Below, in pieces: positions 1 to 64,000 of a stretch of 64,000 nucleotides of DNA. Origin of the DNA: Shewanella loihica PV-4 (GTDB lineage Bacteria; Pseudomonadota; Gammaproteobacteria; Enterobacterales; Shewanellaceae). The notes under the pieces were generated by a model. The model was not told the origin of the DNA and did not search any database. It was given only the letters and a program-made list of their open reading frames with translations. The position numbers and the translations under genes are program-made. The stretch's first letter is position 1; each line of letters opens with the position of its first letter. The stretch covers positions 1,922,001 through 1,986,000 of the forward strand of contig NC_009092.1 of assembly GCF_000016065.1 (NCBI RefSeq), in the 5' to 3' direction.

Positions 1-45
1 AGGCCAATAATTTTTCAGGCAAAGCCTGAGGAAAAGGAGCAAAAC

Positions 46-945
46 ATGAATACAGTTGCATTTATCGGATTAGGTAACATGGGTGGCCCGATGGCGGTCA
101 ACCTGGTGAAGGCTGGCTACACGGTTAAGGCCTTCGATCTCTCTCAGACGGCCCTGAGCCATGTGGTCGAGGAGGGTGCCATGCAGGCACCGAGTGCCTG
201 TGCGGCAGCGGCGGCGGCCGATGTGGTGATCACAATGTTGCCTGCGGGCAAGCATGTGCGCAGTCTCTATCTGGGAGACGAGCAGAACAAAGGCATCATA
301 GATGTGGTGGCCGACGGCACCCTGCTCATCGACTGTTCTACCATAGACGCCGAGAGCGCACGTTTCGTCGCCGAGCAGGCCAAGACCAAGGGGCTGGAGT
401 TTATCGACGCGCCGGTATCGGGCGGCACGGCCGGTGCAGCGGCCGGAACCCTGACCTTCATCTGTGGCGGCAGCGATACCGCTTTCGAGCAGGCCCAGGG
501 CGTGCTGAATGTTATGGGTGCCAATATCTTCCACGCCGGCGGCCCGGGTGCCGGTCAGGTGGCCAAGATCTGTAACAACATGCTGCTGTCTGTTTTGATG
601 GTTGGCACCAGCGAGTCGATTCAGATGGGGATCGACCACGGACTGGATCCTAAGGTGCTCTCAGAGATCATGAAGGTCAGTAGTGGTGGTAATTGGACGC
701 TAGATAAATATAATCCTTGTCCAGATGTGATGGAAAACGTGCCATCATCAAATGGTTACCAGGGTGGATTCATGGTTGATCTCATGGTGAAAGACTTAGG
801 TCTGTCCCAGGAGGCGGCCTTGCTCTCTAACTCGAGCACCCCAATGGGCGCCTTGGCCCGTAGCCTGTACGTGAATCATGCCCGTCAGGGCAATGGTAAG
901 CGTGATTTCTCCAGTATTTTTGAGCAGTTTAATAAAAAAGGGTAA
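46..945 (+). CDS. mmsB: 3-hydroxyisobutyrate dehydrogenase
   Basis: Oxidises 3-hydroxyisobutyrate to methylmalonate semialdehyde with NAD+ in valine breakdown (cytoplasm). The 299-aa product has the N-terminal Rossmann motif GLGNMG at about residues 8-13, the substrate-binding DAPVSGG at 121-127 and the GxGQxxKxxNN segment with the catalytic Lys near 174, all hallmarks of the beta-hydroxyacid dehydrogenase family at normal length. The ATG follows a good AAGGAG ribosome site, itself just after a small hairpin (15-20 pairing with 24-29). The next gene, an SDR, begins a few bases after the stop, so the two are probably the last genes of a branched-chain amino acid degradation operon whose upstream part lies outside the window. 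Assignment to valine catabolism rather than another beta-hydroxyacid is by family and context. Confidence 0.93.
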   Translation: MNTVAFIGLGNMGGPMAVNLVKAGYTVKAFDLSQTALSHVVEEGAMQAPSACAAAAAADVVITMLPAGKHVRSLYLGDEQNKGIIDVVADGTLLIDCSTIDAESARFVAEQAKTKGLEFIDAPVSGGTAGAAAGTLTFICGGSDTAFEQAQGVLNVMGANIFHAGGPGAGQVAKICNNMLLSVLMVGTSESIQMGIDHGLDPKVLSEIMKVSSGGNWTLDKYNPCPDVMENVPSSNGYQGGFMVDLMVKDLGLSQEAALLSNSSTPMGALARSLYVNHARQGNGKRDFSSIFEQFNKKG

Positions 946-949
946 GTTG

Positions 950-1708
950 ATGGATTTAAAAGATAAGGTTGTTGTCATCACAGGTGGTGCCGGTGGTTTA
1001 GGTTTTGCGATGGCCCAAGAACTTGCCGCTGCGGGTGCCAAGTTGGCACTTATCGATGTGGATCAGGAGAAGCTAGAGCGCGCCTGTGCCGATATCGGCG
1101 ATACCACTGAGGTGCAAGGTTACGCCTTCGACATTACCGATGAAGAAGATGTGGTGGCTGGTTTCGGTTATATCCTCGAAGATTTCGGCCAGGTCAACGT
1201 GCTGGTTAACAACGCGGGTATTTTGCTCGATGGCATGCTGGTGAAGGCCAAAGAGGGTGAGGTGACTGATCGCATGTCGCTGGCGCAGTTCCAGGCGGTG
1301 ATCAATGTAAACCTGACAGGATCATTCCTCTGCGGACGCGAAGCGGCGGCGGCGATGATCACCTCTAAGCAGCAGGGTGTTATCGTTAACATCTCTAGCC
1401 TGGCGAAGGCGGGCAACATTGGCCAGACCAACTACGCGGCCTCTAAGGCGGGCGTTGCGGCCATGTCTGTGGGCTGGGCGAAAGAGCTGGCACGCTACAA
1501 TATCCGTAGCGCCGCTGTGGCGCCGGGTGTTATCGAGACTGAGATGACGGCGGCCATGAAGCCTGAGGCGCTGGAGCGTCTGGAGAAGATGGTGCCGGTT
1601 GGACGCTTAGGCCAGGCAAGCGAAATCGCCTCTACCGTTAAGTTCATCATCGAAAACGACTATGTAAACGGTCGCGTGTTCGAAATAGACGGCGGTATCC
1701 GTATCTAA
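950..1708 (+). CDS. short-chain dehydrogenase/reductase, branched-chain catabolism operon
   Basis: Classical SDR oxidoreductase of 252 aa. Visible motifs are the NAD(P)-binding TGGAGGLG (11-18), NNAG (87-90), the catalytic Ser near 149-150 and YAASK (Tyr162, Lys166). The start is the ATG at 950, four bases after the mmsB stop. A longer reading frame begins inside mmsB, but its extra N-terminus does not fit the family, in which the fold begins a few residues before TGxxxGxG. The tight spacing indicates cotranscription with mmsB. Substrate is unknown from sequence. A 3-hydroxyacyl-CoA or 3-ketoacyl role in branched-chain acyl degradation is an inference from the neighbour. Confidence 0.88.
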   Translation: MDLKDKVVVITGGAGGLGFAMAQELAAAGAKLALIDVDQEKLERACADIGDTTEVQGYAFDITDEEDVVAGFGYILEDFGQVNVLVNNAGILLDGMLVKAKEGEVTDRMSLAQFQAVINVNLTGSFLCGREAAAAMITSKQQGVIVNISSLAKAGNIGQTNYAASKAGVAAMSVGWAKELARYNIRSAAVAPGVIETEMTAAMKPEALERLEKMVPVGRLGQASEIASTVKFIIENDYVNGRVFEIDGGIRI

Positions 1709-1730
1709 GTCCTTCATTATAGTTGTGCGA

Positions 1731-1754
1731 AACGGGCCCTGTGCCCGTTTTTTT
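1731..1754 (+). terminator. rho-independent terminator after mmsB-SDR operon
   Basis: Seven-base stem AACGGGC / GCCCGTT with a five-base loop followed by a run of T. It sits 22 bases after the SDR stop and closes the operon. Confidence 0.85.
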
Positions 1755-1821
1755 ATGGCGACGCCTATTCTTGGTAAAGGCGCTATGTGCTAAGGCGTGC
1801 CACTTGATGTAATCTAACCTT

Positions 1822-2079
1822 ATGAGTAAGAAAAGAAAGATGATATGGTTTGAACAAGCAACCAAGACGCTGATGCTAATCGTGGGTGTCATTGGGGTGG
1901 TGGTGATCTATGCTGGTTTCTTCTTTCTGCTGATAACCCAGTCTACGGCCAGCTTCTTGCCCTGGTATATTCTGATCTCCCCCTGGCTCTGCATCTACTT
2001 CGGCCTTAGCGGTGAGAAGCAGAGGCTCACTCTCCTGTGGTTGCGACGTAAGTTATTCTTTTGGCGTAAATTCAAGTGA
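1822..2079 (+). CDS. small two-helix membrane protein
   Basis: Unrecognised 85-aa protein. It has a basic N-terminus (MSKKRKM), two hydrophobic segments at about 14-37 and 45-62, and a strongly basic C-terminal tail (WLRRKLFFWRKFK), which suggests a small inner-membrane protein with both ends cytoplasmic. It lies nine bases upstream of the S9 peptidase gene and on the same strand, so they are likely cotranscribed. No family assigned. Confidence 0.6.
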   Translation: MSKKRKMIWFEQATKTLMLIVGVIGVVVIYAGFFFLLITQSTASFLPWYILISPWLCIYFGLSGEKQRLTLLWLRRKLFFWRKFK

Positions 2080-2088
2080 AGTAAGACT

Positions 2089-4140
2089 ATGGCGCGACGG
2101 TTCAAAAACCTGACTCTGGTGCTGATCATGGTGGCCGTGGCCGCCGTACTCTCGATGCGCCTTTTTCAGGTCGAGCCTCCCGAACAGCCCCGCGACAAGC
2201 GTAGTGGTCGTCTGATCGCCGACTACGGCAGCTGGCACTCGGTGCTCTCCGCCAAGCAGGTCTACGCCCCCTCGGACAGCTTCGGCGTCCTCAGGCCCAT
2301 GGAGGGCGGACTCTATTTCACCCAGGCCGACGCAGAACGCGGCGGCAAGGTGGGGGTCAATAAGCTCACACCAAAGGGTGAGGTGGCGAGCATCATAGCT
2401 CCCGAATTCGATGTGAAGAGCCGGGTACACGAGTATGGCGGCGCCCCCGTGCTGGCCATAGGTAACAGCCTGTTTGCGGTGAAAAGTGACGATCAGCGCC
2501 TCTACCGTATCGCCCCCAATCAGGCGCCCGTGGCCCTAACGCCAGCAGATACGCGCCACGCCGACTGTGTCTCTTACCCTAAAGGTTCGCGCATCATCTG
2601 TGTGCGCGAAGATCACCGCCAGGCAGGGGATCCCACCGCCAGCATAGTGGCGTTAAACCTTAATTTTGAAAATGAAGGCGAGCCCCTGGTCAGCGGTAGT
2701 GATTTTTACGCCGCGCCCCGTGTCTCACCGGATAATCGCCAGCTGGCCTGGATAAGCTGGCAGCAACCTAATATGCCCTGGGACAACACTGAGCTTTGGG
2801 TGGCCGATCTTGACCCCAAGGGCGGCATCAACAATCCAAGACGCCTGTTTGCCAATCTTAAAGGCGCCATCACTCAACCCCTCTACAGCCCCGGCGGTGA
2901 GCTCTATGTGGTGGCCGATTTCAACAATTGGTGGAACCTCTATCGCATCACGCCAGAGGGCGATGCTCAGCCTGTGCTCGAATTGGCGGGGGAGTTTGCC
3001 CGGCCCGACTGGTTGCTGGGCAACCACAGCTATGCCTTCGAGTCTGAGGAGCAACTGATCGCCAGCGTGCAGACTGAGGGCAGGACATACCTGCTTAGGC
3101 TGCATACCCAGCTTGGGATCAGTGAGTCGATTGCCGCCGAGTTTGCGGAGGTTACACAGGTGGTTAAGGGGCCGGACGGCGTCTATTTCATCGGCAGTAA
3201 GGTAACGCCGGAGAAGGGGATCTACCGCATTCGGGGTCGGGGCGTCGAGTGGGTATATGGGCCTAGGGTGACGCCCCTCGACCCTCGCTACATCTCACGT
3301 GCCGAGTACATCCAGTTTATCTCGGACATCAGTGGGCTGCCCGTCTATGGCTACTTCTACGGCCCCATGAACCCAGATTATATCGCGCCGGACGACCAAC
3401 GCCCGCCGCTTATCGTCATGTTGCATGGCGGGCCCACCTGGCGGGCCAGCCTGAGTTTTCGCCGGGATATCCAGTTCTGGACCAGTCGCGGCTTTGCCGT
3501 GCTGGATGTCAATTACCGTGGTAGCTCAGGCTTTGGCCGTGACTATCGTCAGAGTCTCTATGGTTTGTGGGGTAGGGCCGAGGTGGAAGATGCCATCGAG
3601 GCGGCCGATTATGTGATGGACAAGGGCTGGGTCGACGCCGACAAGGTGGCCATTCGCGGCATGAGCGCCGGCGGCTTCAGCGTGCTCTCGGCGATGGCCT
3701 TCTATCACACCTTCAAGGCCGGTGTGGTCTACTCGGGGATCAGCGATCTCGAGGCCCTTGATCGGGAGACCCATAGATTCGAACAGGGCTATCTGCATCA
3801 TCTGGTGGGGGAGCTTAAACCTAACTCGCCCCTCTATCGTCAGCGCTCGCCTCTATATCACTTAGACGATCTCAAGGCGCCGCTGCTGCTGGTGCAGGGG
3901 GCCAAGGATCCTATCGTGCCCGCTAGGCAGTCAGAGGCCATCTACGCCGCGCTGAAACGCCGGGGCGTACCCGTGGCCTACCTGCAATTTGACGATGAGG
4001 GCCACGGGGTGAAGAAGCCGTTGAATCGTATCGCCGCACTCAACGCCGAATTATCCTTTTATGGTCAGGTGTTTGGCTTTACGCCAGCCGATAAGCTGAG
4101 TCCACTTGCCATAGATAACGCGCTCGCCCTAGGCCACTAA
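2089..4140 (+). CDS. prolyl-oligopeptidase family (S9) serine peptidase
   Basis: A 683-aa protein with an N-terminal signal-anchor (hydrophobic residues about 9-24), a central region of roughly 330 residues with the WD-like strand pattern of the S9 beta-propeller, and a C-terminal alpha/beta-hydrolase domain. The nucleophile elbow GMSAGG (524-529, Ser526) is followed by an acidic residue in KDP (Asp607) and a terminal His in GHG (His639), giving a plausible Ser-Asp-His triad. LHGGPT near 444 forms the oxyanion region. This fits the acylaminoacyl/dipeptidyl-peptidase-like S9 group that removes short peptides from oligopeptides. The anchor suggests periplasmic action. The substrate cannot be read from sequence. 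Confidence 0.88.
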   Translation: MARRFKNLTLVLIMVAVAAVLSMRLFQVEPPEQPRDKRSGRLIADYGSWHSVLSAKQVYAPSDSFGVLRPMEGGLYFTQADAERGGKVGVNKLTPKGEVASIIAPEFDVKSRVHEYGGAPVLAIGNSLFAVKSDDQRLYRIAPNQAPVALTPADTRHADCVSYPKGSRIICVREDHRQAGDPTASIVALNLNFENEGEPLVSGSDFYAAPRVSPDNRQLAWISWQQPNMPWDNTELWVADLDPKGGINNPRRLFANLKGAITQPLYSPGGELYVVADFNNWWNLYRITPEGDAQPVLELAGEFARPDWLLGNHSYAFESEEQLIASVQTEGRTYLLRLHTQLGISESIAAEFAEVTQVVKGPDGVYFIGSKVTPEKGIYRIRGRGVEWVYGPRVTPLDPRYISRAEYIQFISDISGLPVYGYFYGPMNPDYIAPDDQRPPLIVMLHGGPTWRASLSFRRDIQFWTSRGFAVLDVNYRGSSGFGRDYRQSLYGLWGRAEVEDAIEAADYVMDKGWVDADKVAIRGMSAGGFSVLSAMAFYHTFKAGVVYSGISDLEALDRETHRFEQGYLHHLVGELKPNSPLYRQRSPLYHLDDLKAPLLLVQGAKDPIVPARQSEAIYAALKRRGVPVAYLQFDDEGHGVKKPLNRIAALNAELSFYGQVFGFTPADKLSPLAIDNALALGH

Positions 4141-4149
4141 GGACGGCTG

Positions 4150-4195
4150 AGCAACTAAGCGGAAAAGCGGCGGAAAATCGCCCGCTTAAGTTGCT
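4150..4195 (+). terminator. long hairpin after S9 peptidase gene
   Basis: AGCAACT at 4150-4156 pairs with AGTTGCT at 4189-4195, and AAGCGG pairs with CCGCTT inside it. No T-run follows, so it is either a non-canonical terminator or a 3-prime stabilising stem. Confidence 0.45.
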
Positions 4196-4353
4196 AAAAT
4201 CCCCCAAAGTGGCTATAGTAGCGCGCTTTAAAATATCCCTTTAGCGCAGTTTTTCATCAGCTTGTCATCGGCAGCCGATAGGGTGTTTGTTGAGTAAGCT
4301 ACTAGACTCAAACAGGCGTCACTTCGCTTAACTACTATTTTCGGAATTTCACA

Positions 4354-5949
4354 TTGATCACGACAGCTAACATCACCATGCAGTTTGGCTCTAAGCCGCT
4401 GTTTGAAAACATCTCAGTAAAATTCGGCGGCGGTAACCGTTACGGCCTTATCGGTGCCAACGGTTGTGGTAAATCAACCTTCATGAAGATCCTTGGCGGC
4501 GAACTCGAGCCAACATCGGGCAACGTCTCTCTGGATGTGAACGAGCGTCTGGGTAAGCTGAGCCAGAACCAGTTTGGTTACGAAGAGTTTAACGTGGTCG
4601 ATACCGTGATCATGGGCCACACCGAGCTGTGGAAGGTGAAACAAGAGCGTGACCGCATCTATTCGCTACCTGAGATGAGCGAAGAAGATGGCATCAAGGT
4701 GGCCGAGCTGGAGATGGAATTTGCCGAGATGGACGGTTACACCGCAGAAAGCCGCGCCGGCGAACTGCTGCTGGGTGTGGGCATTCCACTGGAGCAACAC
4801 TTCGGCCTGATGAGCGAAATCGCTCCAGGTTTCAAGCTGCGTGTGCTGCTGGCCCAGGCGCTATTTAGCGATCCCGATGTACTGCTGCTCGACGAACCCA
4901 CCAACAACTTGGATATCGACACCATCCGCTGGCTGCAAGAGATGCTTAACCAGCGTAACAGCACAATGATCATCATCTCGCACGACAGATACTTCCTCAA
5001 CTCTGTCTGTACCCATATGGCGGATCTCGACTATGGTGAGCTGCGTGTTTATCCGGGTAACTATGATGAATACATGACGGCAGCGAGCCAGGCGCGCGAG
5101 CGTTTACTGTCTGATAACGCTAAGAAGAAGGCGCAGATCGCCGAGCTACAAGGCTTCGTGGCGCGCTTCTCGGCCAACGCCTCTAAGGCGAAGCAGGCGA
5201 CCTCTCGTGCCAAGCAGATCGAGAAGATCAAGCTGGAAGAGGTTAAGGCCTCAAGCCGCGTCAACCCCTTCATCCGTTTCGAGCAGGAGAAGAAGCTGTT
5301 CCGTAACGCCTTGGTGGTTGAGGAGCTGTCTAAGGGTTATGACGACGGTCCACTGTTCAAAGACTTTAACCTGATTGCCGAAGTGGGCGAGCGCATCGCG
5401 GTACTGGGTGAGAACGGTGTGGGTAAGACCACCATGCTGCGTACCCTGATCCACGATATCCCGCAAGATACAGGTACTATCCAGTGGTCTGAAAACTCGG
5501 CTATCGGTTACTACGCGCAGGATCATGAATCAGATTTCGAAAACGACATGACACTGTTTGATTGGATGAGTCAGTGGCGTAAACCTGAAGATGACGATCA
5601 GAGCGTACGTGGCTACCTCGGTCGTATGCTGTTTAGCTCAGACGATATTAAGAAGTCGGTACGCGTACTCTCAGGTGGTGAGAAGGGCCGTATGCTGTTT
5701 GGTAAGCTGATCATGCAAAAGCCAAACATTTTGGTGATGGATGAGCCGACCAACCACTTGGATATGGAATCCATTGAGTCGCTCAACAATGCGCTGGAGA
5801 TGTATGAAGGCACCTTGATCTTCGTCAGTCACGACCGCGCCTTCGTATCGTCGCTGGCCACCCGCATCATAGAGATCACCCCACAGGGCGTGAATGACTT
5901 CAAGGGTACTTATGATGAATTCCTGCGCAGCAAAGGCGTAGAAGAATAA
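4354..5949 (+). CDS. ybiT: ABC-F family ATPase YbiT
   Basis: Soluble 531-aa ABC-F protein with two nucleotide-binding domains and no membrane part, of the ribosome-associated translation-factor type. Walker A sites are GANGCGKST (34-42) and GENGVGKTT (about 352). The Walker B/D-loop DEPTNNLD and DEPTNHLD are both present. The second domain has a clean LSGGEKGR signature, whereas the first has the YbiT-type replacement APGFKLR. A charged linker rich in Lys and Glu (about 245-300) joins the domains. The N-terminus matches YbiT only if translation begins at the TTG at 4354 ([12 protein letters not shown]), so a TTG start is chosen. The Shine-Dalgarno is weak. A bidirectional terminator follows. 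The family affects translation elongation at particular sequences or antibiotic-bound ribosomes; this protein's specificity is unknown. Confidence 0.93.
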
Positions 5950-5971
5950 GCGATTAGGTATCTTGCCTAAT

Positions 5972-6009
5972 AAAAAGCCCAAGTGATTAAACACTTGGGC
6001 TTTTTTTTA
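5972..6009. terminator. bidirectional terminator between ybiT and aminopeptidase gene
   Basis: Eleven-base stem AAGCCCAAGTG / CACTTGGGCTT with A-run on the left and T-run on the right, between convergent genes. Confidence 0.88.
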
Positions 6010-6082
6010 TCGTCTAACTTTTTTATCGTCTAACTTTTTTATCGTCTAACTTTTTTATCGTCCGACTTTTTTAACGTCTAAC
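6003..6082. repeat. five 16-bp tandem repeats
   Basis: Unit TTTTTTATCGTCTAAC is repeated five times with a few substitutions in the fourth and fifth copies. It fills the gap between the ybiT terminator and the convergent aminopeptidase gene. It is non-coding and could be a variable-number locus. Confidence 0.9.
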
Positions 6083-6103
6083 TCTCGTTTAACGAAACCG
6101 TCG

Positions 6104-7465
6104 TTACTTGGCGAAGCGATTAGCCAGATAGTCGAACACGGCGCGAATGCCGAAGGCTTCGCCGCCGATAGGGCGACCCGGTAGCTTACGGGTATTCCAG
6201 GCCATGACGTCGAAGTGGGTCCAGCTGATCTCCTCATCGACGAAGGCTTCCAGATAGAGGGCCGCCGTGATGGCGCCGCCGAAGGGCACCTTGCCACAGT
6301 TGGCTAAGTCGGCGATATCACTGCCGGTCAGGTCAAAGTAAGGCTTGTGCAGTGGCATGCGCCACACGGGATCTTCAACCGTCAGGCCAGAGGCGGTGAT
6401 GCCGGCCGCAACTTCGTCGTCGTTGCTGAAGAAGCCAGGCAGCTCAGTGCCCAGGGCGATGCGCATGGCGCCAGTCAGGGTAGCGAAATCGATCAGCAGC
6501 TCAGGCTTGTCGCTGTTGGCTTCGGCCAGGGCGTCACACAGCACCAGACGGCCTTCGGCGTCCGTGTTGTCAATCTCAACCGTGAGGCCCTTGCGGGTGG
6601 TGATCACATCACCCGGGCGGAAGGCATTGGCCGAAACGGCGTTTTCCACCGCTGGCACCAATACGCGCAGGCGTACCGGCAGCTCGGCGGCCATGATCTG
6701 ATGGGCCAGGCCGATAACATGAGCGGCGCCGCCCATATCTTTCTTCATCAGGCGCATGCCAGCGCCAGGCTTAAGATCCAGTCCGCCCGAGTCGAAACAG
6801 ACCCCTTTACCCACCAGGGTGACCTTAGGCGCGTCTTCATCGCCCCAGGTGAGATCGATCAGGCGCGGCGCATTATGGCTGGCGCGGCCAACCATGTGGA
6901 TAGTAGGGTAGTTGTGGGTCAGCAGGTCGTCACCGACGATCTGAGTGACCTTGGCGCCAAACTCGCTTGCCAGTGACTCCATGGTCTCGCCCAGGTGCTG
7001 AGGCATCATGTCGGCGGCAGGGGTGTTCACCAGATCGCGCACGATAGAGACAGAGCGCGCCATCTTGAGAGTCTGCTCAACCAGCTCGGCATCGCGGAGC
7101 ACCAGCTGTGGGTAGACCTTGTCATTGGCCTTATAACGGTCAAACTTGTAGGCACCTAAGGCCCAGCTAAAGGCCGCCAGCTTACAGGTCTGGGTATCGG
7201 CCTCCAGCAGGTATTGGCCGGCGGGTAGTTCGTTAACCAGATCGCCACACACCCAGTGGGAGTCTTTGTCGTCGCTCACATAGAGCACCTGGCTGAGGCT
7301 GCCGTCAGTGCCTGGGATCAGGCTGAGGCCCTTGCCCTTGTATTGGGTGCTGCCTAGCCAGTTTTGAACCGGTTTATCCTGGCCGTTTAGCCAATCGTTA
7401 TAGTCATTTGCCGCGAGTAGCGTTAGTGGGATCCCTTCGGAACCAGAGAGGAGTAGTTGAGTCAT
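6104..7465 (-). CDS. M17 leucyl aminopeptidase family protein
   Basis: A 453-aa cytosolic metallo-aminopeptidase of family M17. The C-terminal catalytic domain shows the diagnostic NTDAEGRL near residue 299 and the upstream metal/substrate loop GKGVCFDSGG, together with KKDMGGAA, which carry the two-zinc site and catalytic Lys. The N-terminal 150 or so residues are less conserved, as is usual. It removes N-terminal residues from peptides. Length and divergent N-terminus are closer to the PepB-like branch than to PepA, but I do not assign a symbol. It is transcribed toward ybiT and ends at the 16-bp repeats. Confidence 0.9.
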   Translation of the reverse strand: MTQLLLSGSEGIPLTLLAANDYNDWLNGQDKPVQNWLGSTQYKGKGLSLIPGTDGSLSQVLYVSDDKDSHWVCGDLVNELPAGQYLLEADTQTCKLAAFSWALGAYKFDRYKANDKVYPQLVLRDAELVEQTLKMARSVSIVRDLVNTPAADMMPQHLGETMESLASEFGAKVTQIVGDDLLTHNYPTIHMVGRASHNAPRLIDLTWGDEDAPKVTLVGKGVCFDSGGLDLKPGAGMRLMKKDMGGAAHVIGLAHQIMAAELPVRLRVLVPAVENAVSANAFRPGDVITTRKGLTVEIDNTDAEGRLVLCDALAEANSDKPELLIDFATLTGAMRIALGTELPGFFSNDDEVAAGITASGLTVEDPVWRMPLHKPYFDLTGSDIADLANCGKVPFGGAITAALYLEAFVDEEISWTHFDVMAWNTRKLPGRPIGGEAFGIRAVFDYLANRFAK

Positions 7466-7537
7466 TGGGCATCATCTTGTTGAGGTCAAAATTCAACTTA
7501 GATTAGCATGTCAGCCCCTCGGGGTGAAAGCGGCGCA

Positions 7538-7966
7538 TCATTCATTGCTGGCTTTTTCGACAGCGTCCAGGGCGCGCTTATTGGCACGGGCTTCACGGCT
7601 CAGCTGGGCCTTGCGTTCGGAGAGATTATTGAAGGAGCTGGGCAGCACCTCGACGCCGACCAACTTACCCAGTTTCACTACCACAGGAATGGTGATGGGG
7701 GCAAAGGGCAGCACGGCAAACACCCCAAGGCCCAGGCCTTTGATCAGATCCGCCAGCTGCTGGTTGGCCAGCCGTAGCTCTTCCTTGCTGGCCTGCTTGC
7801 GGGTGTAACGACCATAGGCGACCAGCATATCCTTGGTCTCCTGTTTCTCCTGGGCCAGGGCATCTTTGAGCACCAACATGTCACGTTTTAAACGTAGACC
7901 GAAGCGGCGTCGACTGATGCGCAGCACCCTGAAGGGGGCCTTATGTAATTTACGATAAATTTTCAT
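7538..7966 (-). CDS. LETM1-like domain protein
   Basis: A 142-aa protein with a very basic N-terminus (about 30 residues rich in Lys/Arg), a central helical region and a hydrophobic Pro-rich segment at about 82-112 reading FAVLPFAPITIPVV followed by LPSSFNN. That pattern (Pro-rich hydrophobic helix then lP-S-x-F) resembles the LETM1 ribosome-binding-like domain. The C-terminus is charged and coiled-coil-like. Function in bacteria is not established. It is upstream of the M17 gene on the same strand (72-bp gap) and may share its transcript. Confidence 0.6.
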   Translation of the reverse strand: MKIYRKLHKAPFRVLRISRRRFGLRLKRDMLVLKDALAQEKQETKDMLVAYGRYTRKQASKEELRLANQQLADLIKGLGLGVFAVLPFAPITIPVVVKLGKLVGVEVLPSSFNNLSERKAQLSREARANKRALDAVEKASNE

Positions 7967-8026
7967 GGCGCGATTGTCTCATAAGCCCAGCGCAAGACCT
8001 ATCTTTTCCTGACACTCTTTTTTGCC

Positions 8027-8584
8027 TTAGATGAGGCTGGGTGCAAGATGTTGCAGCAGGCTCTGGCTGCGAAGGGCGGCGCCTTTATCCTGGCTCACCA
8101 TGGCCGAAACGATGGCACCTTCTTTCATCAGGCAGATAAGGTCTACCAGGGCTTCATTTGGCTGATGGAGGTGCTTGCCAATCAAGTCTCGAACCGCCTG
8201 TTTATGGAACTTGGCGAAGCGCGATACCTGACAGCGGCAGTCGCCACATTCGATGGCGGAGTTGATAAACAGGCAGCCGTGAAACTGACTCAGCTCGGGT
8301 ACCCGGTCGTTAAACCAGTCATCCAGCGCGCTAAACAGTGCATCGATCACGCCGAGATCGTCCTGAGCTGGCGTAAGGCGCTCCTCCAGCCAGTGGATGA
8401 AGATCTGGTGACGGGTTTCGAGCACCGCCACTATCAGGGCTTCCTTACTGCTGAAGTGATGATACAGGGTCTTCTTGGCGACTCCGGAGACCTTAAGCAC
8501 CTCGTTGATCCCCACAAGATTGATGCCCCGCTCGGTAAAGAGGGAGAGGGCGGTATCGATTAGTAACTGTCTCTTATCTGTCAT
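8027..8584 (-). CDS. TetR family transcriptional regulator
   Basis: DNA-binding repressor of 185 aa. The N-terminal helix-turn-helix is visible in the TetR pattern: ALSLFTERGINLVGINEV, then SGVAKKTLYHHFSSKE. The remainder is a ligand-binding helical domain containing several Cys (a GDCRC cluster near residue 120). The ATG at 8584 is preferred over one ten codons upstream because GAGG lies at the right distance before it. It is divergent from the HPP-family gene at 8713, and the intergenic region holds two GTAGAC-N6-GTCTAC palindromes, so autoregulation and control of the HPP gene are likely. The inducer is unknown. Confidence 0.85.
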   Translation of the reverse strand: MTDKRQLLIDTALSLFTERGINLVGINEVLKVSGVAKKTLYHHFSSKEALIVAVLETRHQIFIHWLEERLTPAQDDLGVIDALFSALDDWFNDRVPELSQFHGCLFINSAIECGDCRCQVSRFAKFHKQAVRDLIGKHLHQPNEALVDLICLMKEGAIVSAMVSQDKGAALRSQSLLQHLAPSLI

Positions 8585-8616
8585 CTTAGCCTCGCTTTTT
8601 TTATATCTTGACATCG

Positions 8617-8694
8617 GTAGACCAAGTTGTCTACTCTTGCGGGTAGACAGACTTGTCTACATAAGGCTCGTCTATATAAAGCCTGTCTATATAA
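8617..8694. promoter_or_regulatory. putative TetR operators
   Basis: Two copies of GTAGAC-N6-GTCTAC (8617-8634 and 8643-8660) lie 26 bp apart in the divergent gap. They are followed by two direct copies of GTCTATATAA (from 8670 and 8685). The two palindromes are identical in their half sites. They overlap the region where both divergent promoters must lie, as expected for operators of the adjacent TetR regulator. Confidence 0.72.
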
Positions 8695-8712
8695 GGGAGT
8701 TAAGAGATCAAG

Positions 8713-9183
8713 ATGAATAAACTGGCATTTGCGTTAATCTCCGGCCTGGGCGCCGCCTTGGCCATCGGCCTGTTGTCCTTTGCAGAAACCCTGCAGTCGG
8801 ACATAGTGCTGCTCATGGTGCCTTTCGGCGCTACGGCGGTATTGGTGTTTGGGGTGCCGGACAGCCCCCTGGCCCAGCCGAAGAACGTGATCTTCGGTCA
8901 TCTGCTGACCTGCGCGATCGGCCTCTATTTCGTTCACTATGTCGGGGTGAGCCCGTTGACCCTGGCGATTGCGACCGGGCTCGCGGTCAGCGGCATGCTG
9001 CTGACCAAGACGACCCATCCACCGGCGGGCGCCACGCCACTGTTGGTGATGTTAACCGGGCAGGATTGGAGTTTTCTGGTTTCCCCCGTGTTGTCCGGCG
9101 CCTTGATCATAGTGCTTGTGGGTAAACTGATCGCCTTGATGCACAAACGCCTGGAGCGGCAGCAGCGCGCGGCGCTGGATTAG
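8713..9183 (+). CDS. HPP family integral membrane protein
   Basis: A 156-aa protein with four predicted transmembrane segments. It has the family signature HPPAGATPLL near residues 102-111, along with the FGATAVLVFG element in the second helix. HPP proteins of plastids and cyanobacteria have been linked to nitrite transport; for this proteobacterial member the substrate is not known. It is divergent from, and probably repressed by, the TetR regulator at 8027-8584. A purine-rich GGGAG lies before the ATG. Confidence 0.85.
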   Translation: MNKLAFALISGLGAALAIGLLSFAETLQSDIVLLMVPFGATAVLVFGVPDSPLAQPKNVIFGHLLTCAIGLYFVHYVGVSPLTLAIATGLAVSGMLLTKTTHPPAGATPLLVMLTGQDWSFLVSPVLSGALIIVLVGKLIALMHKRLERQQRAALD

Positions 9184-9401
9184 AACATCCTTTAAAAGCC
9201 TGTACTTATGGCTAGGGCAAGATACAACTTTTGTGCGTAATTTCAGTAGGCTAGATTGGTATAGACTATACTTCTCATTTGGTCATGGGTGGGCGATTTG
9301 GCTTAGATGTCTATAGCGGGATGTAAACTGGACTTGGTTAGAGTCGCCCCTTACCCATGAGCTCGTCAGCGCAGGCCGCTCGGCAAAAGGATGAAGAGTG
9401 A

Positions 9402-10892
9402 ATGCACCACCCATTTAAGCCGTTCAAAATCTATAGTCTGGCCATCTTATATGTCGTCTTTCTGGTGGGCGCCTTCTCTATCCTGATGGCCAGCATAGAT
9501 CAGTCTCAGCGCGACTGGAAACGCCACACCTATGAGGCGCTGGAGAAGACCGCCTATTTCAACGACGCCATGGTAGCCCTGGGTTACGGCGGCTTTATCC
9601 ACGACTTTAAGAATGCGGTGATCCGCCAGGACTTGAGCTATCTGAGGCGGGCGGAAACCGAGATAGAGCTGGGGTTAGACTCGCTGCAGAAATACCTGCA
9701 ACGGGCGCCCGAGCATACCGCCGAGGTGCGGGCGATTCAGTCTGTGGTCAGCCAATATCGCCATAACCTGCCTAAGCTCAGGCAGATGCTGGAGGAGAAG
9801 CAGTCGGTGGCGGATATTGACCGGGTGGTTCGCGTCGACGATACTCCGGCCATCGAGGCGATAGAGGCCATACTCTCAAGCCACGCCCAGAGCCCTAACA
9901 GCCTATTCGAGCAGGCAGGCAGCGCCCATCAGCGGGTGAATCATATGCTGCTGGTGATCCTCTGCGCCCTGGTGCTGGTCAGCATCTTAGTGTTTAGCTT
10001 TATCCGTTATGTGAATAAACGCCTGGCGATCAAGCTTAAGGATCTCGAGGTGATCTTCCGTTGCGCCCCCAACGCCATCTTCTCGGTGAACGAACATGGC
10101 ACCATCATCTCTGCCAATCGCGAGACCATGCGCCTGTTTGGCTTCTCCGAGCGGGCGCTCAACAAGATCAATGTCGACGACCTGGTGCCCAGCGCCACCA
10201 AGGAGAAGCACAAGAAGCTGCGCCTCGAGTTTCAAAAATCAGACCGGGTGCAGCCCATGTCCCAGCGCAACACCATCTTCTACGGCAAGAAGCTTAACGG
10301 CGACGTGTTTCCCGCCAGCATCTCTATCGCCACCTATGGGGTGGGGGATGAGAAGCACAGCATCGTGGTGATCAAAGATCTCAGCGATGAGATGCAGTAC
10401 AAGTCCCAGGCCAATACCGATCCCCTGACAAAGGTCGCCAACCGCCGCGCCATCAACCGTCAGCTGGCGGCAGCCATCAGCCGCAGCAATCGTCAGCAGA
10501 CCCCGCTTGCGGTGTGTATCTTCGATATTGATCACTTCAAGGCGGTCAACGATAAACATGGCCATCTGGTGGGCGATGATGTGTTGCAGCGGGTGGCCAA
10601 GATCTTCAGCGACGCCATACGTAAGACAGACTTTGTCGGTCGCTGGGGAGGCGAGGAGTTTGTGATCATCCTGGAAGATACAGACAAAGAGGGTGCCAAG
10701 CATTTTGCCGACAAGCTCAGGCAGGAGGTGAAGCGCCGCAGCCAGGGGATAGATTTCCCCGTGGCCATTACCTTAAGCGCCGGCGTATCAGTCTATTGTC
10801 AGGACGACAAGCAAGATTGCCTGTTCAACCACGCCGATCAGGCCCTCTACCGCGCCAAGGAGAGCGGCCGCGACTGCGTGGTAGTGATTTAA
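9402..10892 (+). CDS. membrane PAS-GGDEF diguanylate cyclase
   Basis: A 496-aa inner-membrane signalling protein. A first transmembrane helix (about 11-32) and a second (about 180-202) enclose a roughly 145-residue periplasmic helical sensor. A PAS domain (about 212-325, beginning LEVIFRCAPNAIFSVNE) and a C-terminal GGDEF domain (about 335-496) follow. The active site reads GGEEF (416-420), an accepted active variant, with the metal-binding DIDHFK upstream. An RxxD five residues before GGEEF (RKTD) forms a candidate product-inhibition I-site. It should make cyclic di-GMP from GTP in response to an unknown periplasmic or PAS ligand. It appears to be monocistronic, with a 218-bp leader. Confidence 0.92.
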   Translation: MHHPFKPFKIYSLAILYVVFLVGAFSILMASIDQSQRDWKRHTYEALEKTAYFNDAMVALGYGGFIHDFKNAVIRQDLSYLRRAETEIELGLDSLQKYLQRAPEHTAEVRAIQSVVSQYRHNLPKLRQMLEEKQSVADIDRVVRVDDTPAIEAIEAILSSHAQSPNSLFEQAGSAHQRVNHMLLVILCALVLVSILVFSFIRYVNKRLAIKLKDLEVIFRCAPNAIFSVNEHGTIISANRETMRLFGFSERALNKINVDDLVPSATKEKHKKLRLEFQKSDRVQPMSQRNTIFYGKKLNGDVFPASISIATYGVGDEKHSIVVIKDLSDEMQYKSQANTDPLTKVANRRAINRQLAAAISRSNRQQTPLAVCIFDIDHFKAVNDKHGHLVGDDVLQRVAKIFSDAIRKTDFVGRWGGEEFVIILEDTDKEGAKHFADKLRQEVKRRSQGIDFPVAITLSAGVSVYCQDDKQDCLFNHADQALYRAKESGRDCVVVI

Positions 10893-10934
10893 CGCGGCTA
10901 ATCTAACTCTCTGTAAAAAAGTGACGGTAGAAGC

Positions 10935-11699
10935 TTATCCCGCCCGCATCGCCAACAGGGCTGGAACATCCAACGGCTGCTGATAGCGGCTAAAGCGGGT
11001 TTCCTTGCTCTCTATGGTGTAGATAGACATGCGATCGGCCAGCTCGTTGCCCTCAATCCCTACGTGGGCCGCCACATGGCTGAGCTTGAGCTTATCCTTC
11101 AGGCTATCGTACAGCTCATGGGCCTCTTGGATCACGCTTAAGTTCGCTATCTCACCCGTCTTACGGCGCCAGCCATTAGCCTTCCAGCCATAGGCCCACA
11201 GGGAGATACACTTGATGGCATATTGGGAGTCGCTATGAATATGCACCCTAAGCCCCTGCTCAAGGTATTGCCTGGCCATCAAGAGCGCCTGATGCAGGGC
11301 GTTTAACTCGGCGGTGTTGTTGGTGCCCTTGGGGTTGTAGAGTCCATACCAGAGTTCGGCTAACTCGCCTTTTTTATACAGCGCCAGGCCAGAACCCGCC
11401 TCACCCGGATTGGGCTCGCAGCCGCCATCGGTATAGATATCGATATCGCTGTCTGGCTGCTCACTAACGGCGGGCTTGCTTGGCTTGGATGCCGCCGGTT
11501 TAGCCTTGCTGCTAGTCCCCTTGCTGCCTGCGGCGGATTGGCCTTTACCAGCACCAAAGGCGGCCTCGGCTTCTGCCTGGGTCTTAAACGACTTATAACG
11601 CGCGCCGGCAAAGCCGTCGACCAGTGCCTTGGTCTGGGGCCAACTGGTAAAGATGCCGGTTTCGCGTCCTGCCCATACCACATAATATTTGCTTGCCAT
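10935..11699 (-). CDS. rnhA: ribonuclease HI with N-terminal viroplasmin domain
   Basis: A 254-aa protein. Residues 1-50 (YYVVWAGRETGIFTSW, then FKTQAEAEAAF) form a caulimovirus-type viroplasmin/HBD domain that binds RNA-DNA hybrids. An Ala/Lys/Ser-rich linker spans about 51-84. The RNase HI domain follows with acidic residues Asp91 (YTDGGCEPNPG), Glu131 (TAELNAL), Asp157 (SDSQYAI) and Asp222 (NELADRM). It cleaves RNA in RNA-DNA hybrids. The architecture is the eukaryote-like RNase H1 layout found in a subset of bacteria, so it may coexist with a standard rnhA elsewhere in the genome. The symbol is applied in the broad sense. Confidence 0.88.
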   Translation of the reverse strand: MASKYYVVWAGRETGIFTSWPQTKALVDGFAGARYKSFKTQAEAEAAFGAGKGQSAAGSKGTSSKAKPAASKPSKPAVSEQPDSDIDIYTDGGCEPNPGEAGSGLALYKKGELAELWYGLYNPKGTNNTAELNALHQALLMARQYLEQGLRVHIHSDSQYAIKCISLWAYGWKANGWRRKTGEIANLSVIQEAHELYDSLKDKLKLSHVAAHVGIEGNELADRMSIYTIESKETRFSRYQQPLDVPALLAMRAG

Positions 11700-11729
11700 C
11701 TGTCTCTCCCTCTTGTTTTTGCGCTTAGG

Positions 11730-12305
11730 TCAGTCGTCTTGCTTACAGCTTTGCAGCAGCTTGACGAAGAAGGCTTCGCCCTTACGCTCAGCAAAGGCGA
11801 TGTTGCGCTCGGGGATCGACTCGGGATCCTCATAGTCGGCTAGGGCGCGCTCCATGCTGGCCTCGCGTATGATGTGCAAGGTGGGATAGGGTGCGCGGTT
11901 GGTGTAGTTGGCGGCGCTGTCTTGTGGCTCGCCCTCGAAGCAGTAGTCGGGGTGGAAGGTGGCCAGTTGAAACACCCCCTCGAAGCCCTGATCGATCAGC
12001 AGCGCGTTGGCGATATCCACCAGATCCAGATAGTGATAAAAGCCTTCGAAGCCTCGCGGCAGGATAAACAGTGTGGTCTCGGTTTGCGGATGCTCCTCGA
12101 GGTAGTGGCATTCGTCGATCAGCGCGTTTAATACGGCTTCCAACTGATGTTGCTCCACCACCTTGTAGCGTATGCTGTTGCGCTCCACTTCCCGGCGGGC
12201 GAAGGGGCAGATGTTGTACTTCATGATCACCTTCTCGACCCAATTCTGGGTGGCTAAGGCGACGCCTTTTTCTTCGGCGTTGTGATTGCGCTCAGTCGCT
12301 GCCAC
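11730..12305 (-). CDS. DUF1415 family protein
   Basis: A 191-aa soluble protein of the uncharacterised DUF1415 family. Visible hallmarks are NWVEKVIMKYNICPFAR near the N-terminus, FILPRGFEGFYHYLDLV in the middle, and FHPDYCFEG plus NRAPYPTLHIIRE toward the C-terminus. Conserved Cys and His residues suggest a catalytic or metal site, but no activity is known. Translation probably starts at the GTG at 12305, preceded by AGGGAG. It lies just upstream of the RNase H gene on the same strand. Confidence 0.82.
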   Translation of the reverse strand: MAATERNHNAEEKGVALATQNWVEKVIMKYNICPFARREVERNSIRYKVVEQHQLEAVLNALIDECHYLEEHPQTETTLFILPRGFEGFYHYLDLVDIANALLIDQGFEGVFQLATFHPDYCFEGEPQDSAANYTNRAPYPTLHIIREASMERALADYEDPESIPERNIAFAERKGEAFFVKLLQSCKQDD

Positions 12306-12336
12306 GGCTGCTCCCTATGATGCGGTTTTGTGTGGG

Positions 12337-12933
12337 TTATTGAGGAGCGATCATAGGGATGATAGAGGCCACAAGCAAGAGCGCCATGGCGATGTTAAAG
12401 GCTTTTTGCTGCCCTTGATGCTTAAGTAGCCGCTTGAGCGCCACGCCGAAGCCGAGCCACACCAGGGCGCAGGGCAGGGCGACGCTGAAGAAGACGCTGG
12501 CGATGGTGAGCACCTGAGGCGTCAGCGGCTTGTCCATCACGGTAAAGGTGGCAATGGCGCCGACGGCCATGATCCAGCCCTTAGGGTTGACCCACTGAAA
12601 GGCCGCGGCCTGCACGAAGGAGAGAGGCTTTGCCGTCTGTTTGCCCTCCATGCGGCTGCTGCTGTTGGCGATCAACCAGGCCAGGTAGAGCAGGTAAGCG
12701 ATGCCGACATACTTGATGATAAGGTGCAGCAGGGGATAGGCCTGAAACACGGCGCTCAGCCCAAGACCTATCGCCAGTACCATGCAGGGAAAGCCGATAC
12801 AGATCCCCGCCAGATGGGGCAGGCTCAGGCGGATGCCAAAGTTTACCCCAGAGGTCATCAACATGATGTTGTTGGGCCCGGGGGTGATCCCCGAGGAAAA
12901 GGCAAATAGGGCGATGGCGAAAACCAGTTCCAT
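12337..12933 (-). CDS. LysE family translocator
   Basis: A 198-aa inner-membrane exporter with six predicted helices. It begins with the family pattern SSGITPGPNNIMLMTSG in the first helix. The WVNPKGWIMAVGA motif in the middle is typical of RhtB/LysE amino-acid efflux proteins. It probably exports an amino acid or a derivative by proton exchange; the substrate is not predictable. The start is divergent from the collagenase gene across a 347-bp AT-rich intergenic region. Confidence 0.88.
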   Translation of the reverse strand: MELVFAIALFAFSSGITPGPNNIMLMTSGVNFGIRLSLPHLAGICIGFPCMVLAIGLGLSAVFQAYPLLHLIIKYVGIAYLLYLAWLIANSSSRMEGKQTAKPLSFVQAAAFQWVNPKGWIMAVGAIATFTVMDKPLTPQVLTIASVFFSVALPCALVWLGFGVALKRLLKHQGQQKAFNIAMALLLVASIIPMIAPQ

Positions 12934-13280
12934 TAACGGCGTGTCTCTAAGGTGTTTAGTCGAGGCGCTATGATCTCAAGGCTTTTCTTTGCTGACCAGC
13001 AAATTTTTTCATTTCCGAAATTTCGCTATAACTTACTGTAAAAATTAATTTTGTCAGCTTATCTCTGTGGTAATTTGTACATTCCTAATGTAAATCTCCT
13101 GCCGGGCACTTGCAATAATATATTGTATAAAATATAACGGTGTTGCCATAAATTGTTAACTCTGGGTTAACAAGGATGTGCTAATCGCTCGATATAACGC
13201 CTCAGAGAAGGCGAACCGGGCTAATTCAACCTGAGTAATGAGAGGCCTTTAATGGTCGTTCGGTCTGGAGACCACCCAAT
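12934..13280. promoter_or_regulatory. divergent control region between LysE and collagenase genes
   Basis: AT-rich 347-bp gap. The clearest structure is a perfect inverted repeat TTGTTAAC-N5-GTTAACAA at 13153-13173, about 108 bp before the collagenase ATG, a plausible regulator site. TATAAT-like stretches occur around 13120-13136. No small gene is seen. Confidence 0.5.
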
Positions 13281-16187
13281 ATGACAACCAATATGACAAA
13301 TAAAACATTAGGCGGCGCTCGCCGCTTCACCCCAACCGCGCTGGCCTTGGCCTGCTCGCTACTGGCCACCCCGCTGGTGCTGCACGCTCAAGATGTTCAG
13401 CCACAAGGCATGCCGGCAAAGGATGTAAAGGGCCCGCTTTCGATAAAAGCCGCACCGTCGACAAAAGCCGCGCCGCCGACGAAAGCCGCACCTGCCCAGA
13501 AGGTGAAGCCGTCTGCCGACAAGGCCGCTGCGAGTTCTCGATTCGACACGTCTGCGCGCAAGCCCATAGGGGCACGTGATGCGGAGCAGGGCGAAGGCGT
13601 GAGGCCTGAGAAGCGTGATAGCAAATTGGAGAAGGGGAGTAAGGGGCAATCGGCGCTGCCAGGCATGAAGGGCAATCAAGGCGCGACCGGGCCTGCGGCC
13701 GAGGCGGATGCCTGTAATGGTTACAGCCAGTTCGACAGCTTGAGTGGTCAGGCGCTGTACGATTTTGTTCGCCAGGCGGAGTTTTCCTGTATCTCCGAGC
13801 TCTATTCTCACAACGATGCCACCGCGGTCAAGGTGTATCAGGCCGACAATGTGGTGGCCGTGGCGAATCTGGCCAAGGCAACGGCTGCAAGTTACGATAG
13901 CAGCACCGGCGGCGAGCTGTTTAACCTGTTCTACTTCCTGCGAGGCGCCTTCTACATAGAGTATTACAACGATGATCTCAGCTATGGTGACAGCCGCGCC
14001 AGCGATGCCATGCGTGAGCTGCTACTGGAATATGCCAAGAACCCGGCCTTTAACAGCCTGAGCGACATGCAGGGCAACACACTGCAGGAATATTTCATCG
14101 CCTGGGACAGCTCCTACAACTACTATGATTCGGTGGCCGTGATCACCGATTATCTGAATCAGTTTAGCGAGCAGCATCTGGCCTCCTGGTACCACAGAAG
14201 CGCGCTGACCAAGGCGCTCACCACCCTGTATCGCGGCAACTGGGATGAAAAATATACCAAGGCGTCGATGGAGTATGATGCCCTGCGCGCCGCCTTGCTC
14301 AAGGTGGCGACCTCGGACTACATCATCAACTCAGAGTATGCTTTCGAGTCCACGGATGCCTTTCACGAGTTTGGACGTTTCTACGAGTATCAGGCCTACT
14401 GGAAACTACCGGATAGCCTGAAAACGGCCCTCAACGGCGGCGTGCAGCAATATATGGCCAAGTTTAACCGTCTGTCTAAGCAGTGGGTGGATGCGGCCGG
14501 TTATCTGGATTACTACAACCCTGGCCAGTGCGACAGCTTCGGCATCTGCGGCTGGGAGGATGAGGTGGAAGCCAGTGTGCTTGCTATTCACTACAGCTGC
14601 TCGGACACCATCAAGATCCGCGCTCAGCAGCTGACGGATCAGGAGCTGCAGGCCTCTTGCGAGCTCATGGGTGAGGAAGAGGGGCTGTTCCATCAGATCC
14701 TGGCGACCGGCGGCGAGCCAGTGGCGGACGACTACAACGAAGATCTGCAGGTCAATATCTTCGATAGCTATGACGACTATGATGTCTACGCCGGCATCAT
14801 CTTCGGCATCAACACTGACAACGGCGGCATGTACCTGGAAGGCACGCCGTCGGATCCCGACAACCAGGCACGTTTTATCGCCCACGAGGCCACTTGGACC
14901 GACGACATCTTGGTGTGGAACCTGAGACACGAATATGTGCACTACCTGGATGGTCGCTTCAATCTTTACGGCGCCTTTAACTACTTCGATGTCGACACGG
15001 GTAAGTCTGTGTGGTGGGCCGAGGGCCTCGCCGAATACATCTCCCATCAGAATCGCTACGATGAGGCGATCGATATCGGCCGCAGCCAAGAATTTAGCCT
15101 GAGCGAGATCTTGTCTAACACCTATGACAGCGGTACCGACAGGGTCTATCGCTGGGGCTATCTGGCGGTGCGCTTCTTGTTCGAGCAGCACAGAAGCGAT
15201 GTGGACGCTTTGTTAGTTCACGCCCGCGCCGGTGATACCTCGGCCTGGCTCAGCTATATCGACAACACTATCGGCACGAACTATGACGCAGAGTGGAACA
15301 GCTGGCTGCTGACGGTGACTAGTAACGATACGCTGCTCGACGGTGGCATAGTGACCCCGGTCGACAGCGATGGTGACGGGGTGATCGACAGCGAAGATGC
15401 CTTCCCCAACGATCCGACCGAGTGGGCGGATGAGAATGGTAACGGTATCGGCGATAACGCCGATGCGGCCAATGGTGGTGGGCAGACGGGGAACTGCGGC
15501 GCCGCAACCATCAGCGACGGCAATATTACCCAGGAGCAGGCCGAGTGTGTGGCAGGCACAGGGGTGAACTACTACTATACCTATGTCGAGCAGGATAATA
15601 CTCAGCTCTATATCAGCACCACGGGCGGTGAGGGCGATCTGGATATCTACTTTAACCAGCAGACCTGGGCGAGCCCGAGCGACTATGAGGTGAAGTCGCA
15701 AAACAGCGGCAACGAGGAGCTGATCAGCGTGGTCGCCAATCGTGGTTGGGTCTATCTCTCGACGGTAGCCGTGACGCCATTTGAGGGCGTTAGCCTCAAG
15801 ATCAGCCAGAGCGCCGACACTACGCCGGATAACGGTTCGCCTCAGGTGGCGGATGCCTGCCTAAGCCAAAGCCCTTATAGTTATGGCGGGGTAGAGTTTG
15901 GTCAGGCGGTGTGTGTGGACGACGGCCATTCCAGCTATTACTTCTATGTGCCGGCCAATACGGCGGCTATCGAGATCAACACGGCCCATGGTAGCGGCGA
16001 TCTGAACCTCTACGCCAACGCAACGACCTGGGCGAGCCCGACGGCTTATCAGTTCAAGTCGGAAAACGTCGGCAACAGCGAGCAGATCCGCGTCGTTTCA
16101 CCTGCCGAAGGCTGGTTCTATGTCAGCGCCGATGGAGCGCCCTCAAGCAGTGGCGCCAGTTTGCTGGTTACCCTGGCTAGCAACTAA
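13281..16187 (+). CDS. secreted M9A collagenase-type metalloprotease
   Basis: A 968-aa exported zinc protease of the Vibrio-type microbial collagenase family (M9A). After a signal peptide (about 1-37) comes a Lys/Pro/Ala-rich low-complexity stretch (about 45-130), then the alpha-helical M9 N-terminal activator domain. The catalytic domain has zinc motif HEYVH (550-554) and the downstream Glu ligand in EGLAEYI (Glu585). A thrombospondin type-3-like calcium stretch (SDGDGVIDSEDAFPND, about 693-708) leads to two PPC domains (about 730-840 and 855-968), which usually aid secretion or substrate binding. GGAG precedes the ATG at 13281. It should degrade collagen-like animal proteins outside the cell. 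The gene appears monocistronic, with its own terminator. Confidence 0.9.
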   Translation: MTTNMTNKTLGGARRFTPTALALACSLLATPLVLHAQDVQPQGMPAKDVKGPLSIKAAPSTKAAPPTKAAPAQKVKPSADKAAASSRFDTSARKPIGARDAEQGEGVRPEKRDSKLEKGSKGQSALPGMKGNQGATGPAAEADACNGYSQFDSLSGQALYDFVRQAEFSCISELYSHNDATAVKVYQADNVVAVANLAKATAASYDSSTGGELFNLFYFLRGAFYIEYYNDDLSYGDSRASDAMRELLLEYAKNPAFNSLSDMQGNTLQEYFIAWDSSYNYYDSVAVITDYLNQFSEQHLASWYHRSALTKALTTLYRGNWDEKYTKASMEYDALRAALLKVATSDYIINSEYAFESTDAFHEFGRFYEYQAYWKLPDSLKTALNGGVQQYMAKFNRLSKQWVDAAGYLDYYNPGQCDSFGICGWEDEVEASVLAIHYSCSDTIKIRAQQLTDQELQASCELMGEEEGLFHQILATGGEPVADDYNEDLQVNIFDSYDDYDVYAGIIFGINTDNGGMYLEGTPSDPDNQARFIAHEATWTDDILVWNLRHEYVHYLDGRFNLYGAFNYFDVDTGKSVWWAEGLAEYISHQNRYDEAIDIGRSQEFSLSEILSNTYDSGTDRVYRWGYLAVRFLFEQHRSDVDALLVHARAGDTSAWLSYIDNTIGTNYDAEWNSWLLTVTSNDTLLDGGIVTPVDSDGDGVIDSEDAFPNDPTEWADENGNGIGDNADAANGGGQTGNCGAATISDGNITQEQAECVAGTGVNYYYTYVEQDNTQLYISTTGGEGDLDIYFNQQTWASPSDYEVKSQNSGNEELISVVANRGWVYLSTVAVTPFEGVSLKISQSADTTPDNGSPQVADACLSQSPYSYGGVEFGQAVCVDDGHSSYYFYVPANTAAIEINTAHGSGDLNLYANATTWASPTAYQFKSENVGNSEQIRVVSPAEGWFYVSADGAPSSSGASLLVTLASN
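13440..13493 (+). repeat. three 18-bp in-frame repeats in collagenase gene
   Basis: Three imperfect 18-bp units encode (S/P)TKAAP-type hexapeptides in the low-complexity linker after the signal peptide. Length change here would keep the reading frame. Confidence 0.75.
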
Positions 16188-16231
16188 GCACTTAGTGTTT
16201 TACTAATTTGCTTTCAGTTTCTTTAAGTTAA

Positions 16232-16260
16232 AAACGTCGGCATCTTGCCGGCGTTTTTTT
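16232..16260 (+). terminator. terminator after collagenase gene
   Basis: Stem AACGTCGGC / GCCGGCGTT with one G-T type pair, a short loop ATCTT and seven T residues, 45 bases after the collagenase stop. Confidence 0.85.
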
Positions 16261-16496
16261 ATCTGCCTCGCTCAGGTTCTTATTCGCTCATCTTCTCTCA
16301 TCATCTCTCATCTTTTCTTATGGCTGCGGGCTTTGGTCATTGGTTTTGGCCGTCGTCGTATCACCTAGCAAGATGATTGTTAAGGTTTTGTCAGGCTAGG
16401 TTCATGATCTTTCGCTTATACTTTGTCCAATCCGATACTTGGTCCAATCCGACTATCTCTGTGAAGGACGATTCCTAATAAGGACGAGGAGCCGTA

Positions 16497-17174
16497 ATGA
16501 AATCTAGCTTGCTAAAACTGAGCCAGAACTTGGGTCTTAATTTGGGCCTTAATTTGGGCCTCAACTTGGGGCTAAAAATGGGCTTGAGCCTGTTGCTGTT
16601 AACCAGCGTGACCGCCTGCAGCGTGACTCAGGAGGAGCCTCTGCAACTGTCGATGGCGCCCGAGGATCGTCTGACCCTGGTGGCCAGTGGTGATTTGAGC
16701 TTCATCCAGGGGCAAGCTAGCCAAGACGGACAGGCGTTTGCCCTGCACCCAGATTTCGAGCTACTCAATGTGGGGCAAGAGGTGAAGCCGGAACAGCTAA
16801 AATCGCGAATGCGCGGCGCCATCACCGCCGTGATGCAGGCCAAGGGCTATCGACAGGTGCTGGCATCGGATTCGCCAGATCTCTTGATCGGCTATGGCGT
16901 GGCCCTCGGCGATACCATGAGCGATGGTGAGATCCTGCAGAAAGTCGGGCTAGTGCCGGGGGTCTCGGCCCAAGGGGTGGACATGCGCCGCTTCGAGAAA
17001 GGCTCTGTGTTGCTTCTGGTGTTCGACCCTAGGTTGATGGAGCCTAGCTGGCGGGTGTTAGCCCAGGGATTTACCCCGTTAAATCAAGACAGCACCCTGG
17101 CGGCGCAGCAGGCCGACGAGAGGCTTACTCGGGTGATCAATAAGATGCTCAGCGAGTTGCCGCAAACCCCTTAA
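16497..17174 (+). CDS. DUF4136-type lipoprotein
   Basis: A 225-aa predicted lipoprotein. The signal peptide ends in lipobox VTAC (Cys41) and is unusually long because of a tandem NLGL repeat at residues 11-30. The mature part contains the arrangement seen in DUF4136 proteins: a short beta strand with DPDLLIGY-like text (SDSPDLLIGYGVAL, about 124-137), then LLLVFDPRLMEPSWRV and a C-terminal helix VINKMLSELP. Function is unknown; an outer-membrane location is likely. RBS AGGAG is close to the ATG. It is followed by a repeat-rich gap and another exported protein. Confidence 0.72.
   Translation: MKSSLLKLSQNLGLNLGLNLGLNLGLKMGLSLLLLTSVTACSVTQEEPLQLSMAPEDRLTLVASGDLSFIQGQASQDGQAFALHPDFELLNVGQEVKPEQLKSRMRGAITAVMQAKGYRQVLASDSPDLLIGYGVALGDTMSDGEILQKVGLVPGVSAQGVDMRRFEKGSVLLLVFDPRLMEPSWRVLAQGFTPLNQDSTLAAQQADERLTRVINKMLSELPQTP
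16528..16587 (+). repeat. five 12-bp in-frame repeats in a signal peptide
   Basis: Units such as AATTTGGGCCTT repeat five times with drift and encode NLGL, NLGL, NLGL, NLGL and KMGL inside the lipoprotein signal sequence. Gain or loss of a unit would change signal-peptide length by four residues without a frameshift. Confidence 0.85.
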
Positions 17175-17502
17175 TCAGTCTTAGTCAGAAGCTTGTTAGC
17201 CAGAAGCTTATTAGGCAGTGTTAGCGCACACGCAGGTTGTGTGATTGGCCGAAGCCGAGAGGACTTACTAAGGTTTGTTAGGGTTAATGGGGCTTAGTAG
17301 GAAGGATTAAGCTTTACTAGAAGACTAAGCTTTACTAGAAGACTAAGCTTTACTAGAAGATTAAGCTTTACTAGAAGTTAGTTGGATTATTATCGGCCCG
17401 CGTGTTCACTCAATTGAGTGCAGTCAATGTGAGCGCACCAAGCAGCGGTGAAGTTGGTCCCAGGCCTTATAGCAGGTCATTTATCAGATAAGGAGTATCG
17501 CC
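17175..17502. repeat. repeat-rich intergenic gap with four 18-bp tandem units
   Basis: Four tandem copies of an 18-bp unit ATTAAGCTTTACTAGAAG (17306-17377, C replacing T in copies two and three). Two related CAGAAGCTTRTTAG direct repeats lie at about 17186-17215. A perfect 14-bp palindrome CACTCAATTGAGTG (17407-17420) sits upstream of the next gene. No coding potential. Confidence 0.85.
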
Positions 17503-18006
17503 ATGTTGTCATCTTTTAAACATCATCTCTCACGGGTTATCGGCAGTAAGCCTTTGCCCTTGCTCGGCTCGTTCTTGATGGGCCTGGTGCTGCTAACGCC
17601 GCTGACGGCCAACCGGGTGCTGGCGTCCGAGTGGCGTGAGCTAGCCCAGAAGACGGTCGATTATAAGGCCGAGGTGGATAAGGTGAAGCTGGGGCGCAAG
17701 GAGCAGAACCTAGCCAGTATTAAACTCAGGTGCGATCAGGGCACGGTGAACCTAAAACAGATCGAGCTCTTCATGAGCGATGGCGAGTCGAAGAAGGTGG
17801 ATAATCTCGGTGTCTTGACCAAGGGGCTGTCGAGCCGCGCCATCACAGTGCCTAAGAGCGAGGGGCATCTTGAGCGTATCGAGCTGGCCTACGACAGTGT
17901 TGGCAGTCAGGCGCTAGGGTTAGCCGGGGTTGCCAAGAAGGGCAAGATCACTGTGCTAGGCAAGGAAAAAGCGAGCGATAAAGAGCAAGCGAGCGACAAG
18001 GACTAG
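17503..18006 (+). CDS. exported protein, possibly DUF2541/YaaI-like
   Basis: A 167-aa protein with a signal peptide (hydrophobic LGSFLMGLVLLTPL, cleavage probably after VLASE near 43). The mature domain has alternating strands (VKLGRKEQNLASIKLRCDQGTVNLKQIELFM), and the single Cys and LGRK start recall DUF2541/YaaI-type periplasmic proteins; the resemblance is only by eye. The C-terminus carries two copies of a lysine/aspartate motif (ASDKEQASDKD). AAGGAG precedes the ATG. It is convergent with the TonB receptor gene and shares a terminator with it. Function unknown. Confidence 0.6.
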   Translation: MLSSFKHHLSRVIGSKPLPLLGSFLMGLVLLTPLTANRVLASEWRELAQKTVDYKAEVDKVKLGRKEQNLASIKLRCDQGTVNLKQIELFMSDGESKKVDNLGVLTKGLSSRAITVPKSEGHLERIELAYDSVGSQALGLAGVAKKGKITVLGKEKASDKEQASDKD

Positions 18007-18141
18007 TGTTGTGAGAAAGCTACGCTGTTAGCGCATAAGTAACAACAGGCATTAGCGTAGGCTCTCATATGTTCACTAATGCATTCTTGCTAACACTCGC
18101 TTGCTAACACACGCTTGCTAGATCTCTCAAGCACGAGTCGG

Positions 18142-18178
18142 AAAAAAGCGCCGCCGGGTAACTGGGCGGCGCTCTTTT
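18142..18178. terminator. bidirectional terminator
   Basis: Nine-base stem AGCGCCGCC / GGCGGCGCT with A-run on the left and T-run on the right, between the convergent DUF2541-like gene and the TonB receptor gene. Confidence 0.87.
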
Positions 18179-18183
18179 ATCGG

Positions 18184-20319
18184 TTAGAAACGTGTCTTCA
18201 CGCCAAGGTTGATGGTGGTGCCAAGGCCCTTGGTGTTGTAGCCCGCATAGGTAAAGGCCTGCGAACGCGCCGAGTAGTAATCTTCATTCAACAGGTTCTC
18301 GACCCCTAGGCTGAACTGCCAGTTATCCAATTGATAGCTGCTGCTGAGATTCACTAGGTTGTAGTGATTCACCGGCCCCTGGGCGCCCACATACTGACCA
18401 TCGACCGTCTCGAAGCGCTTACGATCGCCCACATACAGGTAGTTGATGGCGATGTTCGCATCGTCGATCGGCTGCCAGTTGATAGAGGCGGTAAACTTAG
18501 GCGCCGAGATCACCTGGCCATCCAGGTAGATATCTTTCTCCGTGTCCTTACCCTCGACCCAGCTGTAGCTGATGTCTGTGGCCAGATTATCCAGCCATTG
18601 GTAGGCCAGCTGCGCCTCATAGCCCCAGATCTTCTGCGGTGCGCGCACCGGCATGTAAACCCCGGTCGCGGCGTCATAGGCGTTGCTGGTGCCTAGCTCT
18701 GAGGTGCTGCGATACGCCGCCAGCTCATAGCTTAGCTTGTCGTAATGGCCCGAGAAGCCTACCTCATAGTTGTCGACGATCGACGCCTCTGTCTGGATCA
18801 GCGAGATATCATTCACCGTGGCAGTACGCAGCAGGCGGCCAAGATCTGAGATGTCCGCCCCCTGTGAGAAGCTGGCAAACGGGCTGAAGGCGTCGGCTAG
18901 CTGATAGCGCAGGCCCAGGTTATAGGTGGTGGAGGTGAAGTTAAGCTCGCCGCCCTTAACGTCGAAGGGCACAGAGCAGGTGTCGGCGCTGCGGCACACC
19001 TTGAGGGTCTTGTAATCGTCTATGGCGATATCGACTCTGTCGTGGCGCACGCCTGCTTTGACAATCCAGTCATCATGAATGGTCAACTTGGTTTGTAGAT
19101 AACCCGCCAGGTTGCTCATGTCCATCTCGGGCACCCAGATGCGGCCATCGTTTAGCGGCTGTGAGCTGACATCGTTCAGGGCATCGATACCATAGATGAA
19201 GCTGGCCGACACATTGTCCCAGTCGGCGTAGCTGTTGAGGTTGACTCGCAGGCCGCGCTTCTCTGAGCGGATCAGCGATTGGCCGCCATCATAGCCTTCG
19301 CTGGGGTTGGCTAGCGCAGCAGAGTAAAAGAACATGTTTTCGATCTTCTGGTAGTAGGCGTCCAAGGTGAGCTGGGTCTGGTTGAAGATCTCCTGATCTG
19401 TGTATTTCAGCATCAGGTTGTGGTTGCCTCGCGGCCCCTGTGGTACGCCCGGCTTAGGCTCGCTGCTCTTGATGGCGTAGGTTTTCTCGCCGCTGTTGAC
19501 GCTGCCGGTAACATCCATGAGATCGGCGTTTTGCTGCGCCTCATAGTAGTTGTAGGTCAGCTGCACCTGCTTCTCGCTGTCAAACTCATAGGCAAGCTTA
19601 GTGAATAGGTTTTGCGACTTGGTTTCCGACAGGCCGTAGATCAAGCCAATGATATCGCCCTCGGCGTCATATTCGAGCCCTGTCTCCTCCTCGGCGGCGC
19701 TGACCACATAGCTGAACTTATCTAGGGTGCCATCCACGCTGGCGTGGTAGCGGTAACCTGCGCTGTCTTCAAATTTGACCGCACTGAATTTACTCGAGGC
19801 GCCCAGCTCAACGCTGGCCTTGGCATCGCTGCTTGGGGTCTTGGTGATGTAGTTGATGATCCCGCCCGAGGCGCCGTTGCCATAGATGGAGGTTGCACCC
19901 TTGATCACCTCGATACGCTCAATCGCGCTGGGATCGATAGAGCGAATGCCCAGGCTGCCGTTTCTCAGTGGGGTAGACTGAGGTACGCCGTCGATCATCA
20001 CCAGCGCCTTACGCCCACGCAGTGTTTGACCGGCATTACTCGAGGTGCCTGTACTGGGGGCCATGCCCGGCACGCGAAACGCCAGCATGTTCTGCAGTTC
20101 AGAGGTGATCAACATATCCTGCGCCAGGGTCTTGTTGTCGATCAGGGTCACCGAGGAGGGCACCTCCTCGATGCTCTCGGCGCTGCGGCTACCCGTGACA
20201 ATAATGCGTTCTATGCTGGCATCGGCGGCAACGGCCGTTTGACTCATCAGCCCAAGACAGAAGAGGCTGGTGTAGAGGGCCAAAGGTGATCTCTTTAAAG
20301 GAAGGTGAGCGGGCATCAA
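18184..20319 (-). CDS. TonB-dependent siderophore-type outer membrane receptor
   Basis: A 711-aa outer-membrane receptor. It has a signal peptide (about 1-32, ending AVAAD), the TonB box region IERIIVTGSR, and a plug domain (about 45-160) with LRGRKALVMIDGVPQ and IERIEVIKGATSIYGNGASGG. A 22-strand barrel ends in the terminal Phe pattern NLGVKTRF. Uptake of a ferric siderophore is likely because a Fur-box-like palindrome lies in its promoter and the plug resembles catecholate/hydroxamate receptors, but the ligand is not predictable. The gene is alone on its strand here, with no siderophore biosynthesis genes near, so a borrowed siderophore is plausible. Confidence 0.9.
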   Translation of the reverse strand: MMPAHLPLKRSPLALYTSLFCLGLMSQTAVAADASIERIIVTGSRSAESIEEVPSSVTLIDNKTLAQDMLITSELQNMLAFRVPGMAPSTGTSSNAGQTLRGRKALVMIDGVPQSTPLRNGSLGIRSIDPSAIERIEVIKGATSIYGNGASGGIINYITKTPSSDAKASVELGASSKFSAVKFEDSAGYRYHASVDGTLDKFSYVVSAAEEETGLEYDAEGDIIGLIYGLSETKSQNLFTKLAYEFDSEKQVQLTYNYYEAQQNADLMDVTGSVNSGEKTYAIKSSEPKPGVPQGPRGNHNLMLKYTDQEIFNQTQLTLDAYYQKIENMFFYSAALANPSEGYDGGQSLIRSEKRGLRVNLNSYADWDNVSASFIYGIDALNDVSSQPLNDGRIWVPEMDMSNLAGYLQTKLTIHDDWIVKAGVRHDRVDIAIDDYKTLKVCRSADTCSVPFDVKGGELNFTSTTYNLGLRYQLADAFSPFASFSQGADISDLGRLLRTATVNDISLIQTEASIVDNYEVGFSGHYDKLSYELAAYRSTSELGTSNAYDAATGVYMPVRAPQKIWGYEAQLAYQWLDNLATDISYSWVEGKDTEKDIYLDGQVISAPKFTASINWQPIDDANIAINYLYVGDRKRFETVDGQYVGAQGPVNHYNLVNLSSSYQLDNWQFSLGVENLLNEDYYSARSQAFTYAGYNTKGLGTTINLGVKTRF

Positions 20320-20365
20320 GTTATCCTAAGGTTAAGTACGAAAAAAGGTTGAACAATAATTTGAT

Positions 20366-20390
20366 GCGAATGATATAGATTATCATATAA
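20366..20390 (-). promoter_or_regulatory. putative Fur box upstream of TonB receptor
   Basis: Inverted repeat ATGATA-N5-TATCAT at 20370-20386, about 50 bp upstream of the receptor ATG, in the AT-rich promoter. It resembles the Fur consensus built from GATAAT-type hexamers. The rest of the 20320-20662 gap shows no gene. Confidence 0.65.
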
Positions 20391-20662
20391 GTTTGCTCGG
20401 GATTTACATATGTTACATTTTTGTGTCGGCTAGGCTCGCGTTTGGAATCGGCTGTTGCTTCAGCTGATGTGTTAGCTGTGGGGAAGGGGGCGGCAGTGCT
20501 GTAAGTGACATTGCTTCAAGCGGAGTGTGGCGTTTTAACCCCCTGAATTTGGATAAAGAAACTGCACCAGAGCTTATCGAAAAATTTACATTAGATTGGC
20601 GATGAAAATGCCTGCATAACTTAGATATGCAGGCGCGGGCATCTGAGTCACGAAATCTCAGG

Positions 20663-21484
20663 TCACTCGGCCTCGAAGCTGACCTCGTAGGCGGTAAATT
20701 TACGCAGGTTGATCACCCCAGTGTCGAAGATCAGGTATTGCCCCTTGATCCCGAGTAGGGTACCGCTCACTACCGGATCCTTGTCGAAGTTGTGGGAGGC
20801 TATCTTGGTGGGGAACTCGCTCACCGGATAGTCGATGGCCACTATCTCTTCATTCAACCGCTCGATGGCGTATTCGCCATGGGCCATCGCCAGGCTGTGA
20901 ATGTGCTGCTCAATCTGCGGTAGCAGCTCTTCGGCATGTTGTTTCAGCGGTAAAGGGTCGGCATTGCCTTTTAGCATGGCGCGCCAGTTGGTCTTGTCGG
21001 CGATCATCTTGGCCAGCTCCACCTCGATAAGGCCAGACAGCTGACGACTGGAGACTTTAAGGATAGGCAGGCCTTGGGTCGCACCCTGATCTATCCAGCG
21101 GGTCGGCAGCTGGGTATGGCGGGTGATCCCCACCTTGAGCCCCGAGGTGTTGGAGAGGTAGACATAATGGGGCACGAAACAGTTGGCCTCGCCCCACTCG
21201 GGTTCGCGGCAGGTCCCCTCGGCAAAGTGGCAGGTCTCGGGTTTCATGATGCACATATCGCAGCTCGCCAGCTTCTTCATGCAGACGAAGCAGTGGCCCT
21301 GGGAGTAGCTCTTCTTGGTCTTCTTACCGCAGTTGCAGCAGAAGATGTTGCCCGTATGAACCAGTTTGATACTGCTACCGATAAAGGGGTTCAGTTCGAC
21401 TTCATTGTCGCCCACTAGCAGCTGATAATTGGCCAGGCCCTGCTCATCGAGCCTGGTGCGCATTTTTCTCAAGGTTCCTTGCAT
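20663..21484 (-). CDS. DUF2797 family zinc-binding protein
   Basis: A 273-aa protein if started at the ATG at 21484, where GAGAG-type purines precede. The longer upstream frame runs into repeated DNA and is not credible. A Cys-rich region at about 60-95 (CCNCGKK, HCFVCMKK, CDMCIM, then CHFAEGTC and CFVPH) looks like two zinc sites. It is followed by HYVYLSNTSGLKVGIT and RWIDQGA, reminiscent of a GIY-YIG-like strand arrangement. The C-terminal part ends in an IKGQYLIFDTGVINLRKFTAYEV segment. The family is uncharacterised; nucleic-acid binding or nuclease activity is an inference from the motifs. Confidence 0.8.
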   Translation of the reverse strand: MQGTLRKMRTRLDEQGLANYQLLVGDNEVELNPFIGSSIKLVHTGNIFCCNCGKKTKKSYSQGHCFVCMKKLASCDMCIMKPETCHFAEGTCREPEWGEANCFVPHYVYLSNTSGLKVGITRHTQLPTRWIDQGATQGLPILKVSSRQLSGLIEVELAKMIADKTNWRAMLKGNADPLPLKQHAEELLPQIEQHIHSLAMAHGEYAIERLNEEIVAIDYPVSEFPTKIASHNFDKDPVVSGTLLGIKGQYLIFDTGVINLRKFTAYEVSFEAE

Positions 21485-21671
21485 GACACTCTCAATTGCG
21501 TTGGAGTCATACGCCGCGGCGCTGACTCTTCGTGAATTTGTGATGAGTGTAACAGTTAACGGGGGGAAGATGAAAATGGTGTTGGCAGCATCTAGATGCT
21601 GCCATGGGGGATATGGGCATTTTCCAAAGGCTGGTGGGGGAAGGTTTGGGATGTTGGAGTTTGGGTGTATA

Positions 21672-21851
21672 ACGTCTAGCGGCGTGTTGACCTGTTGAGT
21701 ACGCTTGAAAGTCGTACTTTCATGGCAACCAAACGCCTGCCCAGCGGGGGGGGCTTTGTTTGCACTTTTGCTGTTGTAGCGTCTGGCGCTGTCGTCATTG
21801 GTATATGAGTTGAAGGTCGTACCGTCATGGCAACCTATCACCTGCGGTGGG
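21672..21851. repeat. two imperfect copies of a ~75-bp repeat
   Basis: A block starting near 21673 (CGTCTAGCG, then GAAAGTCGTACTTTCATGG, CAACC, CGCCTGC) recurs from about 21780 (CGTCTGGCG, GAAGGTCGTACCGTCATGG, CAACC, ACCTGC) at roughly 106-bp spacing. It lies upstream of the DUF2797 gene and downstream of nothing coding. Origin unknown. Confidence 0.7.
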
Positions 21852-22417
21852 CTTATGTGCAGATACGCCTGTGACACGCTGTGCGCCATCTGACCTCCAT
21901 GGATGGAGGAAATGCCGAAAAATGTCGGGAACATTTTCGGCCCTGTTTCGGAAGGTCATCGGCGTATCTAAACTCGGTATCTAACGTCTCTTCGATTTGG
22001 CGGTATTGGTGTATTTAAGACGTGAAAGCTAACTGATTTTTGCCCCAAAGTGAGTTGTTGGTCAGCCAGTAAATCGCAAACTTACTACTCAACAATTTCT
22101 TATCTAAGTCCTGTTTGTGCGATTCACCACATGAAGTAGAAACTGGACAGATACACAGTCATATTTAAATTATGTGACTTTTGGGTGATTTTAAGCCTAA
22201 ATCCGTGCGCGTTTTGCCGTTATTGATAATATAACTCCCTTTAAAATCAACTGATTGCAATCTTTGTCAAGTAGATAATAGGTTTGGAAAACGCGCATGC
22301 GCGTTTTTCCAGGTGGTATATTAAGTAAAATACTGATAAGTTCATTATATACAGATAGTTAACTGTGCGCGTTTTCACTGGTCCAACGAGGTAAACGCGC
22401 ATGCGCACTAATAAAAT
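21852..22417. other. non-coding left flank of cassette array
   Basis: No convincing gene or integrase remnant is seen on either strand. From 22205 the sequence has repeated GTGCGCGTTTT / AAACGCGC elements: 22205-22215, a near-perfect palindrome 22286-22310 centred on GCATGC, 22365-22375, and 22393-22408. The last two form a hairpin of roughly ten base pairs just before the first cassette boundary. Confidence 0.6.
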
Positions 22418-22444
22418 GTTATAAATCAAAGAGAGGCTTATAGC

Positions 22445-23332
22445 ATGGCCAGACCACGGGGAGCCGTGAATGTTGTTCCGTTTGTAGACCGGGATGAAAT
22501 CTCAACGACGGAAGCGCAAGGCATAAGACATCTATCTCGCCAAGTAGAGCTTTGTGCGCAAGACCAATTTAATGCGCAATTGCGGCACCAGAAAAGCTAT
22601 CTCAACTGGATTGACTCACGACACCAACAATTGCTAGATGCCAAGCGACAGCTAGACCCAGAAGGCCGAGGGCCTAAAGATGCTGTTTATAGAAAGTATC
22701 GTTGGTACGCATCCCAGCAATGCCTCCTAGAGGCGATAAACGCATTTGAGGTTTTCTTCAAAAGCTCGTTTGTTGGGCTGGCAAAATCGATTAGAAGATA
22801 TGTTCCACCAGAAAAAATCAAAGGCAATGTTGATGCCAAAGTGCTTTGGGCTTCAAGAGGTTCGGCATCATTCACGGCACTTATATTTGAGCAGCAGCTA
22901 TTCCATAATTTAGAGAACATTGACAATGTCACCAGCATGCTGATTGGCGCAAAGCGCTACAAGCCAAATGATCTAAATAGCCCGCTACGGAAACGAGTTG
23001 TGGCAATTCAGACTATTTTTCAAATTCGGCATACTTTATCTCATAATCAAGGAAACGTTACCCAAAGTGATAGAGCCAAGTTTGCTTCTTTCGGGTACGA
23101 AGCCGAACATTCAGAAGTGATCGATCCTAGCAAGGATCATTTTGGTGATGTTGTACTAGATTTATTGAAGCAGGAGAGTAAGGAATTTACCGAATGGCTT
23201 CTAAAAAGCACAGCAAAATACCTGCTGGATCGCCATCGAAATGGCGGCATAACTTTGAAGCTCAGGATAAAAAGCCGTATTGAGAAAAATATCGGATCAC
23301 ATCCAGACATAGATGCGTTGCCATGGAGTTGA
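22445..23332 (+). CDS. HEPN-like protein, cassette 1
   Basis: A 295-aa soluble, mostly helical protein. The striking motif is RHTLSHN at 195-201, an R-x4-H followed by Asn, preceded by the helix VVAIQTIFQI and followed by GNVTQSDRAKF. This arrangement is the catalytic helix pattern of HEPN-superfamily proteins, many of which are metal-independent endoribonucleases in toxin and antiphage systems. The N-terminal 80 residues are charged and unassigned. It is the first gene after the left core site, with GAGAGG before the ATG. No partner antitoxin gene is adjacent; the next gene encodes a predicted secreted protein. RNase function is an inference from one motif. Confidence 0.65.
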   Translation: MARPRGAVNVVPFVDRDEISTTEAQGIRHLSRQVELCAQDQFNAQLRHQKSYLNWIDSRHQQLLDAKRQLDPEGRGPKDAVYRKYRWYASQQCLLEAINAFEVFFKSSFVGLAKSIRRYVPPEKIKGNVDAKVLWASRGSASFTALIFEQQLFHNLENIDNVTSMLIGAKRYKPNDLNSPLRKRVVAIQTIFQIRHTLSHNQGNVTQSDRAKFASFGYEAEHSEVIDPSKDHFGDVVLDLLKQESKEFTEWLLKSTAKYLLDRHRNGGITLKLRIKSRIEKNIGSHPDIDALPWS

Positions 23333-23333
23333 T

Positions 23334-23417
23334 TTATAACAAGCGCAGGCAATCCGACGGCTTTTCCGTTCCGCCTACGGCTACACTGCAATGCAGCGGT
23401 TGCTGCGAGCGTTATAA
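23334..23417 (+). repeat. attC site 1
   Basis: Begins TTATAAC (23334), ends GTTATAA (23411-23417), 84 bp. Inner arms GCGCAGGCAA and TTGCTGCGAGC are complementary with mismatches, as in attC hairpins. Starts two bases after the stop of cassette 1. Confidence 0.82.
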
Positions 23418-23420
23418 ACC

Positions 23421-23909
23421 ATGAATAAACTTAAGCATATCATCTCTAGTTTTCTTCTTTTTAGCGTAAGCACAAATGCTTGCCAAATTTTATCTTTCGA
23501 AGAGGAAATGGAGGACTATAAAGAAACAAAAGCTCTTGCAATAGAGCATGCTCAAAAGGCCGCTAGAGAGGCCGATACCATTTTGAAAGCACGGGTTGTA
23601 AATGTTACGGAAAGAGTAAATGACGAAAATCGCACAACTAAGTACTTTGATGTTGAACTTGATAACGTCGATGTACTTAAGGGAGCTTTTTTAGAAGGAC
23701 AGCGCCTGTTTTGGAAAGAAAACCTAGAAACAATAACTATTGGATGCAGCCAGTCAATTTTTATCGATGCCATTGATTTAATGCCTAGCTATCCTTATCT
23801 CCTGTACATCAAAGATGGAGAAATAATCAGACAAAATGATATTGGCCCTTACTTTCCAACTTTAACCGGTGAAGAAGAAATAGAATTAATCGGAGTAAAT
23901 GGCTTATAA
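23421..23909 (+). CDS. secreted NTR/TIMP-like protein, cassette 2
   Basis: A 162-aa protein with an N-terminal signal sequence (HIISSFLLFSVSTNAC). Cys21 directly follows the hydrophobic core and may be the first mature residue, though the lipobox is poor. Then come AREADTILKARVVNV, a strand pair KYFDVELDNVDVLKG, a central GCSQSIF and PYLLYIKDG. This order (early Cys, AD-x-I-x-x-x-VV, V-x-VLKG, GC, YLLY) recalls the OB-fold NTR/TIMP-like domain of small exported proteins. Function unknown. The ATG is three bases after attC 1, with no clear Shine-Dalgarno. The stop lies inside attC 2. Confidence 0.6.
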   Translation: MNKLKHIISSFLLFSVSTNACQILSFEEEMEDYKETKALAIEHAQKAAREADTILKARVVNVTERVNDENRTTKYFDVELDNVDVLKGAFLEGQRLFWKENLETITIGCSQSIFIDAIDLMPSYPYLLYIKDGEIIRQNDIGPYFPTLTGEEEIELIGVNGL

Positions 23910-24004
23910 CAAGCTGCTCAAAGTGGACAACATTACGTTGGCTCGGTTTCGCTCCGTTTCACATTTTAGCCAACATAATTTTGCCTATTAGCAGGGCGTT
24001 AGAA
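23904..24004 (+). repeat. attC site 2
   Basis: Begins TTATAAC (23904-23910, overlapping the stop codon of cassette 2) and ends GTTAGAA (23998-24004), 101 bp. Arms AAGCTGCT and AGCAGGGC are near-complementary. The interior holds a second stem-like pair TTGGCT / AGCCAA. Confidence 0.82.
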
Positions 24005-24021
24005 GGTGACAGGAGATCACA

Positions 24022-24534
24022 TTGGAATTTTGGAATGAATTTAAAAATAGTGTTGCCGTCGCATTACTTTTTTTGTTACTAGGCTTCATCGGTGGTGTTG
24101 GAGCTTACAAATATCTGTCTGATTTCTTTAACGCAGATGTGGTTCTAAAAGGCTCTTATGTTTATAAAACAGATATAGAAAAACAGTTCATTAGTGCTGA
24201 ACTATACGAAAAAGCTCTTAAACGAATTGAGGGTCTAGAAACTAAAAACGCTGATTTAAAGTCCAACAATGATAGTCTTAGAGCTAGTGTATCTGAGTTT
24301 TCGAGATCGATTTGCCAAAGATATGCATCAGAGGCCAATTCTATTATCGATGAACAAAGAGAAGTAGAAGATAGCATACAAAATGCATTGTCTTTATTCA
24401 TTTCATACAGTAAAAAAGATGAGGAGCGGCTTGCAGCTGATAAAGAAAAAGCGATTGAGTTAAGAAAATATTCGGCACAACTTAATGAGCAGCTTATTCA
24501 GGTCAGAGAAAAAATTTCTAAATGTGTAAAGTAG
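24022..24534 (+). CDS. membrane-anchored coiled-coil protein, cassette 3
   Basis: A 170-aa protein that begins at TTG 24022, strongly supported by AGGAG seven bases upstream. One transmembrane helix (about 12-33, VALLFLLLGFIGGVGAYKYL) is followed by a long charged helical region (about 52-170) with heptad-like Leu/Ile spacing, suggesting a coiled coil. Cys residues near 93 and 168 are isolated. No family is recognised. It could be a phage- or stress-related membrane protein, but nothing shows this directly. Confidence 0.6.
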   Translation: MEFWNEFKNSVAVALLFLLLGFIGGVGAYKYLSDFFNADVVLKGSYVYKTDIEKQFISAELYEKALKRIEGLETKNADLKSNNDSLRASVSEFSRSICQRYASEANSIIDEQREVEDSIQNALSLFISYSKKDEERLAADKEKAIELRKYSAQLNEQLIQVREKISKCVK

Positions 24535-24535
24535 C

Positions 24536-24572
24536 TTCTAACAAAGCTGCGCCTATGCTAGCGGCGTTATAA
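24536..24572 (+). repeat. attC site 3, very short (37 bp)
   Basis: TTCTAAC (24536-24542) to GTTATAA (24566-24572), only 37 bp. The arms AAGCTGC and GCGGC pair with one G-T, leaving a loop of about ten bases. Known attC sites are usually at least about 57 bp, so this is a minimal or internally deleted site. The following bases ATCAAAG repeat those after the array's left core. Confidence 0.72.
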
Positions 24573-24594
24573 ATCAAAGCAAGACTGGGGGAAC

Positions 24595-25542
24595 ATGCAG
24601 ACACAAACTGAAAGACTAGGAGTATCCAAGCTAGATCACTACTTTTCTTCTCATGGATGGCTTTTCAGAGAGCAAATGGTACATGATTATGGAATAGATG
24701 CTCATGTCGAGACTACAAACGAGAATTACCCTACGGGCCAGCTAATTGCGATACAGATAAAGTCTGGAATGAGCTTTTTCTCAGAAGAAAATGAAAACTC
24801 ATATATTTTTAGAACAGAAGATAAACATATCGAATATTGGTCTAATCACACGCTCCCAGTAATTTTAGTTTTATACAACACTGATGATGACATTTTGTAT
24901 TGGCAAGATGTAAATGAAGATACTGTTATATCCACTGGCAAAGGGTGGAAAATTGAAGTTCCTAAAACTCATGTTCTGGATGATCGAAGCCTAATAGCCT
25001 TTAGTAAACTTACTCAGCCCGAACCATATATACAGAAACTTAATAAGTTAAAACTAGATCGCTATTGGATGGAGAAGATAACCAAAGGCTATGAAGTTTT
25101 TGTAGAGTTTGATGACTGGATAAATAAGTCGCTGAGCAGGTACCAAATCAGACTTAGCTGTGAGGATGAAAGCCAGCATTGGCCAATGACCTATTGTCCA
25201 GGCATGTCGATTGAAGAGGCTCTCGAATTTTTCCTACCTTGGGCAGATTTTCGAATGGATATCGAGGCCCATCGTGAAGGCAGTATTGGGCAATGGGATG
25301 CCGAGTGCTATATGACTTACGACAAGGAAGAAGGAAGAGCAATACATGGTATGTCATTTGACGAATGGTACAACGAACCTGAGGGTATAGTTCCATATCA
25401 GGAAGACGGTGAAATAGCCTCTTACCGAATACAGTTAGAGCTAAACGAACTTGGTAGGTCATTCATGGAAATCGACGGCTTTCTATCCGAAAAAAGCAAA
25501 TTCCAAGGGAAAACATTCACTACAGATGATTTGCAGTGGTAA
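24595..25542 (+). CDS. DUF4365 domain protein, cassette 4
   Basis: A 315-aa protein whose first 150 residues match the DUF4365 pattern: LGVSKLDHYFSSHGWLFREQ, DYGIDAHVE (31-39), QLIAIQIKSG (49-58), then HIEYWSNHTLPVILVLYN and YWQDV. The D-x-x-x-D, then Q-I-K arrangement (Asp35, Gln54, Lys56) resembles the metal site of PD-(D/E)xK nuclease-like folds, in which DUF4365 has been placed. The C-terminal half (about 160-315) is acidic and unassigned. GGGGGA precedes the ATG. DUF4365 genes are common on mobile elements. Nuclease activity and defence role are inferences. Confidence 0.72.
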   Translation: MQTQTERLGVSKLDHYFSSHGWLFREQMVHDYGIDAHVETTNENYPTGQLIAIQIKSGMSFFSEENENSYIFRTEDKHIEYWSNHTLPVILVLYNTDDDILYWQDVNEDTVISTGKGWKIEVPKTHVLDDRSLIAFSKLTQPEPYIQKLNKLKLDRYWMEKITKGYEVFVEFDDWINKSLSRYQIRLSCEDESQHWPMTYCPGMSIEEALEFFLPWADFRMDIEAHREGSIGQWDAECYMTYDKEEGRAIHGMSFDEWYNEPEGIVPYQEDGEIASYRIQLELNELGRSFMEIDGFLSEKSKFQGKTFTTDDLQW

Positions 25543-25546
25543 AAAT

Positions 25547-25624
25547 TTATAACAAAGCCAGCCAGAGGGACCCAAAAACCACCGCTTCGCTCTGGTTTTT
25601 CGGCCCCTGCTAGCGGCGTTAGCT
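25547..25624 (+). repeat. attC site 4
   Basis: Begins TTATAAC (25547-25553) and ends GTTAGCT (25618-25624), 78 bp. The arms AAAGCCAGCCAGAGGG and CCCCTGCTAGCGGC give the long imperfect stem expected of attC. Confidence 0.85.
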
Positions 25625-25643
25625 GTACTGAAGGGGGAACGGG

Positions 25644-25985
25644 TTGCGATTTATATTCTGTATATTAGTAGTTTTAATCGTTCTCGCTGGGTGTACGAAT
25701 CGACCTTATCAACAATTGCCAAGCGAATTGGTTGAAGATGAAAATGCTGACGGAATGCATATAGGGTACAAAGAAACTCTACTTAGTGACGAAAAGTGGT
25801 TGATTGAGTACCATGGTCTGGAATCTTGGAAGAATGAAGAACTTAGACATTACTTGATTAGAAGGGCTGGAGAACTGTGCTCGGGGGATTTTGCTCTTTC
25901 CAAATATAACGAGCTCTTTTCGGTAGTTGCTCACCGAAAACCGATACTCGTCAAGTACACTCAAGCAGAAGTTAAATGCAACTAG
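25644..25985 (+). CDS. small lipoprotein, cassette 5
   Basis: A 113-aa lipoprotein starting at TTG 25644, with AAGGGGGA at a fitting distance upstream. The signal peptide FIFCILVVLIVLAGC ends in lipobox LAGC (Cys17). The mature part has LESWKNEELRHYLIRRAGELC and two further Cys residues (one in GELCSG, one near the end in KCN) that could form a disulphide. No function is recognised. Small lipoproteins of this style are frequent cassette cargo. Confidence 0.7.
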   Translation: MRFIFCILVVLIVLAGCTNRPYQQLPSELVEDENADGMHIGYKETLLSDEKWLIEYHGLESWKNEELRHYLIRRAGELCSGDFALSKYNELFSVVAHRKPILVKYTQAEVKCN

Positions 25986-25995
25986 ATGCGTATAC

Positions 25996-26110
25996 AGCTA
26001 ACAAACGCATTAACACTCGCTGCGCTCGCTGGGGACAAAAACACGTAGGCTCCCTCGCTTAGCTCGTTATTATAGTCTACGTATTTTTGCCCGTTATGCG
26101 GGCGTTAGGT
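25996..26110 (+). repeat. attC site 5
   Basis: Begins AGCTAAC (25996-26002) and ends GTTAGGT (26104-26110), 115 bp. Outer arms AAACGCAT and ATGCGGGC are near-complementary, and the middle has further pairing (ACGTAGGC with GTCTACGT). Confidence 0.85.
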
Positions 26111-26144
26111 TACTTGTGAGGCACTCTGCCAACCAAGAAGAGTT

Positions 26145-26657
26145 ATGGACATAAAAAGCTATCGACTAAAAATTTCAGAAGCTAACTTTTTCTTGGAGTT
26201 GATAACTGCCCTTGAAAAGCGAGGAAACTCACTTACTCATCACGATAACCCTGATGAGGAGGCTTCTTTTTTGCTCAGTGCGGTACTCAACACCCTCTAC
26301 TCTGCAACGGAAATGCTGGGTGGAAAACAAGAGCCTATGGTGAAAAAATTTCGAGAATCACATCCTCTATTTTACGCAGGCTCTGGTAAAGGAGGTTTGA
26401 GAAATACAACTGTTCATGTTACTCACGTGGAAGCTGCAAGTCTTGGTAGATTGCCACAAAAATCTCCTGGTTCAGTTCGATTAAATTTTGAGAGAACCCC
26501 AAAGTTGATTCAGGAGAAAGCAACGTCACAAGGTCGGCTTACCCTAAACTTCACCCCTATTTTCGTTGTTGAAATCGATGGTCAAGTTGAGAGAATTGTA
26601 GACCTTGTTTCGACGCAGATTTTCGAGCTTGGAAAACTTGTGCTGGACGTAACCTAA
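26145..26657 (+). CDS. HEPN-like small protein, cassette 6
   Basis: A 170-aa helical protein. LRNTTVHVTH contains Arg86-Asn87 and His91, an RNxxxH arrangement typical of HEPN catalytic helices, after a predicted helical bundle (SFLLSAVLNTLYSATEMLGG) and an FRESHP segment. The C-terminal third is beta-rich (RLTLNFTPIFVVEIDGQVERIVDLV). It could be an RNase toxin, or a HEPN-fold protein without catalysis. It has no obvious antitoxin partner; the next cassette encodes an Imm8-like protein. Recognition rests on the motif and helix context, so it is less certain than the family label suggests. Confidence 0.58.
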   Translation: MDIKSYRLKISEANFFLELITALEKRGNSLTHHDNPDEEASFLLSAVLNTLYSATEMLGGKQEPMVKKFRESHPLFYAGSGKGGLRNTTVHVTHVEAASLGRLPQKSPGSVRLNFERTPKLIQEKATSQGRLTLNFTPIFVVEIDGQVERIVDLVSTQIFELGKLVLDVT

Positions 26658-26744
26658 CAAACGCATCAAGTCGCTCGCAAGCTCGCTGGGACATCAAAAC
26701 TAATCGCCGCTACATTTTGCTCACCCCTTAACAGAGCGTTATAC
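26652..26744 (+). repeat. attC site 6
   Basis: Begins ACCTAAC (26652-26658, overlapping the stop of cassette 6) and ends GTTATAC (26738-26744), 93 bp. Its interior (ACGCATCAAGTCGCTCGC) resembles that of attC 5 (ACGCATTAACACTCGC), so the two sites are relatives. Confidence 0.8.
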
Positions 26745-26749
26745 ACCAA

Positions 26750-27097
26750 ATGAATAATTTCGTTCCCGTCATCAGAAGTTTTGACTGTTCAGACTTTGAT
26801 CCTATTGATAAATGGATATTTGAAGATCCAGCGGAAGTAGATTTCTGGTTAAATATTTCTGTTGGAGCAGAAGGAATGAAGGGAACCTATGACTTTCAGG
26901 TCCATGTGATAACACAAAAATCTCTGTCTCAATCGACCGATAAAGGCCATCTCCTTGTATTGCCTTATTATTCTTGGGATGAGACTTTAAAGGAATTAAA
27001 TAAAGTTCTTTCCAATTGCGCTGACGTTAGTTGGGAAGGAATGTTTAGGCAAATTTCCAAACACTATGGTTGGGAATACGAATGGACGCATCGGTAA
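26750..27097 (+). CDS. Imm8-like immunity protein, cassette 7
   Basis: A 115-aa acidic cytoplasmic protein resembling immunity protein family Imm8. It has FWLNISVGAEGMKGTYDFQVHVITQ in the first half, then GHLLVLPYYSWDETLKELNKVL, C-x-DVSWEGMF and the terminal WEYEWTH. Imm8 members protect against polymorphic or contact-delivered toxins. No toxin gene is adjacent, so this is an orphan immunity gene. The ATG follows five bases after attC 6 without a recognisable Shine-Dalgarno, typical of cassettes read from an external promoter. Confidence 0.68.
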   Translation: MNNFVPVIRSFDCSDFDPIDKWIFEDPAEVDFWLNISVGAEGMKGTYDFQVHVITQKSLSQSTDKGHLLVLPYYSWDETLKELNKVLSNCADVSWEGMFRQISKHYGWEYEWTHR

Positions 27098-27102
27098 ATG
27101 GT

Positions 27103-27189
27103 GTATAACAAGTTGCGTAAGTTTGCCCAAACAGCGGGCGGGACAAATACTCGCGGGGCTCGCATTTGCCCCTTCGTAAAGCGTTATCC
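27103..27189 (+). repeat. attC site 7 (last)
   Basis: Begins GTATAAC (27103-27109) and ends GTTATCC (27183-27189), 87 bp. Arms AAGTTGCGTAAGTTTG and CCTTCGTAAAGC are partly complementary. No further cassette gene follows, so this is the right end of the array. Confidence 0.8.
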
Positions 27190-27412
27190 CATAGAAATTT
27201 TTATCCGAAACTGACAGGTTAGAGTTAAGGCTTTAACTCGAAAATGTCCAAAAACAACTTAGGTTTAGGTGGGGAGTCACTAAGTTTTCATTCGATTCGG
27301 GTAAGCTGACGAGGTGTTTAACGCTGAACTATCTCATGTCATGTCGATTTTGATACGTTAGCGTCAGTCATCTGCCTAGTTTGGTGTGAGAATTGATTAC
27401 TGTCGATGCAGA
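27190..27412. other. non-coding right flank of cassette array
   Basis: About 220 bp with no supported gene, between the last attC and the terminator of the broken outer-membrane-protein gene. No repeat or recombination site is evident. Confidence 0.5.
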
Positions 27413-27441
27413 TAAAAAAAAGCCGCGGCGGGCGCCGCGGC
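27413..27441 (-). terminator. minus-strand terminator of the truncated OMP gene
   Basis: GC-only stem GCCGCGG / CCGCGGC followed, on the minus strand, by eight T. It lies 58 bases beyond the stop codon of the vestigial gene at 27499 and has no other gene to serve. Confidence 0.82.
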
Positions 27442-27498
27442 AATGACCTCATCCAGGGGCTTTTGCCCGGGACTTTCTTCCTTACCTCAATCGATATC

Positions 27499-27591
27499 TT
27501 AGAAGCTGTAACGTGCGCCAATGGAGTAACGGGCGGCGTTTTGCTGTGCTAGCAGCATCTGCTCCTCGTAACAGTTTGCAGACCTAGGCAC
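27499..27591 (-). pseudogene. 3-prime remnant of an outer membrane protein gene
   Basis: Reading the minus strand, the last 22 codons before the TAA at 27499 give EEQMLLAQQN followed by AARYSIGARYSF, ending in the aromatic-x-x-F pattern of a beta-barrel (TonB receptor or porin) C-terminus. Upstream the frame closes at a stop within eight more codons after unrelated sequence (VPRSANCY). The rest of the gene is gone while its terminator remains. This marks a deletion or insertion event beside the cassette array. Confidence 0.65.
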
Positions 27592-27747
27592 TTATTAATC
27601 GTGTTCTTTTGGTGAGCGCCTCTTTTGGCCCACTTTCCTTTTTAGCGTCTTGACTGTTCTGTTTTTTATGTTGAACGAAGCGTTGTAAATGTTTAAACCG
27701 CTGGGCAGAATAACGGATTGCCTTTGGCGTAATGGAATGGGGGATGT

Positions 27748-28644
27748 GTGGCAAATTTGATGTTATTGGTGGCGGCAGCCATTTGGGGGCTTGGCTTTGT
27801 GGCGCAGCGCCTGGGGATGGATCATCTCGAGCCATTTGCCTTCAACGGCCTGCGCTTCGTAATAGGTGCGTTGAGTCTGCTGCCACTCATCTGGGTGATG
27901 CAACGTAAGGGCAGGTTAAAAGGCGTCTCCGATAAAGATATTTTACGCCGGGTCCTGATTGGCTCCCTCGCTTGTGGTGGCATCTTGTTTATCGCCGCTT
28001 CCTTTCAGCAGGTGGGCTTGCTGCACACCACGGCGGCCAACGCGGGTTTTATTACCGGGCTCTATATCGTGCTGGTGCCTGTGCTCGGCCTGCTGCTGAA
28101 ACACAGCACGGGCACCAATACCTGGGTTGGCTGCGCCGTGGCGGCGGTAGGACTCTATTTCCTGAGTGTGGGCGATGATTTCAGCATCTCTTATGGCGAT
28201 GGCTTACAGCTGATTGGCGCCATCTTTTGGGCCATGCATATCCTGGCGGTGGACCATTTCACCAATAGAGTGGCCCCAGTAGTGCTGGCCTGTGGTCAGT
28301 TCCTGGTATGTGCCCTGGCAAGCTTTGGGGTGTCGCTGGTGCTGGAAACCACCACTGTGGCGGGCGTTCAAGCGGCCTGGGCGGCGCTGGCCTACTCTGG
28401 GCTGGTCTCGGTCGGCGTAGCCTATACTCTGCAGGTGCTGGCGCAAAAGCACGCCCATCCGGCCCATGCTGCCATCATCTTGAGTCTGGAGACGGTGTTT
28501 GCTGCCATAGGTGGCATGATGTTTCTGGGGGAGAGTCTCTCGGGCCGGGCACTATTTGGCTGTGGCCTGATGCTGCTGGGCATGCTAATCAGCCAGTTGC
28601 CGCTGCGCTATCTGGTGAAATCCAGGCACGAAAAAGCGGCATGA
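27748..28644 (+). CDS. DMT superfamily (EamA) transporter
   Basis: A 298-aa inner-membrane protein with ten predicted helices arranged as two EamA repeats (about 5-135 and 148-285). Family hallmarks are AAAIWGLGFVAQRLGMDHLEPF at the start and AIILSLETVFAAIGGMMFLGE with LSGRALFGCGLMLLGM near the end. It probably exports a metabolite; substrate unknown. The GTG at 27748 is taken as start because it places the first helix properly. No nearby regulator. A terminator overlaps its stop codon. Confidence 0.87.
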   Translation: MANLMLLVAAAIWGLGFVAQRLGMDHLEPFAFNGLRFVIGALSLLPLIWVMQRKGRLKGVSDKDILRRVLIGSLACGGILFIAASFQQVGLLHTTAANAGFITGLYIVLVPVLGLLLKHSTGTNTWVGCAVAAVGLYFLSVGDDFSISYGDGLQLIGAIFWAMHILAVDHFTNRVAPVVLACGQFLVCALASFGVSLVLETTTVAGVQAAWAALAYSGLVSVGVAYTLQVLAQKHAHPAHAAIILSLETVFAAIGGMMFLGESLSGRALFGCGLMLLGMLISQLPLRYLVKSRHEKAA

Positions 28645-28657
28645 CTGCCGCTTTTTT
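28631..28657 (+). terminator. terminator overlapping DMT transporter stop
   Basis: Stem AAAAGCGGC / GCCGCTTTT with a six-base loop containing the stop codon, followed by T. It also faces the convergent ACT-domain gene. Confidence 0.85.
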
Positions 28658-28695
28658 CTTGAACTATTCTTACACTAACAACAATTACACTCTGA

Positions 28696-29193
28696 CTAAT
28701 CGACGATATCCAGTACCACGTCGTCACCTATGGTGTAGAGGGCCTGGGTGAGGCGCTGCTCGGCGGCCTCATCTTTCACACTCAGGCTGAAGTTGGCACG
28801 AAACAGGGCAACGCCCGTGTGGCTGGCGGTCTCATAATGGGTGGACAGTCGCTCGATGTTGGCGCCCAGCTCATTGATCTTGTTCGAGATGTCATGTACC
28901 AGGCCGGGTCTGTCGTAGGCCACCAGAGAGTAGCGACGTATAGTCTGCGGCGCCTGAGTCTTACGGGTTTTGGCGTAGGTGAGAGTGAGGCCTTCGATGC
29001 ATTCCAGATTTTCCAGCAGTGTGTCCCAGTTGGCGGCGGGGACTTCCAGTAGCAAGATGGCGGCGAAGATGCCGTCGATGTGGCGCAGCTCAGAGTCGAG
29101 CCAGTTACCGCCGTGGCGGCTGACGCTGTGGGCTATCTGTTCGACCAATCCTGGTTTATCGGCGACTTGCAGGGTGACTAAATATCGTAACAT
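28696..29193 (-). CDS. ACT-domain protein, GcvR family
   Basis: A 165-aa protein made of two ACT domains: LVTLQVADKPGLVEQIAHSV near the N-terminus and SLVAYDRPGLVHDISNKINELGANIE at about 86-111. This is the arrangement of GcvR, the repressor partner of GcvA for glycine cleavage genes, but no gcv gene is present here, so a different amino-acid-sensing role cannot be excluded. It is divergent from the pst operon across 279 bp. Confidence 0.8.
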   Translation of the reverse strand: MLRYLVTLQVADKPGLVEQIAHSVSRHGGNWLDSELRHIDGIFAAILLLEVPAANWDTLLENLECIEGLTLTYAKTRKTQAPQTIRRYSLVAYDRPGLVHDISNKINELGANIERLSTHYETASHTGVALFRANFSLSVKDEAAEQRLTQALYTIGDDVVLDIVD

Positions 29194-29335
29194 TTCGCAT
29201 AGGCTCCATCAGTTGGTTGAGTGCGGTATCGCCACGCACCCCGGACAGGGCGCGGTTGAATCAATTTCCGGCATTAACAATATGAAAAGCGGCTGAAAAA
29301 GTTTAACAAGCTCCTATAATGATGACATTTTCTGG

Positions 29336-29364
29336 CTGTAACATTAGTGTCATCTTTGCGTCAT
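29336..29364 (+). promoter_or_regulatory. Pho box (PhoB site) upstream of pst operon
   Basis: Three heptamers CTGTAAC, GTGTCAT and GCGTCAT spaced exactly four bases apart (11-bp period), the layout of PhoB sites. A fourth CTGTCAG begins at 29375. The site lies about 110 bp before the pstC start and implies induction by phosphate starvation. Confidence 0.78.
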
Positions 29365-29472
29365 ATAATCCCGACTGTCAGAAAAGGGCTTGCCTCGATT
29401 CACTATAGTTAACATAGCAGAAACGACAATCCCAGCGAAAACTCTACTGAACAAAAATTAACGAGGTTCTTA

Positions 29473-31731
29473 ATGGAAACTCAGGTCATTCAACCTGGTT
29501 CTACTGCAACAGATTTGTTGATGGGCAAGGGCTCCAGCAAGCGAGCATTTAAGGATAAGCTCACCCAGATAGGGGTGACGATGGGCGGCACCATGGTCTT
29601 CGTGGCGCTCTTGCTGATCTTTTTCTACCTACTCTATGTTGTAAAGCCGATTTTCGATGGGGCAGATGTCACACCAGTGATAAATGTCGAACTGCAAGAT
29701 GCCAAATCGCCAGCACTTATGGTGGGCAGCGACGAGCAAAACGAGATCCTCTACCGCGTGTCGCAGGATGGCGGGGTCAGCTTCTATAGCGCCCTAAGTG
29801 CCAGCCTGGTCAAGCAGGAGCAGATAAATGTACCGCAGGACGCCGAAATCGTCAGCAGCGTCGCCGGTGTACCGAGCGAGCAGCGCTTTGCCTTCGGCCT
29901 CTCTAACGGTCAGGTGATCATAGGCGGTGTTAACTTCGCCGTGACCTATCCCAATAATAAGCGTCTGATCACCCCAAGCCTGCGTTATCCGCTGGGCGCA
30001 TCGCCGCTACAGGTATCTGAGTCGGGCACGCCACTTTATCAGCTGGCCTTCGCCTCGGCCTCTGACAAACTCAGCTTCGCCTATCATGATGCCAATGGTC
30101 GCTGGTTCCTGACCCGCCACAACGGTGAAGAGAACATGATGACCGAAGAGGTGGAGTGGGAAGCGACTACCAGTCAGATCCAGGAAGCGCCTGCTCAGGT
30201 CGATCAGCAGTTGATGACCCCAGATCAGCGCCAGCTGCTGCTGCGCTCTGGAAATCGCCTGTACGTCTACGATATCCGCTATGTGGATGAGATAGCCCTA
30301 AGTCAGGTGATTGAGCTTGAACGTGCCAAGACCAAGGTGACAGACGTTGCCCTGCTGGCCGGCGCCAGCTCGCTGCTGGTGAGCTATGACAATGGCCAAA
30401 TCTTCCAGTATTTCCAGGTTAATGGCGACAAGGGTCGTCAGTACCAGGAGATCCGCGACTTTAAGAACAAGGCGGGCGTGAAGCGCATCGCTGGTGAGTT
30501 CTACCGTAAGAGCTTCGCCACAGTCAGCGAGTCTGGCGAGCTGGACCTGCTCTATACCACGAGTCAGCGCAAACTCTTCACCGAGACTTTCGATCTGGCC
30601 CACGCCACCCAGATGGGCTTTAGCCCACGTGCCAACGCCCTGGTGGTCGAGGCGGGTAACAAGCTGCATCTGTTTGCGGTGGAAAACAGCCACCCAGAGG
30701 TGTCTTGGAGCGCCATGTGGAGCAAGGTGTGGTACGAAGGTTACCCCGAGCCGCAATATGTGTGGCAGTCGACCTCAGGGTCGGATGACTTCGAAGCCAA
30801 GCTCAGTCTGATGCCGCTGGCCTTCGGCACCATGAAGGCTGCGCTGTACGCCATGTTATTCGCGACGCCTTTGGCCATTGCCGGCGCCGTCTATACCGCC
30901 TATTTCATGTCGCCAAAAGTGCGCGCCGTGGTGAAGCCGACCATCGAGATCATGGAAGCCTTGCCGACGGTTATTCTGGGCTTCCTGGCCGGTCTCTGGC
31001 TGGCACCGCTTATTGAGGATCACCTGCCGGGGATCATCATGTTGCTGGTGCTCCTGCCTATCAGTATTTTGTTGACGGCGCTGGGCTGGTACAAGTTGCC
31101 GGGTCGCTGGAAGCAGCGTCTGCCTGAGACATACCAAGAGCTGATGCTGATACCTGTTATCTGTTTCGTGGGCTGGTTTGCCTTCTATATCAGTCCGAGT
31201 ATCGAAGTGGCCTTCTTCGGCGGCGATACCCGTTTGTTTATCACCAATGAGCTGGGGATCACCTTCGACCAACGTAACGCGCTGGTAGTGGGTATCGCCA
31301 TGGGCTTTGCAGTTATCCCAACCATCTTCTCTATCGCCGAAGACGCCGTGTTCTCTGTACCGCGTCACCTGTCTAACGGCAGCCTGGCGCTGGGCGCAAC
31401 TAACTGGCAGACCCTGACCCGCGTGGTACTACTTACCGCGAGCCCGGGGATCTTCTCTGCCGTCATGATGGGCCTTGGCCGCGCCGTGGGTGAGACCATG
31501 ATCGTGCTTATGGCTACCGGTAACACTGCCATCATGGAGTGGAGCGTGTTCGAGGGGATGCGTACCCTGGCGGCTAACATCGCCGTGGAGATGCCTGAAT
31601 CGGCTATCGGCAGCTCGCACTACCGCGTGCTGTTCCTGGCGGCCTTCGTACTGTTTATCTTCACCTTCCTGTTTAACACCATCGCCGAGGTGGTGAGACA
31701 GCGTCTGCGTGAACGCTACAGTTCACTCTAA
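29473..31731 (+). CDS. pstC: phosphate ABC transporter permease PstC, enlarged
   Basis: A 752-aa inner-membrane subunit. The first helix (about 37-58) is followed by roughly 370 residues predicted outside the cytoplasm with repeated beta-strand, WD-like texture (about 65-430). Then comes a normal PstC-type permease domain: ALYAMLFATPLAIAGAVYTAYFMSPKVR, MEALPTVILGFLAGLWLAP and the EAA-type loop GSLALGATNWQTLTRVVLLTASPG. Standard PstC is about 320 aa, so the insertion more than doubles it. Enlarged Pst permeases occur in related marine gammaproteobacteria. It starts the pstC-pstA-pstB-phoU operon. There is no pstS in the operon. Confidence 0.9.
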   Translation: METQVIQPGSTATDLLMGKGSSKRAFKDKLTQIGVTMGGTMVFVALLLIFFYLLYVVKPIFDGADVTPVINVELQDAKSPALMVGSDEQNEILYRVSQDGGVSFYSALSASLVKQEQINVPQDAEIVSSVAGVPSEQRFAFGLSNGQVIIGGVNFAVTYPNNKRLITPSLRYPLGASPLQVSESGTPLYQLAFASASDKLSFAYHDANGRWFLTRHNGEENMMTEEVEWEATTSQIQEAPAQVDQQLMTPDQRQLLLRSGNRLYVYDIRYVDEIALSQVIELERAKTKVTDVALLAGASSLLVSYDNGQIFQYFQVNGDKGRQYQEIRDFKNKAGVKRIAGEFYRKSFATVSESGELDLLYTTSQRKLFTETFDLAHATQMGFSPRANALVVEAGNKLHLFAVENSHPEVSWSAMWSKVWYEGYPEPQYVWQSTSGSDDFEAKLSLMPLAFGTMKAALYAMLFATPLAIAGAVYTAYFMSPKVRAVVKPTIEIMEALPTVILGFLAGLWLAPLIEDHLPGIIMLLVLLPISILLTALGWYKLPGRWKQRLPETYQELMLIPVICFVGWFAFYISPSIEVAFFGGDTRLFITNELGITFDQRNALVVGIAMGFAVIPTIFSIAEDAVFSVPRHLSNGSLALGATNWQTLTRVVLLTASPGIFSAVMMGLGRAVGETMIVLMATGNTAIMEWSVFEGMRTLAANIAVEMPESAIGSSHYRVLFLAAFVLFIFTFLFNTIAEVVRQRLRERYSSL

Positions 31732-31791
31732 GGGAGGCTGGCATGTTATCGATTTTTAATTTTTCGCCTGTGACGTTAAGAGGCCAATGTA

Positions 31792-33444
31792 ATGGGTAAG
31801 TGGTTTAAGTCGGGCTCCCCCTGGATCTGGATGACAGGTGGCGCCGTGAGTATCAGTTTGATCGCCGTGTTGGGCTTGTTGCTGTTGATTGCCTGGCGAG
31901 GATTGAGCTACTTCTGGCCAGCAGATATCTACCAGTGGGAAGTGGTGGATCAGCATGGCAAGCGCTCAACCATTATTGGTGAGATCTACGATAAGGAAGA
32001 GGTGCCAACCGAGCGCCTGATCTCTGCCGGACACAAGTTTAGTGAAGACCCAGGTGAGCTGGTGACTCGCTACCTTATTAAGACGGGTAACCGTGAGTTC
32101 GTCGGCCTGGATTTTCGCTGGGTGCTGGAGACAGACATTCTGTCACGCACCATGCCAACCGATCTGGCAAAGCTTGAGCGTAGCAAGAACGGTGACTTCT
32201 TCGGCTATCCAATCGCCATCATAGAAGATGGTAAGCGCCTGGCGCTGGACGATGTGGAAGCCTCGTTTGAAGAGCATATCGAGCGCGCGGTAGCCCTGAG
32301 CGACAAGGCCACCACGCTGCAAAAGCGTGAGATTGGTGCCGTGAACTATGCGCTGGAAAACCTGCGTCTGAAAGAGCGTCGCTATGAGCTGGACAACGCC
32401 CTGACCGACAGCCGCAAGGCAGAGCTGGCGGCCGAGCGTGACAAGCTGCAAGCCGATTACAAGGTACTCGAAAAATCCTTCTTCGATCTGCGTGAAGAGG
32501 CGGGCCGTGATGCGGTGATCGTCCGTGACATGCGCGGCGAAGAGGTGACCCTTAAACTCGATAGTATCTTAGGTGTTACTTACTCTAACCGCCTTGGCAT
32601 CATGGGTAAGATTGGCCACTGGTTTAGCGGCGTGGGTAACTTCGTTAGCGCCGATCCCCGCGAGGCCAACACTGAGGGTGGTGTCTTCCCGGCAATCTTC
32701 GGTACCGTCTTCATGGTGCTGCTGATGGCGGTGATTGTGACCCCATTTGGCGTGGTCGCGGCTATCTATCTGCATGAATATGCGAAGAAAGGCCCAATTA
32801 CTAAGATGATCCGCATCGCGGTGATCAACCTTGCGGGTGTACCGTCAATCGTGTACGGCGTATTTGGTCTTGGCTTCTTCGTCTACATGCTGGGTGGCTC
32901 AATCGACCAACTCTTCTTCCCAGAAGCATTGCCGGCACCGACCTTTGGTTCGCCCGGGGTGATCTGGTCGGCGCTGACTCTGGCTATTTTGACCCTGCCT
33001 GTGGTGATCGTTTCGACCGAAGAGGGTCTGAGCCGTATTCCTAGCTCTGTCCGTCAAGGCAGCCTGGCACTGGGCGCGACTAAGGCAGAGACCCTGTGGC
33101 GCATCATCATCCCTATGGCGAGCCCGGCAATCATGACAGGTCTTATCCTGGCGGTTGCCCGCGCGGCCGGTGAGGTAGCGCCGCTGATGCTGGTGGGTGT
33201 GGTGAAGCTGGCACCGACCCTGCCGATCGATATGAACTTCCCCTTTGTGCACCTTGAGCGCAAGTTCATGCACCTAGGTTTCCATATTTATGATGTGGGC
33301 TTCCAGAGCCCCAACGTTGAGGCGGCGCGTCCCTTGGTTTACGCGACCTCCTTCCTGTTAGTGTCTGTGATCGTGAGTCTTAACCTGACCGCCATCGCCG
33401 TGCGTAACCACCTGCGTGAGAAGTATCGCTCGCTGGAACACTAA
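31792..33444 (+). CDS. pstA: phosphate ABC transporter permease PstA, enlarged
   Basis: A 550-aa partner permease. After the first helix (about 17-37) it has some 220 extracytoplasmic residues with a strongly charged, probable coiled-coil section (about 140-235), then the PstA permease core (about 290-545). The core shows IFGTVFMVLLMAVIVTPFGVVAAIYLHEYA, the NLAGVPSIVYGVFGLG motif and EAA loop GSLALGATKAETLWRIIIPMASP. Standard PstA is about 300 aa. It lies 60 bases after pstC and 77 before pstB on the same strand. Confidence 0.9.
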   Translation: MGKWFKSGSPWIWMTGGAVSISLIAVLGLLLLIAWRGLSYFWPADIYQWEVVDQHGKRSTIIGEIYDKEEVPTERLISAGHKFSEDPGELVTRYLIKTGNREFVGLDFRWVLETDILSRTMPTDLAKLERSKNGDFFGYPIAIIEDGKRLALDDVEASFEEHIERAVALSDKATTLQKREIGAVNYALENLRLKERRYELDNALTDSRKAELAAERDKLQADYKVLEKSFFDLREEAGRDAVIVRDMRGEEVTLKLDSILGVTYSNRLGIMGKIGHWFSGVGNFVSADPREANTEGGVFPAIFGTVFMVLLMAVIVTPFGVVAAIYLHEYAKKGPITKMIRIAVINLAGVPSIVYGVFGLGFFVYMLGGSIDQLFFPEALPAPTFGSPGVIWSALTLAILTLPVVIVSTEEGLSRIPSSVRQGSLALGATKAETLWRIIIPMASPAIMTGLILAVARAAGEVAPLMLVGVVKLAPTLPIDMNFPFVHLERKFMHLGFHIYDVGFQSPNVEAARPLVYATSFLLVSVIVSLNLTAIAVRNHLREKYRSLEH

Positions 33445-33521
33445 CCTAAAACCCGAATTAATCGCGCCTGGGCTAGGCTAGGGCGCGAATAACCTTTATC
33501 CTGAAGTGATTAGGAACAGAT

Positions 33522-34340
33522 ATGATTTCGATAGATCAGTCGGTAATGAAAACAGAGACTTTAGACTTAAATAATTTAAGCAGCGAGCAGACCGCACTTG
33601 AGATCCGTAACTTAGATCTAAAATATGGCGACAAGCAGGCCCTGTTTGACGTGTCGATGAAGATCCCTAAGAAGAAGGTGACCGCCTTCATCGGCCCCAG
33701 TGGTTGTGGTAAGTCAACCTTGTTGCGCTGCATCAACCGCATGAACGACCTGGTGGATAACTGTAATATCGACGGTGAGATCTTGCTGCACGGCCAAAAC
33801 ATCTACGACAAGAAGGTAGATGTCGCCTCATTGCGCCGCAACGTCGGCATGGTGTTCCAGCGTCCAAACCCTTTCCCTAAGTCTATCTATGAGAACGTGG
33901 TTTACGGCCTGCGCCTGCAAGGCATTAACAACCGTCGTCAACTGGATGAAGCCGCCGAGCGCTCACTGCGCGGCGCCGCGATTTGGGATGAGGTGAAAGA
34001 TCGTCTGCATGACAACGCCTTCGGCCTGTCTGGTGGTCAGCAACAGCGTCTGGTGATTGCCCGCGCCATAGCCATCGAACCCGAAGTCTTGCTGCTCGAT
34101 GAGCCGACCTCAGCACTGGATCCTATCTCGACCCTGACCATCGAAGAGCTGATCACTGAGCTGAAGGCTAAGTATACCGTGGTGATCGTGACCCACAACA
34201 TGCAACAAGCGGCGCGTGTGTCGGATCAGACCGCCTTCATGTACATGGGTGAGCTGGTGGAATATGCCGACACTAACACCATCTTCACTACGCCGAAGAA
34301 GAAAAAGACCGAAGATTATATCACGGGTCGTTACGGTTAA
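33522..34340 (+). CDS. pstB: phosphate ABC transporter ATPase PstB
   Basis: A 272-aa ATPase with Walker [10 protein letters not shown] (58-66), Q-loop [18 protein letters not shown], signature LSGGQQQR and Walker [12 protein letters not shown], followed by the H-loop in [10 protein letters not shown]. The PNPFPKS segment is specific to PstB. The ATG at 33522 is preceded by TAGGAA; an internal ATG eight codons later is possible. Energises phosphate import through PstC-PstA at the inner membrane. Confidence 0.95.
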
Positions 34341-34382
34341 TTGGGCCGCTGCCAACTGAATTGCAAGAATTGATAAGGTTGA

Positions 34383-35090
34383 ATGTCAATGGAAAACATG
34401 AACTTAAATAAACATATCTCGGGTCAGTTCAATGCCGAGCTCGACGATATTCGTAACCGCGTATTGGCGATGGGTGGCCTGGTTGAGCGTCAACTGGAGC
34501 AGGCCCTGGACGCCCTGGGTAACCTGGATGCCGATCTGGCGCAGAAGGTGATTGACGGTGACCACAGCGTCAATGGTATGGAGGTCTCTATCGATGAGGA
34601 GTGTACCCGTATCATCGCCAAGCGTCAGCCTGCCGCCAGCGACTTACGTCTGATCATCGCCATCTCTAAGACGATTGCCGACCTTGAACGTATCGGCGAT
34701 GCCTGCGTGAAGATCGCCGCCGCGGCGCTGGATAAGCGTCTCAAGAACCAGCAGCCTCTGTTGGTGAGCATAGAGCATATGGGCCGTCACGCGACCCGCA
34801 CTCTGCACTCGACCCTGGATGCGCTGGCGCGTATGGACGCCGACGTGGCCATCGAGCTGCATAAAGAAGATAGCAAGCTAGATAGCGAATACGAGGGTAT
34901 TATCCGCCAGCTGATGACCTACATGATGGAAGATCCTCGCTCTATCCCAGAAGTGCTCGACGTACTCTGGGCAGCGCGAGCGGTCGAGCGCGTGGGCGAC
35001 AGATGCCAGAACATCTGCGAATACATCATCTACTATGTTAAGGGTAAGGACGTACGTCACACCTCTTATGAAGAGATGAAGCAGATCTAA
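34383..35090 (+). CDS. phoU: phosphate signalling regulator PhoU
   Basis: A 235-aa all-helical protein with two PhoU repeats. The metal-binding patterns are visible as [21 protein letters not shown] with the DLERIGD helix in the first repeat, and [32 protein letters not shown] in the second. It links Pst activity to the PhoR-PhoB phosphate response. Its 3-prime end and terminator are duplicated 1.5 kb downstream. Confidence 0.94.
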
Positions 35091-35150
35091 GCTCAGCACT
35101 GAGTCTTCATTAAAGAAAAGCAGCCTAAGGGCTGCTTTTTTGTGTCCGTT
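35077..35150 (+). repeat. phoU 3-prime end and terminator, copy A
   Basis: The segment from TGAAGCAGATCTAAG (last phoU codons) through the terminator to GTGTCCGTT recurs with few differences at 36615-36688. Confidence 0.88.
35116..35141 (+). terminator. terminator after phoU
   Basis: GCAGCC / GGCTGC stem with a short TAAG loop, A-run before and six T after. A near-identical copy occurs at 36654-36679. Confidence 0.87.
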
Positions 35151-35475
35151 ATACTCTCAGAAATGTTCTCCATTGCCTGCTTAAGAAAAGCAAGTTGGAC
35201 AAATTTGTGCTTTCAGAATGGGAAAGTTCTCTTAGATGATAATGGTGAATTTGGAATATTTATTACTGATATTGTGATGTAGATGGTGAATCGATTGTCG
35301 AATATTCTGTAATCTTCATTTTTGTCAGAGTTATTCCCATTTTTGATAGAGTGCTGTTTTAGAAATTGCTATTAAAGTTTGATGATTTATTACAAAATCT
35401 AGAATAATGAATTTAGATAACGTTTTATCTAACCAAATTTTTATATAGCTAAGTTAGCTATACGTTAGGGAATTT
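35151..35475. other. AT-rich non-coding stretch downstream of phoU
   Basis: About 325 bp, clearly richer in A and T than the flanks. No supported gene, only a likely promoter for the TPR protein (for example ATATAGCTAAG near 35444). It is part of the segment bracketed by the phoU-end repeats. Confidence 0.55.
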
Positions 35476-35907
35476 GTGAGAGTCATGGAAGTTTCTGAGT
35501 TATCCCCATTGATAGAATCTATAAACAGTTTGTCATATCGTTTTACCTTCATAGCCGGATTATTAACGGTTTTCTATCTAACATGGTGTGTTCGCCTTTT
35601 TATGAGTTGGTTTAGAGACGATGCTAGTGATCGCCCTCCAGAATTAATTGGGGCTGATCTACTGATCGAGCAAGCGAGATATGAACAGCTTTTTAAGAAG
35701 TGCCATCGATTGTTAAAGCGCCGCCCAAACAATGTTGAGGCTCACTGGTATATCGCTTTGTGCTATTACCACAAGTCTCGTTACGATAAGGCAAGGGAAT
35801 ATTTCCTTAAAACTAAAAAGGCAAATCCTCATTGGGCCGAAGGGGTAGATGTTTATTTGGGTTACATGGATAAGCTTGAAGAGGCCGATGTCGCTGTACA
35901 GCATTGA
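35476..35907 (+). CDS. membrane-anchored TPR protein
   Basis: A 143-aa protein with one N-terminal transmembrane helix (about 22-44, FTFIAGLLTVFYLTWCVRLFM), a short linker and one to two tetratricopeptide repeats (YEQLFKKCHRLLKRRPNNVEAHWY, then YYHKSRYDKAREYFLKTKKANPHW). TPRs mediate protein contacts. Start is either GTG 35476, which has AGGGA upstream, or ATG 35485. No function known. It lies inside the phoU-end-bracketed segment with a lipoprotein gene downstream. Confidence 0.7.
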   Translation: MRVMEVSELSPLIESINSLSYRFTFIAGLLTVFYLTWCVRLFMSWFRDDASDRPPELIGADLLIEQARYEQLFKKCHRLLKRRPNNVEAHWYIALCYYHKSRYDKAREYFLKTKKANPHWAEGVDVYLGYMDKLEEADVAVQH

Positions 35908-35949
35908 TGCTTCCAGATTTGATTTTTTTAAAAATTATGAGTCTTGATT

Positions 35950-36477
35950 ATGATTGCTAAATCACTTTTGATCGGTTTAATGTCTTTGGTACTCGCTTCA
36001 TGTGGCGCAACTCCTAAGCAGGAGAGTGCACCAGTTCAGGTAAATGGTTCCTCAAATATCAACAGGCCAACCTTATTCTTAGCAACACCTGAATTTGCCG
36101 GAAACCTGGACGTCGACAAGGTGGCAAACGAATGTTTTATGCTTCAGACATTATCTGATTCAATACGGGCATCGGCAGAAACCTACCAGGCTAATATCCT
36201 TGTAGATAGATCGAGAAATAGTGAAATGCCCGATGAGTACATGCTCCGTGTTACCTATATCGATGTGACGCCACATCGCTGGGTATTATTTTCCCTAAGG
36301 CCAAGTTCTACCGCGACGCTAAAAGTCGACATTGTCAGGAATGGCGAGGTGGTCAGGTCGACTCAAAAGGCGATTGGCTCAGGGGTCGCATTAGGTGCAT
36401 GTGATCGGCTAGAGAAAATAGCGGAAGCAGGTGGTCGATTTGTCGCTAAGTGGTCGACGCAACAAGACTACAATTAA
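35950..36477 (+). CDS. lipoprotein of unknown function
   Basis: A 175-aa lipoprotein; signal peptide MIAKSLLIGLMSLVLASC with lipobox LASC (Cys18). The ATG at 35950 is preferred to a TTG two codons earlier because it gives a standard signal peptide. The mature domain shows alternating strands (MLRVTYIDVTPHRWVLFSL, TATLKVDIVRNGEVV) and two Cys residues, one in NECFML and one in GACDRL. It appears paired with the TPR gene 42 bp upstream. Family not recognised. Confidence 0.68.
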   Translation: MIAKSLLIGLMSLVLASCGATPKQESAPVQVNGSSNINRPTLFLATPEFAGNLDVDKVANECFMLQTLSDSIRASAETYQANILVDRSRNSEMPDEYMLRVTYIDVTPHRWVLFSLRPSSTATLKVDIVRNGEVVRSTQKAIGSGVALGACDRLEKIAEAGGRFVAKWSTQQDYN

Positions 36478-36484
36478 CGGTAAT

Positions 36485-36636
36485 TGTCATTATTCAGCTT
36501 AAAGGATAGCAATGTCATTTGTGCTTTATCAGACGCGGTGAAGCAGATCTAAGCCCTGCATGTCATTATTCAGCTTAAAGGATAGCAATGTCATTTGTGC
36601 TTTATCAGACGCGGTGAAGCAGATCTAAGCCCTGCA
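36485..36636 (+). repeat. perfect 76-bp tandem duplication
   Basis: Two identical 76-bp units (36485-36560 and 36561-36636). Each starts TGTCATTATTCAGC and ends in a stretch containing TGAAGCAGATCTAAG, the phoU-end sequence. The perfect identity suggests a recent event. Confidence 0.95.
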
Positions 36637-36688
36637 CTGAGTTTCAAGTTAAGAAAAGCAGCCTAAGGGCTGCTTTTTTGTGTCCGTT
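36615..36688 (+). repeat. phoU 3-prime end and terminator, copy B
   Basis: Copy of 35077-35150 including the stop region and terminator hairpin (36654-36679), although no phoU reading frame precedes it. Similarity begins abruptly at TGAAGCAG. Confidence 0.88.
36654..36679 (+). terminator. duplicated phoU-type terminator
   Basis: Same GCAGCC / GGCTGC stem and T-run as at 35116-35141. It would now terminate the lipoprotein transcript. Confidence 0.83.
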
Positions 36689-36820
36689 TTTGGATCAATT
36701 GTCTTACTTGGTTGCTAACTGCTTGATGCGTTTTACTATTTGCGCTAGTGTCCTTAGCCAGAACGGGTATCGAACGAGAGAATGGCGCCGATGAATAGAG
36801 CGAAAGGCGTTTAGGCGGTT

Positions 36821-37285
36821 ATGGCATGGACCTGTCCTCAATGCGGCTGGAAAGATAAACCCAGTCAGCACAAATATTATGCGTCGAAAGGCTTGGCTCG
36901 GCCCTGCTGTGAAGTGTGCAATCCCTCATTTAAGCAGAGACTTCCGGGCCTAAGGCGAGACCTTATTATTGGCTCATTTTCAAATACCTATATGGGCTAT
37001 GGCCCCTTGGCCTCCTTGCCCTATATTCCCCTGGTGATGCTGTTGCCGGTCACTGTTCTCTTTTGGGTTCACGGGACTGTGGCCATAGTGTTAAGCCTGC
37101 TGCTATTTATCACAGGATGGCTTAGCAATGCTTATATCGCCACTAAGGTTGGGGAACTGGTTCGCCATCGCCTGCAGCGAGGTAGGTCGATTTATGGCCT
37201 TGTGCTTGGCTATTACGCGCCACTGTTTCTGATGCTGGTGCTGGTGCTGGTAGCGGCGCTGATATTGGCGCCATTTTTTATTTAA
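36821..37285 (+). CDS. zinc-ribbon membrane protein
   Basis: A 154-aa protein with a short N-terminal Cys cluster (CPQCGWK at 4-10 and CCEVC at about 29-33, four or five Cys for one zinc). Two to three transmembrane helices follow (about 67-85, 89-108, 130-153). Unrecognised family. The next gene, a coiled-coil zinc-ribbon protein, starts 12 bases later, so the pair may work together. Confidence 0.65.
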   Translation: MAWTCPQCGWKDKPSQHKYYASKGLARPCCEVCNPSFKQRLPGLRRDLIIGSFSNTYMGYGPLASLPYIPLVMLLPVTVLFWVHGTVAIVLSLLLFITGWLSNAYIATKVGELVRHRLQRGRSIYGLVLGYYAPLFLMLVLVLVAALILAPFFI

Positions 37286-37297
37286 CAGGGAGATGTT

Positions 37298-37663
37298 ATG
37301 GATATATACGATATTTTTCAAAACTTCAGAATCAACGATTTAGCAAGGGAAGCGGGGCAGGCTAAGTCTCACGCCAGAGCCAATGAGGTAAGCTTGCAGG
37401 GCCTTCAAGATCAGATAGATCACCTCTCCATGGTGTGCCTTGCCATGTCTGAGTTACTGGAAGAGATAGGCTTTAACAAGGAGATGCTGGTTGCCAAGAT
37501 CCAGGAGATCGATCTGCGCGATGGCAAGCTCGATGGAAAATTTACGCCGGCCATTCATTGCTCAGGTTGTGGTAGAAAACTGGCGCCGCGTCATGTTACC
37601 TGTCTCTATTGCGGCGCCAAGGTGAAGAGTGACTCGGTGGTGCAATCACAACATGGTCGCTAA
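37298..37663 (+). CDS. coiled-coil protein with C-terminal zinc ribbon
   Basis: A 121-aa soluble protein. The N-terminal 75 residues are helical (NDLAREAGQAKSHARANEVS, then LQDQIDHLSMVCLAM). The C-terminus has CSGCGRKLAPRHVTCLYCG (about 88-106), a four-Cys zinc ribbon. Family not recognised. GGGAG precedes the ATG. Close coupling to the preceding zinc-ribbon membrane protein suggests a two-gene operon. Confidence 0.68.
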   Translation: MDIYDIFQNFRINDLAREAGQAKSHARANEVSLQGLQDQIDHLSMVCLAMSELLEEIGFNKEMLVAKIQEIDLRDGKLDGKFTPAIHCSGCGRKLAPRHVTCLYCGAKVKSDSVVQSQHGR

Positions 37664-37755
37664 TTTTTTATTGAGAACAAACGTCTTGGAAAGCTTAGAC
37701 GATGCGCTAGCAACTTAAGCGCTATCAAATTAGGCGTTAGCGAGGAGAGAACACG

Positions 37756-38148
37756 ATGAAACGAGTCGGTAACACCGAGATTTTACCTGTGCACAAGGCG
37801 AGCTGTCATTGCGGCGCGGTGGAGTTGGCCTTGAGTCTACCCAATGGCATACAGAAACCCAGGCGCTGTGATTGCTCTATCTGCCGCCGCAAGGGGGCTA
37901 TCGTAGTCTCGGTGACGCTAGACGGATTAAGCGTCGTTAAGGGGCAAGAGCAGCTTAAGCTGTACCAGTTTAATACCCATACCGCGAAGCATTATTTCTG
38001 CGGGATTTGCGGCATCTATACCCATCATCAGCGCCGCTCTAACCCGAATGAGTATGGTGTTAATTTGGGATGTCTCGAAGGCGTGAATCCTTATGATATC
38101 GGCGAGGTGGTTACTAGTGACGGGGTTAACCATCCTGCCGATAACTAG
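37756..38148 (+). CDS. GFA-family (Mss4-like) protein
   Basis: A 130-aa protein of the glutathione-dependent formaldehyde-activating fold. Zinc and substrate Cys residues are visible in SCHCGAVEL (about 17-25), RCDCSICRRKG and FCGICGIYTHHQ. The enzyme family name reflects Gfa of Paracoccus, but most members have no proven reaction, so function here is open. GGAG precedes the ATG. Confidence 0.85.
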   Translation: MKRVGNTEILPVHKASCHCGAVELALSLPNGIQKPRRCDCSICRRKGAIVVSVTLDGLSVVKGQEQLKLYQFNTHTAKHYFCGICGIYTHHQRRSNPNEYGVNLGCLEGVNPYDIGEVVTSDGVNHPADN

Positions 38149-38447
38149 CCGACTCTGGAAGCTAGCCGGCGCTGTCAAGGTCTCCTTATCCTGCAGTGGC
38201 CTCGCCTCGATTATCTAGGCCGTTCCCAGAGCAGGTATCTCATTGGGGCCTAGTTTGTTGATGAGTTCCATTATTTTTCAGTTAGTTAGCTTTCAATCTT
38301 TCTAGGTGAGATCTACACTAGGGCGTCTCTAATTTGGCAGGCAATATTTAGCGGGTTATGTCTAGCTGGCAATGTCTGGCTGGCTCAGTTATGACTGTGG
38401 ATACTTTGCGCCTGCGACCGAATATCGATTTATGAGAGGGATTTTGA

Positions 38448-39410
38448 GTGCTTGGGATATTAAAAAAGGGCGAAGGCAATAAGATGAGGGCGGGCCTTGG
38501 CCTATTGATTTTGTTGCTCTTGGGGTTAACCCTTGCCAAGGGGGGGTATCTGTATCTCAAGGATATTGCCCTGACCAAACCGTTTTTTACTTTTACCAAC
38601 CCCGCGTGGGGGCTCTGGCTGATCTTGGTATTGGGTGTCCGCCCCAGTGTGAATCTGCTGGTGAGTGTGATAATGCTCTTTTCCCTGCCACTCTATGCGG
38701 CGTGTTTGCTCTTTGTTGGTTATTGGCCGGTTGTCACCTATCTCATAGGTGGTCAGGTGCCCAGCCTGTTAGAGCTGAGTAATTGGTTGTTAAGCATAGC
38801 TTATGGCCCATTCGCGGCGCAGATGGACTTTTTTACCATTGCCAATCGCTTGGCTCAGTTTTCCGATCTGCGTTATTTCATCATGCTGGTTACTCTCTCT
38901 GGTGGTCTGGCGATGGCGGTTATCTTACCTATGGCGCATCTACCTATTGCCGGGGGAGTCGCTAATCGGCGGGGGCTAGATCTCGATGCTGGAGCTGAAA
39001 CACCCATTTGGCTTAGCCTACTCGGGCGACTCCTATTGGGGATTCTTTTTTACAATGTCGCCTATCCCTTGTTGGCCTTTGCCAGCATCTTGCCCCTTGG
39101 GCTTAACTATCTTGCGGTATGGACGGTGCTGTTGATGCCTATTTTAGGTTTTGGGCTGGCGTTGATTAATTGGCATCGGCCACATGATGAGAAGTTGGGC
39201 GCCGGGTTAATTCGTTACTTTTCCCTCGCGCTGTTGGCGTTGCTGGCAGGTTATATCTGGCATAATTTCGACGATCTATTTGGGGCGCTTCTTAAGGTTA
39301 CACAAGGTGATCTGATCCAGGCGCTGGTATTTCTATTTCTGTTATCCGGCTTATTTGTTCTATTTATGCTGGCGAGCCTGGTAAGAGCATGCGAGGGTAG
39401 CAAGCGTTAG
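38448..39410 (+). CDS. polytopic membrane protein of unknown function
   Basis: A 320-aa protein with eight or so hydrophobic helices (first at about 13-32, last at about 285-312). It starts at GTG 38448 with GAGAGGG upstream. No conserved motif is recognised; the helices GLWLILVLGVRPSVNLLVS and LGRLLLGILFYNVAYPLLAF give no family clue. It follows a 299-bp gap in which I see no other gene. Confidence 0.6.
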   Translation: MLGILKKGEGNKMRAGLGLLILLLLGLTLAKGGYLYLKDIALTKPFFTFTNPAWGLWLILVLGVRPSVNLLVSVIMLFSLPLYAACLLFVGYWPVVTYLIGGQVPSLLELSNWLLSIAYGPFAAQMDFFTIANRLAQFSDLRYFIMLVTLSGGLAMAVILPMAHLPIAGGVANRRGLDLDAGAETPIWLSLLGRLLLGILFYNVAYPLLAFASILPLGLNYLAVWTVLLMPILGFGLALINWHRPHDEKLGAGLIRYFSLALLALLAGYIWHNFDDLFGALLKVTQGDLIQALVFLFLLSGLFVLFMLASLVRACEGSKR

Positions 39411-39523
39411 TGGAGGGCTAACCTTGCAAGGTTAGCGCGAGACTATCTTGTGACGCGTTAGTTGATTTGTCTCTCTTGCATTTGTTTATTAGCCCATCAG
39501 CCCAATTAAAGAGGAGAGAAGAG

Positions 39524-40102
39524 ATGGCGCGCAGCATAGTGGTGATCGACCATCAGATGAGTTGGCACCAGGCGTTTAAGGTTGAGAAGGCGCAGCTGCT
39601 AACGGCGCTGGGGAAGTGTGTCGTCAGCCTAGAGCATATCGGTAGTACCTCTGTGCCTGGGCTGGCGGCCAAGCCGATAATCGATATGTTGCTAGAGGTC
39701 GACAGCTTGGCGGCGCTGGATGCACAGGGCGAGCATCTAAGGGCCTTAAGCTATATCGCCCGTGGTGAAAATGGCATTATCGGGCGGCGCTACTTTTGCA
39801 AAAGCGAAGAAAGTAAAAGCGAAGAAGATAAGAGTGAAGAAGGGAAAAGGGATGAATACAAAGTTGGCCCGCAACGCACCCATCATCTGCATGCTTTTCA
39901 AAGCGGCAGCCAGCAACTGATCGCCCACCGCGCCTTTCGTGACTATTTGATAGCACATCCTGATAAGGCGGATGAATATGCCGAGTTAAAGCGTATCACG
40001 GCGAAACCCTGCCACCATGACAGCGAGGCTTATATGGCGGCAAAGGAGGAGTTTATACAAGAGACGCTGGCCTTGGCACTTTGCTGGTATGGCAAGGTCT
40101 AA
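39524..40102 (+). CDS. GrpB family (UPF0157) protein
   Basis: A 192-aa protein of the GrpB/UPF0157 family, which has a nucleotidyltransferase-like fold. Hallmarks are LEHIGSTSVPGLAAKPIIDMLLEV (about 36-59) and the later HHLHAF. The ATG at 39524 follows GAGGAG; an upstream TTG extension is rejected. Unusual is a charged insertion with four KSEE-type pentapeptides between the GxxGRRYF strand and the HHLHAF motif, made by a 15-bp DNA repeat. Function of the family is unproven. Confidence 0.85.
   Translation: MARSIVVIDHQMSWHQAFKVEKAQLLTALGKCVVSLEHIGSTSVPGLAAKPIIDMLLEVDSLAALDAQGEHLRALSYIARGENGIIGRRYFCKSEESKSEEDKSEEGKRDEYKVGPQRTHHLHAFQSGSQQLIAHRAFRDYLIAHPDKADEYAELKRITAKPCHHDSEAYMAAKEEFIQETLALALCWYGKV
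39800..39859 (+). repeat. four 15-bp in-frame repeats in grpB-like gene
   Basis: Units such as AAAAGCGAAGAAAGT encode KSEES, KSEED, KSEEG and KRDEY. The block lies in a loop between two conserved motifs, so it probably adds a flexible charged loop. Confidence 0.85.
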
Positions 40103-40232
40103 TCTCTATGCAAGCTATCGAAATGCAACACATCTTAGTACGATTTGCGCCTTAGATTCCCTTTTGCGGCGACTATGGGTATATTGCCAGTAAATCGAGT
40201 CGCCCCATGGGGGCAAGAACAGAGACGAGCTT

Positions 40233-40598
40233 ATGTCTACCCATCAAGGTCAAAGTAAATTAGATAAAGTATTGGCAGAGGCCCGCGAATATAAAGCCAA
40301 GCGTGAGTCTGGCTATCGCGAAAAGGCGCTTAAACTTTATCCCTGGATCTGCGGACGTTGTACCCGCGAATTTACCCACTCCAATCTCAGGGAACTGACG
40401 GTCCATCACAGGGATCATAATCATGACAATAACCCCAGCGACGGTTCCAACTGGGAGCTACTCTGCCTCTATTGCCATGACAACGAACATGCCAAGTATG
40501 AAGAGTTGATCCAGTACGGACCGACGAGTGAGACTCAGGTAGAAGCGGCGACCTACAATCCCTTCGCCGATCTTAAGAATATGATGAACAAGAAGTAA
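40233..40598 (+). CDS. yajD: HNH nuclease YajD
   Basis: A 121-aa HNH-family protein. The zinc Cys pair CGRC (about 40-43), the core LTVHHRDHNHDNNPSDGSNW (about 55-74) and CLYCHDNEH complete the HNH fold. It closely follows the enterobacterial YajD layout. It probably binds and cleaves DNA, but its role is unknown. Confidence 0.87.
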   Translation: MSTHQGQSKLDKVLAEAREYKAKRESGYREKALKLYPWICGRCTREFTHSNLRELTVHHRDHNHDNNPSDGSNWELLCLYCHDNEHAKYEELIQYGPTSETQVEAATYNPFADLKNMMNKK

Positions 40599-40608
40599 GT
40601 CTTAGGAT

Positions 40609-40854
40609 CTACTCATTATCGGCGTCTTGCGCTGCGAGACGCTGCTCCGCCTCTAGCCACTTCTGACGGCTGATGATCTGCTGGTTTTCACCGCTTTTTC
40701 CTTGCTGTTTACGCCTGTTCACATTGTCCCAAATCTCTGCCTGACGAGCCTCGTCTGCCTGGCCCCAACCGACAATCTCGTCAATGTGGCGAAAGCAACC
40801 CATACAGATATCTTCTTCGTTCAAGCCGCAGCGGGCTACGCAGGGTGATTGCAT
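40609..40854 (-). CDS. DUF1289 family protein
   Basis: An 81-aa protein with the DUF1289 pattern SPCVARCGLNEEDICMGCFRHIDEI, four Cys within 20 residues that probably bind a metal or Fe-S cluster, followed by W-x-x-A-(D/E)EAR. Function unknown. Convergent with yajD, ten bases apart. Confidence 0.87.
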   Translation of the reverse strand: MQSPCVARCGLNEEDICMGCFRHIDEIVGWGQADEARQAEIWDNVNRRKQQGKSGENQQIISRQKWLEAEQRLAAQDADNE

Positions 40855-41015
40855 CTTTACTGTTTATACTCAAGTTGTGATCTTGGCGGCATTCTAAAGT
40901 AGCTAAGGTGAGGGTTCAACCTGGGGGCATGCTGGTGCGCCTTGGCTAATGGTGCTAGCATCTGGTTATTAGTCATTTAAATTCAAATGGTTGTGAATTT
41001 TAACGGGGTATTGTT

Positions 41016-42173
41016 ATGGGGCTGAAATACAGATCTGTCCTCTTGGTGATCGGCATGTTGAGTTTGTCTGCCTGTTCGTTACTGGAAATTAAACTCGAGA
41101 GCGGCATAGAGCCGCTGCCGCAGGCACAACTTAACATGCGTGTCTTTAGTCGCGATTTTAGCCACACCTTCTATGCCAAGGTGGAGCAGGGGGCGGATCA
41201 GATTGCACTAAACCAAGGCGATGATCTGGCGATCAAATCCAACGTCTTGATGTGGAAGATCAACAGCGAACAGGCGCTGCAGCGGGCGATCTTTCAGGCA
41301 TCTCCGGTTGCGGCCATGGTGGATACCTGGACGCTGACGGCGCAGATGAGCGCGTTTTTCGAGAGCGGCGCCGGTCAGACGCTGTTTGGTGAACAGCAAA
41401 GAATCGCCATCGAGGTCAGCAAGGTGTTGCAGGCAGATTTTGAGCGTTCCATAAAAGGCTTCGTAAAGCCAAACGAGTTCGAGCAATATCAGGCCTTTAT
41501 CTTAGATTATGTGGCGAAGAACCCCATTACCGATCTCAGTTTTGCCCGTCACTCGGCCTTTAACGACTGGCTGACCTATCGCAATATCAGCGAATTTGAG
41601 GCGGTTACTACCTTTGGCACCGTCCCCGAGGTGATGAGCGATGTGTCAGACCGCATGGCGATGATCGCCGAGCAGACGCCTAAGATCCTGGGTTGGAAGG
41701 CGGAGCTGTATGCCCTGCATGCCAACATCAACCCTGAGACTGTGCAGCAGACACTGCAGAGCATCAGCGATACCTCGGCTAAGTTTCAGCAGTTGATGGC
41801 CCAGAGCCCAGAGATGATGCAGACCCTGGCGGTGGATCTACGCCGCGAGCTGACCCCGCTGCTTGCGCAGCTGAGCGAGTCCACCGACGACAAGCTGGCC
41901 AAGCTCTCCGTCGAGCGCGAGGCGCTGGAACAGATGGTGAAGCAGGAGCGCCTGGCCCTGGAGGAGATGGTAAACCGGCAGCGCGTAGCGGCCGCGGCGG
42001 AACTCGATACCATTAGCCAGCATGCGGTCGAGCGTGCCTTTAGCGAGCTGACCAAGACCCTCAAGAGCCTGATCCTCTATCTGGTGCTCTTCTTCGTGGT
42101 CTGCTTCTTCGCCCCCCTAGGACTCGGGGTCTGGCTGGGTAAACGCATGGCGCTTAAAAAGTTGCAGGCTTAA
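41016..42173 (+). CDS. lipoprotein with coiled coil and C-terminal membrane helix
   Basis: A 385-aa protein. It has a lipoprotein signal (lipobox LSAC, Cys20), a mixed alpha domain (about 35-230) and a long coiled coil (about 240-345, rich in Glu/Arg/Leu). A transmembrane helix near 350-378 (SLILYLVLFFVVCFFAPLGLGVWLG) precedes a basic end. A lipid anchor plus C-terminal helix is unusual and could join the membranes or loop back. Some homologues carry a chemotaxis label, but I see no MCP signalling domain. Followed by its own terminator. Confidence 0.68.
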   Translation: MGLKYRSVLLVIGMLSLSACSLLEIKLESGIEPLPQAQLNMRVFSRDFSHTFYAKVEQGADQIALNQGDDLAIKSNVLMWKINSEQALQRAIFQASPVAAMVDTWTLTAQMSAFFESGAGQTLFGEQQRIAIEVSKVLQADFERSIKGFVKPNEFEQYQAFILDYVAKNPITDLSFARHSAFNDWLTYRNISEFEAVTTFGTVPEVMSDVSDRMAMIAEQTPKILGWKAELYALHANINPETVQQTLQSISDTSAKFQQLMAQSPEMMQTLAVDLRRELTPLLAQLSESTDDKLAKLSVEREALEQMVKQERLALEEMVNRQRVAAAAELDTISQHAVERAFSELTKTLKSLILYLVLFFVVCFFAPLGLGVWLGKRMALKKLQA

Positions 42174-42239
42174 GATGCATGTCGCTATCGCTGTAGCCTA
42201 AATTGCAGACTAAGTCGCAGCCTAAGTTGGTTGACAATT

Positions 42240-42275
42240 AACGCCCGGCGGTCGATCATCGCCGGCGTTTGTTTT
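42240..42275 (+). terminator. terminator after coiled-coil lipoprotein gene
   Basis: Stem around AACGCCCGGCG and CGCCGGCGTT, one bulge, followed by TTGTTTTT. Confidence 0.75.
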
Positions 42276-42324
42276 TAGCCTTATATTTTGTTGAAGAGTG
42301 CCGCAGAAAGTGTCGAGGAGCCAG

Positions 42325-43611
42325 ATGTCCTATGCCAAGCAGTTTACTGCCTTAGATGACCTGCTAAGTAGCAGCCACGCGCTGTGGCAGGTTAAGGCCT
42401 TCGAGGCGGAGGCCTTGCCCTGGCAGGATGAGTTTCCAAGACTCGCCGACCTGCTCTGGCAGCTCGATGACGAAGAACTCGATAGTCTGGATAGCGACAG
42501 CATAGCGCTGCACGGGCGTCTTGCGCCCGCACTCGAGGCGGATCTTGCCGCCAAGGGCACAATCTGGCCCTTATCTTTACTGAAAACCCTTGCCGCAGGG
42601 CTCGCGCATTCTGAGCTAGCACATGCAGACTTCGCAGAGCAGAGCGTGGATGAGGCCTGTGCGGGGCTGTCTGAGAGTGAGCTTGGGCATTTTAGCGCCC
42701 ACATCAAGGGGCGCAAGTGGCAGCAGATCCTCGCCTTTGCCGCGAGGGTCACACCAGGTGATGATGAGATCTTGGAGTGGTGCGCCGGTAAGGGGCACCT
42801 GGGGCGCCTATTGGCCAAGGGGCAGTCGCGCACAGTCGTGAGCCTCGAGTGGCAGCAGGGATTGTGTGAGGCAGGTTCGCAGTTTGCCCACCAGTGGCAA
42901 TTACCCCAGCGTTTCGTCTGCGGCGATGCCCTGTCAGAATCTGCCCAGCAGCTGCTTAAACGCGAGCAGCAGGCGGTAGCCCTCCATGCCTGCGGCGAGC
43001 TGCATCTCAGTTTGCTGCGCGGCGCGGCCAAGGCGAGAACTCGCGCCTTAGCGGTGGCGCCCTGTTGTTATCATCTGATAAGTGACAGTCACTACCAGCC
43101 GCTGTCAGTTCTCGCTCAGGCGAGTGAGCTCTCGCTCAGCAAACACGATCTTCAGCTTCCCTTGCAGCGATCTGTGATTGCTAACGCCAAGGCAAGGGCG
43201 CTTCGCCTTAAAGAGGTGGCCTGGCGCCTGGGGTTCGATAGCCTGCAACGGGATGTGACCGGCAGCTCACACTACCTGCCGATACCGGCGGTGAAGCAGA
43301 GCCAACTGAGCGGTAGCTTCAGGGAGTTTTGTGCCTGGGCAGCAGAGCAGAAACAGGTCAAACTGCCCAAGCAGTGGGACGATCAAGGCTATTTGGCAAA
43401 AGGGTTCGAGCGCCAACGCCTGACCCGGCGCATCGATCTGGCTGCGCACCTGTTTCGTGAGGCCTTAGAGCTCTGGCTGCTGCTCGACAGAGTCTGTTTC
43501 CTGCAGGAGCAGAGCTATGAGGTGAGCCTAGGCGCCTTTTGCGATCTCGAGGTGACGCCGAGAAACGGCTTGATCCTGGCTCGCCTGCCAAGCTGTTCAT
43601 TGCCAGAATAG
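42325..43611 (+). CDS. SAM-dependent methyltransferase (METTL25-like)
   Basis: A 428-aa protein. The SAM-binding motif I reads EWCAGKGHLGRLLA (about 151-164), followed by VVSLEWQQGLC, a GDAL acidic strand end, HACGELHLSLL and PCCYHLIS (about 244-251). The CCYH element resembles Methyltransf_32/METTL25 proteins. The ATG at 42325 has AGGAG at proper distance; the longer frame from a GTG is unlikely. Substrate unknown. Confidence 0.82.
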   Translation: MSYAKQFTALDDLLSSSHALWQVKAFEAEALPWQDEFPRLADLLWQLDDEELDSLDSDSIALHGRLAPALEADLAAKGTIWPLSLLKTLAAGLAHSELAHADFAEQSVDEACAGLSESELGHFSAHIKGRKWQQILAFAARVTPGDDEILEWCAGKGHLGRLLAKGQSRTVVSLEWQQGLCEAGSQFAHQWQLPQRFVCGDALSESAQQLLKREQQAVALHACGELHLSLLRGAAKARTRALAVAPCCYHLISDSHYQPLSVLAQASELSLSKHDLQLPLQRSVIANAKARALRLKEVAWRLGFDSLQRDVTGSSHYLPIPAVKQSQLSGSFREFCAWAAEQKQVKLPKQWDDQGYLAKGFERQRLTRRIDLAAHLFREALELWLLLDRVCFLQEQSYEVSLGAFCDLEVTPRNGLILARLPSCSLPE

Positions 43612-43792
43612 AGTTTGCCTGATTAGCAACTGTCAGACTCACACCCGCAAGATTGGTGCTTGTCTGATTAGTTCTGCCAGAGTCGCTTTTTTAGCCACTT
43701 AACGGGCCAATAATCGGCTGACGAGCTTTTCAAGCAATTAGCTTCTAGAGAAGAAACCAGCGGGCGCTGTCATAAATTTGCCGATCGATGTC

Positions 43793-43820
43793 GAAAAAAG
43801 CCGCCCTATGGCGGTTTTTT
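43793..43820 (+). terminator. terminator upstream of ole cluster
   Basis: CCGCC / GGCGG stem with A-run before and T-run after, 190 bases beyond the methyltransferase stop. Nothing else is seen in the 43612-43921 gap apart from the likely oleA promoter. Confidence 0.8.
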
Positions 43821-43921
43821 ATTGAATCATTCGCCGTTTCTTGCTCAAATGGCGGGTTAACACTGAAAGATAAAAATTGGCCGAATAAGTGCCGATATAA
43901 TGAGCGAAACAGAACGGTTTC

Positions 43922-44971
43922 ATGAAATATTCTCGCGTTTTTATAAATAGTCTGGCCTATGAGCTGGCACCTGAAGTGGTTTCGACTTCAGAGTTAGAGT
44001 CTCGATTAGCTCCCTTGTATCAGAAATTCAGGATCCCTATGGGGCAGCTCGCCGCATTGACAGGGATCCACGAGCGTCGCTGGTGGCCGAAAGGGCATAG
44101 ATTGTCCGATGGCGCCCTGGCGGCGGCGCACAAGTCTATCGAGGAGACGGGGATAGATGTGGCCGATCTCGGCGCCGTGATCTATACCGGCGTCTGCCGC
44201 GATCAGCACGAGCCGGCGACCGCCTGTCGTATCGCCGCCGAGCTTGGGGTGTCTAAGGACACCGCCATCTATGACATCAGCAACGCCTGCTTGGGTGTGT
44301 TGTCCGGCATTCTGGATATCGCCAACCGCATCGAGCTGGGTCAGATCAAGGCCGGCCTGGTGGTTTCCTGCGAGTCGGCGCGTCATATCGTGGATATCAC
44401 CATAGATAACATGCTGGCCGAGCCCACCATGCAGAATTATGCCCAGTCGCTGGCGACCCTGACCGGTGGCTCTGGCGCTGTGGCCGTGCTGCTTACCGAT
44501 GGCAGCCTGCCGCTTAAGAGTGAGCGTCAGCATCAGCTGCTTGGGGCGAGTCACCTTTCGGCGCCCGAACATCATAATCTGTGTCAATGGGGATTACAGG
44601 AAGCGGGCACTCAGCTATACCGCGAGTTTATGCGCACCGACGGTGTGGCCTTGCTTAAAGAAGGGGTAGAGCTGGCTCGCCATACCTGGGCGCACTTCCT
44701 CGAGCAGCGTAACTGGCTGGTGGAGCAGGTCGATAAGGTGATCTGTCATCAGGTGGGGGCCTCGAACCGTAAGCAGGTGCTGAGCGCGCTCAATATTCCT
44801 CAGGAGAAAGAGTTCCCCACCTATCAGCTACTCGGCAACATGGGCACAGTCTCGCTGCCTGTGACGGCGGCCATGGCACACGACCAGGGTTTTCTGCGCA
44901 AGGGCGATCAGGTCAGTTTCCTCGGCATAGGCAGTGGTCTCAACTGCATGATGCTCGGACTCAAGTGGTAG
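43922..44971 (+). CDS. oleA: OleA, acyl-CoA condensing thiolase
   Basis: A 349-aa thiolase-fold enzyme that joins two fatty acyl-CoAs head to head into a beta-keto acid, the first step of long-chain olefin synthesis. Catalytic Cys is in SNACLG (Cys123), and Glu97 in CRDQHEP sits 26 residues before it, the same spacing as Glu117 and Cys143 of Xanthomonas OleA. HQVGASNR (near 278) supplies His, and NMGTVS (about 310-315) supplies Asn. First gene of the oleABCD cluster. Confidence 0.93.
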   Translation: MKYSRVFINSLAYELAPEVVSTSELESRLAPLYQKFRIPMGQLAALTGIHERRWWPKGHRLSDGALAAAHKSIEETGIDVADLGAVIYTGVCRDQHEPATACRIAAELGVSKDTAIYDISNACLGVLSGILDIANRIELGQIKAGLVVSCESARHIVDITIDNMLAEPTMQNYAQSLATLTGGSGAVAVLLTDGSLPLKSERQHQLLGASHLSAPEHHNLCQWGLQEAGTQLYREFMRTDGVALLKEGVELARHTWAHFLEQRNWLVEQVDKVICHQVGASNRKQVLSALNIPQEKEFPTYQLLGNMGTVSLPVTAAMAHDQGFLRKGDQVSFLGIGSGLNCMMLGLKW

Positions 44972-45061
44972 AGCGCCCTTCATCTTCTTACTGAAAGCAC
45001 AGCATAGGGGCGACGCCGAGGGGCGGCGCCCACTTAACGCATAATCATAACAGGTACCCCC

Positions 45062-45934
45062 ATGCTCGATTCGTTATTTCCTATTAAACGCAATTACTTA
45101 GATCGTAATGGTCACAAGTTGCAATATGTGAATGAAGGCCAGGGTGAGCCCGTGGTCATGGTGCATGGCAACCCGAGCTGGTCTTTCTATTATCGCAATC
45201 TGGTGACGGCGTTGAGCCCTAATCATCAGTGCATAGTGCCGGATCATATCGGCTGCGGTCTGTCGGACAAGCCAGACGATGCCGGTTACGACTATACCCT
45301 GAAGAATCGTATCGACGATCTGGAAGCCTTGCTGGATCACCTCGAGGTGAAAGAGAAGATCACCCTGATCGTTCACGACTGGGGCGGCATGATAGGCATG
45401 GGTTATGCGGCCCGTCATCCCGAGCGGATCAAGAAAATCGTGGTGCTCAACACTGGCGCCTTTCATCTGCCAGAGGCCAAGCCGTTTCCTTGGGCGCTGT
45501 GGATCTGTCGTAACACCTTACTGGGCACAGTATTAGTGCGCGGCTTTAACGCTTTCTCCTCTATCGCCTCTTATGTAGGGGTGAAGCGCGCGCCTATGCC
45601 AAAGGCGATACGCGAGGCCTATGTGGCGCCCTTTAACTCTTGGGCGAATCGTATCTCGACCCTGCGCTTCGTGCAGGATATTCCGCTCAAGCCTGGCGAT
45701 CGCAACTATGAACTGGTGAGTGAGATCAGTGAAAAGCTGAACCAGTTTAACCAACTGCCTATGATGATCTGCTGGGGACTCAAAGACTTTGTATTCGACA
45801 AACACTTCCTCGATGAGTGGAAGCGTCGATTCCCCGAGGCCGAGGTGCATGAGTTTGCCGACTGTGGTCACTATATCCTGGAAGATGCCAGCGATGAGGT
45901 GGTGGCCCAGGTGCAGCAATTTATGGCGCGTTAA
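45062..45934 (+). CDS. oleB: OleB, beta-lactone decarboxylase
   Basis: A 290-aa alpha/beta-hydrolase resembling haloalkane dehalogenases. It has HGNPSW (35-40, oxyanion region), nucleophile Asp106 in VHDWGG and the terminal His in DCGHYILED. OleB turns the cis-beta-lactone made by OleC into the cis-olefin and CO2. It is a separate gene here, as in other gammaproteobacteria, and is not fused to OleC. Confidence 0.92.
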   Translation: MLDSLFPIKRNYLDRNGHKLQYVNEGQGEPVVMVHGNPSWSFYYRNLVTALSPNHQCIVPDHIGCGLSDKPDDAGYDYTLKNRIDDLEALLDHLEVKEKITLIVHDWGGMIGMGYAARHPERIKKIVVLNTGAFHLPEAKPFPWALWICRNTLLGTVLVRGFNAFSSIASYVGVKRAPMPKAIREAYVAPFNSWANRISTLRFVQDIPLKPGDRNYELVSEISEKLNQFNQLPMMICWGLKDFVFDKHFLDEWKRRFPEAEVHEFADCGHYILEDASDEVVAQVQQFMAR

Positions 45935-45987
45935 CTCACGTATTAACGTAAAAACGGTCACGCATTAACGTAAAAAAGGTAAGGCGG

Positions 45988-47679
45988 ATGTCAGAGACGA
46001 TTCAAGTCGGCGCCAATTTGTGTCGTCATCTCAACCGGGCGGCCAAAGAGGCCCCTAATGAGCTGGCGGTGGCGGTACAAAAGGCCTGTGGCGTCTTGAA
46101 TAAACAGCTTGAGTACCAAGAGCTGAATTTTGCAAAGCTCGATGCCATGAGCGACATCCTGGCCCACGGCCTGTATGCCTATGGCATCAAACGCGGCGCC
46201 AAGGCGGTGTTGATGGTGACGCCGAGCCTGGAGTTTTTTGCCTTAACCTTCGCCCTGTTCAAGGCAGGGATAGTCCCTATCTTAGTGGATCCAGGCATGG
46301 GGGTGAAAAACCTCAAGCAGTGTTTTCAAGAGGCCGAGCCCGATGCCTTTATCGGGATCCCCAAGGCCCACCTGGCCAGACGCCTGTTCGGTTGGGGCAA
46401 GTCAAGCCTGACTCACTTGGTGACCGTAGGCGGCAGTAAGCTGTGGGGCGGTGCGAGCCTGGAGCAGCTTAAGCAACTGGGGCAAGGCAAGGGACCTTTC
46501 TCTATGGCTCAGCTCGATTGTGACGAGATGTGCGCCATCTTGTTTACCAGTGGCAGCACGGGCACCCCTAAGGGCGTTGTCTATTCCCATCGCATGTTCG
46601 AGGCGCAGATCAGCGCCCTCAAGCACGACTATCAGATAGCGCCTGGTGAGCGGGATCTCGCCACCTTCCCGCTGTTTTCCCTGTTTGGCCCGGCGCTGGG
46701 CATGGCCTCGATCGTGCCTGATATGGATGCCAGCAAGCCGATCACCGCCAATCCCGATTACATCTTTGCGGCCATCGAGCGTTATGCCTGCACTAACATG
46801 TTCGTCAATCCGGCGCTTATCGAGCGCTTGGGGCAGGCGGGCACTTCACGGGATCAAAAGGTAAAACTTGGCAGCTTGAAACGGGTGATTTCGGCGGGCG
46901 CCCCGGCGACCATAGCGTCGATCAAGCGTTTCAGTGAGATGCTAACGAGTGATGCGCCCGTGCTTAACTCCTACGGGGCCACCGAGTCCCTGCCGCTCAG
47001 CATGATAACCAGTCACGAGCTGTTTGATACTACCGAAGTTACAGACAATGGCGGCGGCATCTGTGTCGGCAAGCCGATAGACGGCGTCAGCATGCATATC
47101 ATCGACATAGATGAGGCCGAGATCCCAACTTGGTCGGCGGATCTCTGCCTGCCAAGGGAGCAGATAGGCGAGATAGTGGTACAGGGCCCCATGGTGAGTG
47201 CCAGCTATTATCGGCGCGATAAGGCTACAGCCCAGGCGAAGATCTTCGATGACCAGGGTCAGCATTATCACCGCATGGGGGATCTGGGTTATCTCGATAA
47301 TCAGGGACGCCTGTGGATGTGCGGTCGCAAGGCCCACAGGGTGGATTGCCGGGTCGATGGTCAGCCGCGGCGTTATTTCTCTATCCCCTGCGAGCGTATT
47401 TACAACACTCACAGCGACATCAAGCGTTCCGCCTTGGTGGGCATAAAGGTAAAAGGGGAGATGCAGCCCTTAATTTGTCTCGAGCTGGAGCAGGGGCTGA
47501 GCTGTAGCAACGCCGCCGCGCTTTATACCGAGCTTAGGCTGCTGGGCGAGGCCCATAGCCAGACGCAGGGGATCACCCGCTTTCTGATCCATCCGGGCTT
47601 TCCCGTCGATATTCGCCATAACGCTAAGATCTTCAGAGAGAAGCTGGCGGTGTGGGCGCAGTCCACCTACAAGGAGTGA
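45988..47679 (+). CDS. oleC: OleC, beta-lactone synthetase
   Basis: A 563-aa AMP-binding enzyme of the ANL superfamily with P-loop [16 protein letters not shown] (about 185-200), the YGATE motif A5 (about 329-333) and [19 protein letters not shown] (about 430-448). Using ATP it closes the beta-hydroxy acid from OleD to a beta-lactone. The gene is 53 bases after oleB and 6 before oleD. Confidence 0.93.
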
Positions 47680-47685
47680 TCGTCC

Positions 47686-48807
47686 GTGAGCATCACCAAG
47701 CATTCCAATCACACAGACAACGTAAATCTGCTTCCTGAAGAGCTTGAGGCGTTAACTCAGCTGGCGGGTCTTAGCCGCCATGCCTTGGTAACCGGCGCCG
47801 GCGGCTTTCTGGGTAAGGCGATTTGTCAGCGACTCATAGCGGCGGGCATTGCCGTGACAGGCTTTGCCCGGGGGCATTATCCCGAGCTCGAAGCCATGGG
47901 CGTTAACATGGTGAGCGGCGATATCTGCGATCTCGAGTCCGTAACCAATGCCATGGCCGGCTGCGACCTGGTGTTTCATGTGGCCTCTAAGGCCGGAGTA
48001 TGGGGCAGCAAGGAGAGCTATTTTGCCCCCAATGTGCAGGGCTGCGACAACCTGCTTAAGGCAGCTGCCGCCCATGATATAGACAGTTTCGTCTATACCA
48101 GTACCCCGAGCGTGACCTTTGCCGGTGAAGATGAATCTGGCATAGACGAGCGCGCGCCCTATGCCAGTCGTTTCCTTAACTATTATGGCGAGTCCAAGGC
48201 GATCGCCGAGCAGAGAGTGACGGCCGCAAACAGCACCTCATTGTCGAGTGCCAATTCTCCCTCTGAAGGCAAGCTAAATACCGTATCCCTTAGGCCCCAT
48301 CTCATCTGGGGGCCGGAAGATCCTCATCTGGTGCCCAGGGTGATTGCCCGCGCCCGAGCCGGTAAGCTCAAGTTAGTGGGTAAGGTCGATAAGCTGGTGG
48401 ATACCATCTATGTCGGCAACGCGGCCTACGCCCATATTCTGGCGGCCCTGACCCTCAAGCAAAACCCGCAGCAGTGCGCCGGAAAGTGTTACTTTTTGAG
48501 TAACGATGAGCCGATCACCATGAAGGTTATACTCAACAAGATCTTGGCCTGTGCCGAGCTGCCCAAGGTCGAGAAGCGGGTACCCGCCAGCGTCGCCTAT
48601 CTGGCCGGCGCCCTGTTAGAAGGGGTCTATGGCCTGCTGGGCAAATGCGATGAGCCCATCATGACACGCTTCGTGGCCAGACAGCTCTCTACCTGTCACT
48701 ATTTCGATATCTCCGCGGCCAAGCGCGACCTCAACTATCGCCCCTTGGTATCGATCGATGAGGGGATGGTGCAGTTAAGCAACTGGCTGAAGCAGGAAAA
48801 AGTATAA
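47686..48807 (+). CDS. oleD: OleD, 2-alkyl-3-ketoacid reductase
   Basis: A 373-aa extended SDR. NAD(P) motif TGAGGFLG (36-43), and the catalytic pair Tyr167 and Lys171 in YYGESKA. It reduces the OleA product to a beta-hydroxy acid. Translation starts at GTG 47686, after AAGGAG that overlaps the oleC stop region, so it is translationally coupled. It ends the ole operon, convergent with the globin gene 30 bases away. Confidence 0.93.
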   Translation: MSITKHSNHTDNVNLLPEELEALTQLAGLSRHALVTGAGGFLGKAICQRLIAAGIAVTGFARGHYPELEAMGVNMVSGDICDLESVTNAMAGCDLVFHVASKAGVWGSKESYFAPNVQGCDNLLKAAAAHDIDSFVYTSTPSVTFAGEDESGIDERAPYASRFLNYYGESKAIAEQRVTAANSTSLSSANSPSEGKLNTVSLRPHLIWGPEDPHLVPRVIARARAGKLKLVGKVDKLVDTIYVGNAAYAHILAALTLKQNPQQCAGKCYFLSNDEPITMKVILNKILACAELPKVEKRVPASVAYLAGALLEGVYGLLGKCDEPIMTRFVARQLSTCHYFDISAAKRDLNYRPLVSIDEGMVQLSNWLKQEKV

Positions 48808-48837
48808 GATTAAGATAGGCGAGATACGGCTGCCTGA

Positions 48838-49260
48838 TCAGGATGCCGCCTCCTGCATGGCGGCAATCATCACCTTGGCAATCTCATCGTAATAGCATGA
48901 CCAGGCCTGCTCGATAGCCGGGCTGGATGCGTCTCGCAGGCAATCCTGAATCGACAGCAACAAGGCCGCGCGCACCACCTCAAATTGGCTAATATTGACG
49001 CCGTAATCCAGATGCTTTCGTCCCAGCTCCTCTAGCTTAGGCTTGACCTCGTTAAATTGATGCACCTTGGCAACGGCCGTGGTGATGAGCTCGTTGAAAT
49101 GATACTCGAATACCGGCCGCTCGCTCTGGAACATGGGACGGATCAAGGGTGCCATGGCGAACAGGCAATCGTAGAAGTGCGAAGCAAAGTTGCTGTTTTG
49201 CCGATTGATCTCGGCAAAGGACTTTTGAATAAGCTGTTTTTGCTCGTCGGTGAGAGGCAT
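48838..49260 (-). CDS. bacterial globin-like protein
   Basis: A 140-aa single-domain globin. The proximal heme His is in LGRKHLDYGV (His about 83), and the distal-side region is SERPVFEYHFNELI. It starts with LTDEQKQLIQKSFAEI, as in Vitreoscilla-type haemoglobins. It probably binds oxygen or NO; no reductase domain is present. Downstream of bioA on the same strand, separated by a hairpin. Confidence 0.85.
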   Translation of the reverse strand: MPLTDEQKQLIQKSFAEINRQNSNFASHFYDCLFAMAPLIRPMFQSERPVFEYHFNELITTAVAKVHQFNEVKPKLEELGRKHLDYGVNISQFEVVRAALLLSIQDCLRDASSPAIEQAWSCYYDEIAKVMIAAMQEAAS

Positions 49261-49379
49261 AGCTTTCCCGGTTTTCTGAATTGAGCCTGTTGAGTGTGAC
49301 TTGCTGGAGCGCTAGTTAGCGTGATGAGACTTAATCGAATCGGCACGCCTTGGCTAACTATAGCTCAGCGGGAGTGGAA

Positions 49380-49397
49380 GGGCGCAATCTTGCGCCC
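49380..49397 (-). terminator. hairpin between bioA and globin gene
   Basis: Perfect eight-base stem GGGCGCAA / TTGCGCCC with a two-base centre. No proper T-run on either strand, so its role as a terminator is uncertain. Confidence 0.45.
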
Positions 49398-49423
49398 GTA
49401 AAATTAAACAGAGGAAAGCTGGG

Positions 49424-50764
49424 TTACCCGTGGCTGATAAAGCTCGCCTCATCGCCTCTCGATGCTTTCGCCTCAGCCCCCGCGATGGCGGCGACCTCCA
49501 GCATCGCCTGGGTTAGGCGGCTAAGCTGCTGTGCGCTAATAGTGTAAGGCGGCATGATATAGATATAGCTCGAAAATGGGCGCACCCAGACGCCGCGATC
49601 CACAAAGGCCTGTTGCAATGCTGCGGTATTGACGCTGCGGGTCATCTCAATCACGCCAACGGCGCCCAAACAACGCACCGCTTTTACTCCCTCGATTGCG
49701 CTGGCCGTCGCTAACTCCTGCTTCATCTGCTGCTCGATGGCGGCTACCTGCTCGGGCCACTGGTGTTGATTGATCAGATCCAGACTGGCACTGGCGGCGG
49801 CGCAGGCCAGCGGGTTACCCATAAAGGTGGGGCCATGCATAAAGACGCCAGAGGGGGAGTCGCTGATCCCTAAGGCCACCTCGTCGCTACACAGGGTGGC
49901 AGCCAGCGAGATATAACCGCCGGTGAGCGCCTTACCCAAGCAGAGAATATCCGCCTCAATACCTGCATGCTGGTAGGCAAACAGCTTACCGGTGCGGCCA
50001 AAGCCTGTGGCTATCTCATCTAAGATCAACAACACCTTGTAGCGATCGCACAGCGCACGTAGCCCTTTCAGATAGTCGGCGCTGTAGAAATGCATGGCAC
50101 CTGCGCCCTGCATGATGGGCTCTATGATAACCGCCGCTATGGTCTGGTGATGGGCGTTCAGCAGCGCCTCCATCGCCTCGAGATCGTCTGCGATCAGGGT
50201 TTCGCCGAAGGGGGTCTTGGGGGCAGGGGCAAACAGCTGCTGAGTCACCGCCTCGCCAAACATGGTATGCATGCCGCCTTCTGGGTCACACACGCTCATC
50301 GCCGCAAACGTGTCGCCATGATAGCCATGCTTCACCGTGAGTATCCGCTGCTTGCTTGGCGCGCCGCGTCCCTGCCAATATTGCAGTGCCATCTTCATCG
50401 CCACCTCGACGGCAATCGAGCCCGAATCGGCCAGAAACACCTTGGTAAGATTATCGCTGGTCATGGCAAGTAGCTTCTTGCTCACCGCGATGGCGCTAGG
50501 GTGGGTGATGCCGCCAAACATCACATGGCTGAGGGTCGAGAGCTGTTTTTGCATCGCCTCCAGGATATAGGGGTGGCCGTATCCGTGCACACAGGCCCAC
50601 CAGGAGCTGGTGCCATCGATTAGGCGTCTGCCATCATCCAGGATCAACTCGCACCCCTCTGCCGACACCACTCCATAGACAGGAAGAGCCTGGGTCATGG
50701 AGGTGTAGGGGTGCCAGATATGTTGTCGGTCGAATTGGTGGTCGATCTGGGTCGTCGCAGACAT
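49424..50764 (-). CDS. bioA: adenosylmethionine-8-amino-7-oxononanoate aminotransferase
   Basis: A 446-aa PLP enzyme that converts KAPA to DAPA with SAM as amino donor. Visible hallmarks are WHPYTSM at the N-terminus, SSWWACVHGYGHP, the PLP motif LILDEIATGFGRTGKLFA and the PLP-binding Lys in LCLGKALTGG. Divergently transcribed from bioBFCD with an inverted-repeat control region between, the usual bio locus arrangement. Confidence 0.95.
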   Translation of the reverse strand: MSATTQIDHQFDRQHIWHPYTSMTQALPVYGVVSAEGCELILDDGRRLIDGTSSWWACVHGYGHPYILEAMQKQLSTLSHVMFGGITHPSAIAVSKKLLAMTSDNLTKVFLADSGSIAVEVAMKMALQYWQGRGAPSKQRILTVKHGYHGDTFAAMSVCDPEGGMHTMFGEAVTQQLFAPAPKTPFGETLIADDLEAMEALLNAHHQTIAAVIIEPIMQGAGAMHFYSADYLKGLRALCDRYKVLLILDEIATGFGRTGKLFAYQHAGIEADILCLGKALTGGYISLAATLCSDEVALGISDSPSGVFMHGPTFMGNPLACAAASASLDLINQHQWPEQVAAIEQQMKQELATASAIEGVKAVRCLGAVGVIEMTRSVNTAALQQAFVDRGVWVRPFSSYIYIMPPYTISAQQLSRLTQAMLEVAAIAGAEAKASRGDEASFISHG

Positions 50765-50784
50765 AAAAAATCCTGATTATTTTT

Positions 50785-50845
50785 TAACCGCTAGTAAACC
50801 GGTTTAACTGGTTAGCGTTGACAGATTAAGGCCTAAGGGTATGCT
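50785..50845. promoter_or_regulatory. bioA/bioB divergent promoter and putative BirA operator
   Basis: A nested imperfect palindrome (50786-50819) has a perfect 12-bp core TAAACCGGTTTA at 50795-50806 and outer arms AACCGCTA / TAGCGTT. It lies between bioA and bioB and touches a sigma-70-like promoter for bioB (TTGACA at 50818, TATGCT at 50840, 16-bp spacer). The half sites TAAACC and GGTTTA recall BirA operators, but the spacing differs from the E. coli type. Confidence 0.6.
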
Positions 50846-50913
50846 AAGCAAGATAAATGTCGCCGGAAATCAAGCATTCCGGCTCAAAATAGCAACTTGA
50901 AGGTTGGTAATCA

Positions 50914-51966
50914 ATGTCCGAATTAGCCTTACGTCACGATTGGCAACGTGATGAAATTGAAGCACTTTTTGCGCTCCCTATGAATGACCTGCTGTTTAAG
51001 GCCCATAGCATTCATCGCCAGCATTTCGACCCCAACGAGGTGCAGATCTCACGCCTTCTGTCGATCAAGACCGGCGCCTGCCCAGAGGATTGCAAGTACT
51101 GTCCTCAGAGTGCCCGCTACGATACCGGCCTTGAGAAAGAGCGACTGATCGAGATTGAGAAGGTGCTGACCGAGGCCCGCGCCGCCAAGGCTGCCGGCGC
51201 GTCACGCTTCTGCATGGGCGCCGCCTGGCGTAATCCTCATGAGCGCGACATGCCGTATCTGAAGGATATGGTCAGCGAAGTGAAAGCCATGGGCATGGAG
51301 ACCTGCATGACCCTGGGGATGCTTAGCGAGTCCCAGGCGAAAGATCTGGCCGACGCAGGACTCGATTACTACAACCACAACCTGGATACCTCGCCAGAAT
51401 ACTATGGCGATATCATCACCACACGTACCTATCAGGACAGGCTCAACACCCTGGATAACGTGCGCGCCGCCGGCATGAAGGTGTGCTCGGGCGGTATCGT
51501 CGGCATGGGCGAGCAGGCGAGCGATCGCGCCGGGCTGTTGCAGCAACTGGCCAACATGGCCAAGCATCCCGAGTCTGTGCCCATCAATATGTTAGTGAAG
51601 GTTGCCGGTACCCCATTTGAAAACTTAGACGATCTGGATCCGCTAGAGTTTGTGCGCACCATCGCCGTGGCGCGTATCGTGATGCCACTGTCACGGGTCC
51701 GCCTGTCGGCTGGACGTGAGAAGATGACAGATGAGCTACAGGCCATGTGTTTCTTTGCCGGCGCGAACTCTATCTTCTACGGCTGTAAGTTGTTGACCAC
51801 GAGTAACCCGGAAGAGAATGAAGACATGACGCTGTTTAAGCGCCTGGGGCTTCATCCCGAGCAGGGCAAGGCGGGCACGGTCGAAGAGGATAAAGCGGTA
51901 TTTGCCAAGGCACAGGCCGTTAAAGACAAGGCCTCGCAGCCTTTCTACGATGCGGCGGCGCTCTAA
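50914..51966 (+). CDS. bioB: biotin synthase
   Basis: A 350-aa radical-SAM enzyme inserting sulphur into dethiobiotin. The cluster motif CPEDCKYC carries Cys56, Cys60 and Cys63, followed by PQSARYDTG. Conserved [22 protein letters not shown] and the Arg in RVRLSAGRE, a [2Fe-2S] ligand, are present. First gene of bioBFCD. Confidence 0.96.
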
Positions 51967-51988
51967 CTCGTCCAGCGAGTAACTTCAT

Positions 51989-53137
51989 ATGAGCCGGCTT
52001 CAGCAGAAAATCGATGACAAGATGCAGCGCGCGGAACAAAGCGGGCTGCTTAGGCGTCGTCAGCTACTGACTCAATCGGTTGGCAGTGCTAACCGTTTAG
52101 TGCATCAGGGAAGCATCAAGCATAACTTTGCCAGCAATGATTATCTGGGCCTGAGTCAATCACCTGAGCTTATCGAGGCGCTGGGTGAGGGCGCGAGATT
52201 ATACGGCGTCGGCAGCGGCGCCTCGCCCTTGGTCACAGGTTATAGCGATGCCCATGCGGCGCTCGAGCAGGCACTGTGCGAGGCTACCGGCCATGAGGCG
52301 GCCTTGCTCTTTAGCAGCGGCTTTAGCGCTAATTCAGCCTTGATGAAGACCTTGCTGGACAAGGAGAGTGTGGTGGTGGCCGATAAGCTGATCCACGCCT
52401 CCCTGATCGACGGCCTGTTGGAAAGCGGCGCCCAGTTAAAACGCTTCGCCCATAACGATTTGGGTGCGGCCAAGCGACTGGTGGATAAGCATCAGCCGCT
52501 GACGGTGGTGACAGAGAGCGTCTTCAGCATGGATGGTGATCTGGCGCCCATAGATGAGCTCTACGAGCTGACACAGGCAAATGATGCCTGGTTGATCGTC
52601 GATGATGCCCACGGCTTCGGCGTCCTGCCACTGGGCGGGCACAACAAGGTTGATGCCAGCTGCTGTGATATTCAAATCGTTACCTTCGGTAAGGCCCTTG
52701 GCTGCCAAGGCGCGGCGATTTTAGGCTCAAATACTTGTATCGATTTTCTGGTGGCCCATGCCAGGGACTATATCTATTCCACCGCCTTGTCGCCGGCCAG
52801 TGCCCATGTGGCCCTCAAGGCGGTGAATTTGATTAAAAACGGTGAGTGCAGAGACAGATTGGCTCAGGTGATTGAGGCCTTTAAGCTGGCCGCGAAGGCG
52901 AGGGGGCTTAGGCTGCTTGGCAGTCATACCCCGATACAGCCGCTGGTGGTGGGGGATATCGATAAGCTTGCCAAGGTCAACCGTGAGTTAAAGACCGCGG
53001 GTTTCTGGGTGGGAGCGATTCGGCCACCGACCGTGCCTCAGGGGAGCGCCAGGCTCAGGATCACCTTAAATGTGAATCATACCCAGGCAGAACTCGAGGC
53101 CCTGGCCGATCAGTTGCAGCGAGCCTTGCAAGATTAA
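51989..53137 (+). CDS. bioF: 8-amino-7-oxononanoate synthase
   Basis: A 382-aa PLP enzyme that joins pimeloyl-ACP (or CoA) to alanine, giving KAPA. Motifs include FASNDYLGLSQSPELI, GSGASPLVTGYS, VDDAHGFGVL and the PLP Lys in TFGKALG (about 233-239). The gene follows bioB by 22 bases. Confidence 0.94.
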   Translation: MSRLQQKIDDKMQRAEQSGLLRRRQLLTQSVGSANRLVHQGSIKHNFASNDYLGLSQSPELIEALGEGARLYGVGSGASPLVTGYSDAHAALEQALCEATGHEAALLFSSGFSANSALMKTLLDKESVVVADKLIHASLIDGLLESGAQLKRFAHNDLGAAKRLVDKHQPLTVVTESVFSMDGDLAPIDELYELTQANDAWLIVDDAHGFGVLPLGGHNKVDASCCDIQIVTFGKALGCQGAAILGSNTCIDFLVAHARDYIYSTALSPASAHVALKAVNLIKNGECRDRLAQVIEAFKLAAKARGLRLLGSHTPIQPLVVGDIDKLAKVNRELKTAGFWVGAIRPPTVPQGSARLRITLNVNHTQAELEALADQLQRALQD

Positions 53138-53187
53138 GTGGTACAGGCTTAGAAAGTGATTTATTTTTCCAGAGGAAGTCTGATTCT

Positions 53188-54153
53188 GTGTGTAGTGAAT
53201 TAGCCAAAGATGTGCCCACTAATATGTCGATCAAGATGCCAAGCCTAACGCCCAGTTCATTGTCAAGCCTAATACCCAGTTCAGTGCCAAGTGAAGTGCA
53301 GAATGTGCAGGGTAAAGACTGTATGAAAGAGGCGATTGGTGCAGATAAGATAGCGCGGCAGTTCTCCCAGGCGGCTAAGCACTATCAGGAGCATGACAAG
53401 GTGCAGCGTCTCAGCGCGCAGAGGCTGAGGACCAAGATGACGCCCATCGGACGTTTGTTAGATATCGGTTGTGGTCCAGGTACAGATTTTTCCGCGGCGC
53501 CAGGTCTTAATGAGGTGCTGGGGCTGGATATCGCCCCCGGCATGCTATCGCAGATGCTCGAAAGTTTTCCTAGCTACAAGGCGCTGTGCGGCGATGCCCA
53601 GGCGTTGCCCCTATCAGATGCCAGCATAGACACCCTCTACTCAAACCTAGCGCTGCAGTGGTGCAGCGATATCAAGACGGCCATAGGTGAGCTTGCCAGG
53701 GTGCTTAAGCCCGGCAGTCAATGCCATCTCGCCATCGTCGTCGATGGTAGCCTTTCTGAGCTCGACGCGCTCGGGCTAAGGGTTAATGCCTTCGAGCAAG
53801 CCCAGACGCTGCTTGATGGGTTCAGTGATAGCCATTGGCAAATTGAACACCATTCGGTGGAGCCGCTGCGGGTGCATTTCGACGATCTTAAGACGCTGCT
53901 CTATTCCATCAAGGGGGTTGGCGCCTCTGCCGCTATGGGAAGCGATGTCTCTCAAGGCTCAGATGTCACTCAGGACTCAGATGCCTCCCACGGCCCAGAT
54001 GATACCCAGGGCTCAGTGAGTAAGCCGCCACCTAGGCTTCGTGGGCGTCAGGATTGGTTGGCCCTCTGTGAGCGCGCCGAAAAAATGCGTCAGCCAGAGG
54101 GACTTCCCTTGACCTATCAAATCTTATTTATTCATGCGAGCCGCAGAGGCTAG
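53188..54153 (+). CDS. bioC: malonyl-ACP O-methyltransferase
   Basis: A 321-aa SAM methyltransferase starting pimeloyl-ACP synthesis. Motif I is LLDIGCGPGTDF (about 90-101), and later NLALQWCSD and LARVLKPG fit BioC. The first 45 residues are Ser/Pro-rich, so translation might instead start at the ATG at 53323 (MKEAIGADKIARQF, the usual BioC start); GTG 53188 has the better AGAGGAAG site. A hexapeptide repeat of 24 residues (four units from 18-bp DNA repeats) interrupts the C-terminal half. Confidence 0.88.
   Translation: MCSELAKDVPTNMSIKMPSLTPSSLSSLIPSSVPSEVQNVQGKDCMKEAIGADKIARQFSQAAKHYQEHDKVQRLSAQRLRTKMTPIGRLLDIGCGPGTDFSAAPGLNEVLGLDIAPGMLSQMLESFPSYKALCGDAQALPLSDASIDTLYSNLALQWCSDIKTAIGELARVLKPGSQCHLAIVVDGSLSELDALGLRVNAFEQAQTLLDGFSDSHWQIEHHSVEPLRVHFDDLKTLLYSIKGVGASAAMGSDVSQGSDVTQDSDASHGPDDTQGSVSKPPPRLRGRQDWLALCERAEKMRQPEGLPLTYQILFIHASRRG
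53944..54015 (+). repeat. four 18-bp in-frame repeats in bioC
   Basis: Units such as GATGTCTCTCAAGGCTCA encode DVSQGS, DVTQDS, DASHGP and DDTQGS. The insertion lies near residues 253-276, between the last conserved BioC blocks. Confidence 0.88.
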
Positions 54154-54168
54154 TTAAGGAAAGGGTTC

Positions 54169-54882
54169 ATGCGTTATTTCATCGCCGGCACAGATACCGA
54201 CAGTGGCAAGACCTTGGTGGCTTCCTCACTCCTCTATCTGGCGAGCAAACAAGGCAGCACCTTAGGGGTCAAGCCCATCGCCTCGGGTTGTGAGCCGACG
54301 TCTGAAGGGCTGAGAAACAGCGACGCCCTGGCATTGATGGCTCAGTCCAATGTGAAACTTGCCTATGAAAGAGTGAACCCCTTTGCTTTTAAGCCTGCCA
54401 TCGCGCCGCATATCGCCGCCAAGCAGGTAGGCGTGACTCTTAATGCTGATCTGGTCACGGCTCACCTTAAGACGCTGCCATTCGATGAGGTGGATTTTGC
54501 CTTGGTTGAGGGGGCGGGTGGCTGGCGGCTGCCGCTTAACCATGCGCTTCGCGTTCAGGGTAAGCTTAATCCACAGGCCTTTCTTTCCACTGTGGCAATC
54601 GATCTGCAGCTGCCGGTGATCTTGGTGGTCGGGGTTAAGCTGGGTTGCCTCAACCACGCACTGCTGACTCAAGAGGCGATTCAGGCCGATGGGGTAAAGA
54701 TAGCTGGCTGGGTAGCAAACTGCGTCGATCCCGATATGCAGGTGACTGACGAGAACCTCTTGGCGCTTACTGCTTTGATGGACGCTCCATGTCTCGGGGT
54801 CATCCCACATCTTACTGAATGTTCTAGCCAAAACGCGGCGCAATACTTAGATCTTACCAAGCTGGCACTAGGTCAAGGTTAG
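54169..54882 (+). CDS. bioD: dethiobiotin synthetase
   Basis: A 237-aa ATP-dependent enzyme forming the ureido ring of dethiobiotin. It has P-loop TDTDSGKT (8-15), GVKPIASG with the conserved Lys, the EGAGGW switch (about 115-120), and VVGVKLGCLNHALLT. It is 15 bases after bioC and ends the operon. Confidence 0.94.
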   Translation: MRYFIAGTDTDSGKTLVASSLLYLASKQGSTLGVKPIASGCEPTSEGLRNSDALALMAQSNVKLAYERVNPFAFKPAIAPHIAAKQVGVTLNADLVTAHLKTLPFDEVDFALVEGAGGWRLPLNHALRVQGKLNPQAFLSTVAIDLQLPVILVVGVKLGCLNHALLTQEAIQADGVKIAGWVANCVDPDMQVTDENLLALTALMDAPCLGVIPHLTECSSQNAAQYLDLTKLALGQG

Positions 54883-55198
54883 CCAACTCTCGCATCAATA
54901 GCGCCTGTTGAATGAGAGCCTTTGATTAACAAAACGCCACTCTCTGATTGCTGGAGTAATTATTAATAAAGATTAACGGTTTATCCCGCCAAAGCCGATA
55001 AATTTAAGATTGGCTTAATATAGGGCTTCTAGACTCCACGCCAAGGTCTACACTTTTTGGCGTGGCTGCGCACTCAATCGTACCCACCAAAAAAATTTTT
55101 ACGTTCAACCCTTGAACTCTGACTTATCGGACATATTATGTCGTTAAGAGAGGCTGATGACACATAGGGTGTCTCATACAGGGCTTATAGGAGCTTAC
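54883..55198. promoter_or_regulatory. gap before htpX with hairpin and possible heat-shock promoter
   Basis: A perfect nine-base stem CCACGCCAA / TTGGCGTGG at 55036-55065 may terminate bioD transcription (T-run inside the loop). CTTGAA at 55111 and CATATTA 15 bases later resemble a sigma-32 promoter, fitting htpX; this is weak evidence. No gene is seen. Confidence 0.45.
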
Positions 55199-56062
55199 AT
55201 GAAGCGTATTTTCTTATTGATCGCGACAAACATGGCAATCTTGCTGGTCGCTTCAATTGTGATGTCTATTTTAGGGGTTAACACCTCGACCATGGGCGGA
55301 CTATTGGTCTTTGCCGCCATCTTCGGTTTCGGCGGCGCCTTTATCAGCTTAGCGATCTCTAAGTGGATGGCGAAGAAGACCATGGGCTGTGAAGTGATCA
55401 CCACACCGCGCGACAACATGGAGCGCTGGTTGGTCGATACCGTTGCGCGTCAGGCTGAGCAGGCGGGCATCAAGATGCCTGAGGTGGCCATCTACCAGTC
55501 ACCCGAGCTGAACGCCTTTGCCACAGGCCCTAGCAAGGACAACTCGCTGGTCGCCGTCAGTAGCGGACTGCTTTACGGCATGACGCAAGATGAGATCGAA
55601 GGCGTATTGGCCCACGAAGTGAGCCATGTGGCCAACGGCGACATGGTGACTCTGACGCTTATTCAAGGCGTGGTGAACACCTTCGTGATCTTTGCGGCCC
55701 GCGTGGTGGCGAGCATTATCGATAACTTCGTTGCCAGCAACGACGAAGAGGGCGAAGGCCTGGGCATGTTTGCCTACATGGCAGTGGTCTTCGTGTTGGA
55801 TATGCTGTTTGGTATCCTGGCCTCGATGATAGTGGCTTACTTCTCACGTGTTCGTGAGTTCAAGGCCGATGCCGGCGGCGCTCAGTTGGCAGGCAAGCAT
55901 AAGATGATTGCGGCGCTGGACAGATTGCGTCAAGGCCCAGAAACCGGTGCCATGCCAGCACAGATGGCGGCTTTCGGTATCAATGGTAAGAAGTCGATGG
56001 CCGAACTGATGATGAGCCATCCACCACTTGAAAAGCGTATCGAAGCACTGCGCGCACAATAA
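55199..56062 (+). CDS. htpX: membrane protease HtpX
   Basis: A 287-aa M48 zinc protease of inner-membrane quality control. Zinc motif HEVSH (139-143), two N-terminal helices and two more after the motif, and the EFKADAGGA helix giving the third ligand. It matches E. coli HtpX in length and motif position. The start is ATG 55199 after TAGGAG; an upstream ATG in frame is rejected. Confidence 0.95.
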
Positions 56063-56078
56063 TCGATTGTCGATTGAT

Positions 56079-56106
56079 AAAACGGGAGCCTAGGCTCCCG
56101 TTTTTT
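56079..56106 (+). terminator. terminator after htpX
   Basis: Stem ACGGGAGCC / GGCTCCCGT around TA, followed by six T. Confidence 0.88.
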
Positions 56107-56179
56107 GTATCTTTTCTTTGCAATTACGATTTTTGTTTTTCTGAGTGGCAATGAGAAATGCTCATTTGCATAGCAGTAG

Positions 56180-56195
56180 TGTGACGCAGATCATG
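56180..56195 (+). promoter_or_regulatory. possible CRP site upstream of cctA
   Basis: TGTGA-N6-TCATG, a good left half and partial right half of a CRP/FNR-family site, about 210 bp before the cytochrome start. A second TGTGAGTATGAGG lies nearby. Confidence 0.5.
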
Positions 56196-56400
56196 TTTAT
56201 CTGTGAGTATGAGGCTTGCGGCATAGATATTTGATTAAGTGCACATTTTTAAGCAGTTGCTATTGTTAGTATGCCCGCAAGAGAAATTTGCCTATTTGCA
56301 AAACCTTAGCTATTTTAAGCTAAGTTGTGCAATCAGGAACAAGGCACGATGGGATATAACAACTACACCCACATCGCCAAACATAAGAGAGGAAATTATC

Positions 56401-56751
56401 GTGAGCAATAAAATTCTAAGTGCGTTATTTGGTGCTGGTTTGGCGGCGCTAGCCTTGTCTCCAGCGGCAATGGCTGAGCCTCAAGAACTTGCAGAGATGC
56501 ATGCTGAGATGGAAGGCTGTGAAGCGTGTCACGCCAATGGTGAACCATCTGCCGATGGTGCTCACGAATTTGAGCAGTGCCAAAGCTGTCACGGTACGCT
56601 AGCCGAGATGGACGCAGTGCATAAGCCACACGACGGTAATCTGATGTGCGCCGACTGTCACGCACCGCACGATTCAAACGTGGGCGATCGCCCAGCCTGT
56701 GATAGCTGCCACGACGATGGCCGCACCGCAGACTCTGTATTGAAGAAATAA
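56401..56751 (+). CDS. cctA: small tetraheme cytochrome c
   Basis: A 116-aa periplasmic cytochrome with a signal peptide (about 1-25, ending AAMAEP) and four CxxCH heme sites: CEACH (40-44), CQSCH (60-64), CADCH (83-87) and CDSCH (100-104). Additional His residues (33, 55, 74, 77, 90) can act as sixth ligands. This is the small tetraheme cytochrome (STC) of Shewanella, which carries electrons across the periplasm during anaerobic respiration of metals and other acceptors. GTG 56401 with AGAGG upstream is the start; a longer frame has no signal peptide. Confidence 0.93.
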
Positions 56752-56775
56752 GATTTTCATTACAGGATAATCGAC

Positions 56776-56802
56776 AAACACCGGCAACTTGCCGGTGTTT
56801 TT
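56776..56802 (+). terminator. terminator after cctA
   Basis: Stem AACACCGGC / GCCGGTGTT with loop AACTT and T-run. Confidence 0.88.
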
Positions 56803-57155
56803 GTATCTGCCATCGGCAACTCTATCTCTGTTCTATTACTCGTGACTGGAATATTAGCCGGATATTCGAGTTCAACTCACCATTTATCATTAATCGATTC
56901 CATTAGCCCATGCCAACGGTGCTCAGTTTCTGCCAAAAGGCGGGTATATGGCTGATAAGCCTTTATTAGCCTGCGGGCTTTATCGCCGCCCTCATCTCTA
57001 GATCCAATCTTTTGAGATTTTCCATTAGTAGAAAAGTATTAGGTCTACTGCCGGAATAGATACTTTGTCTAGCGGGACTTAATACTCTTTGTGGACGTAA
57101 GTCCTTCGTCTTAGATAGATAATCTTGGCCATAAAAACAGATAGGTGCGCCACGG
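56803..57155. other. 353-bp region upstream of curli genes
   Basis: No gene. It presumably holds the curlin promoter; the region at about 57020-57115 has several AT-rich stretches (for example AGTAGAAAAGTATTAGGTC), but no clear operator is read by eye. Confidence 0.4.
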
Positions 57156-57707
57156 ATGGAAACAAATTTGATGCAAGCAGTCTTTAAGGCCGGGCATTTT
57201 GCCTGGCGTCAGGCAATCAGCCGATTGTTCTTGTTAGCGATGCTTTTTGCTGGCTTGCCTGTGTGGGCCGATGACCTCAGTAGTCTTGATGAGTTGGCCC
57301 AGGGGGATAATGCTAGCATCATGCAGCTTGGGGATGCGCTGCAGGCCGACATCACCCAAAGCGGCGAGGCGAATCGCGCCTTGTTTACGCAATTTGGGGT
57401 GGCCAACAGCGCTGAGTTGCAGCAGCAGGGGATCGGCAATCAGGCGTATCTGCTGCAGCAAGGGGAGGCGATAGAGGCCAGCCTGCTGCAGGTTGGGGTC
57501 AACAACAGTCTGATCGCCAGTCAACTTGGAGCGAACCTGTCTCTGGTAGCTGAGCAGCGGGGCAGTGATAACCAGGCCTATGTGCAACAGAGCGGTTATG
57601 ACAATGAGGTCAGCATCTATCAAAACGGTTCGGGTCATGGGGTGATTGTGACTCAATGGGGGAATGCACAGCGAGCAAGCGTGACTCAGGGTTATCGTCA
57701 GCAGTAA
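57156..57707 (+). CDS. csgB: curlin subunit, CsgB-like
   Basis: A 183-aa secreted amyloid subunit. After a signal peptide (about 1-38, ending PVWADD) come six to seven imperfect curlin repeats of about 22 residues, each with QxGxxN-type spacing: SIMQLGDALQ, LFTQFGVANS, LQQQGIGNQA, LLQVGVNNSL, AEQRGSDNQAY, VQQSGYDNEV and VTQWGNAQRA. It could be the nucleator CsgB or the only major subunit. No second curlin gene is present up to the regulator. Confidence 0.82.
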   Translation: METNLMQAVFKAGHFAWRQAISRLFLLAMLFAGLPVWADDLSSLDELAQGDNASIMQLGDALQADITQSGEANRALFTQFGVANSAELQQQGIGNQAYLLQQGEAIEASLLQVGVNNSLIASQLGANLSLVAEQRGSDNQAYVQQSGYDNEVSIYQNGSGHGVIVTQWGNAQRASVTQGYRQQ

Positions 57708-57868
57708 GGCGATGAAAGATAAGGTGAAGGGAGCTCGCCTCAAACAGATATTCTGGTAGGGCTTGATAAAATTGGCGCAATTAAGATGTTATTTTTAATT
57801 CTATAGTTGTTATTATATGTGTCGGTTTAATGGAATACGCTTATAACTAGCGACATGGAGTGAGCAGG

Positions 57869-58495
57869 ATGTTCAAAGTGATAAATTGGGTAGTGGTATC
57901 GCGATCGCAACTGTTGATTGATCTGTTGGAGACGCGTTGGCCCCAGGAGTTTCTGGTTAAACTGGCTAAGGTCACCCCAGAGAGTGTTGAAGTGACTATG
58001 AGTGAAGGGAATTACTCTTTGGTTGTTATCGATCTCGCCACCATAGATGTGCAGCGTGCCTACCAGGTACAAAAGCAGATCGAGAAGCGCCACAGCGCCC
58101 GCGTGGTATTCTTGCACTATCCGAAACAGATAGATGCAAGATTCTTAATTTCCCCCATTACCGCCGCCGTCTTTTATGGCGATGCTTCCCTTGAGCATAT
58201 AGGCAAGGTCTTAGCCAATGTGCTACGCGGCCAGACGGTGATCCCACATGCTTTGTTGTCGGCTTCTGCGGATCAGGAGCAACTCGACGGCGCCGACAAC
58301 CTGACGATTCGTGAGCGAGAGGTGCTGCAGGCATTACTCTCGGGTAGCACTAACGTGGATATCGCCAATCAGTTGTTTGTCAGCGAGAGCACCATCAAGA
58401 CGCATCTCTATCGTGTGTTTAGAAAGATTGGTGTCTCAAGTCGTGGACAGGCTATTGCCTGGGCACAGACTCATCTGCATGAGGTTCAGCAGTGA
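57869..58495 (+). CDS. csgD: CsgD-like LuxR family regulator
   Basis: A 208-aa regulator with an N-terminal receiver-like domain lacking a clear phosphoacceptor pocket and a C-terminal LuxR helix-turn-helix: LTIREREVLQALLSGSTNVDIANQL, then SESTIKTHLYRVFRKIGV. It resembles CsgD, the curli and biofilm regulator. The ATG at 57869 with GGAG upstream is chosen over a GTG three codons earlier. Overlaps csgE by four bases. Confidence 0.85.
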   Translation: MFKVINWVVVSRSQLLIDLLETRWPQEFLVKLAKVTPESVEVTMSEGNYSLVVIDLATIDVQRAYQVQKQIEKRHSARVVFLHYPKQIDARFLISPITAAVFYGDASLEHIGKVLANVLRGQTVIPHALLSASADQEQLDGADNLTIREREVLQALLSGSTNVDIANQLFVSESTIKTHLYRVFRKIGVSSRGQAIAWAQTHLHEVQQ

Positions 58496-58959
58496 AATAT
58501 CTGGGCCGCTTGCTCCTGTTAGCGGCCTTCTCGGCTCCTGTTTATTGTCAGGTGCCCGATGTCCACGAAGGCAGCAAGCTGGCGGCGCAGAGCACGAGTG
58601 ACGCACCGCCCAGGCTGGAGTCTGATCTCATCGATGGACTGATCCTCAACCGCGCGATGACCCGCGTCGGACACAGATTTTATCGTGAATTTGTTGCCGC
58701 CTATCGAGATATCGGCGGTATGACGGAGCACGGTGGACTGAGTATTGTCGAGCTAGCTACTGCGCGAAGTGGTAGCAAGATCAGCGTGTTACACAATCGC
58801 AAACCTATCTTTGTGACTGTGGTGTCACCGGCGAGCCGGCAGTTGGATAAGCTGGCAGAGCAGGTGGCCAGGCGCGTCGACAGTATATTGAAGCAAAACA
58901 AGAAACAGGCTAGCTGGGCTCAGTGGTTGGATCCCGATTTAGCGCCTGATGAATTCTAA
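58492..58959 (+). CDS. csgE: curli transport specificity factor CsgE
   Basis: A 155-aa periplasmic protein. Signal peptide (about 1-19), then GLILNRAMTRVGHRFYREFVAAYRD and LSIVELATARSGSKISVLHNRKPIF, the conserved CsgE blocks. It guides curlin to the CsgG pore. Translation starts at GTG in the overlap with the regulator gene. Confidence 0.9.
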   Translation: MKYLGRLLLLAAFSAPVYCQVPDVHEGSKLAAQSTSDAPPRLESDLIDGLILNRAMTRVGHRFYREFVAAYRDIGGMTEHGGLSIVELATARSGSKISVLHNRKPIFVTVVSPASRQLDKLAEQVARRVDSILKQNKKQASWAQWLDPDLAPDEF

Positions 58960-58973
58960 TAGGGACATTTTCA

Positions 58974-59393
58974 ATGAATCAAGCTAAGTCTTTTCGACCG
59001 ATAGCCCTGCTATTGGCGGCTACGTTCAGCCTGAGCTCTCAGGCGACACAGCTTATCTATACCCCAGTGAACCCCAATTTTGGTGGCAGTTATCTTAATG
59101 GCTCCTACCTGCTGGCGAACGCCTCGGCGCAGAACGATCATAAGGGCGGCTCAGGTTATACGCCCCCCAGTGCCCTCGAGCGCATGGCAAGTTCCCTTGA
59201 GTCTCGTCTGATGAGCCAACTCTTTAACGATGCGGCCAATGGCGGTGAGGGCTATCTCAAGACCACGGACTTCGAGATCCAAGTGGTCAACGAAGATGGC
59301 ATGCTATTGGTGCATATCACCGATCTATTGACCGGCGAAACGACGGTGATCGAAGTTGGTGGGTTGAGCGACAGTTCGAGTGTGGGTGGTTAA
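58974..59393 (+). CDS. csgF: curli assembly protein CsgF
   Basis: A 139-aa protein with a signal peptide (ending SSQATQL) and the CsgF hallmark LIYTPVNPNFGGSYLNG directly at the mature N-terminus, the part that plugs into CsgG. FEIQVVNEDGMLLVHITDL follows toward the C-terminus. Confidence 0.92.
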   Translation: MNQAKSFRPIALLLAATFSLSSQATQLIYTPVNPNFGGSYLNGSYLLANASAQNDHKGGSGYTPPSALERMASSLESRLMSQLFNDAANGGEGYLKTTDFEIQVVNEDGMLLVHITDLLTGETTVIEVGGLSDSSSVGG

Positions 59394-59395
59394 CG

Positions 59396-60244
59396 ATGAA
59401 ACCTTTGTTGATGGCCGCTGGCCTGTTATTTCTCTCGGCCTGTTCTAGCACCAATGAACTTGAACAGGTGCAAGCCTCTTCGAGTCTGATGCCCAAGGGC
59501 GAGAGCTACTATGATCTCATTAATCTGCCTGCGCCCCAGGGGGTGATGCTGGCCGCCGTGTATGATTTTCGCGATCAGACAGGTCAATATAAGCCAATTC
59601 CGTCGAGTAACTTTTCTACCGCCGTGCCCCAGAGTGGCACCGCTTTTCTCGCTCAGGCATTGAATGATTCCAGTTGGTTTATTCCCGTCGAGCGCGAGGG
59701 GCTGCAGAATCTACTTACCGAACGTAAGATTGTCAGGGCCGGGCTTAACGGTGATGCCAACAAGCTGCCTCAGCTGAACTCGGCGCAGATCCTGATGGAA
59801 GGAGGCATAGTTGCCTATGACACCAATGTCAGAACCGGTGGCGCGGGGGCCCGCTACCTGGGCATAGGCGCGGCAACTCAGTTTCGTGTCGATACTGTGA
59901 CAGTCAACCTGAGGGCGGTTGATATTCGCACCGGCCGATTATTGAGTAGCGTGACCACCACTAAGTCTATCTTGTCCAAAGAGATCACCGCCGGGGTGTT
60001 TAAGTTTATCGATGCCCAGGAGCTGCTTGAGTCTGAGCTTGGCTATACCTCAAACGAGCCTGTGAGTCTGTGTGTGGCATCGGCCATCGAAAGTGCGGTG
60101 GTGCATATGATTGCCGATGGGATCTGGAAAGGTGCTTGGAATTTAGCCGATCAGCCCAGTGGTCTGCGCAGTCCAGTGTTACAAAAATATTGGTTAGAAG
60201 CGCATTCCGAGGCCAGGGTGCGAGCAAAAATCAATCAAAGCTGA
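59396..60244 (+). CDS. csgG: curli secretion pore lipoprotein CsgG
   Basis: A 282-aa outer-membrane lipoprotein (lipobox LSAC, Cys16). It has YDFRDQTGQYKP, NSAQILMEGGIVAYDTNVRTGG, YLGIGAATQFRVDTVTVNLRAVDIRTGRLL and SVTTTKSI, the strands of the nonameric secretion pore. Two bases after csgF. Confidence 0.94.
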   Translation: MKPLLMAAGLLFLSACSSTNELEQVQASSSLMPKGESYYDLINLPAPQGVMLAAVYDFRDQTGQYKPIPSSNFSTAVPQSGTAFLAQALNDSSWFIPVEREGLQNLLTERKIVRAGLNGDANKLPQLNSAQILMEGGIVAYDTNVRTGGAGARYLGIGAATQFRVDTVTVNLRAVDIRTGRLLSSVTTTKSILSKEITAGVFKFIDAQELLESELGYTSNEPVSLCVASAIESAVVHMIADGIWKGAWNLADQPSGLRSPVLQKYWLEAHSEARVRAKINQS

Positions 60245-60271
60245 GGCTGTTTTTGCTTTGTGTCATACTTT

Positions 60272-60291
60272 GCTATGCATGTATGCATAGC
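60272..60291. repeat. 20-bp perfect inverted repeat
   Basis: GCTATGCAT-GT-ATGCATAGC, 28 bases after csgG. There is no T-run directly after it, so it may be a weak terminator or a protein site. Confidence 0.6.
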
Positions 60292-60459
60292 GCCTAGTAC
60301 TTTTGTGTGATGCCGGTGGGTTCAAATTTAACATCTATATTACTTAAGGTTAACTTTGGTTAACCTTTTATTTTTTATAGGTTTTTAATTGAGTTTGGTT
60401 TCGTGTCGCAGCCCAATAGGGTAGAATTCGTCAAGTTTTTGACTTGCTGAATAGGTACG

Positions 60460-61026
60460 ATGAAGAAGTTAGCATTGTTAGTAGTGTTAGCGCCGCTTTA
60501 TGCACATGGAATGGCGCCTTTTGGGCTTGATTGGGGTGAGGATGTCAGCCAGTATGGCGAGGTCAAACGCCAGGGAGATGAGCTTAGGGTTGAAACCCAT
60601 TCACTGCCTAAGTCTTTGTCTCTAGCCAAGGATTATGTGCTTTTTGCCGATAGGCAACATGGGCTGTTAAAAGTCATCATGACAAGCAGAAATTATGGTT
60701 TGTATGATGATGACTATAAAGAAGATTTTAATTTTATTAAGCAATCGCTAGTCGATACCGGCTATCAAACCACAGAGTTCATTGGCAGTGAGATGAGCTC
60801 TTATAAATGTGTGTTGCAGGGTAGCTGCTACGGCAAGCGCTGGTATGGCTTTACCGACGATGGCACCAATGTGGCGCTAGAGCAAGTGGCCAAGACCCGC
60901 CAAGATGCTTATCTCAAGCTGACTTTCAAGGCGCCCAAATTACTGCAGATCGAAGCGGAGCGCGAGGATCTCAAGCAGCTCAAGCAGCAAGATCAATTGA
61001 ACAGCGATAGATTAGCATTCGATTAA
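60460..61026 (+). CDS. predicted exported protein
   Basis: A 188-aa protein with a signal peptide MKKLALLVVLAPLYAHGMA. The mature start MAPFGLDWGEDVSQYG is a common beginning of small periplasmic proteins in marine gammaproteobacteria. Two close Cys residues (CVLQGSC, about 125-131) may form a disulphide. The C-terminal 25 residues are charged and helical. Function unknown. Confidence 0.62.
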   Translation: MKKLALLVVLAPLYAHGMAPFGLDWGEDVSQYGEVKRQGDELRVETHSLPKSLSLAKDYVLFADRQHGLLKVIMTSRNYGLYDDDYKEDFNFIKQSLVDTGYQTTEFIGSEMSSYKCVLQGSCYGKRWYGFTDDGTNVALEQVAKTRQDAYLKLTFKAPKLLQIEAEREDLKQLKQQDQLNSDRLAFD

Positions 61027-61288
61027 ATAGTCGCTAACATCGATGGGGTGACCGGCCGTGTTTAGCGCCGTGCTGCTAATTACGCTGCCGCCTAATTTCA
61101 CAGCCCCCACTTTTCATAGCCCCCGCTTTTCATAGGGTCCACTTGGTTATCCAGGTGGGCTCTTTCATTCTCCGAGCTAAAAAATCATCACTCGTTGATT
61201 GAGTTAACTCCTTTATTTATATGATGGATCACAAACAGCTTATTTGTGAGTATACTGACAGGATTAACGTCATATCGAGGATAGTGCA
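61027..61288. other. intergenic region with tandem repeat and hairpin
   Basis: A 16-bp direct repeat CCCCC(A/G)CTTTTCATAG in tandem near 61104-61135 and a hairpin CCACTTGG / CCAGGTGG at 61139-61158, likely a terminator for the upstream gene. No gene. Confidence 0.6.
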
Positions 61289-61639
61289 ATGGCCGAAGAG
61301 ACCATTTTCAGTAAAATTATTAGACGCGAAATTCCCGCCGACATCCTGTATCAAGATGAACTGGTCACCGCCTTTCGTGACATTCAACCCAAGGCGCCAA
61401 CCCATATTCTGATCATCCCAAACCATCTGATCCCGACTGTTAATGATGTCAAGGCATCGGACGAGAAGGCCCTGGGGCGCATGATGACGGTAGCGGCTAA
61501 GTTGGCTGATGAAGCCGGCATCGCAGAGGATGGGTATCGTCTCATCATGAACTGCAACAAGCATGGCGGTCAGGAAGTCTTCCATATCCATATGCACCTG
61601 TTAGGCGGCGATTTCCTGGGGCCGCTAGTGTCGCGTTAA
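61289..61639 (+). CDS. hinT: HIT family purine nucleoside phosphoramidase
   Basis: A 116-aa HinT-type hydrolase of AMP-lysine and similar phosphoramidates. Histidine triad is HIHMH in [13 protein letters not shown] (about 98-110). The N-terminus [19 protein letters not shown] is typical. As in E. coli, a ycfL-like gene lies close downstream, here after two thioesterase genes. Confidence 0.93.
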
Positions 61640-61669
61640 TCCCAGACGATTCTTGGACTGTGTAGAGTA

Positions 61670-62167
61670 ATGAAGACAAACCCTGATTTTTTCCCGCTGA
61701 CAGACTTGGCGACCCGCTTCGTCGGTCAGCTAGTGCAGTGTCGCCGTCTTGGGCTCAGTGTACTGGAAGCCAGCGAGCAGCATGTGCTGATCGAGCTGCC
61801 CTACAGCAGTGAGCTTATCGGTTACCCAGACACAGGCGTGATACATGGCGGGGTGATCACCACCCTGATGGATACCGCCTGCGGCACAGCCGTGGTCTGC
61901 AACATCTTCGATAAGTACAAGTCGCTGGAGTTGTCGCCGACTTTGGATCTGCGGGTCGACTACATGAAACCCGCCGAACCTAACAAGAGCGTCTATGGCT
62001 TTGCCGAGTGTTACAAGCTCTCTTCGAGCGTGGCCTTTACCCGCGCCATCGCCTATCAGGACTCTATCGACGATCCTATCGCCCATGCGGTGGGCTCTTT
62101 CATGCGTATCAGCCCTGAGATGGTGGGGGACGCCTTCAGACAGGCTCTGATGGGAGAGGGAAAATGA
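61670..62167 (+). CDS. PaaI-like hotdog thioesterase
   Basis: A 165-aa acyl-CoA thioesterase of the PaaI group: GVIHGGVITTLMDTACGTAV (about 59-78) contains the catalytic Asp, and LDLRVDYMKPA follows. Its gene overlaps the next thioesterase gene by four bases (ATGA), so the two are coupled and may form a heteromer. Substrate unknown. Confidence 0.85.
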   Translation: MKTNPDFFPLTDLATRFVGQLVQCRRLGLSVLEASEQHVLIELPYSSELIGYPDTGVIHGGVITTLMDTACGTAVVCNIFDKYKSLELSPTLDLRVDYMKPAEPNKSVYGFAECYKLSSSVAFTRAIAYQDSIDDPIAHAVGSFMRISPEMVGDAFRQALMGEGK

Positions 62168-62628
62168 CCATGGTCACGCCAGAAGCCAATCAGGCATTAA
62201 ACGTTAAAGATATCGTTAAGAAGGCCACGGAGCTGAACGATTTTGGTCACCTGCTGGCGCATGTTCCTTATGCTAAGTTTATCGGCATGCAGGTGGCGCG
62301 CTTCGGCGACGAGCTGGTGTTTCAGCTACCGAAGAAAGATGAAAATATCGGTAACCCAACCCTGCCGGCCATTCATGGCGGTGTGATCGCGGGATTTATG
62401 GAGATGTCGGCGATCGTTCAGCTGATGGTGTTCATGCAGACCACTAAGGTGCCCAAAATCGTCGATTTCTCAATCGATTACCTGAGGGCTGGCCACCACA
62501 GAGATAGCTTCGCCGAGTGTAAGATCACCCGTCAGGGACGCCGCGTGGCGAACGTAAACATCAACTGCTGGCAAACCAACCGTAAGGCCTTGATTGCCAC
62601 CGCCCGTGCCCATTTTCTGATCGAATAG
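62164..62628 (+). CDS. PaaI-like hotdog thioesterase, second
   Basis: A 154-aa hotdog protein: LPAIHGGVIAGFMEMSAIVQL (about 67-87) has the HGG loop, but Glu replaces the usual Asp in the helix. Then VDFSIDYLRAG. It is the paralogue of the gene just upstream, and the altered acidic residue suggests divided roles. Confidence 0.83.
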   Translation: MTMVTPEANQALNVKDIVKKATELNDFGHLLAHVPYAKFIGMQVARFGDELVFQLPKKDENIGNPTLPAIHGGVIAGFMEMSAIVQLMVFMQTTKVPKIVDFSIDYLRAGHHRDSFAECKITRQGRRVANVNINCWQTNRKALIATARAHFLIE

Positions 62629-62655
62629 ATATTAAGGTGTAGCGTAAGGAGAATA

Positions 62656-63048
62656 GTGATGAACAAAGGATTAGTGTTAGCTTGTTTGTTGCTGGGACTG
62701 AGCGCCTGTGCGCCCCATACCGGCGGCATCATGATCAGCTCCACCGGTGAGGTGCGGGTCGATAACGGCTCCTTCCACTCAGACGTGGATGTCAGCGCGG
62801 TGACCACCCAAGCCGAGGCGGGTTTCCTGCGGGCGCGCGGCACCATCATCAGCAAGTCACCAAAGGATCAGCGCCTGCAATATAAGTTCACCTGGTACGA
62901 TATCAATGGCGCGACGGTAGAGGATGAGGGGGTGAGTTGGAAGTCCCTTAAGCTTCACGGCAAACAGCAGATGCAGGTGACTGCGCTGTCCCCTAATGCC
63001 ACAGCGGTACGTTGTGAACTCTATGTGCGAGAGGCCATTTCCAATTAA
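62656..63048 (+). CDS. YcfL family lipoprotein (DUF1425)
   Basis: A 130-aa lipoprotein (lipobox LSAC, Cys17). RGTIISKSPKDQRLQYKFTWYDINGATVEDEG is the YcfL pattern. YcfL neighbours hinT and lpoB in enterobacteria; lpoB is not seen here. Function unknown. Confidence 0.85.
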   Translation: MMNKGLVLACLLLGLSACAPHTGGIMISSTGEVRVDNGSFHSDVDVSAVTTQAEAGFLRARGTIISKSPKDQRLQYKFTWYDINGATVEDEGVSWKSLKLHGKQQMQVTALSPNATAVRCELYVREAISN

Positions 63049-63087
63049 AAATCGCTTTCAGGAATGAGTCGGGCGAATGATTTGATG

Positions 63088-63116
63088 AAAACGTCAGCAA
63101 TGCTGGCGTTTTTTTA
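63088..63116 (+). terminator. terminator after ycfL-like gene
   Basis: Stem AACGTCAGC / GCTGGCGTT (one G-T), loop AAT, seven T. Confidence 0.85.
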
Positions 63117-63185
63117 TGGATCACGCGCAAATATTGCGTTAAATATGTCAACTCTTTGTATGAGTCATGTATAATCGGCCTCGCC

Positions 63186-63284
63186 AAGGGGTGTTAACGC
63201 CAAGCCATAGCTTAGCGATTGACTGAGATGTCCGCGGGACGAACCCTTAGAACCTGATCCGGCTAATACCGGCGTAGGAATGGG
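63186..63284 (+). ncRNA. TPP riboswitch (THI element)
   Basis: Conserved blocks in order: AAGGGGTGTT at 63186, ACTGAGATG at 63222, then ACCCTTAGAACCTGATCCGG and CTAATACCGGCGTAGGAA ending near 63281. It senses thiamine pyrophosphate. It sits 86 bases before a TonB receptor gene, so it should shut off that receptor when thiamine is ample. Confidence 0.95.
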
Positions 63285-63369
63285 CCACATCACTAGATTT
63301 AACACAATCTGTCTGTGCATTCTTTCTCGCTTTCTTAAGTGCCGGATCTCAATATTGATTTGAGGTCCT

Positions 63370-64000
63370 ATGTTTACATTAAAATCTTATTCACCCATCG
63401 CCCTTGCCGTCGCGGCGGCGTTAACTCATACCAGCCTGATGGCGAGCGATACGCCGCCAGCCAACGACGAGATGGAAGTGATAGTCGTCACCTCCGATTT
63501 TCGCCAGTCTAGCCTGGACAAGATGCCCTCTAGCATCAGCGTAATAGATCAACAGCAAATTGAGGACGAGGGCGCCCAGCACTTTGAAGACGTACTCAAC
63601 GGCATTGCCAATTTTAACTGGTCTGGGGGTAGCTCACGGGCGAAATATTTCCAGATCCGCGGTGTGGGCGAGCAGGAGGAGTATCAGGGTGCACCTAACT
63701 CTTCGGTTGGCTACATCATAGACGACATCGACATGTCGGGCCTTGGGATGATCTCCAGCATGTATGATCTGCAGCAGGTCGAGGTGCTTCGCGGGCCACA
63801 GGGTACACGCTATGGCGCCAACGCCTTAGCCGGTCTCATCTATCTTAAGAGTAACGATCCTACCTCGGTATTCGAGCATGGCGCCGAGCTGCAACTGGGT
63901 GACGATAACCTGCGCACCTATAGCGGCTTCAGCTCTGGCCCATTGACTGACTCGGGTAAGCTCTTGTACCGCGTATCGCTGCAGCAACATGAGCAGAACG
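63370..64000 (+). CDS. TonB-dependent receptor, partial, likely thiamine uptake
   Basis: First 210 codons, cut by the window end. Signal peptide (about 1-26), TonB-box-like EVIVVTSDF, and plug domain with PSSISVIDQQQIED, FQIRGVGEQEE and LQQVEVLRGPQGTRYGANALAG. The barrel begins after about 160. Ligand: the TPP riboswitch upstream points to thiamine or a precursor, as proposed for similar receptors (omr1 type). ATG 63370 has GAGGT upstream. Confidence 0.9.
   Translation, partial: MFTLKSYSPIALAVAAALTHTSLMASDTPPANDEMEVIVVTSDFRQSSLDKMPSSISVIDQQQIEDEGAQHFEDVLNGIANFNWSGGSSRAKYFQIRGVGEQEEYQGAPNSSVGYIIDDIDMSGLGMISSMYDLQQVEVLRGPQGTRYGANALAGLIYLKSNDPTSVFEHGAELQLGDDNLRTYSGFSSGPLTDSGKLLYRVSLQQHEQN

Follow-up and report, generated by a model that had tools for sequence, protein, structure and literature searches.

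An integron is usually pictured as one integrase gene (intI), one attI site and one array of gene cassettes, loss of intI being the end of its life. Loot et al. are said, in a citation in PMC11023631, to have reported, in 2024, cassette insertion at attG sites: such cassettes, like those described here, lie away from a home integron, but the site is attG and not attI, which is present at our locus.

Clusters of attC sites devoid of an integrase (CALIN), and single such sites (SALIN), have been described in Shewanella, including 26 complete genomes without intI, with CALINs of up to six attC sites (passages of PMC9229058). The array analyzed in this work shares with them the occurrence of attC cassettes away from intI, also in intI-less genomes; it differs in containing seven attC sites and in having an exact attI at its head, whereas the passages of that report considered here do not mention attI at CALINs. 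Closer still is the Shewanella prophage M16-3, described in sections of PMC9892861 as carrying an attI-headed CALIN plus a complete integron: the same 28-base attI heads an array lacking its own intI, but there one extra copy is found in a prophage, while here ten are found in a chromosome with no IntI over the family cut-off and many in other genomes of the genus. The attI core is also within one base of that of the S. oneidensis MR-1 SonIntIA integron, as given in the same sections, although the integrase gene is absent beside our array; SonIntIA is described, in parts of PMC3053210, as tolerating varied attC sites in assays. Finally, delta-attI cassettes of mobile integrons (parts of PMC12901181) also feature attI outside its usual position, but as pieces inside single cassettes, while here whole attI leaders are dispersed. 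No description of about ten attI docks scattered round one chromosome was found in a search of the open-licence literature. Dispersed CALINs and one attI-headed CALIN are already in print; chromosome-wide attI multiplication looks new.

Organization of the array

The region 22418–27189 of the analyzed 64,000-nucleotide stretch of S. loihica PV-4 DNA, the window, is a genuine integron cassette array with attI at its head and no intI gene beside it, that is, an attI-headed CALIN. A previous sequence-only reading had proposed a cassette array here, and this interpretation is supported; the suggestion that this was the best place in the window for a still undescribed system holds only in part, CALINs without an integrase being already known in Shewanella (PMC9229058, in part). 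Not seen in that reading were the true attI at the start of the array and the existence of about ten such loci, of which this is one. Coordinates, relative to the first base of the window, are reported in Table 1.

Table 1. Features of the array and of its immediate surroundings
Feature	Position	Strand	Remarks
Repeats of about 100 bp and imperfect hairpin, left of leader	21705–22030		similar stretches left of several other leader copies
LexA-box-like CTGN10CAG	22143–22158		aligns with the box on the intI-promoter side of copies that have intI
Leader with attI	22205–22420	+	22273–22420 common to intI-adjacent leaders of other Shewanella
attI core	22393–22420	+	exact match, 28 bases, to the published Shewanella-type attI (PMC9892861, in part)
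Cassette 1	22419–23411	+	ORF 22445–23332, 295 aa, no family; attC1 23334–23417
Cassette 2	23412–23998	+	ORF 23421–23909, 162 aa, no family; attC2 23904–24004
Cassette 3	23999–24566	+	ORF 24022–24534, 170 aa, no match over cut-off; attC3 24536–24572, very short
Cassette 4	24567–25618	+	ORF 24595–25542, 315 aa, DUF4365; attC4 25547–25624
Cassette 5	25619–26104	+	ORF 25644–25985, 113 aa, CC0125/CC1285-like lipoprotein (below cut-off); attC5 25996–26110
Cassette 6	26105–26738	+	ORF 26145–26657, 170 aa, no family; attC6 26652–26744
Cassette 7	26739–27183	+	ORF 26750–27097, 115 aa, Imm8; attC7 27103–27189
Right-hand dock sequence	27184–27254	+	common to the distal end of several other arrays

As had been noticed from the sequence, seven small genes on the same strand alternate with the sites, one gene per attC, all ORFs lying on the + strand and all attC on the bottom strand. 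The genes are mostly of unknown type, the notable family matches being DUF4365, Imm8 and a lipoprotein family, the latter below threshold (37.7 bits against a cut-off of 40). Judged by eye, the cassette 3 protein features a membrane segment and a coiled coil; a relative of the cassette 6 protein, 34% identical, is found in Shewanella sp. ANA-3 (L043). The array is indeed AT-richer than its flanks: its GC content is 41.2%, while the adjoining 10 kb have 55.0% on one side and 52.0% on the other. A search for a cassette promoter Pc in the leader yielded 10 promoter-like sites within 22000–27450, against 11.8 in shuffled sequences.

Detection and statistics of attC sites

The seven attC sites aligned poorly over their full length, and joined arms were therefore used for the model. 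A covariance model (R1) was trained on 48 attC sites, all from intI-adjacent arrays of other Shewanella genomes. The sequence-only reading had named, as evidence against an array, an attC model scoring none of the sites: run as a covariance search, the model scored all seven, with E values from 1.7e-9 to 0.002, all on the bottom strand. Over the whole 64 kb, and up to E 5, the sole additional match was a partial one (E 0.18) within gene 4. An extrahelical column is present in the stem of the model; sites 3 and 6 are weak, and site 6 has three inner-stem mismatches.

The proposed site boundaries, RYYYAAC and GTTRRRY, held only in part: ends do recur, as the constant motif TAACAA...GCGTTA, but the literal GTTRRRY is matched by a single site out of seven. 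Within a distance of at most 150 bases, the pair TAAC[A/G]A...[G/T]CGTTA occurs eight times on the + strand, seven of them in the array, and once on the - strand. Under a Markov-1 model, the array would be expected to contain 0.14 such pairs (at most 2 in any of 500 simulations) and each strand of the whole window 0.8 (at most 5 in any of 100). The first core, GTTATAAATCAAAG at 22418, recurs exactly after the third site, at 24566, as claimed.

A structure-aware scan found six of the seven sites, missing only the short site 3, and none in the 57 kb of flanks on both strands; Rfam, at gathering scores, gave no match in the array. These two procedures, covariance model and structure-aware scan, superseded early arm scans, which had been either too strict or too lax. 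With filters off, the model lost long sites, among them most of those in the window; under default filters, two evident sites at locus L166 escaped it and were recovered by the structure-aware scan. When applied to the whole genome, it scored 150 of 2130 candidates and reported two of the seven window sites, so that the genomic attC number is a lower bound.

The attI leader

Elsewhere, the shared leader of about 150 bp sits between intI and the first cassette. Its identity to intI-adjacent leaders is 87–97% in five genomes (G013, G036, G061, G015 and G073) and 77% in a sixth (G053). Crossover is expected between G22418 and T22419: 35 of 37 aligned leader copies, from five genomes including PV-4, end in GTT at this point. 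The LexA box, in its strict form, is found in 18 of the 37.

The leader might, in principle, be a MITE-like repeat lying beside the array by chance and unrelated to integron recombination. The leader is present in many copies, GCGCGTTTT inverted repeats lie within it, and it adjoins a repeat family (21795–22030) matched at least 81 times in the genome; at 8 of 11 docks tested, the left and right flanks also show weak inverted matches to each other. However, conservation of the leader ends at the crossover, the attI position beside intI is taken by the leader in other genomes, and the published attI forms its final 28 bases. These three features refute a repeat unrelated to integron recombination, and we regard the hypothesis as extremely improbable. 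The spread of the leader itself may nonetheless have been due to a transposition-like mechanism. A search for terminal inverted repeats and target duplications gave the weak inverted matches mentioned above, and the ends of the element are indistinct in the comparison with empty sites.

attI docks in the genome and in the genus

The attI core occurs 10 times in the PV-4 genome (G000; one contig, 4.6 Mb) and up to 13 times in relatives, being present in 40 of 97 sampled genomes; a reversed pattern, used as control, gave no occurrences. Eight of the 10 cores are followed by attC sites in attI orientation, 23 sites at seven cores according to the covariance model and 23 at eight according to the structure-aware scan, the union being 28; those of the dock at 692 kb are weak. 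No attC was found by either procedure at the cores at 3246231 and 2193319, nor at a more diverged copy at 3689893. Compared with the leader of the window, the longer copies in this genome show 75–94% identity.

For five attC sites, the surrounding stretch analyzed contains no attI core, indicating that some cassettes went elsewhere, and they fit insertion at attG there; CALINs and SALINs at scattered loci are, moreover, common in Shewanella (parts of PMC9229058). That the array in the window is likewise an ordinary off-target CALIN, produced by integrase acting at a non-attI site as demonstrated for cassettes of other bacteria, is nevertheless very improbable: its first cassette follows an exact attI core, itself part of a leader common to intI-adjacent integrons, and this core rules out attG insertion at this locus.

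An integrase over the family cut-off was found in 55 of the genomes, 39 of them without this attI core: the pattern is thus a feature of one attI type and does not extend to Shewanella integrons as a whole. Conversely, 8 of the 16 genomes with at least five cores have no IntI over cut-off.

Integrase genes

No integron integrase over the family cut-off was found in the window, as had been noticed, nor in the whole 4.6-Mb genome. The best-scoring proteins of PV-4 were XerD and XerC, the only other matches being a distant tyrosine recombinase and a weak match (E 2.7e-4). The only intI remnant is a 23-codon start located at another leader copy, 1.8 Mb away. It resembles the start of intI in G013 and G061, and its junction is identical in PV-4 and in G070, which, by comparison of the EamA gene, is the closest of the 97 genomes. 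The same 301-base stub query is matched at 83% in G051, which also has other intI matches.

The array might be a frozen relic, a complete integron once present at this place, which lost its own intI and no longer exchanges cassettes. The leader does retain a LexA-box-like site where complete copies have the box beside intI, and there is a precedent in one Xanthomonas pathovar, where CALINs all containing the same two cassettes were read as evidence of early inactivation (parts of PMC12444791). We consider this improbable: no intI start is seen in the sequence read left of the leader of this array, the only stub lying at another copy, and attI-proximal cassettes differ at six pairs of docks in PV-4 and G070 despite the common stub.

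Cassette turnover at paired docks

In G070 the same leader is found at the same place, followed by a different array, and none of the seven cassette proteins was found at that locus at E 1e-5. Both the leader core and the attC array are missing at this place in three other relatives (G048, G040 and G050). The genes are thus not fixed and collinear in relatives, which, had it been the case, would have counted against the array according to the sequence-only reading. The relatives' stretches contain one weak, 26-base match to the model (L080, E 0.22). In S. marisflavi part of the right-hand sequence is kept, the attI core not being in the stretch compared; those of S. insulae and S. aquimarina end at contig ends.

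At all six dock pairs compared between PV-4 and G070 the attI-proximal cassettes differ: identity is 89–98% in the 120 bases before the crossover and 43–51% in the 120 bases after it, dock L167 being anchored three bases late, while the longest host flanks are 93–96% identical. G070 shares the stub, yet the paired docks hold different attI-proximal cassettes, which argues that filling continued after intI was broken.

Turnover after the loss of intI could instead reflect homologous exchange, among docks or with DNA from outside, with no integrase acting in trans, since leader and right-hand sequence are homologous arms through which ordinary recombination could swap arrays. The similarity among longer leader copies, the right-hand sequence shared by the distal ends of several arrays and the location of the ends of the replaced segments at these arms are in line with this possibility. 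In the pair L162/L185, however, replacement is limited to the attI-proximal part, with its boundary inside an attC end, as integrase action predicts, although exchange could also yield it. Furthermore, nine PV-4 docks used as queries gave no complete array at any other dock: inter-dock matches of at least 140 bases were limited to L163, of which 181–182 bases recur in L184 and L186 (95%), and L164, of which 340 bases recur in L195 (70%). We therefore hold homologous exchange as the sole source of turnover to be unlikely, while giving it serious weight.

Discussion

An exact attI core, the absence of intI, the dispersed copies and the differing cassettes at paired docks identify the array as an attI-headed CALIN, a dock of a dispersed multi-attI integron. 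Very probably, it is one of about ten attI docks in the chromosome, filled by a SonIntI-type integrase which, at later times, most likely acted in trans. Judging from the anatomy and from the known reaction, this integrase would have introduced the cassettes at the G|TT of every attI, and is expected to recombine attI with the folded bottom strand of attC. The intI that belongs to the leader persists as the 23-codon stub at one other copy. Filling after its disruption would most likely have depended on an integrase provided in trans, either by another copy, since lost, or by an incoming element; a second intI in the ancestor, later lost in both lines, would suffice.

We tentatively suggest, giving it somewhat less than an even chance, a more general arrangement, a distributed integron, in which up to 13 attI docks, each with its own leader, are independently filled by one resident or visiting integrase in trans, so that intI-less genomes keep exchanging cassettes. 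Genomes have as many as 13 copies of one attI type, half of those with at least five cores lack an IntI over the cut-off, and in two such genomes docks have still turned over their attI-proximal cassettes. A multi-dock attI would account for some of the scatter reported for attC cassettes in Shewanella, would change the way integrase-less genomes are scored for cassette exchange and would offer a natural test of integrase action in trans.

Matches of the array to plasmids cover at most 4% of its length and sit at attC sites. Leaders similar to the one described here are found on plasmids (21 records) and in a prophage, and are therefore not confined to chromosomes.

The window array and its attC sites

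The window had been read, from sequence only, as holding an integron cassette array, and rightly so: seven ORFs of the + strand (genes 1-7, left to right) alternate with seven attC sites, all supported by an attC covariance model, R1 (see table). So that the window sites could be tested without circularity, R1 was trained on attC-like sites from stretches adjoining intI in other Shewanella genomes, 48 of the 61 gathered being aligned as joined arms; pairing holds in 87.5% of the cells of this alignment versus 64.8% in shuffles, a control biased by the pre-selection of the training sites for complementary arms. The model matched each of the seven sites in its bottom-strand fold, with rough E-values from 1.7e-9 to 0.002, and gave no further match in the window up to E 5, except for a partial one within gene 4. 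A structure-aware scan of 57 kb of window flanks found no sites.

Features of the window
Feature	Position	Strand	Remark
Listed DUF2797 ORF	20663-21934	-	begins within repeat region
Repeat region	21705-22030		left of leader
Leader core (28 bases)	22393-22420
Cassette array	22418-27189	+ (ORFs)
attC	23334-23417	bottom-strand fold
attC	23904-24004	bottom-strand fold
attC	24536-24572	bottom-strand fold
attC	25547-25624	bottom-strand fold
attC	25996-26110	bottom-strand fold
attC	26652-26744	bottom-strand fold
attC	27103-27189	bottom-strand fold
TPP riboswitch	63177-63297		70 bits

Among the cassette genes, gene 4 matches DUF4365 (1.6e-38) and, over residues 7-143, is similar to the PADLOC family Aga_REase-PNTD, a name which we take to mean Argonaute-associated. 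Gene 7 is an Imm8 gene (1.5e-15), gene 5 matches CC0125/CC1285-like lipoproteins slightly under cut-off, and family searches with genes 1, 2, 3 and 6 gave no match above a cut-off. A 34% relative of gene 6 occurs in S. sp. ANA-3, flanked by attC-like sites according to a lax pattern; R1 supports there only the next site along (19333-19404 of L043, the stretch around that locus).

The left boundary of the array is not an attC. From 22273 to the crossover, the sequence matches intI-adjoining leaders of other Shewanella genomes at 97% (G013), 92% (G073), 88% (G036 and G015), 87% (G061) and 77% (G053), and the core, formed by the last 28 bases of the leader, is identical to the Shewanella-type attI described in PMC9892861, where this type is said to differ by one base from the S. 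oneidensis MR-1 site. Judged by its sequence, the head of the array is an attI, and the whole is a CALIN (a cluster of attC sites without integrase) with a true attI, one of the docks, i.e. leader copies with whatever cassettes follow, of a dispersed multi-attI integron.

Dispersion of attI copies

In PV-4, a 231-base leader query gives ten matches longer than 120 bases, plus partial matches at two further places, and the core occurs 10 times with up to 3 mismatches. Among 97 sampled Shewanella genomes, PV-4 included, the core is present in 40, with 167 copies summed and a maximum of 13 per genome; read backward as a control, it has zero matches across the same 97. IntI is found over cut-off in 55 genomes, 39 of which lack the core, indicating that the latter is not common to other integron types of Shewanella. 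The 16 genomes with at least 5 cores comprise 8 with IntI over cut-off and 8 without. The last bases at the crossover are GTT in 35 out of 37 aligned leader copies from five genomes, PV-4 among them, the exceptions being L168 (ATT) and L195 (AAT). Past the crossover, the sequence varies from copy to copy, save in four G013 docks (L096, L172, L173 and L174, one of which lies beside intI), whose first sequence is nearly identical, so that a single cassette may occupy all four.

attC sites in the right orientation follow 8 of the 10 PV-4 cores: R1 counts 23 at 7 cores and the structure-aware scan 23 at 8, for a combined 28, the two at 692 kb being weak. Neither search found attC at the other two cores, nor at a diverged copy at 3689893. 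Over 18 docks of PV-4 and G070, the genome nearest to it by EamA gene among those sampled, the scan found sites on the same strand at 15, plus a single match on the opposite strand. Five further PV-4 attC sites (C1:866070, 1055114, 1186679, 3384314 and 3384762) have no attI core within the fetched stretch, and are possibly insertions at attG, genomic sites other than attI. According to PMC9229058, most Shewanella strains carry CALINs, and 41 genomes carry SALINs (single attC sites without integrase), whether or not intI is present.

Loss of intI and cassette turnover

The lack of an integrase, first remarked within the window, was borne out over the single PV-4 contig (4,602,594 bases), where the integron integrase model, TIGR02249, matches six stretches, all below cut-off. 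Four of them correspond to two genes, XerD and XerC, skipping the model's middle part; a distant tyrosine recombinase accounts for the fifth, and the sixth is a 212-aa frame (E 2.7e-4). At the leader copy at 3742910, the start of intI is found on the leader's other side, with codons for MSLKSPFLIGVQETMRMRGYSIR followed by a junction to other DNA. This junction is identical in G070, and the same 301-base query has an 83% match in a further genome, G051; the leader-linked intI was thus most likely broken before PV-4 and G070 parted.

Host flanks define six dock pairs between PV-4 and G070, while four PV-4 docks have no partner among the eight G070 docks compared (G070 has 11 cores). All six pairs are 89-98% identical over the last 120 bases ahead of the crossover, versus 43-51% for the 120 after it; the longest stretch of matching host flank reaches 93-96% identity, and shorter pieces are at 87% or higher. 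In the 678 kb pair, the distal 1.46 kb of the array is common at 97% and the difference is confined to the attI-proximal part, a polarity expected of insertion at attI. Cassette genes are indeed not fixed in relatives: a tblastn search at E 1e-5 detected none of the seven window proteins in the array of G070. Since paired docks are alike before the crossover and in their flanks, and unlike after it, they appear to have been refilled since the intI break; we prefer to ascribe this refilling to an integrase acting in trans. No IntI is found in G070 at E 1e-40, and G051 retains other intI matches, one over cut-off. It is possible that a second intI served the turnover and was lost later in both lines. 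Turnover may also have proceeded through homologous exchange between docks.

Turnover at these docks contrasts with the CALINs of one Xanthomonas citri pathovar, all of which, according to PMC12444791, lack intI and carry one shared pair of cassettes; the divergence covered there is, however, shorter. An open-licence literature search returned no report of an attI multiplied through a chromosome, nor of cassette turnover at docks following intI loss; attI dispersion and such turnover are the parts meriting specialist attention.

Insertion of the dock and flanking repeats

Comparison of the locus among relatives also agrees with a non-fixed array. In PV-4 and G070 the dock separates the DUF2797 gene from the end of the gene next to it, by its sequence putatively of outer-membrane type; in G048, G040 and G050 a short stretch lies there, with neither leader core nor array. 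Part of the right-hand sequence persists in S. marisflavi, and the left repeats in S. insulae and S. aquimarina; the stretches examined from these three species contain no attI core. The hairpin-containing repeats left of the leader, about 100 bp in length, form a family that adjoins several docks and has at least 81 matches in PV-4 (40 of 61 candidates scored). Weak inverted matches between left and right flanks were found at 8 of 11 docks tested. As DUF2797 homology in relatives starts only at about residue 110-150, the real start of the listed ORF is probably near 21545.

Between its array and its EamA gene, G070 holds about 12 kb extra, at window 27572/27627; the end of one adjoining gene, at about 27408-27572, is all that PV-4 retains, and PV-4 therefore seems to have lost this segment. 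In G040, the EamA gene is split, with about 40 kb between its two pieces (C1:1143420-1184973), as if an element had inserted.

Leaders of the Shewanella type head cassettes on conjugative plasmids as well. On the IncC plasmid pN069_1 of Enterobacter hormaechei (L226, 4001-4779), fosG lies 20 bp on, with an attC behind, and on a Moellerella wisconsensis plasmid (L228, 4001-5266) the leader heads dfrA1 and two attC sites. Three further records, from Citrobacter and E. coli, have the same leader match.
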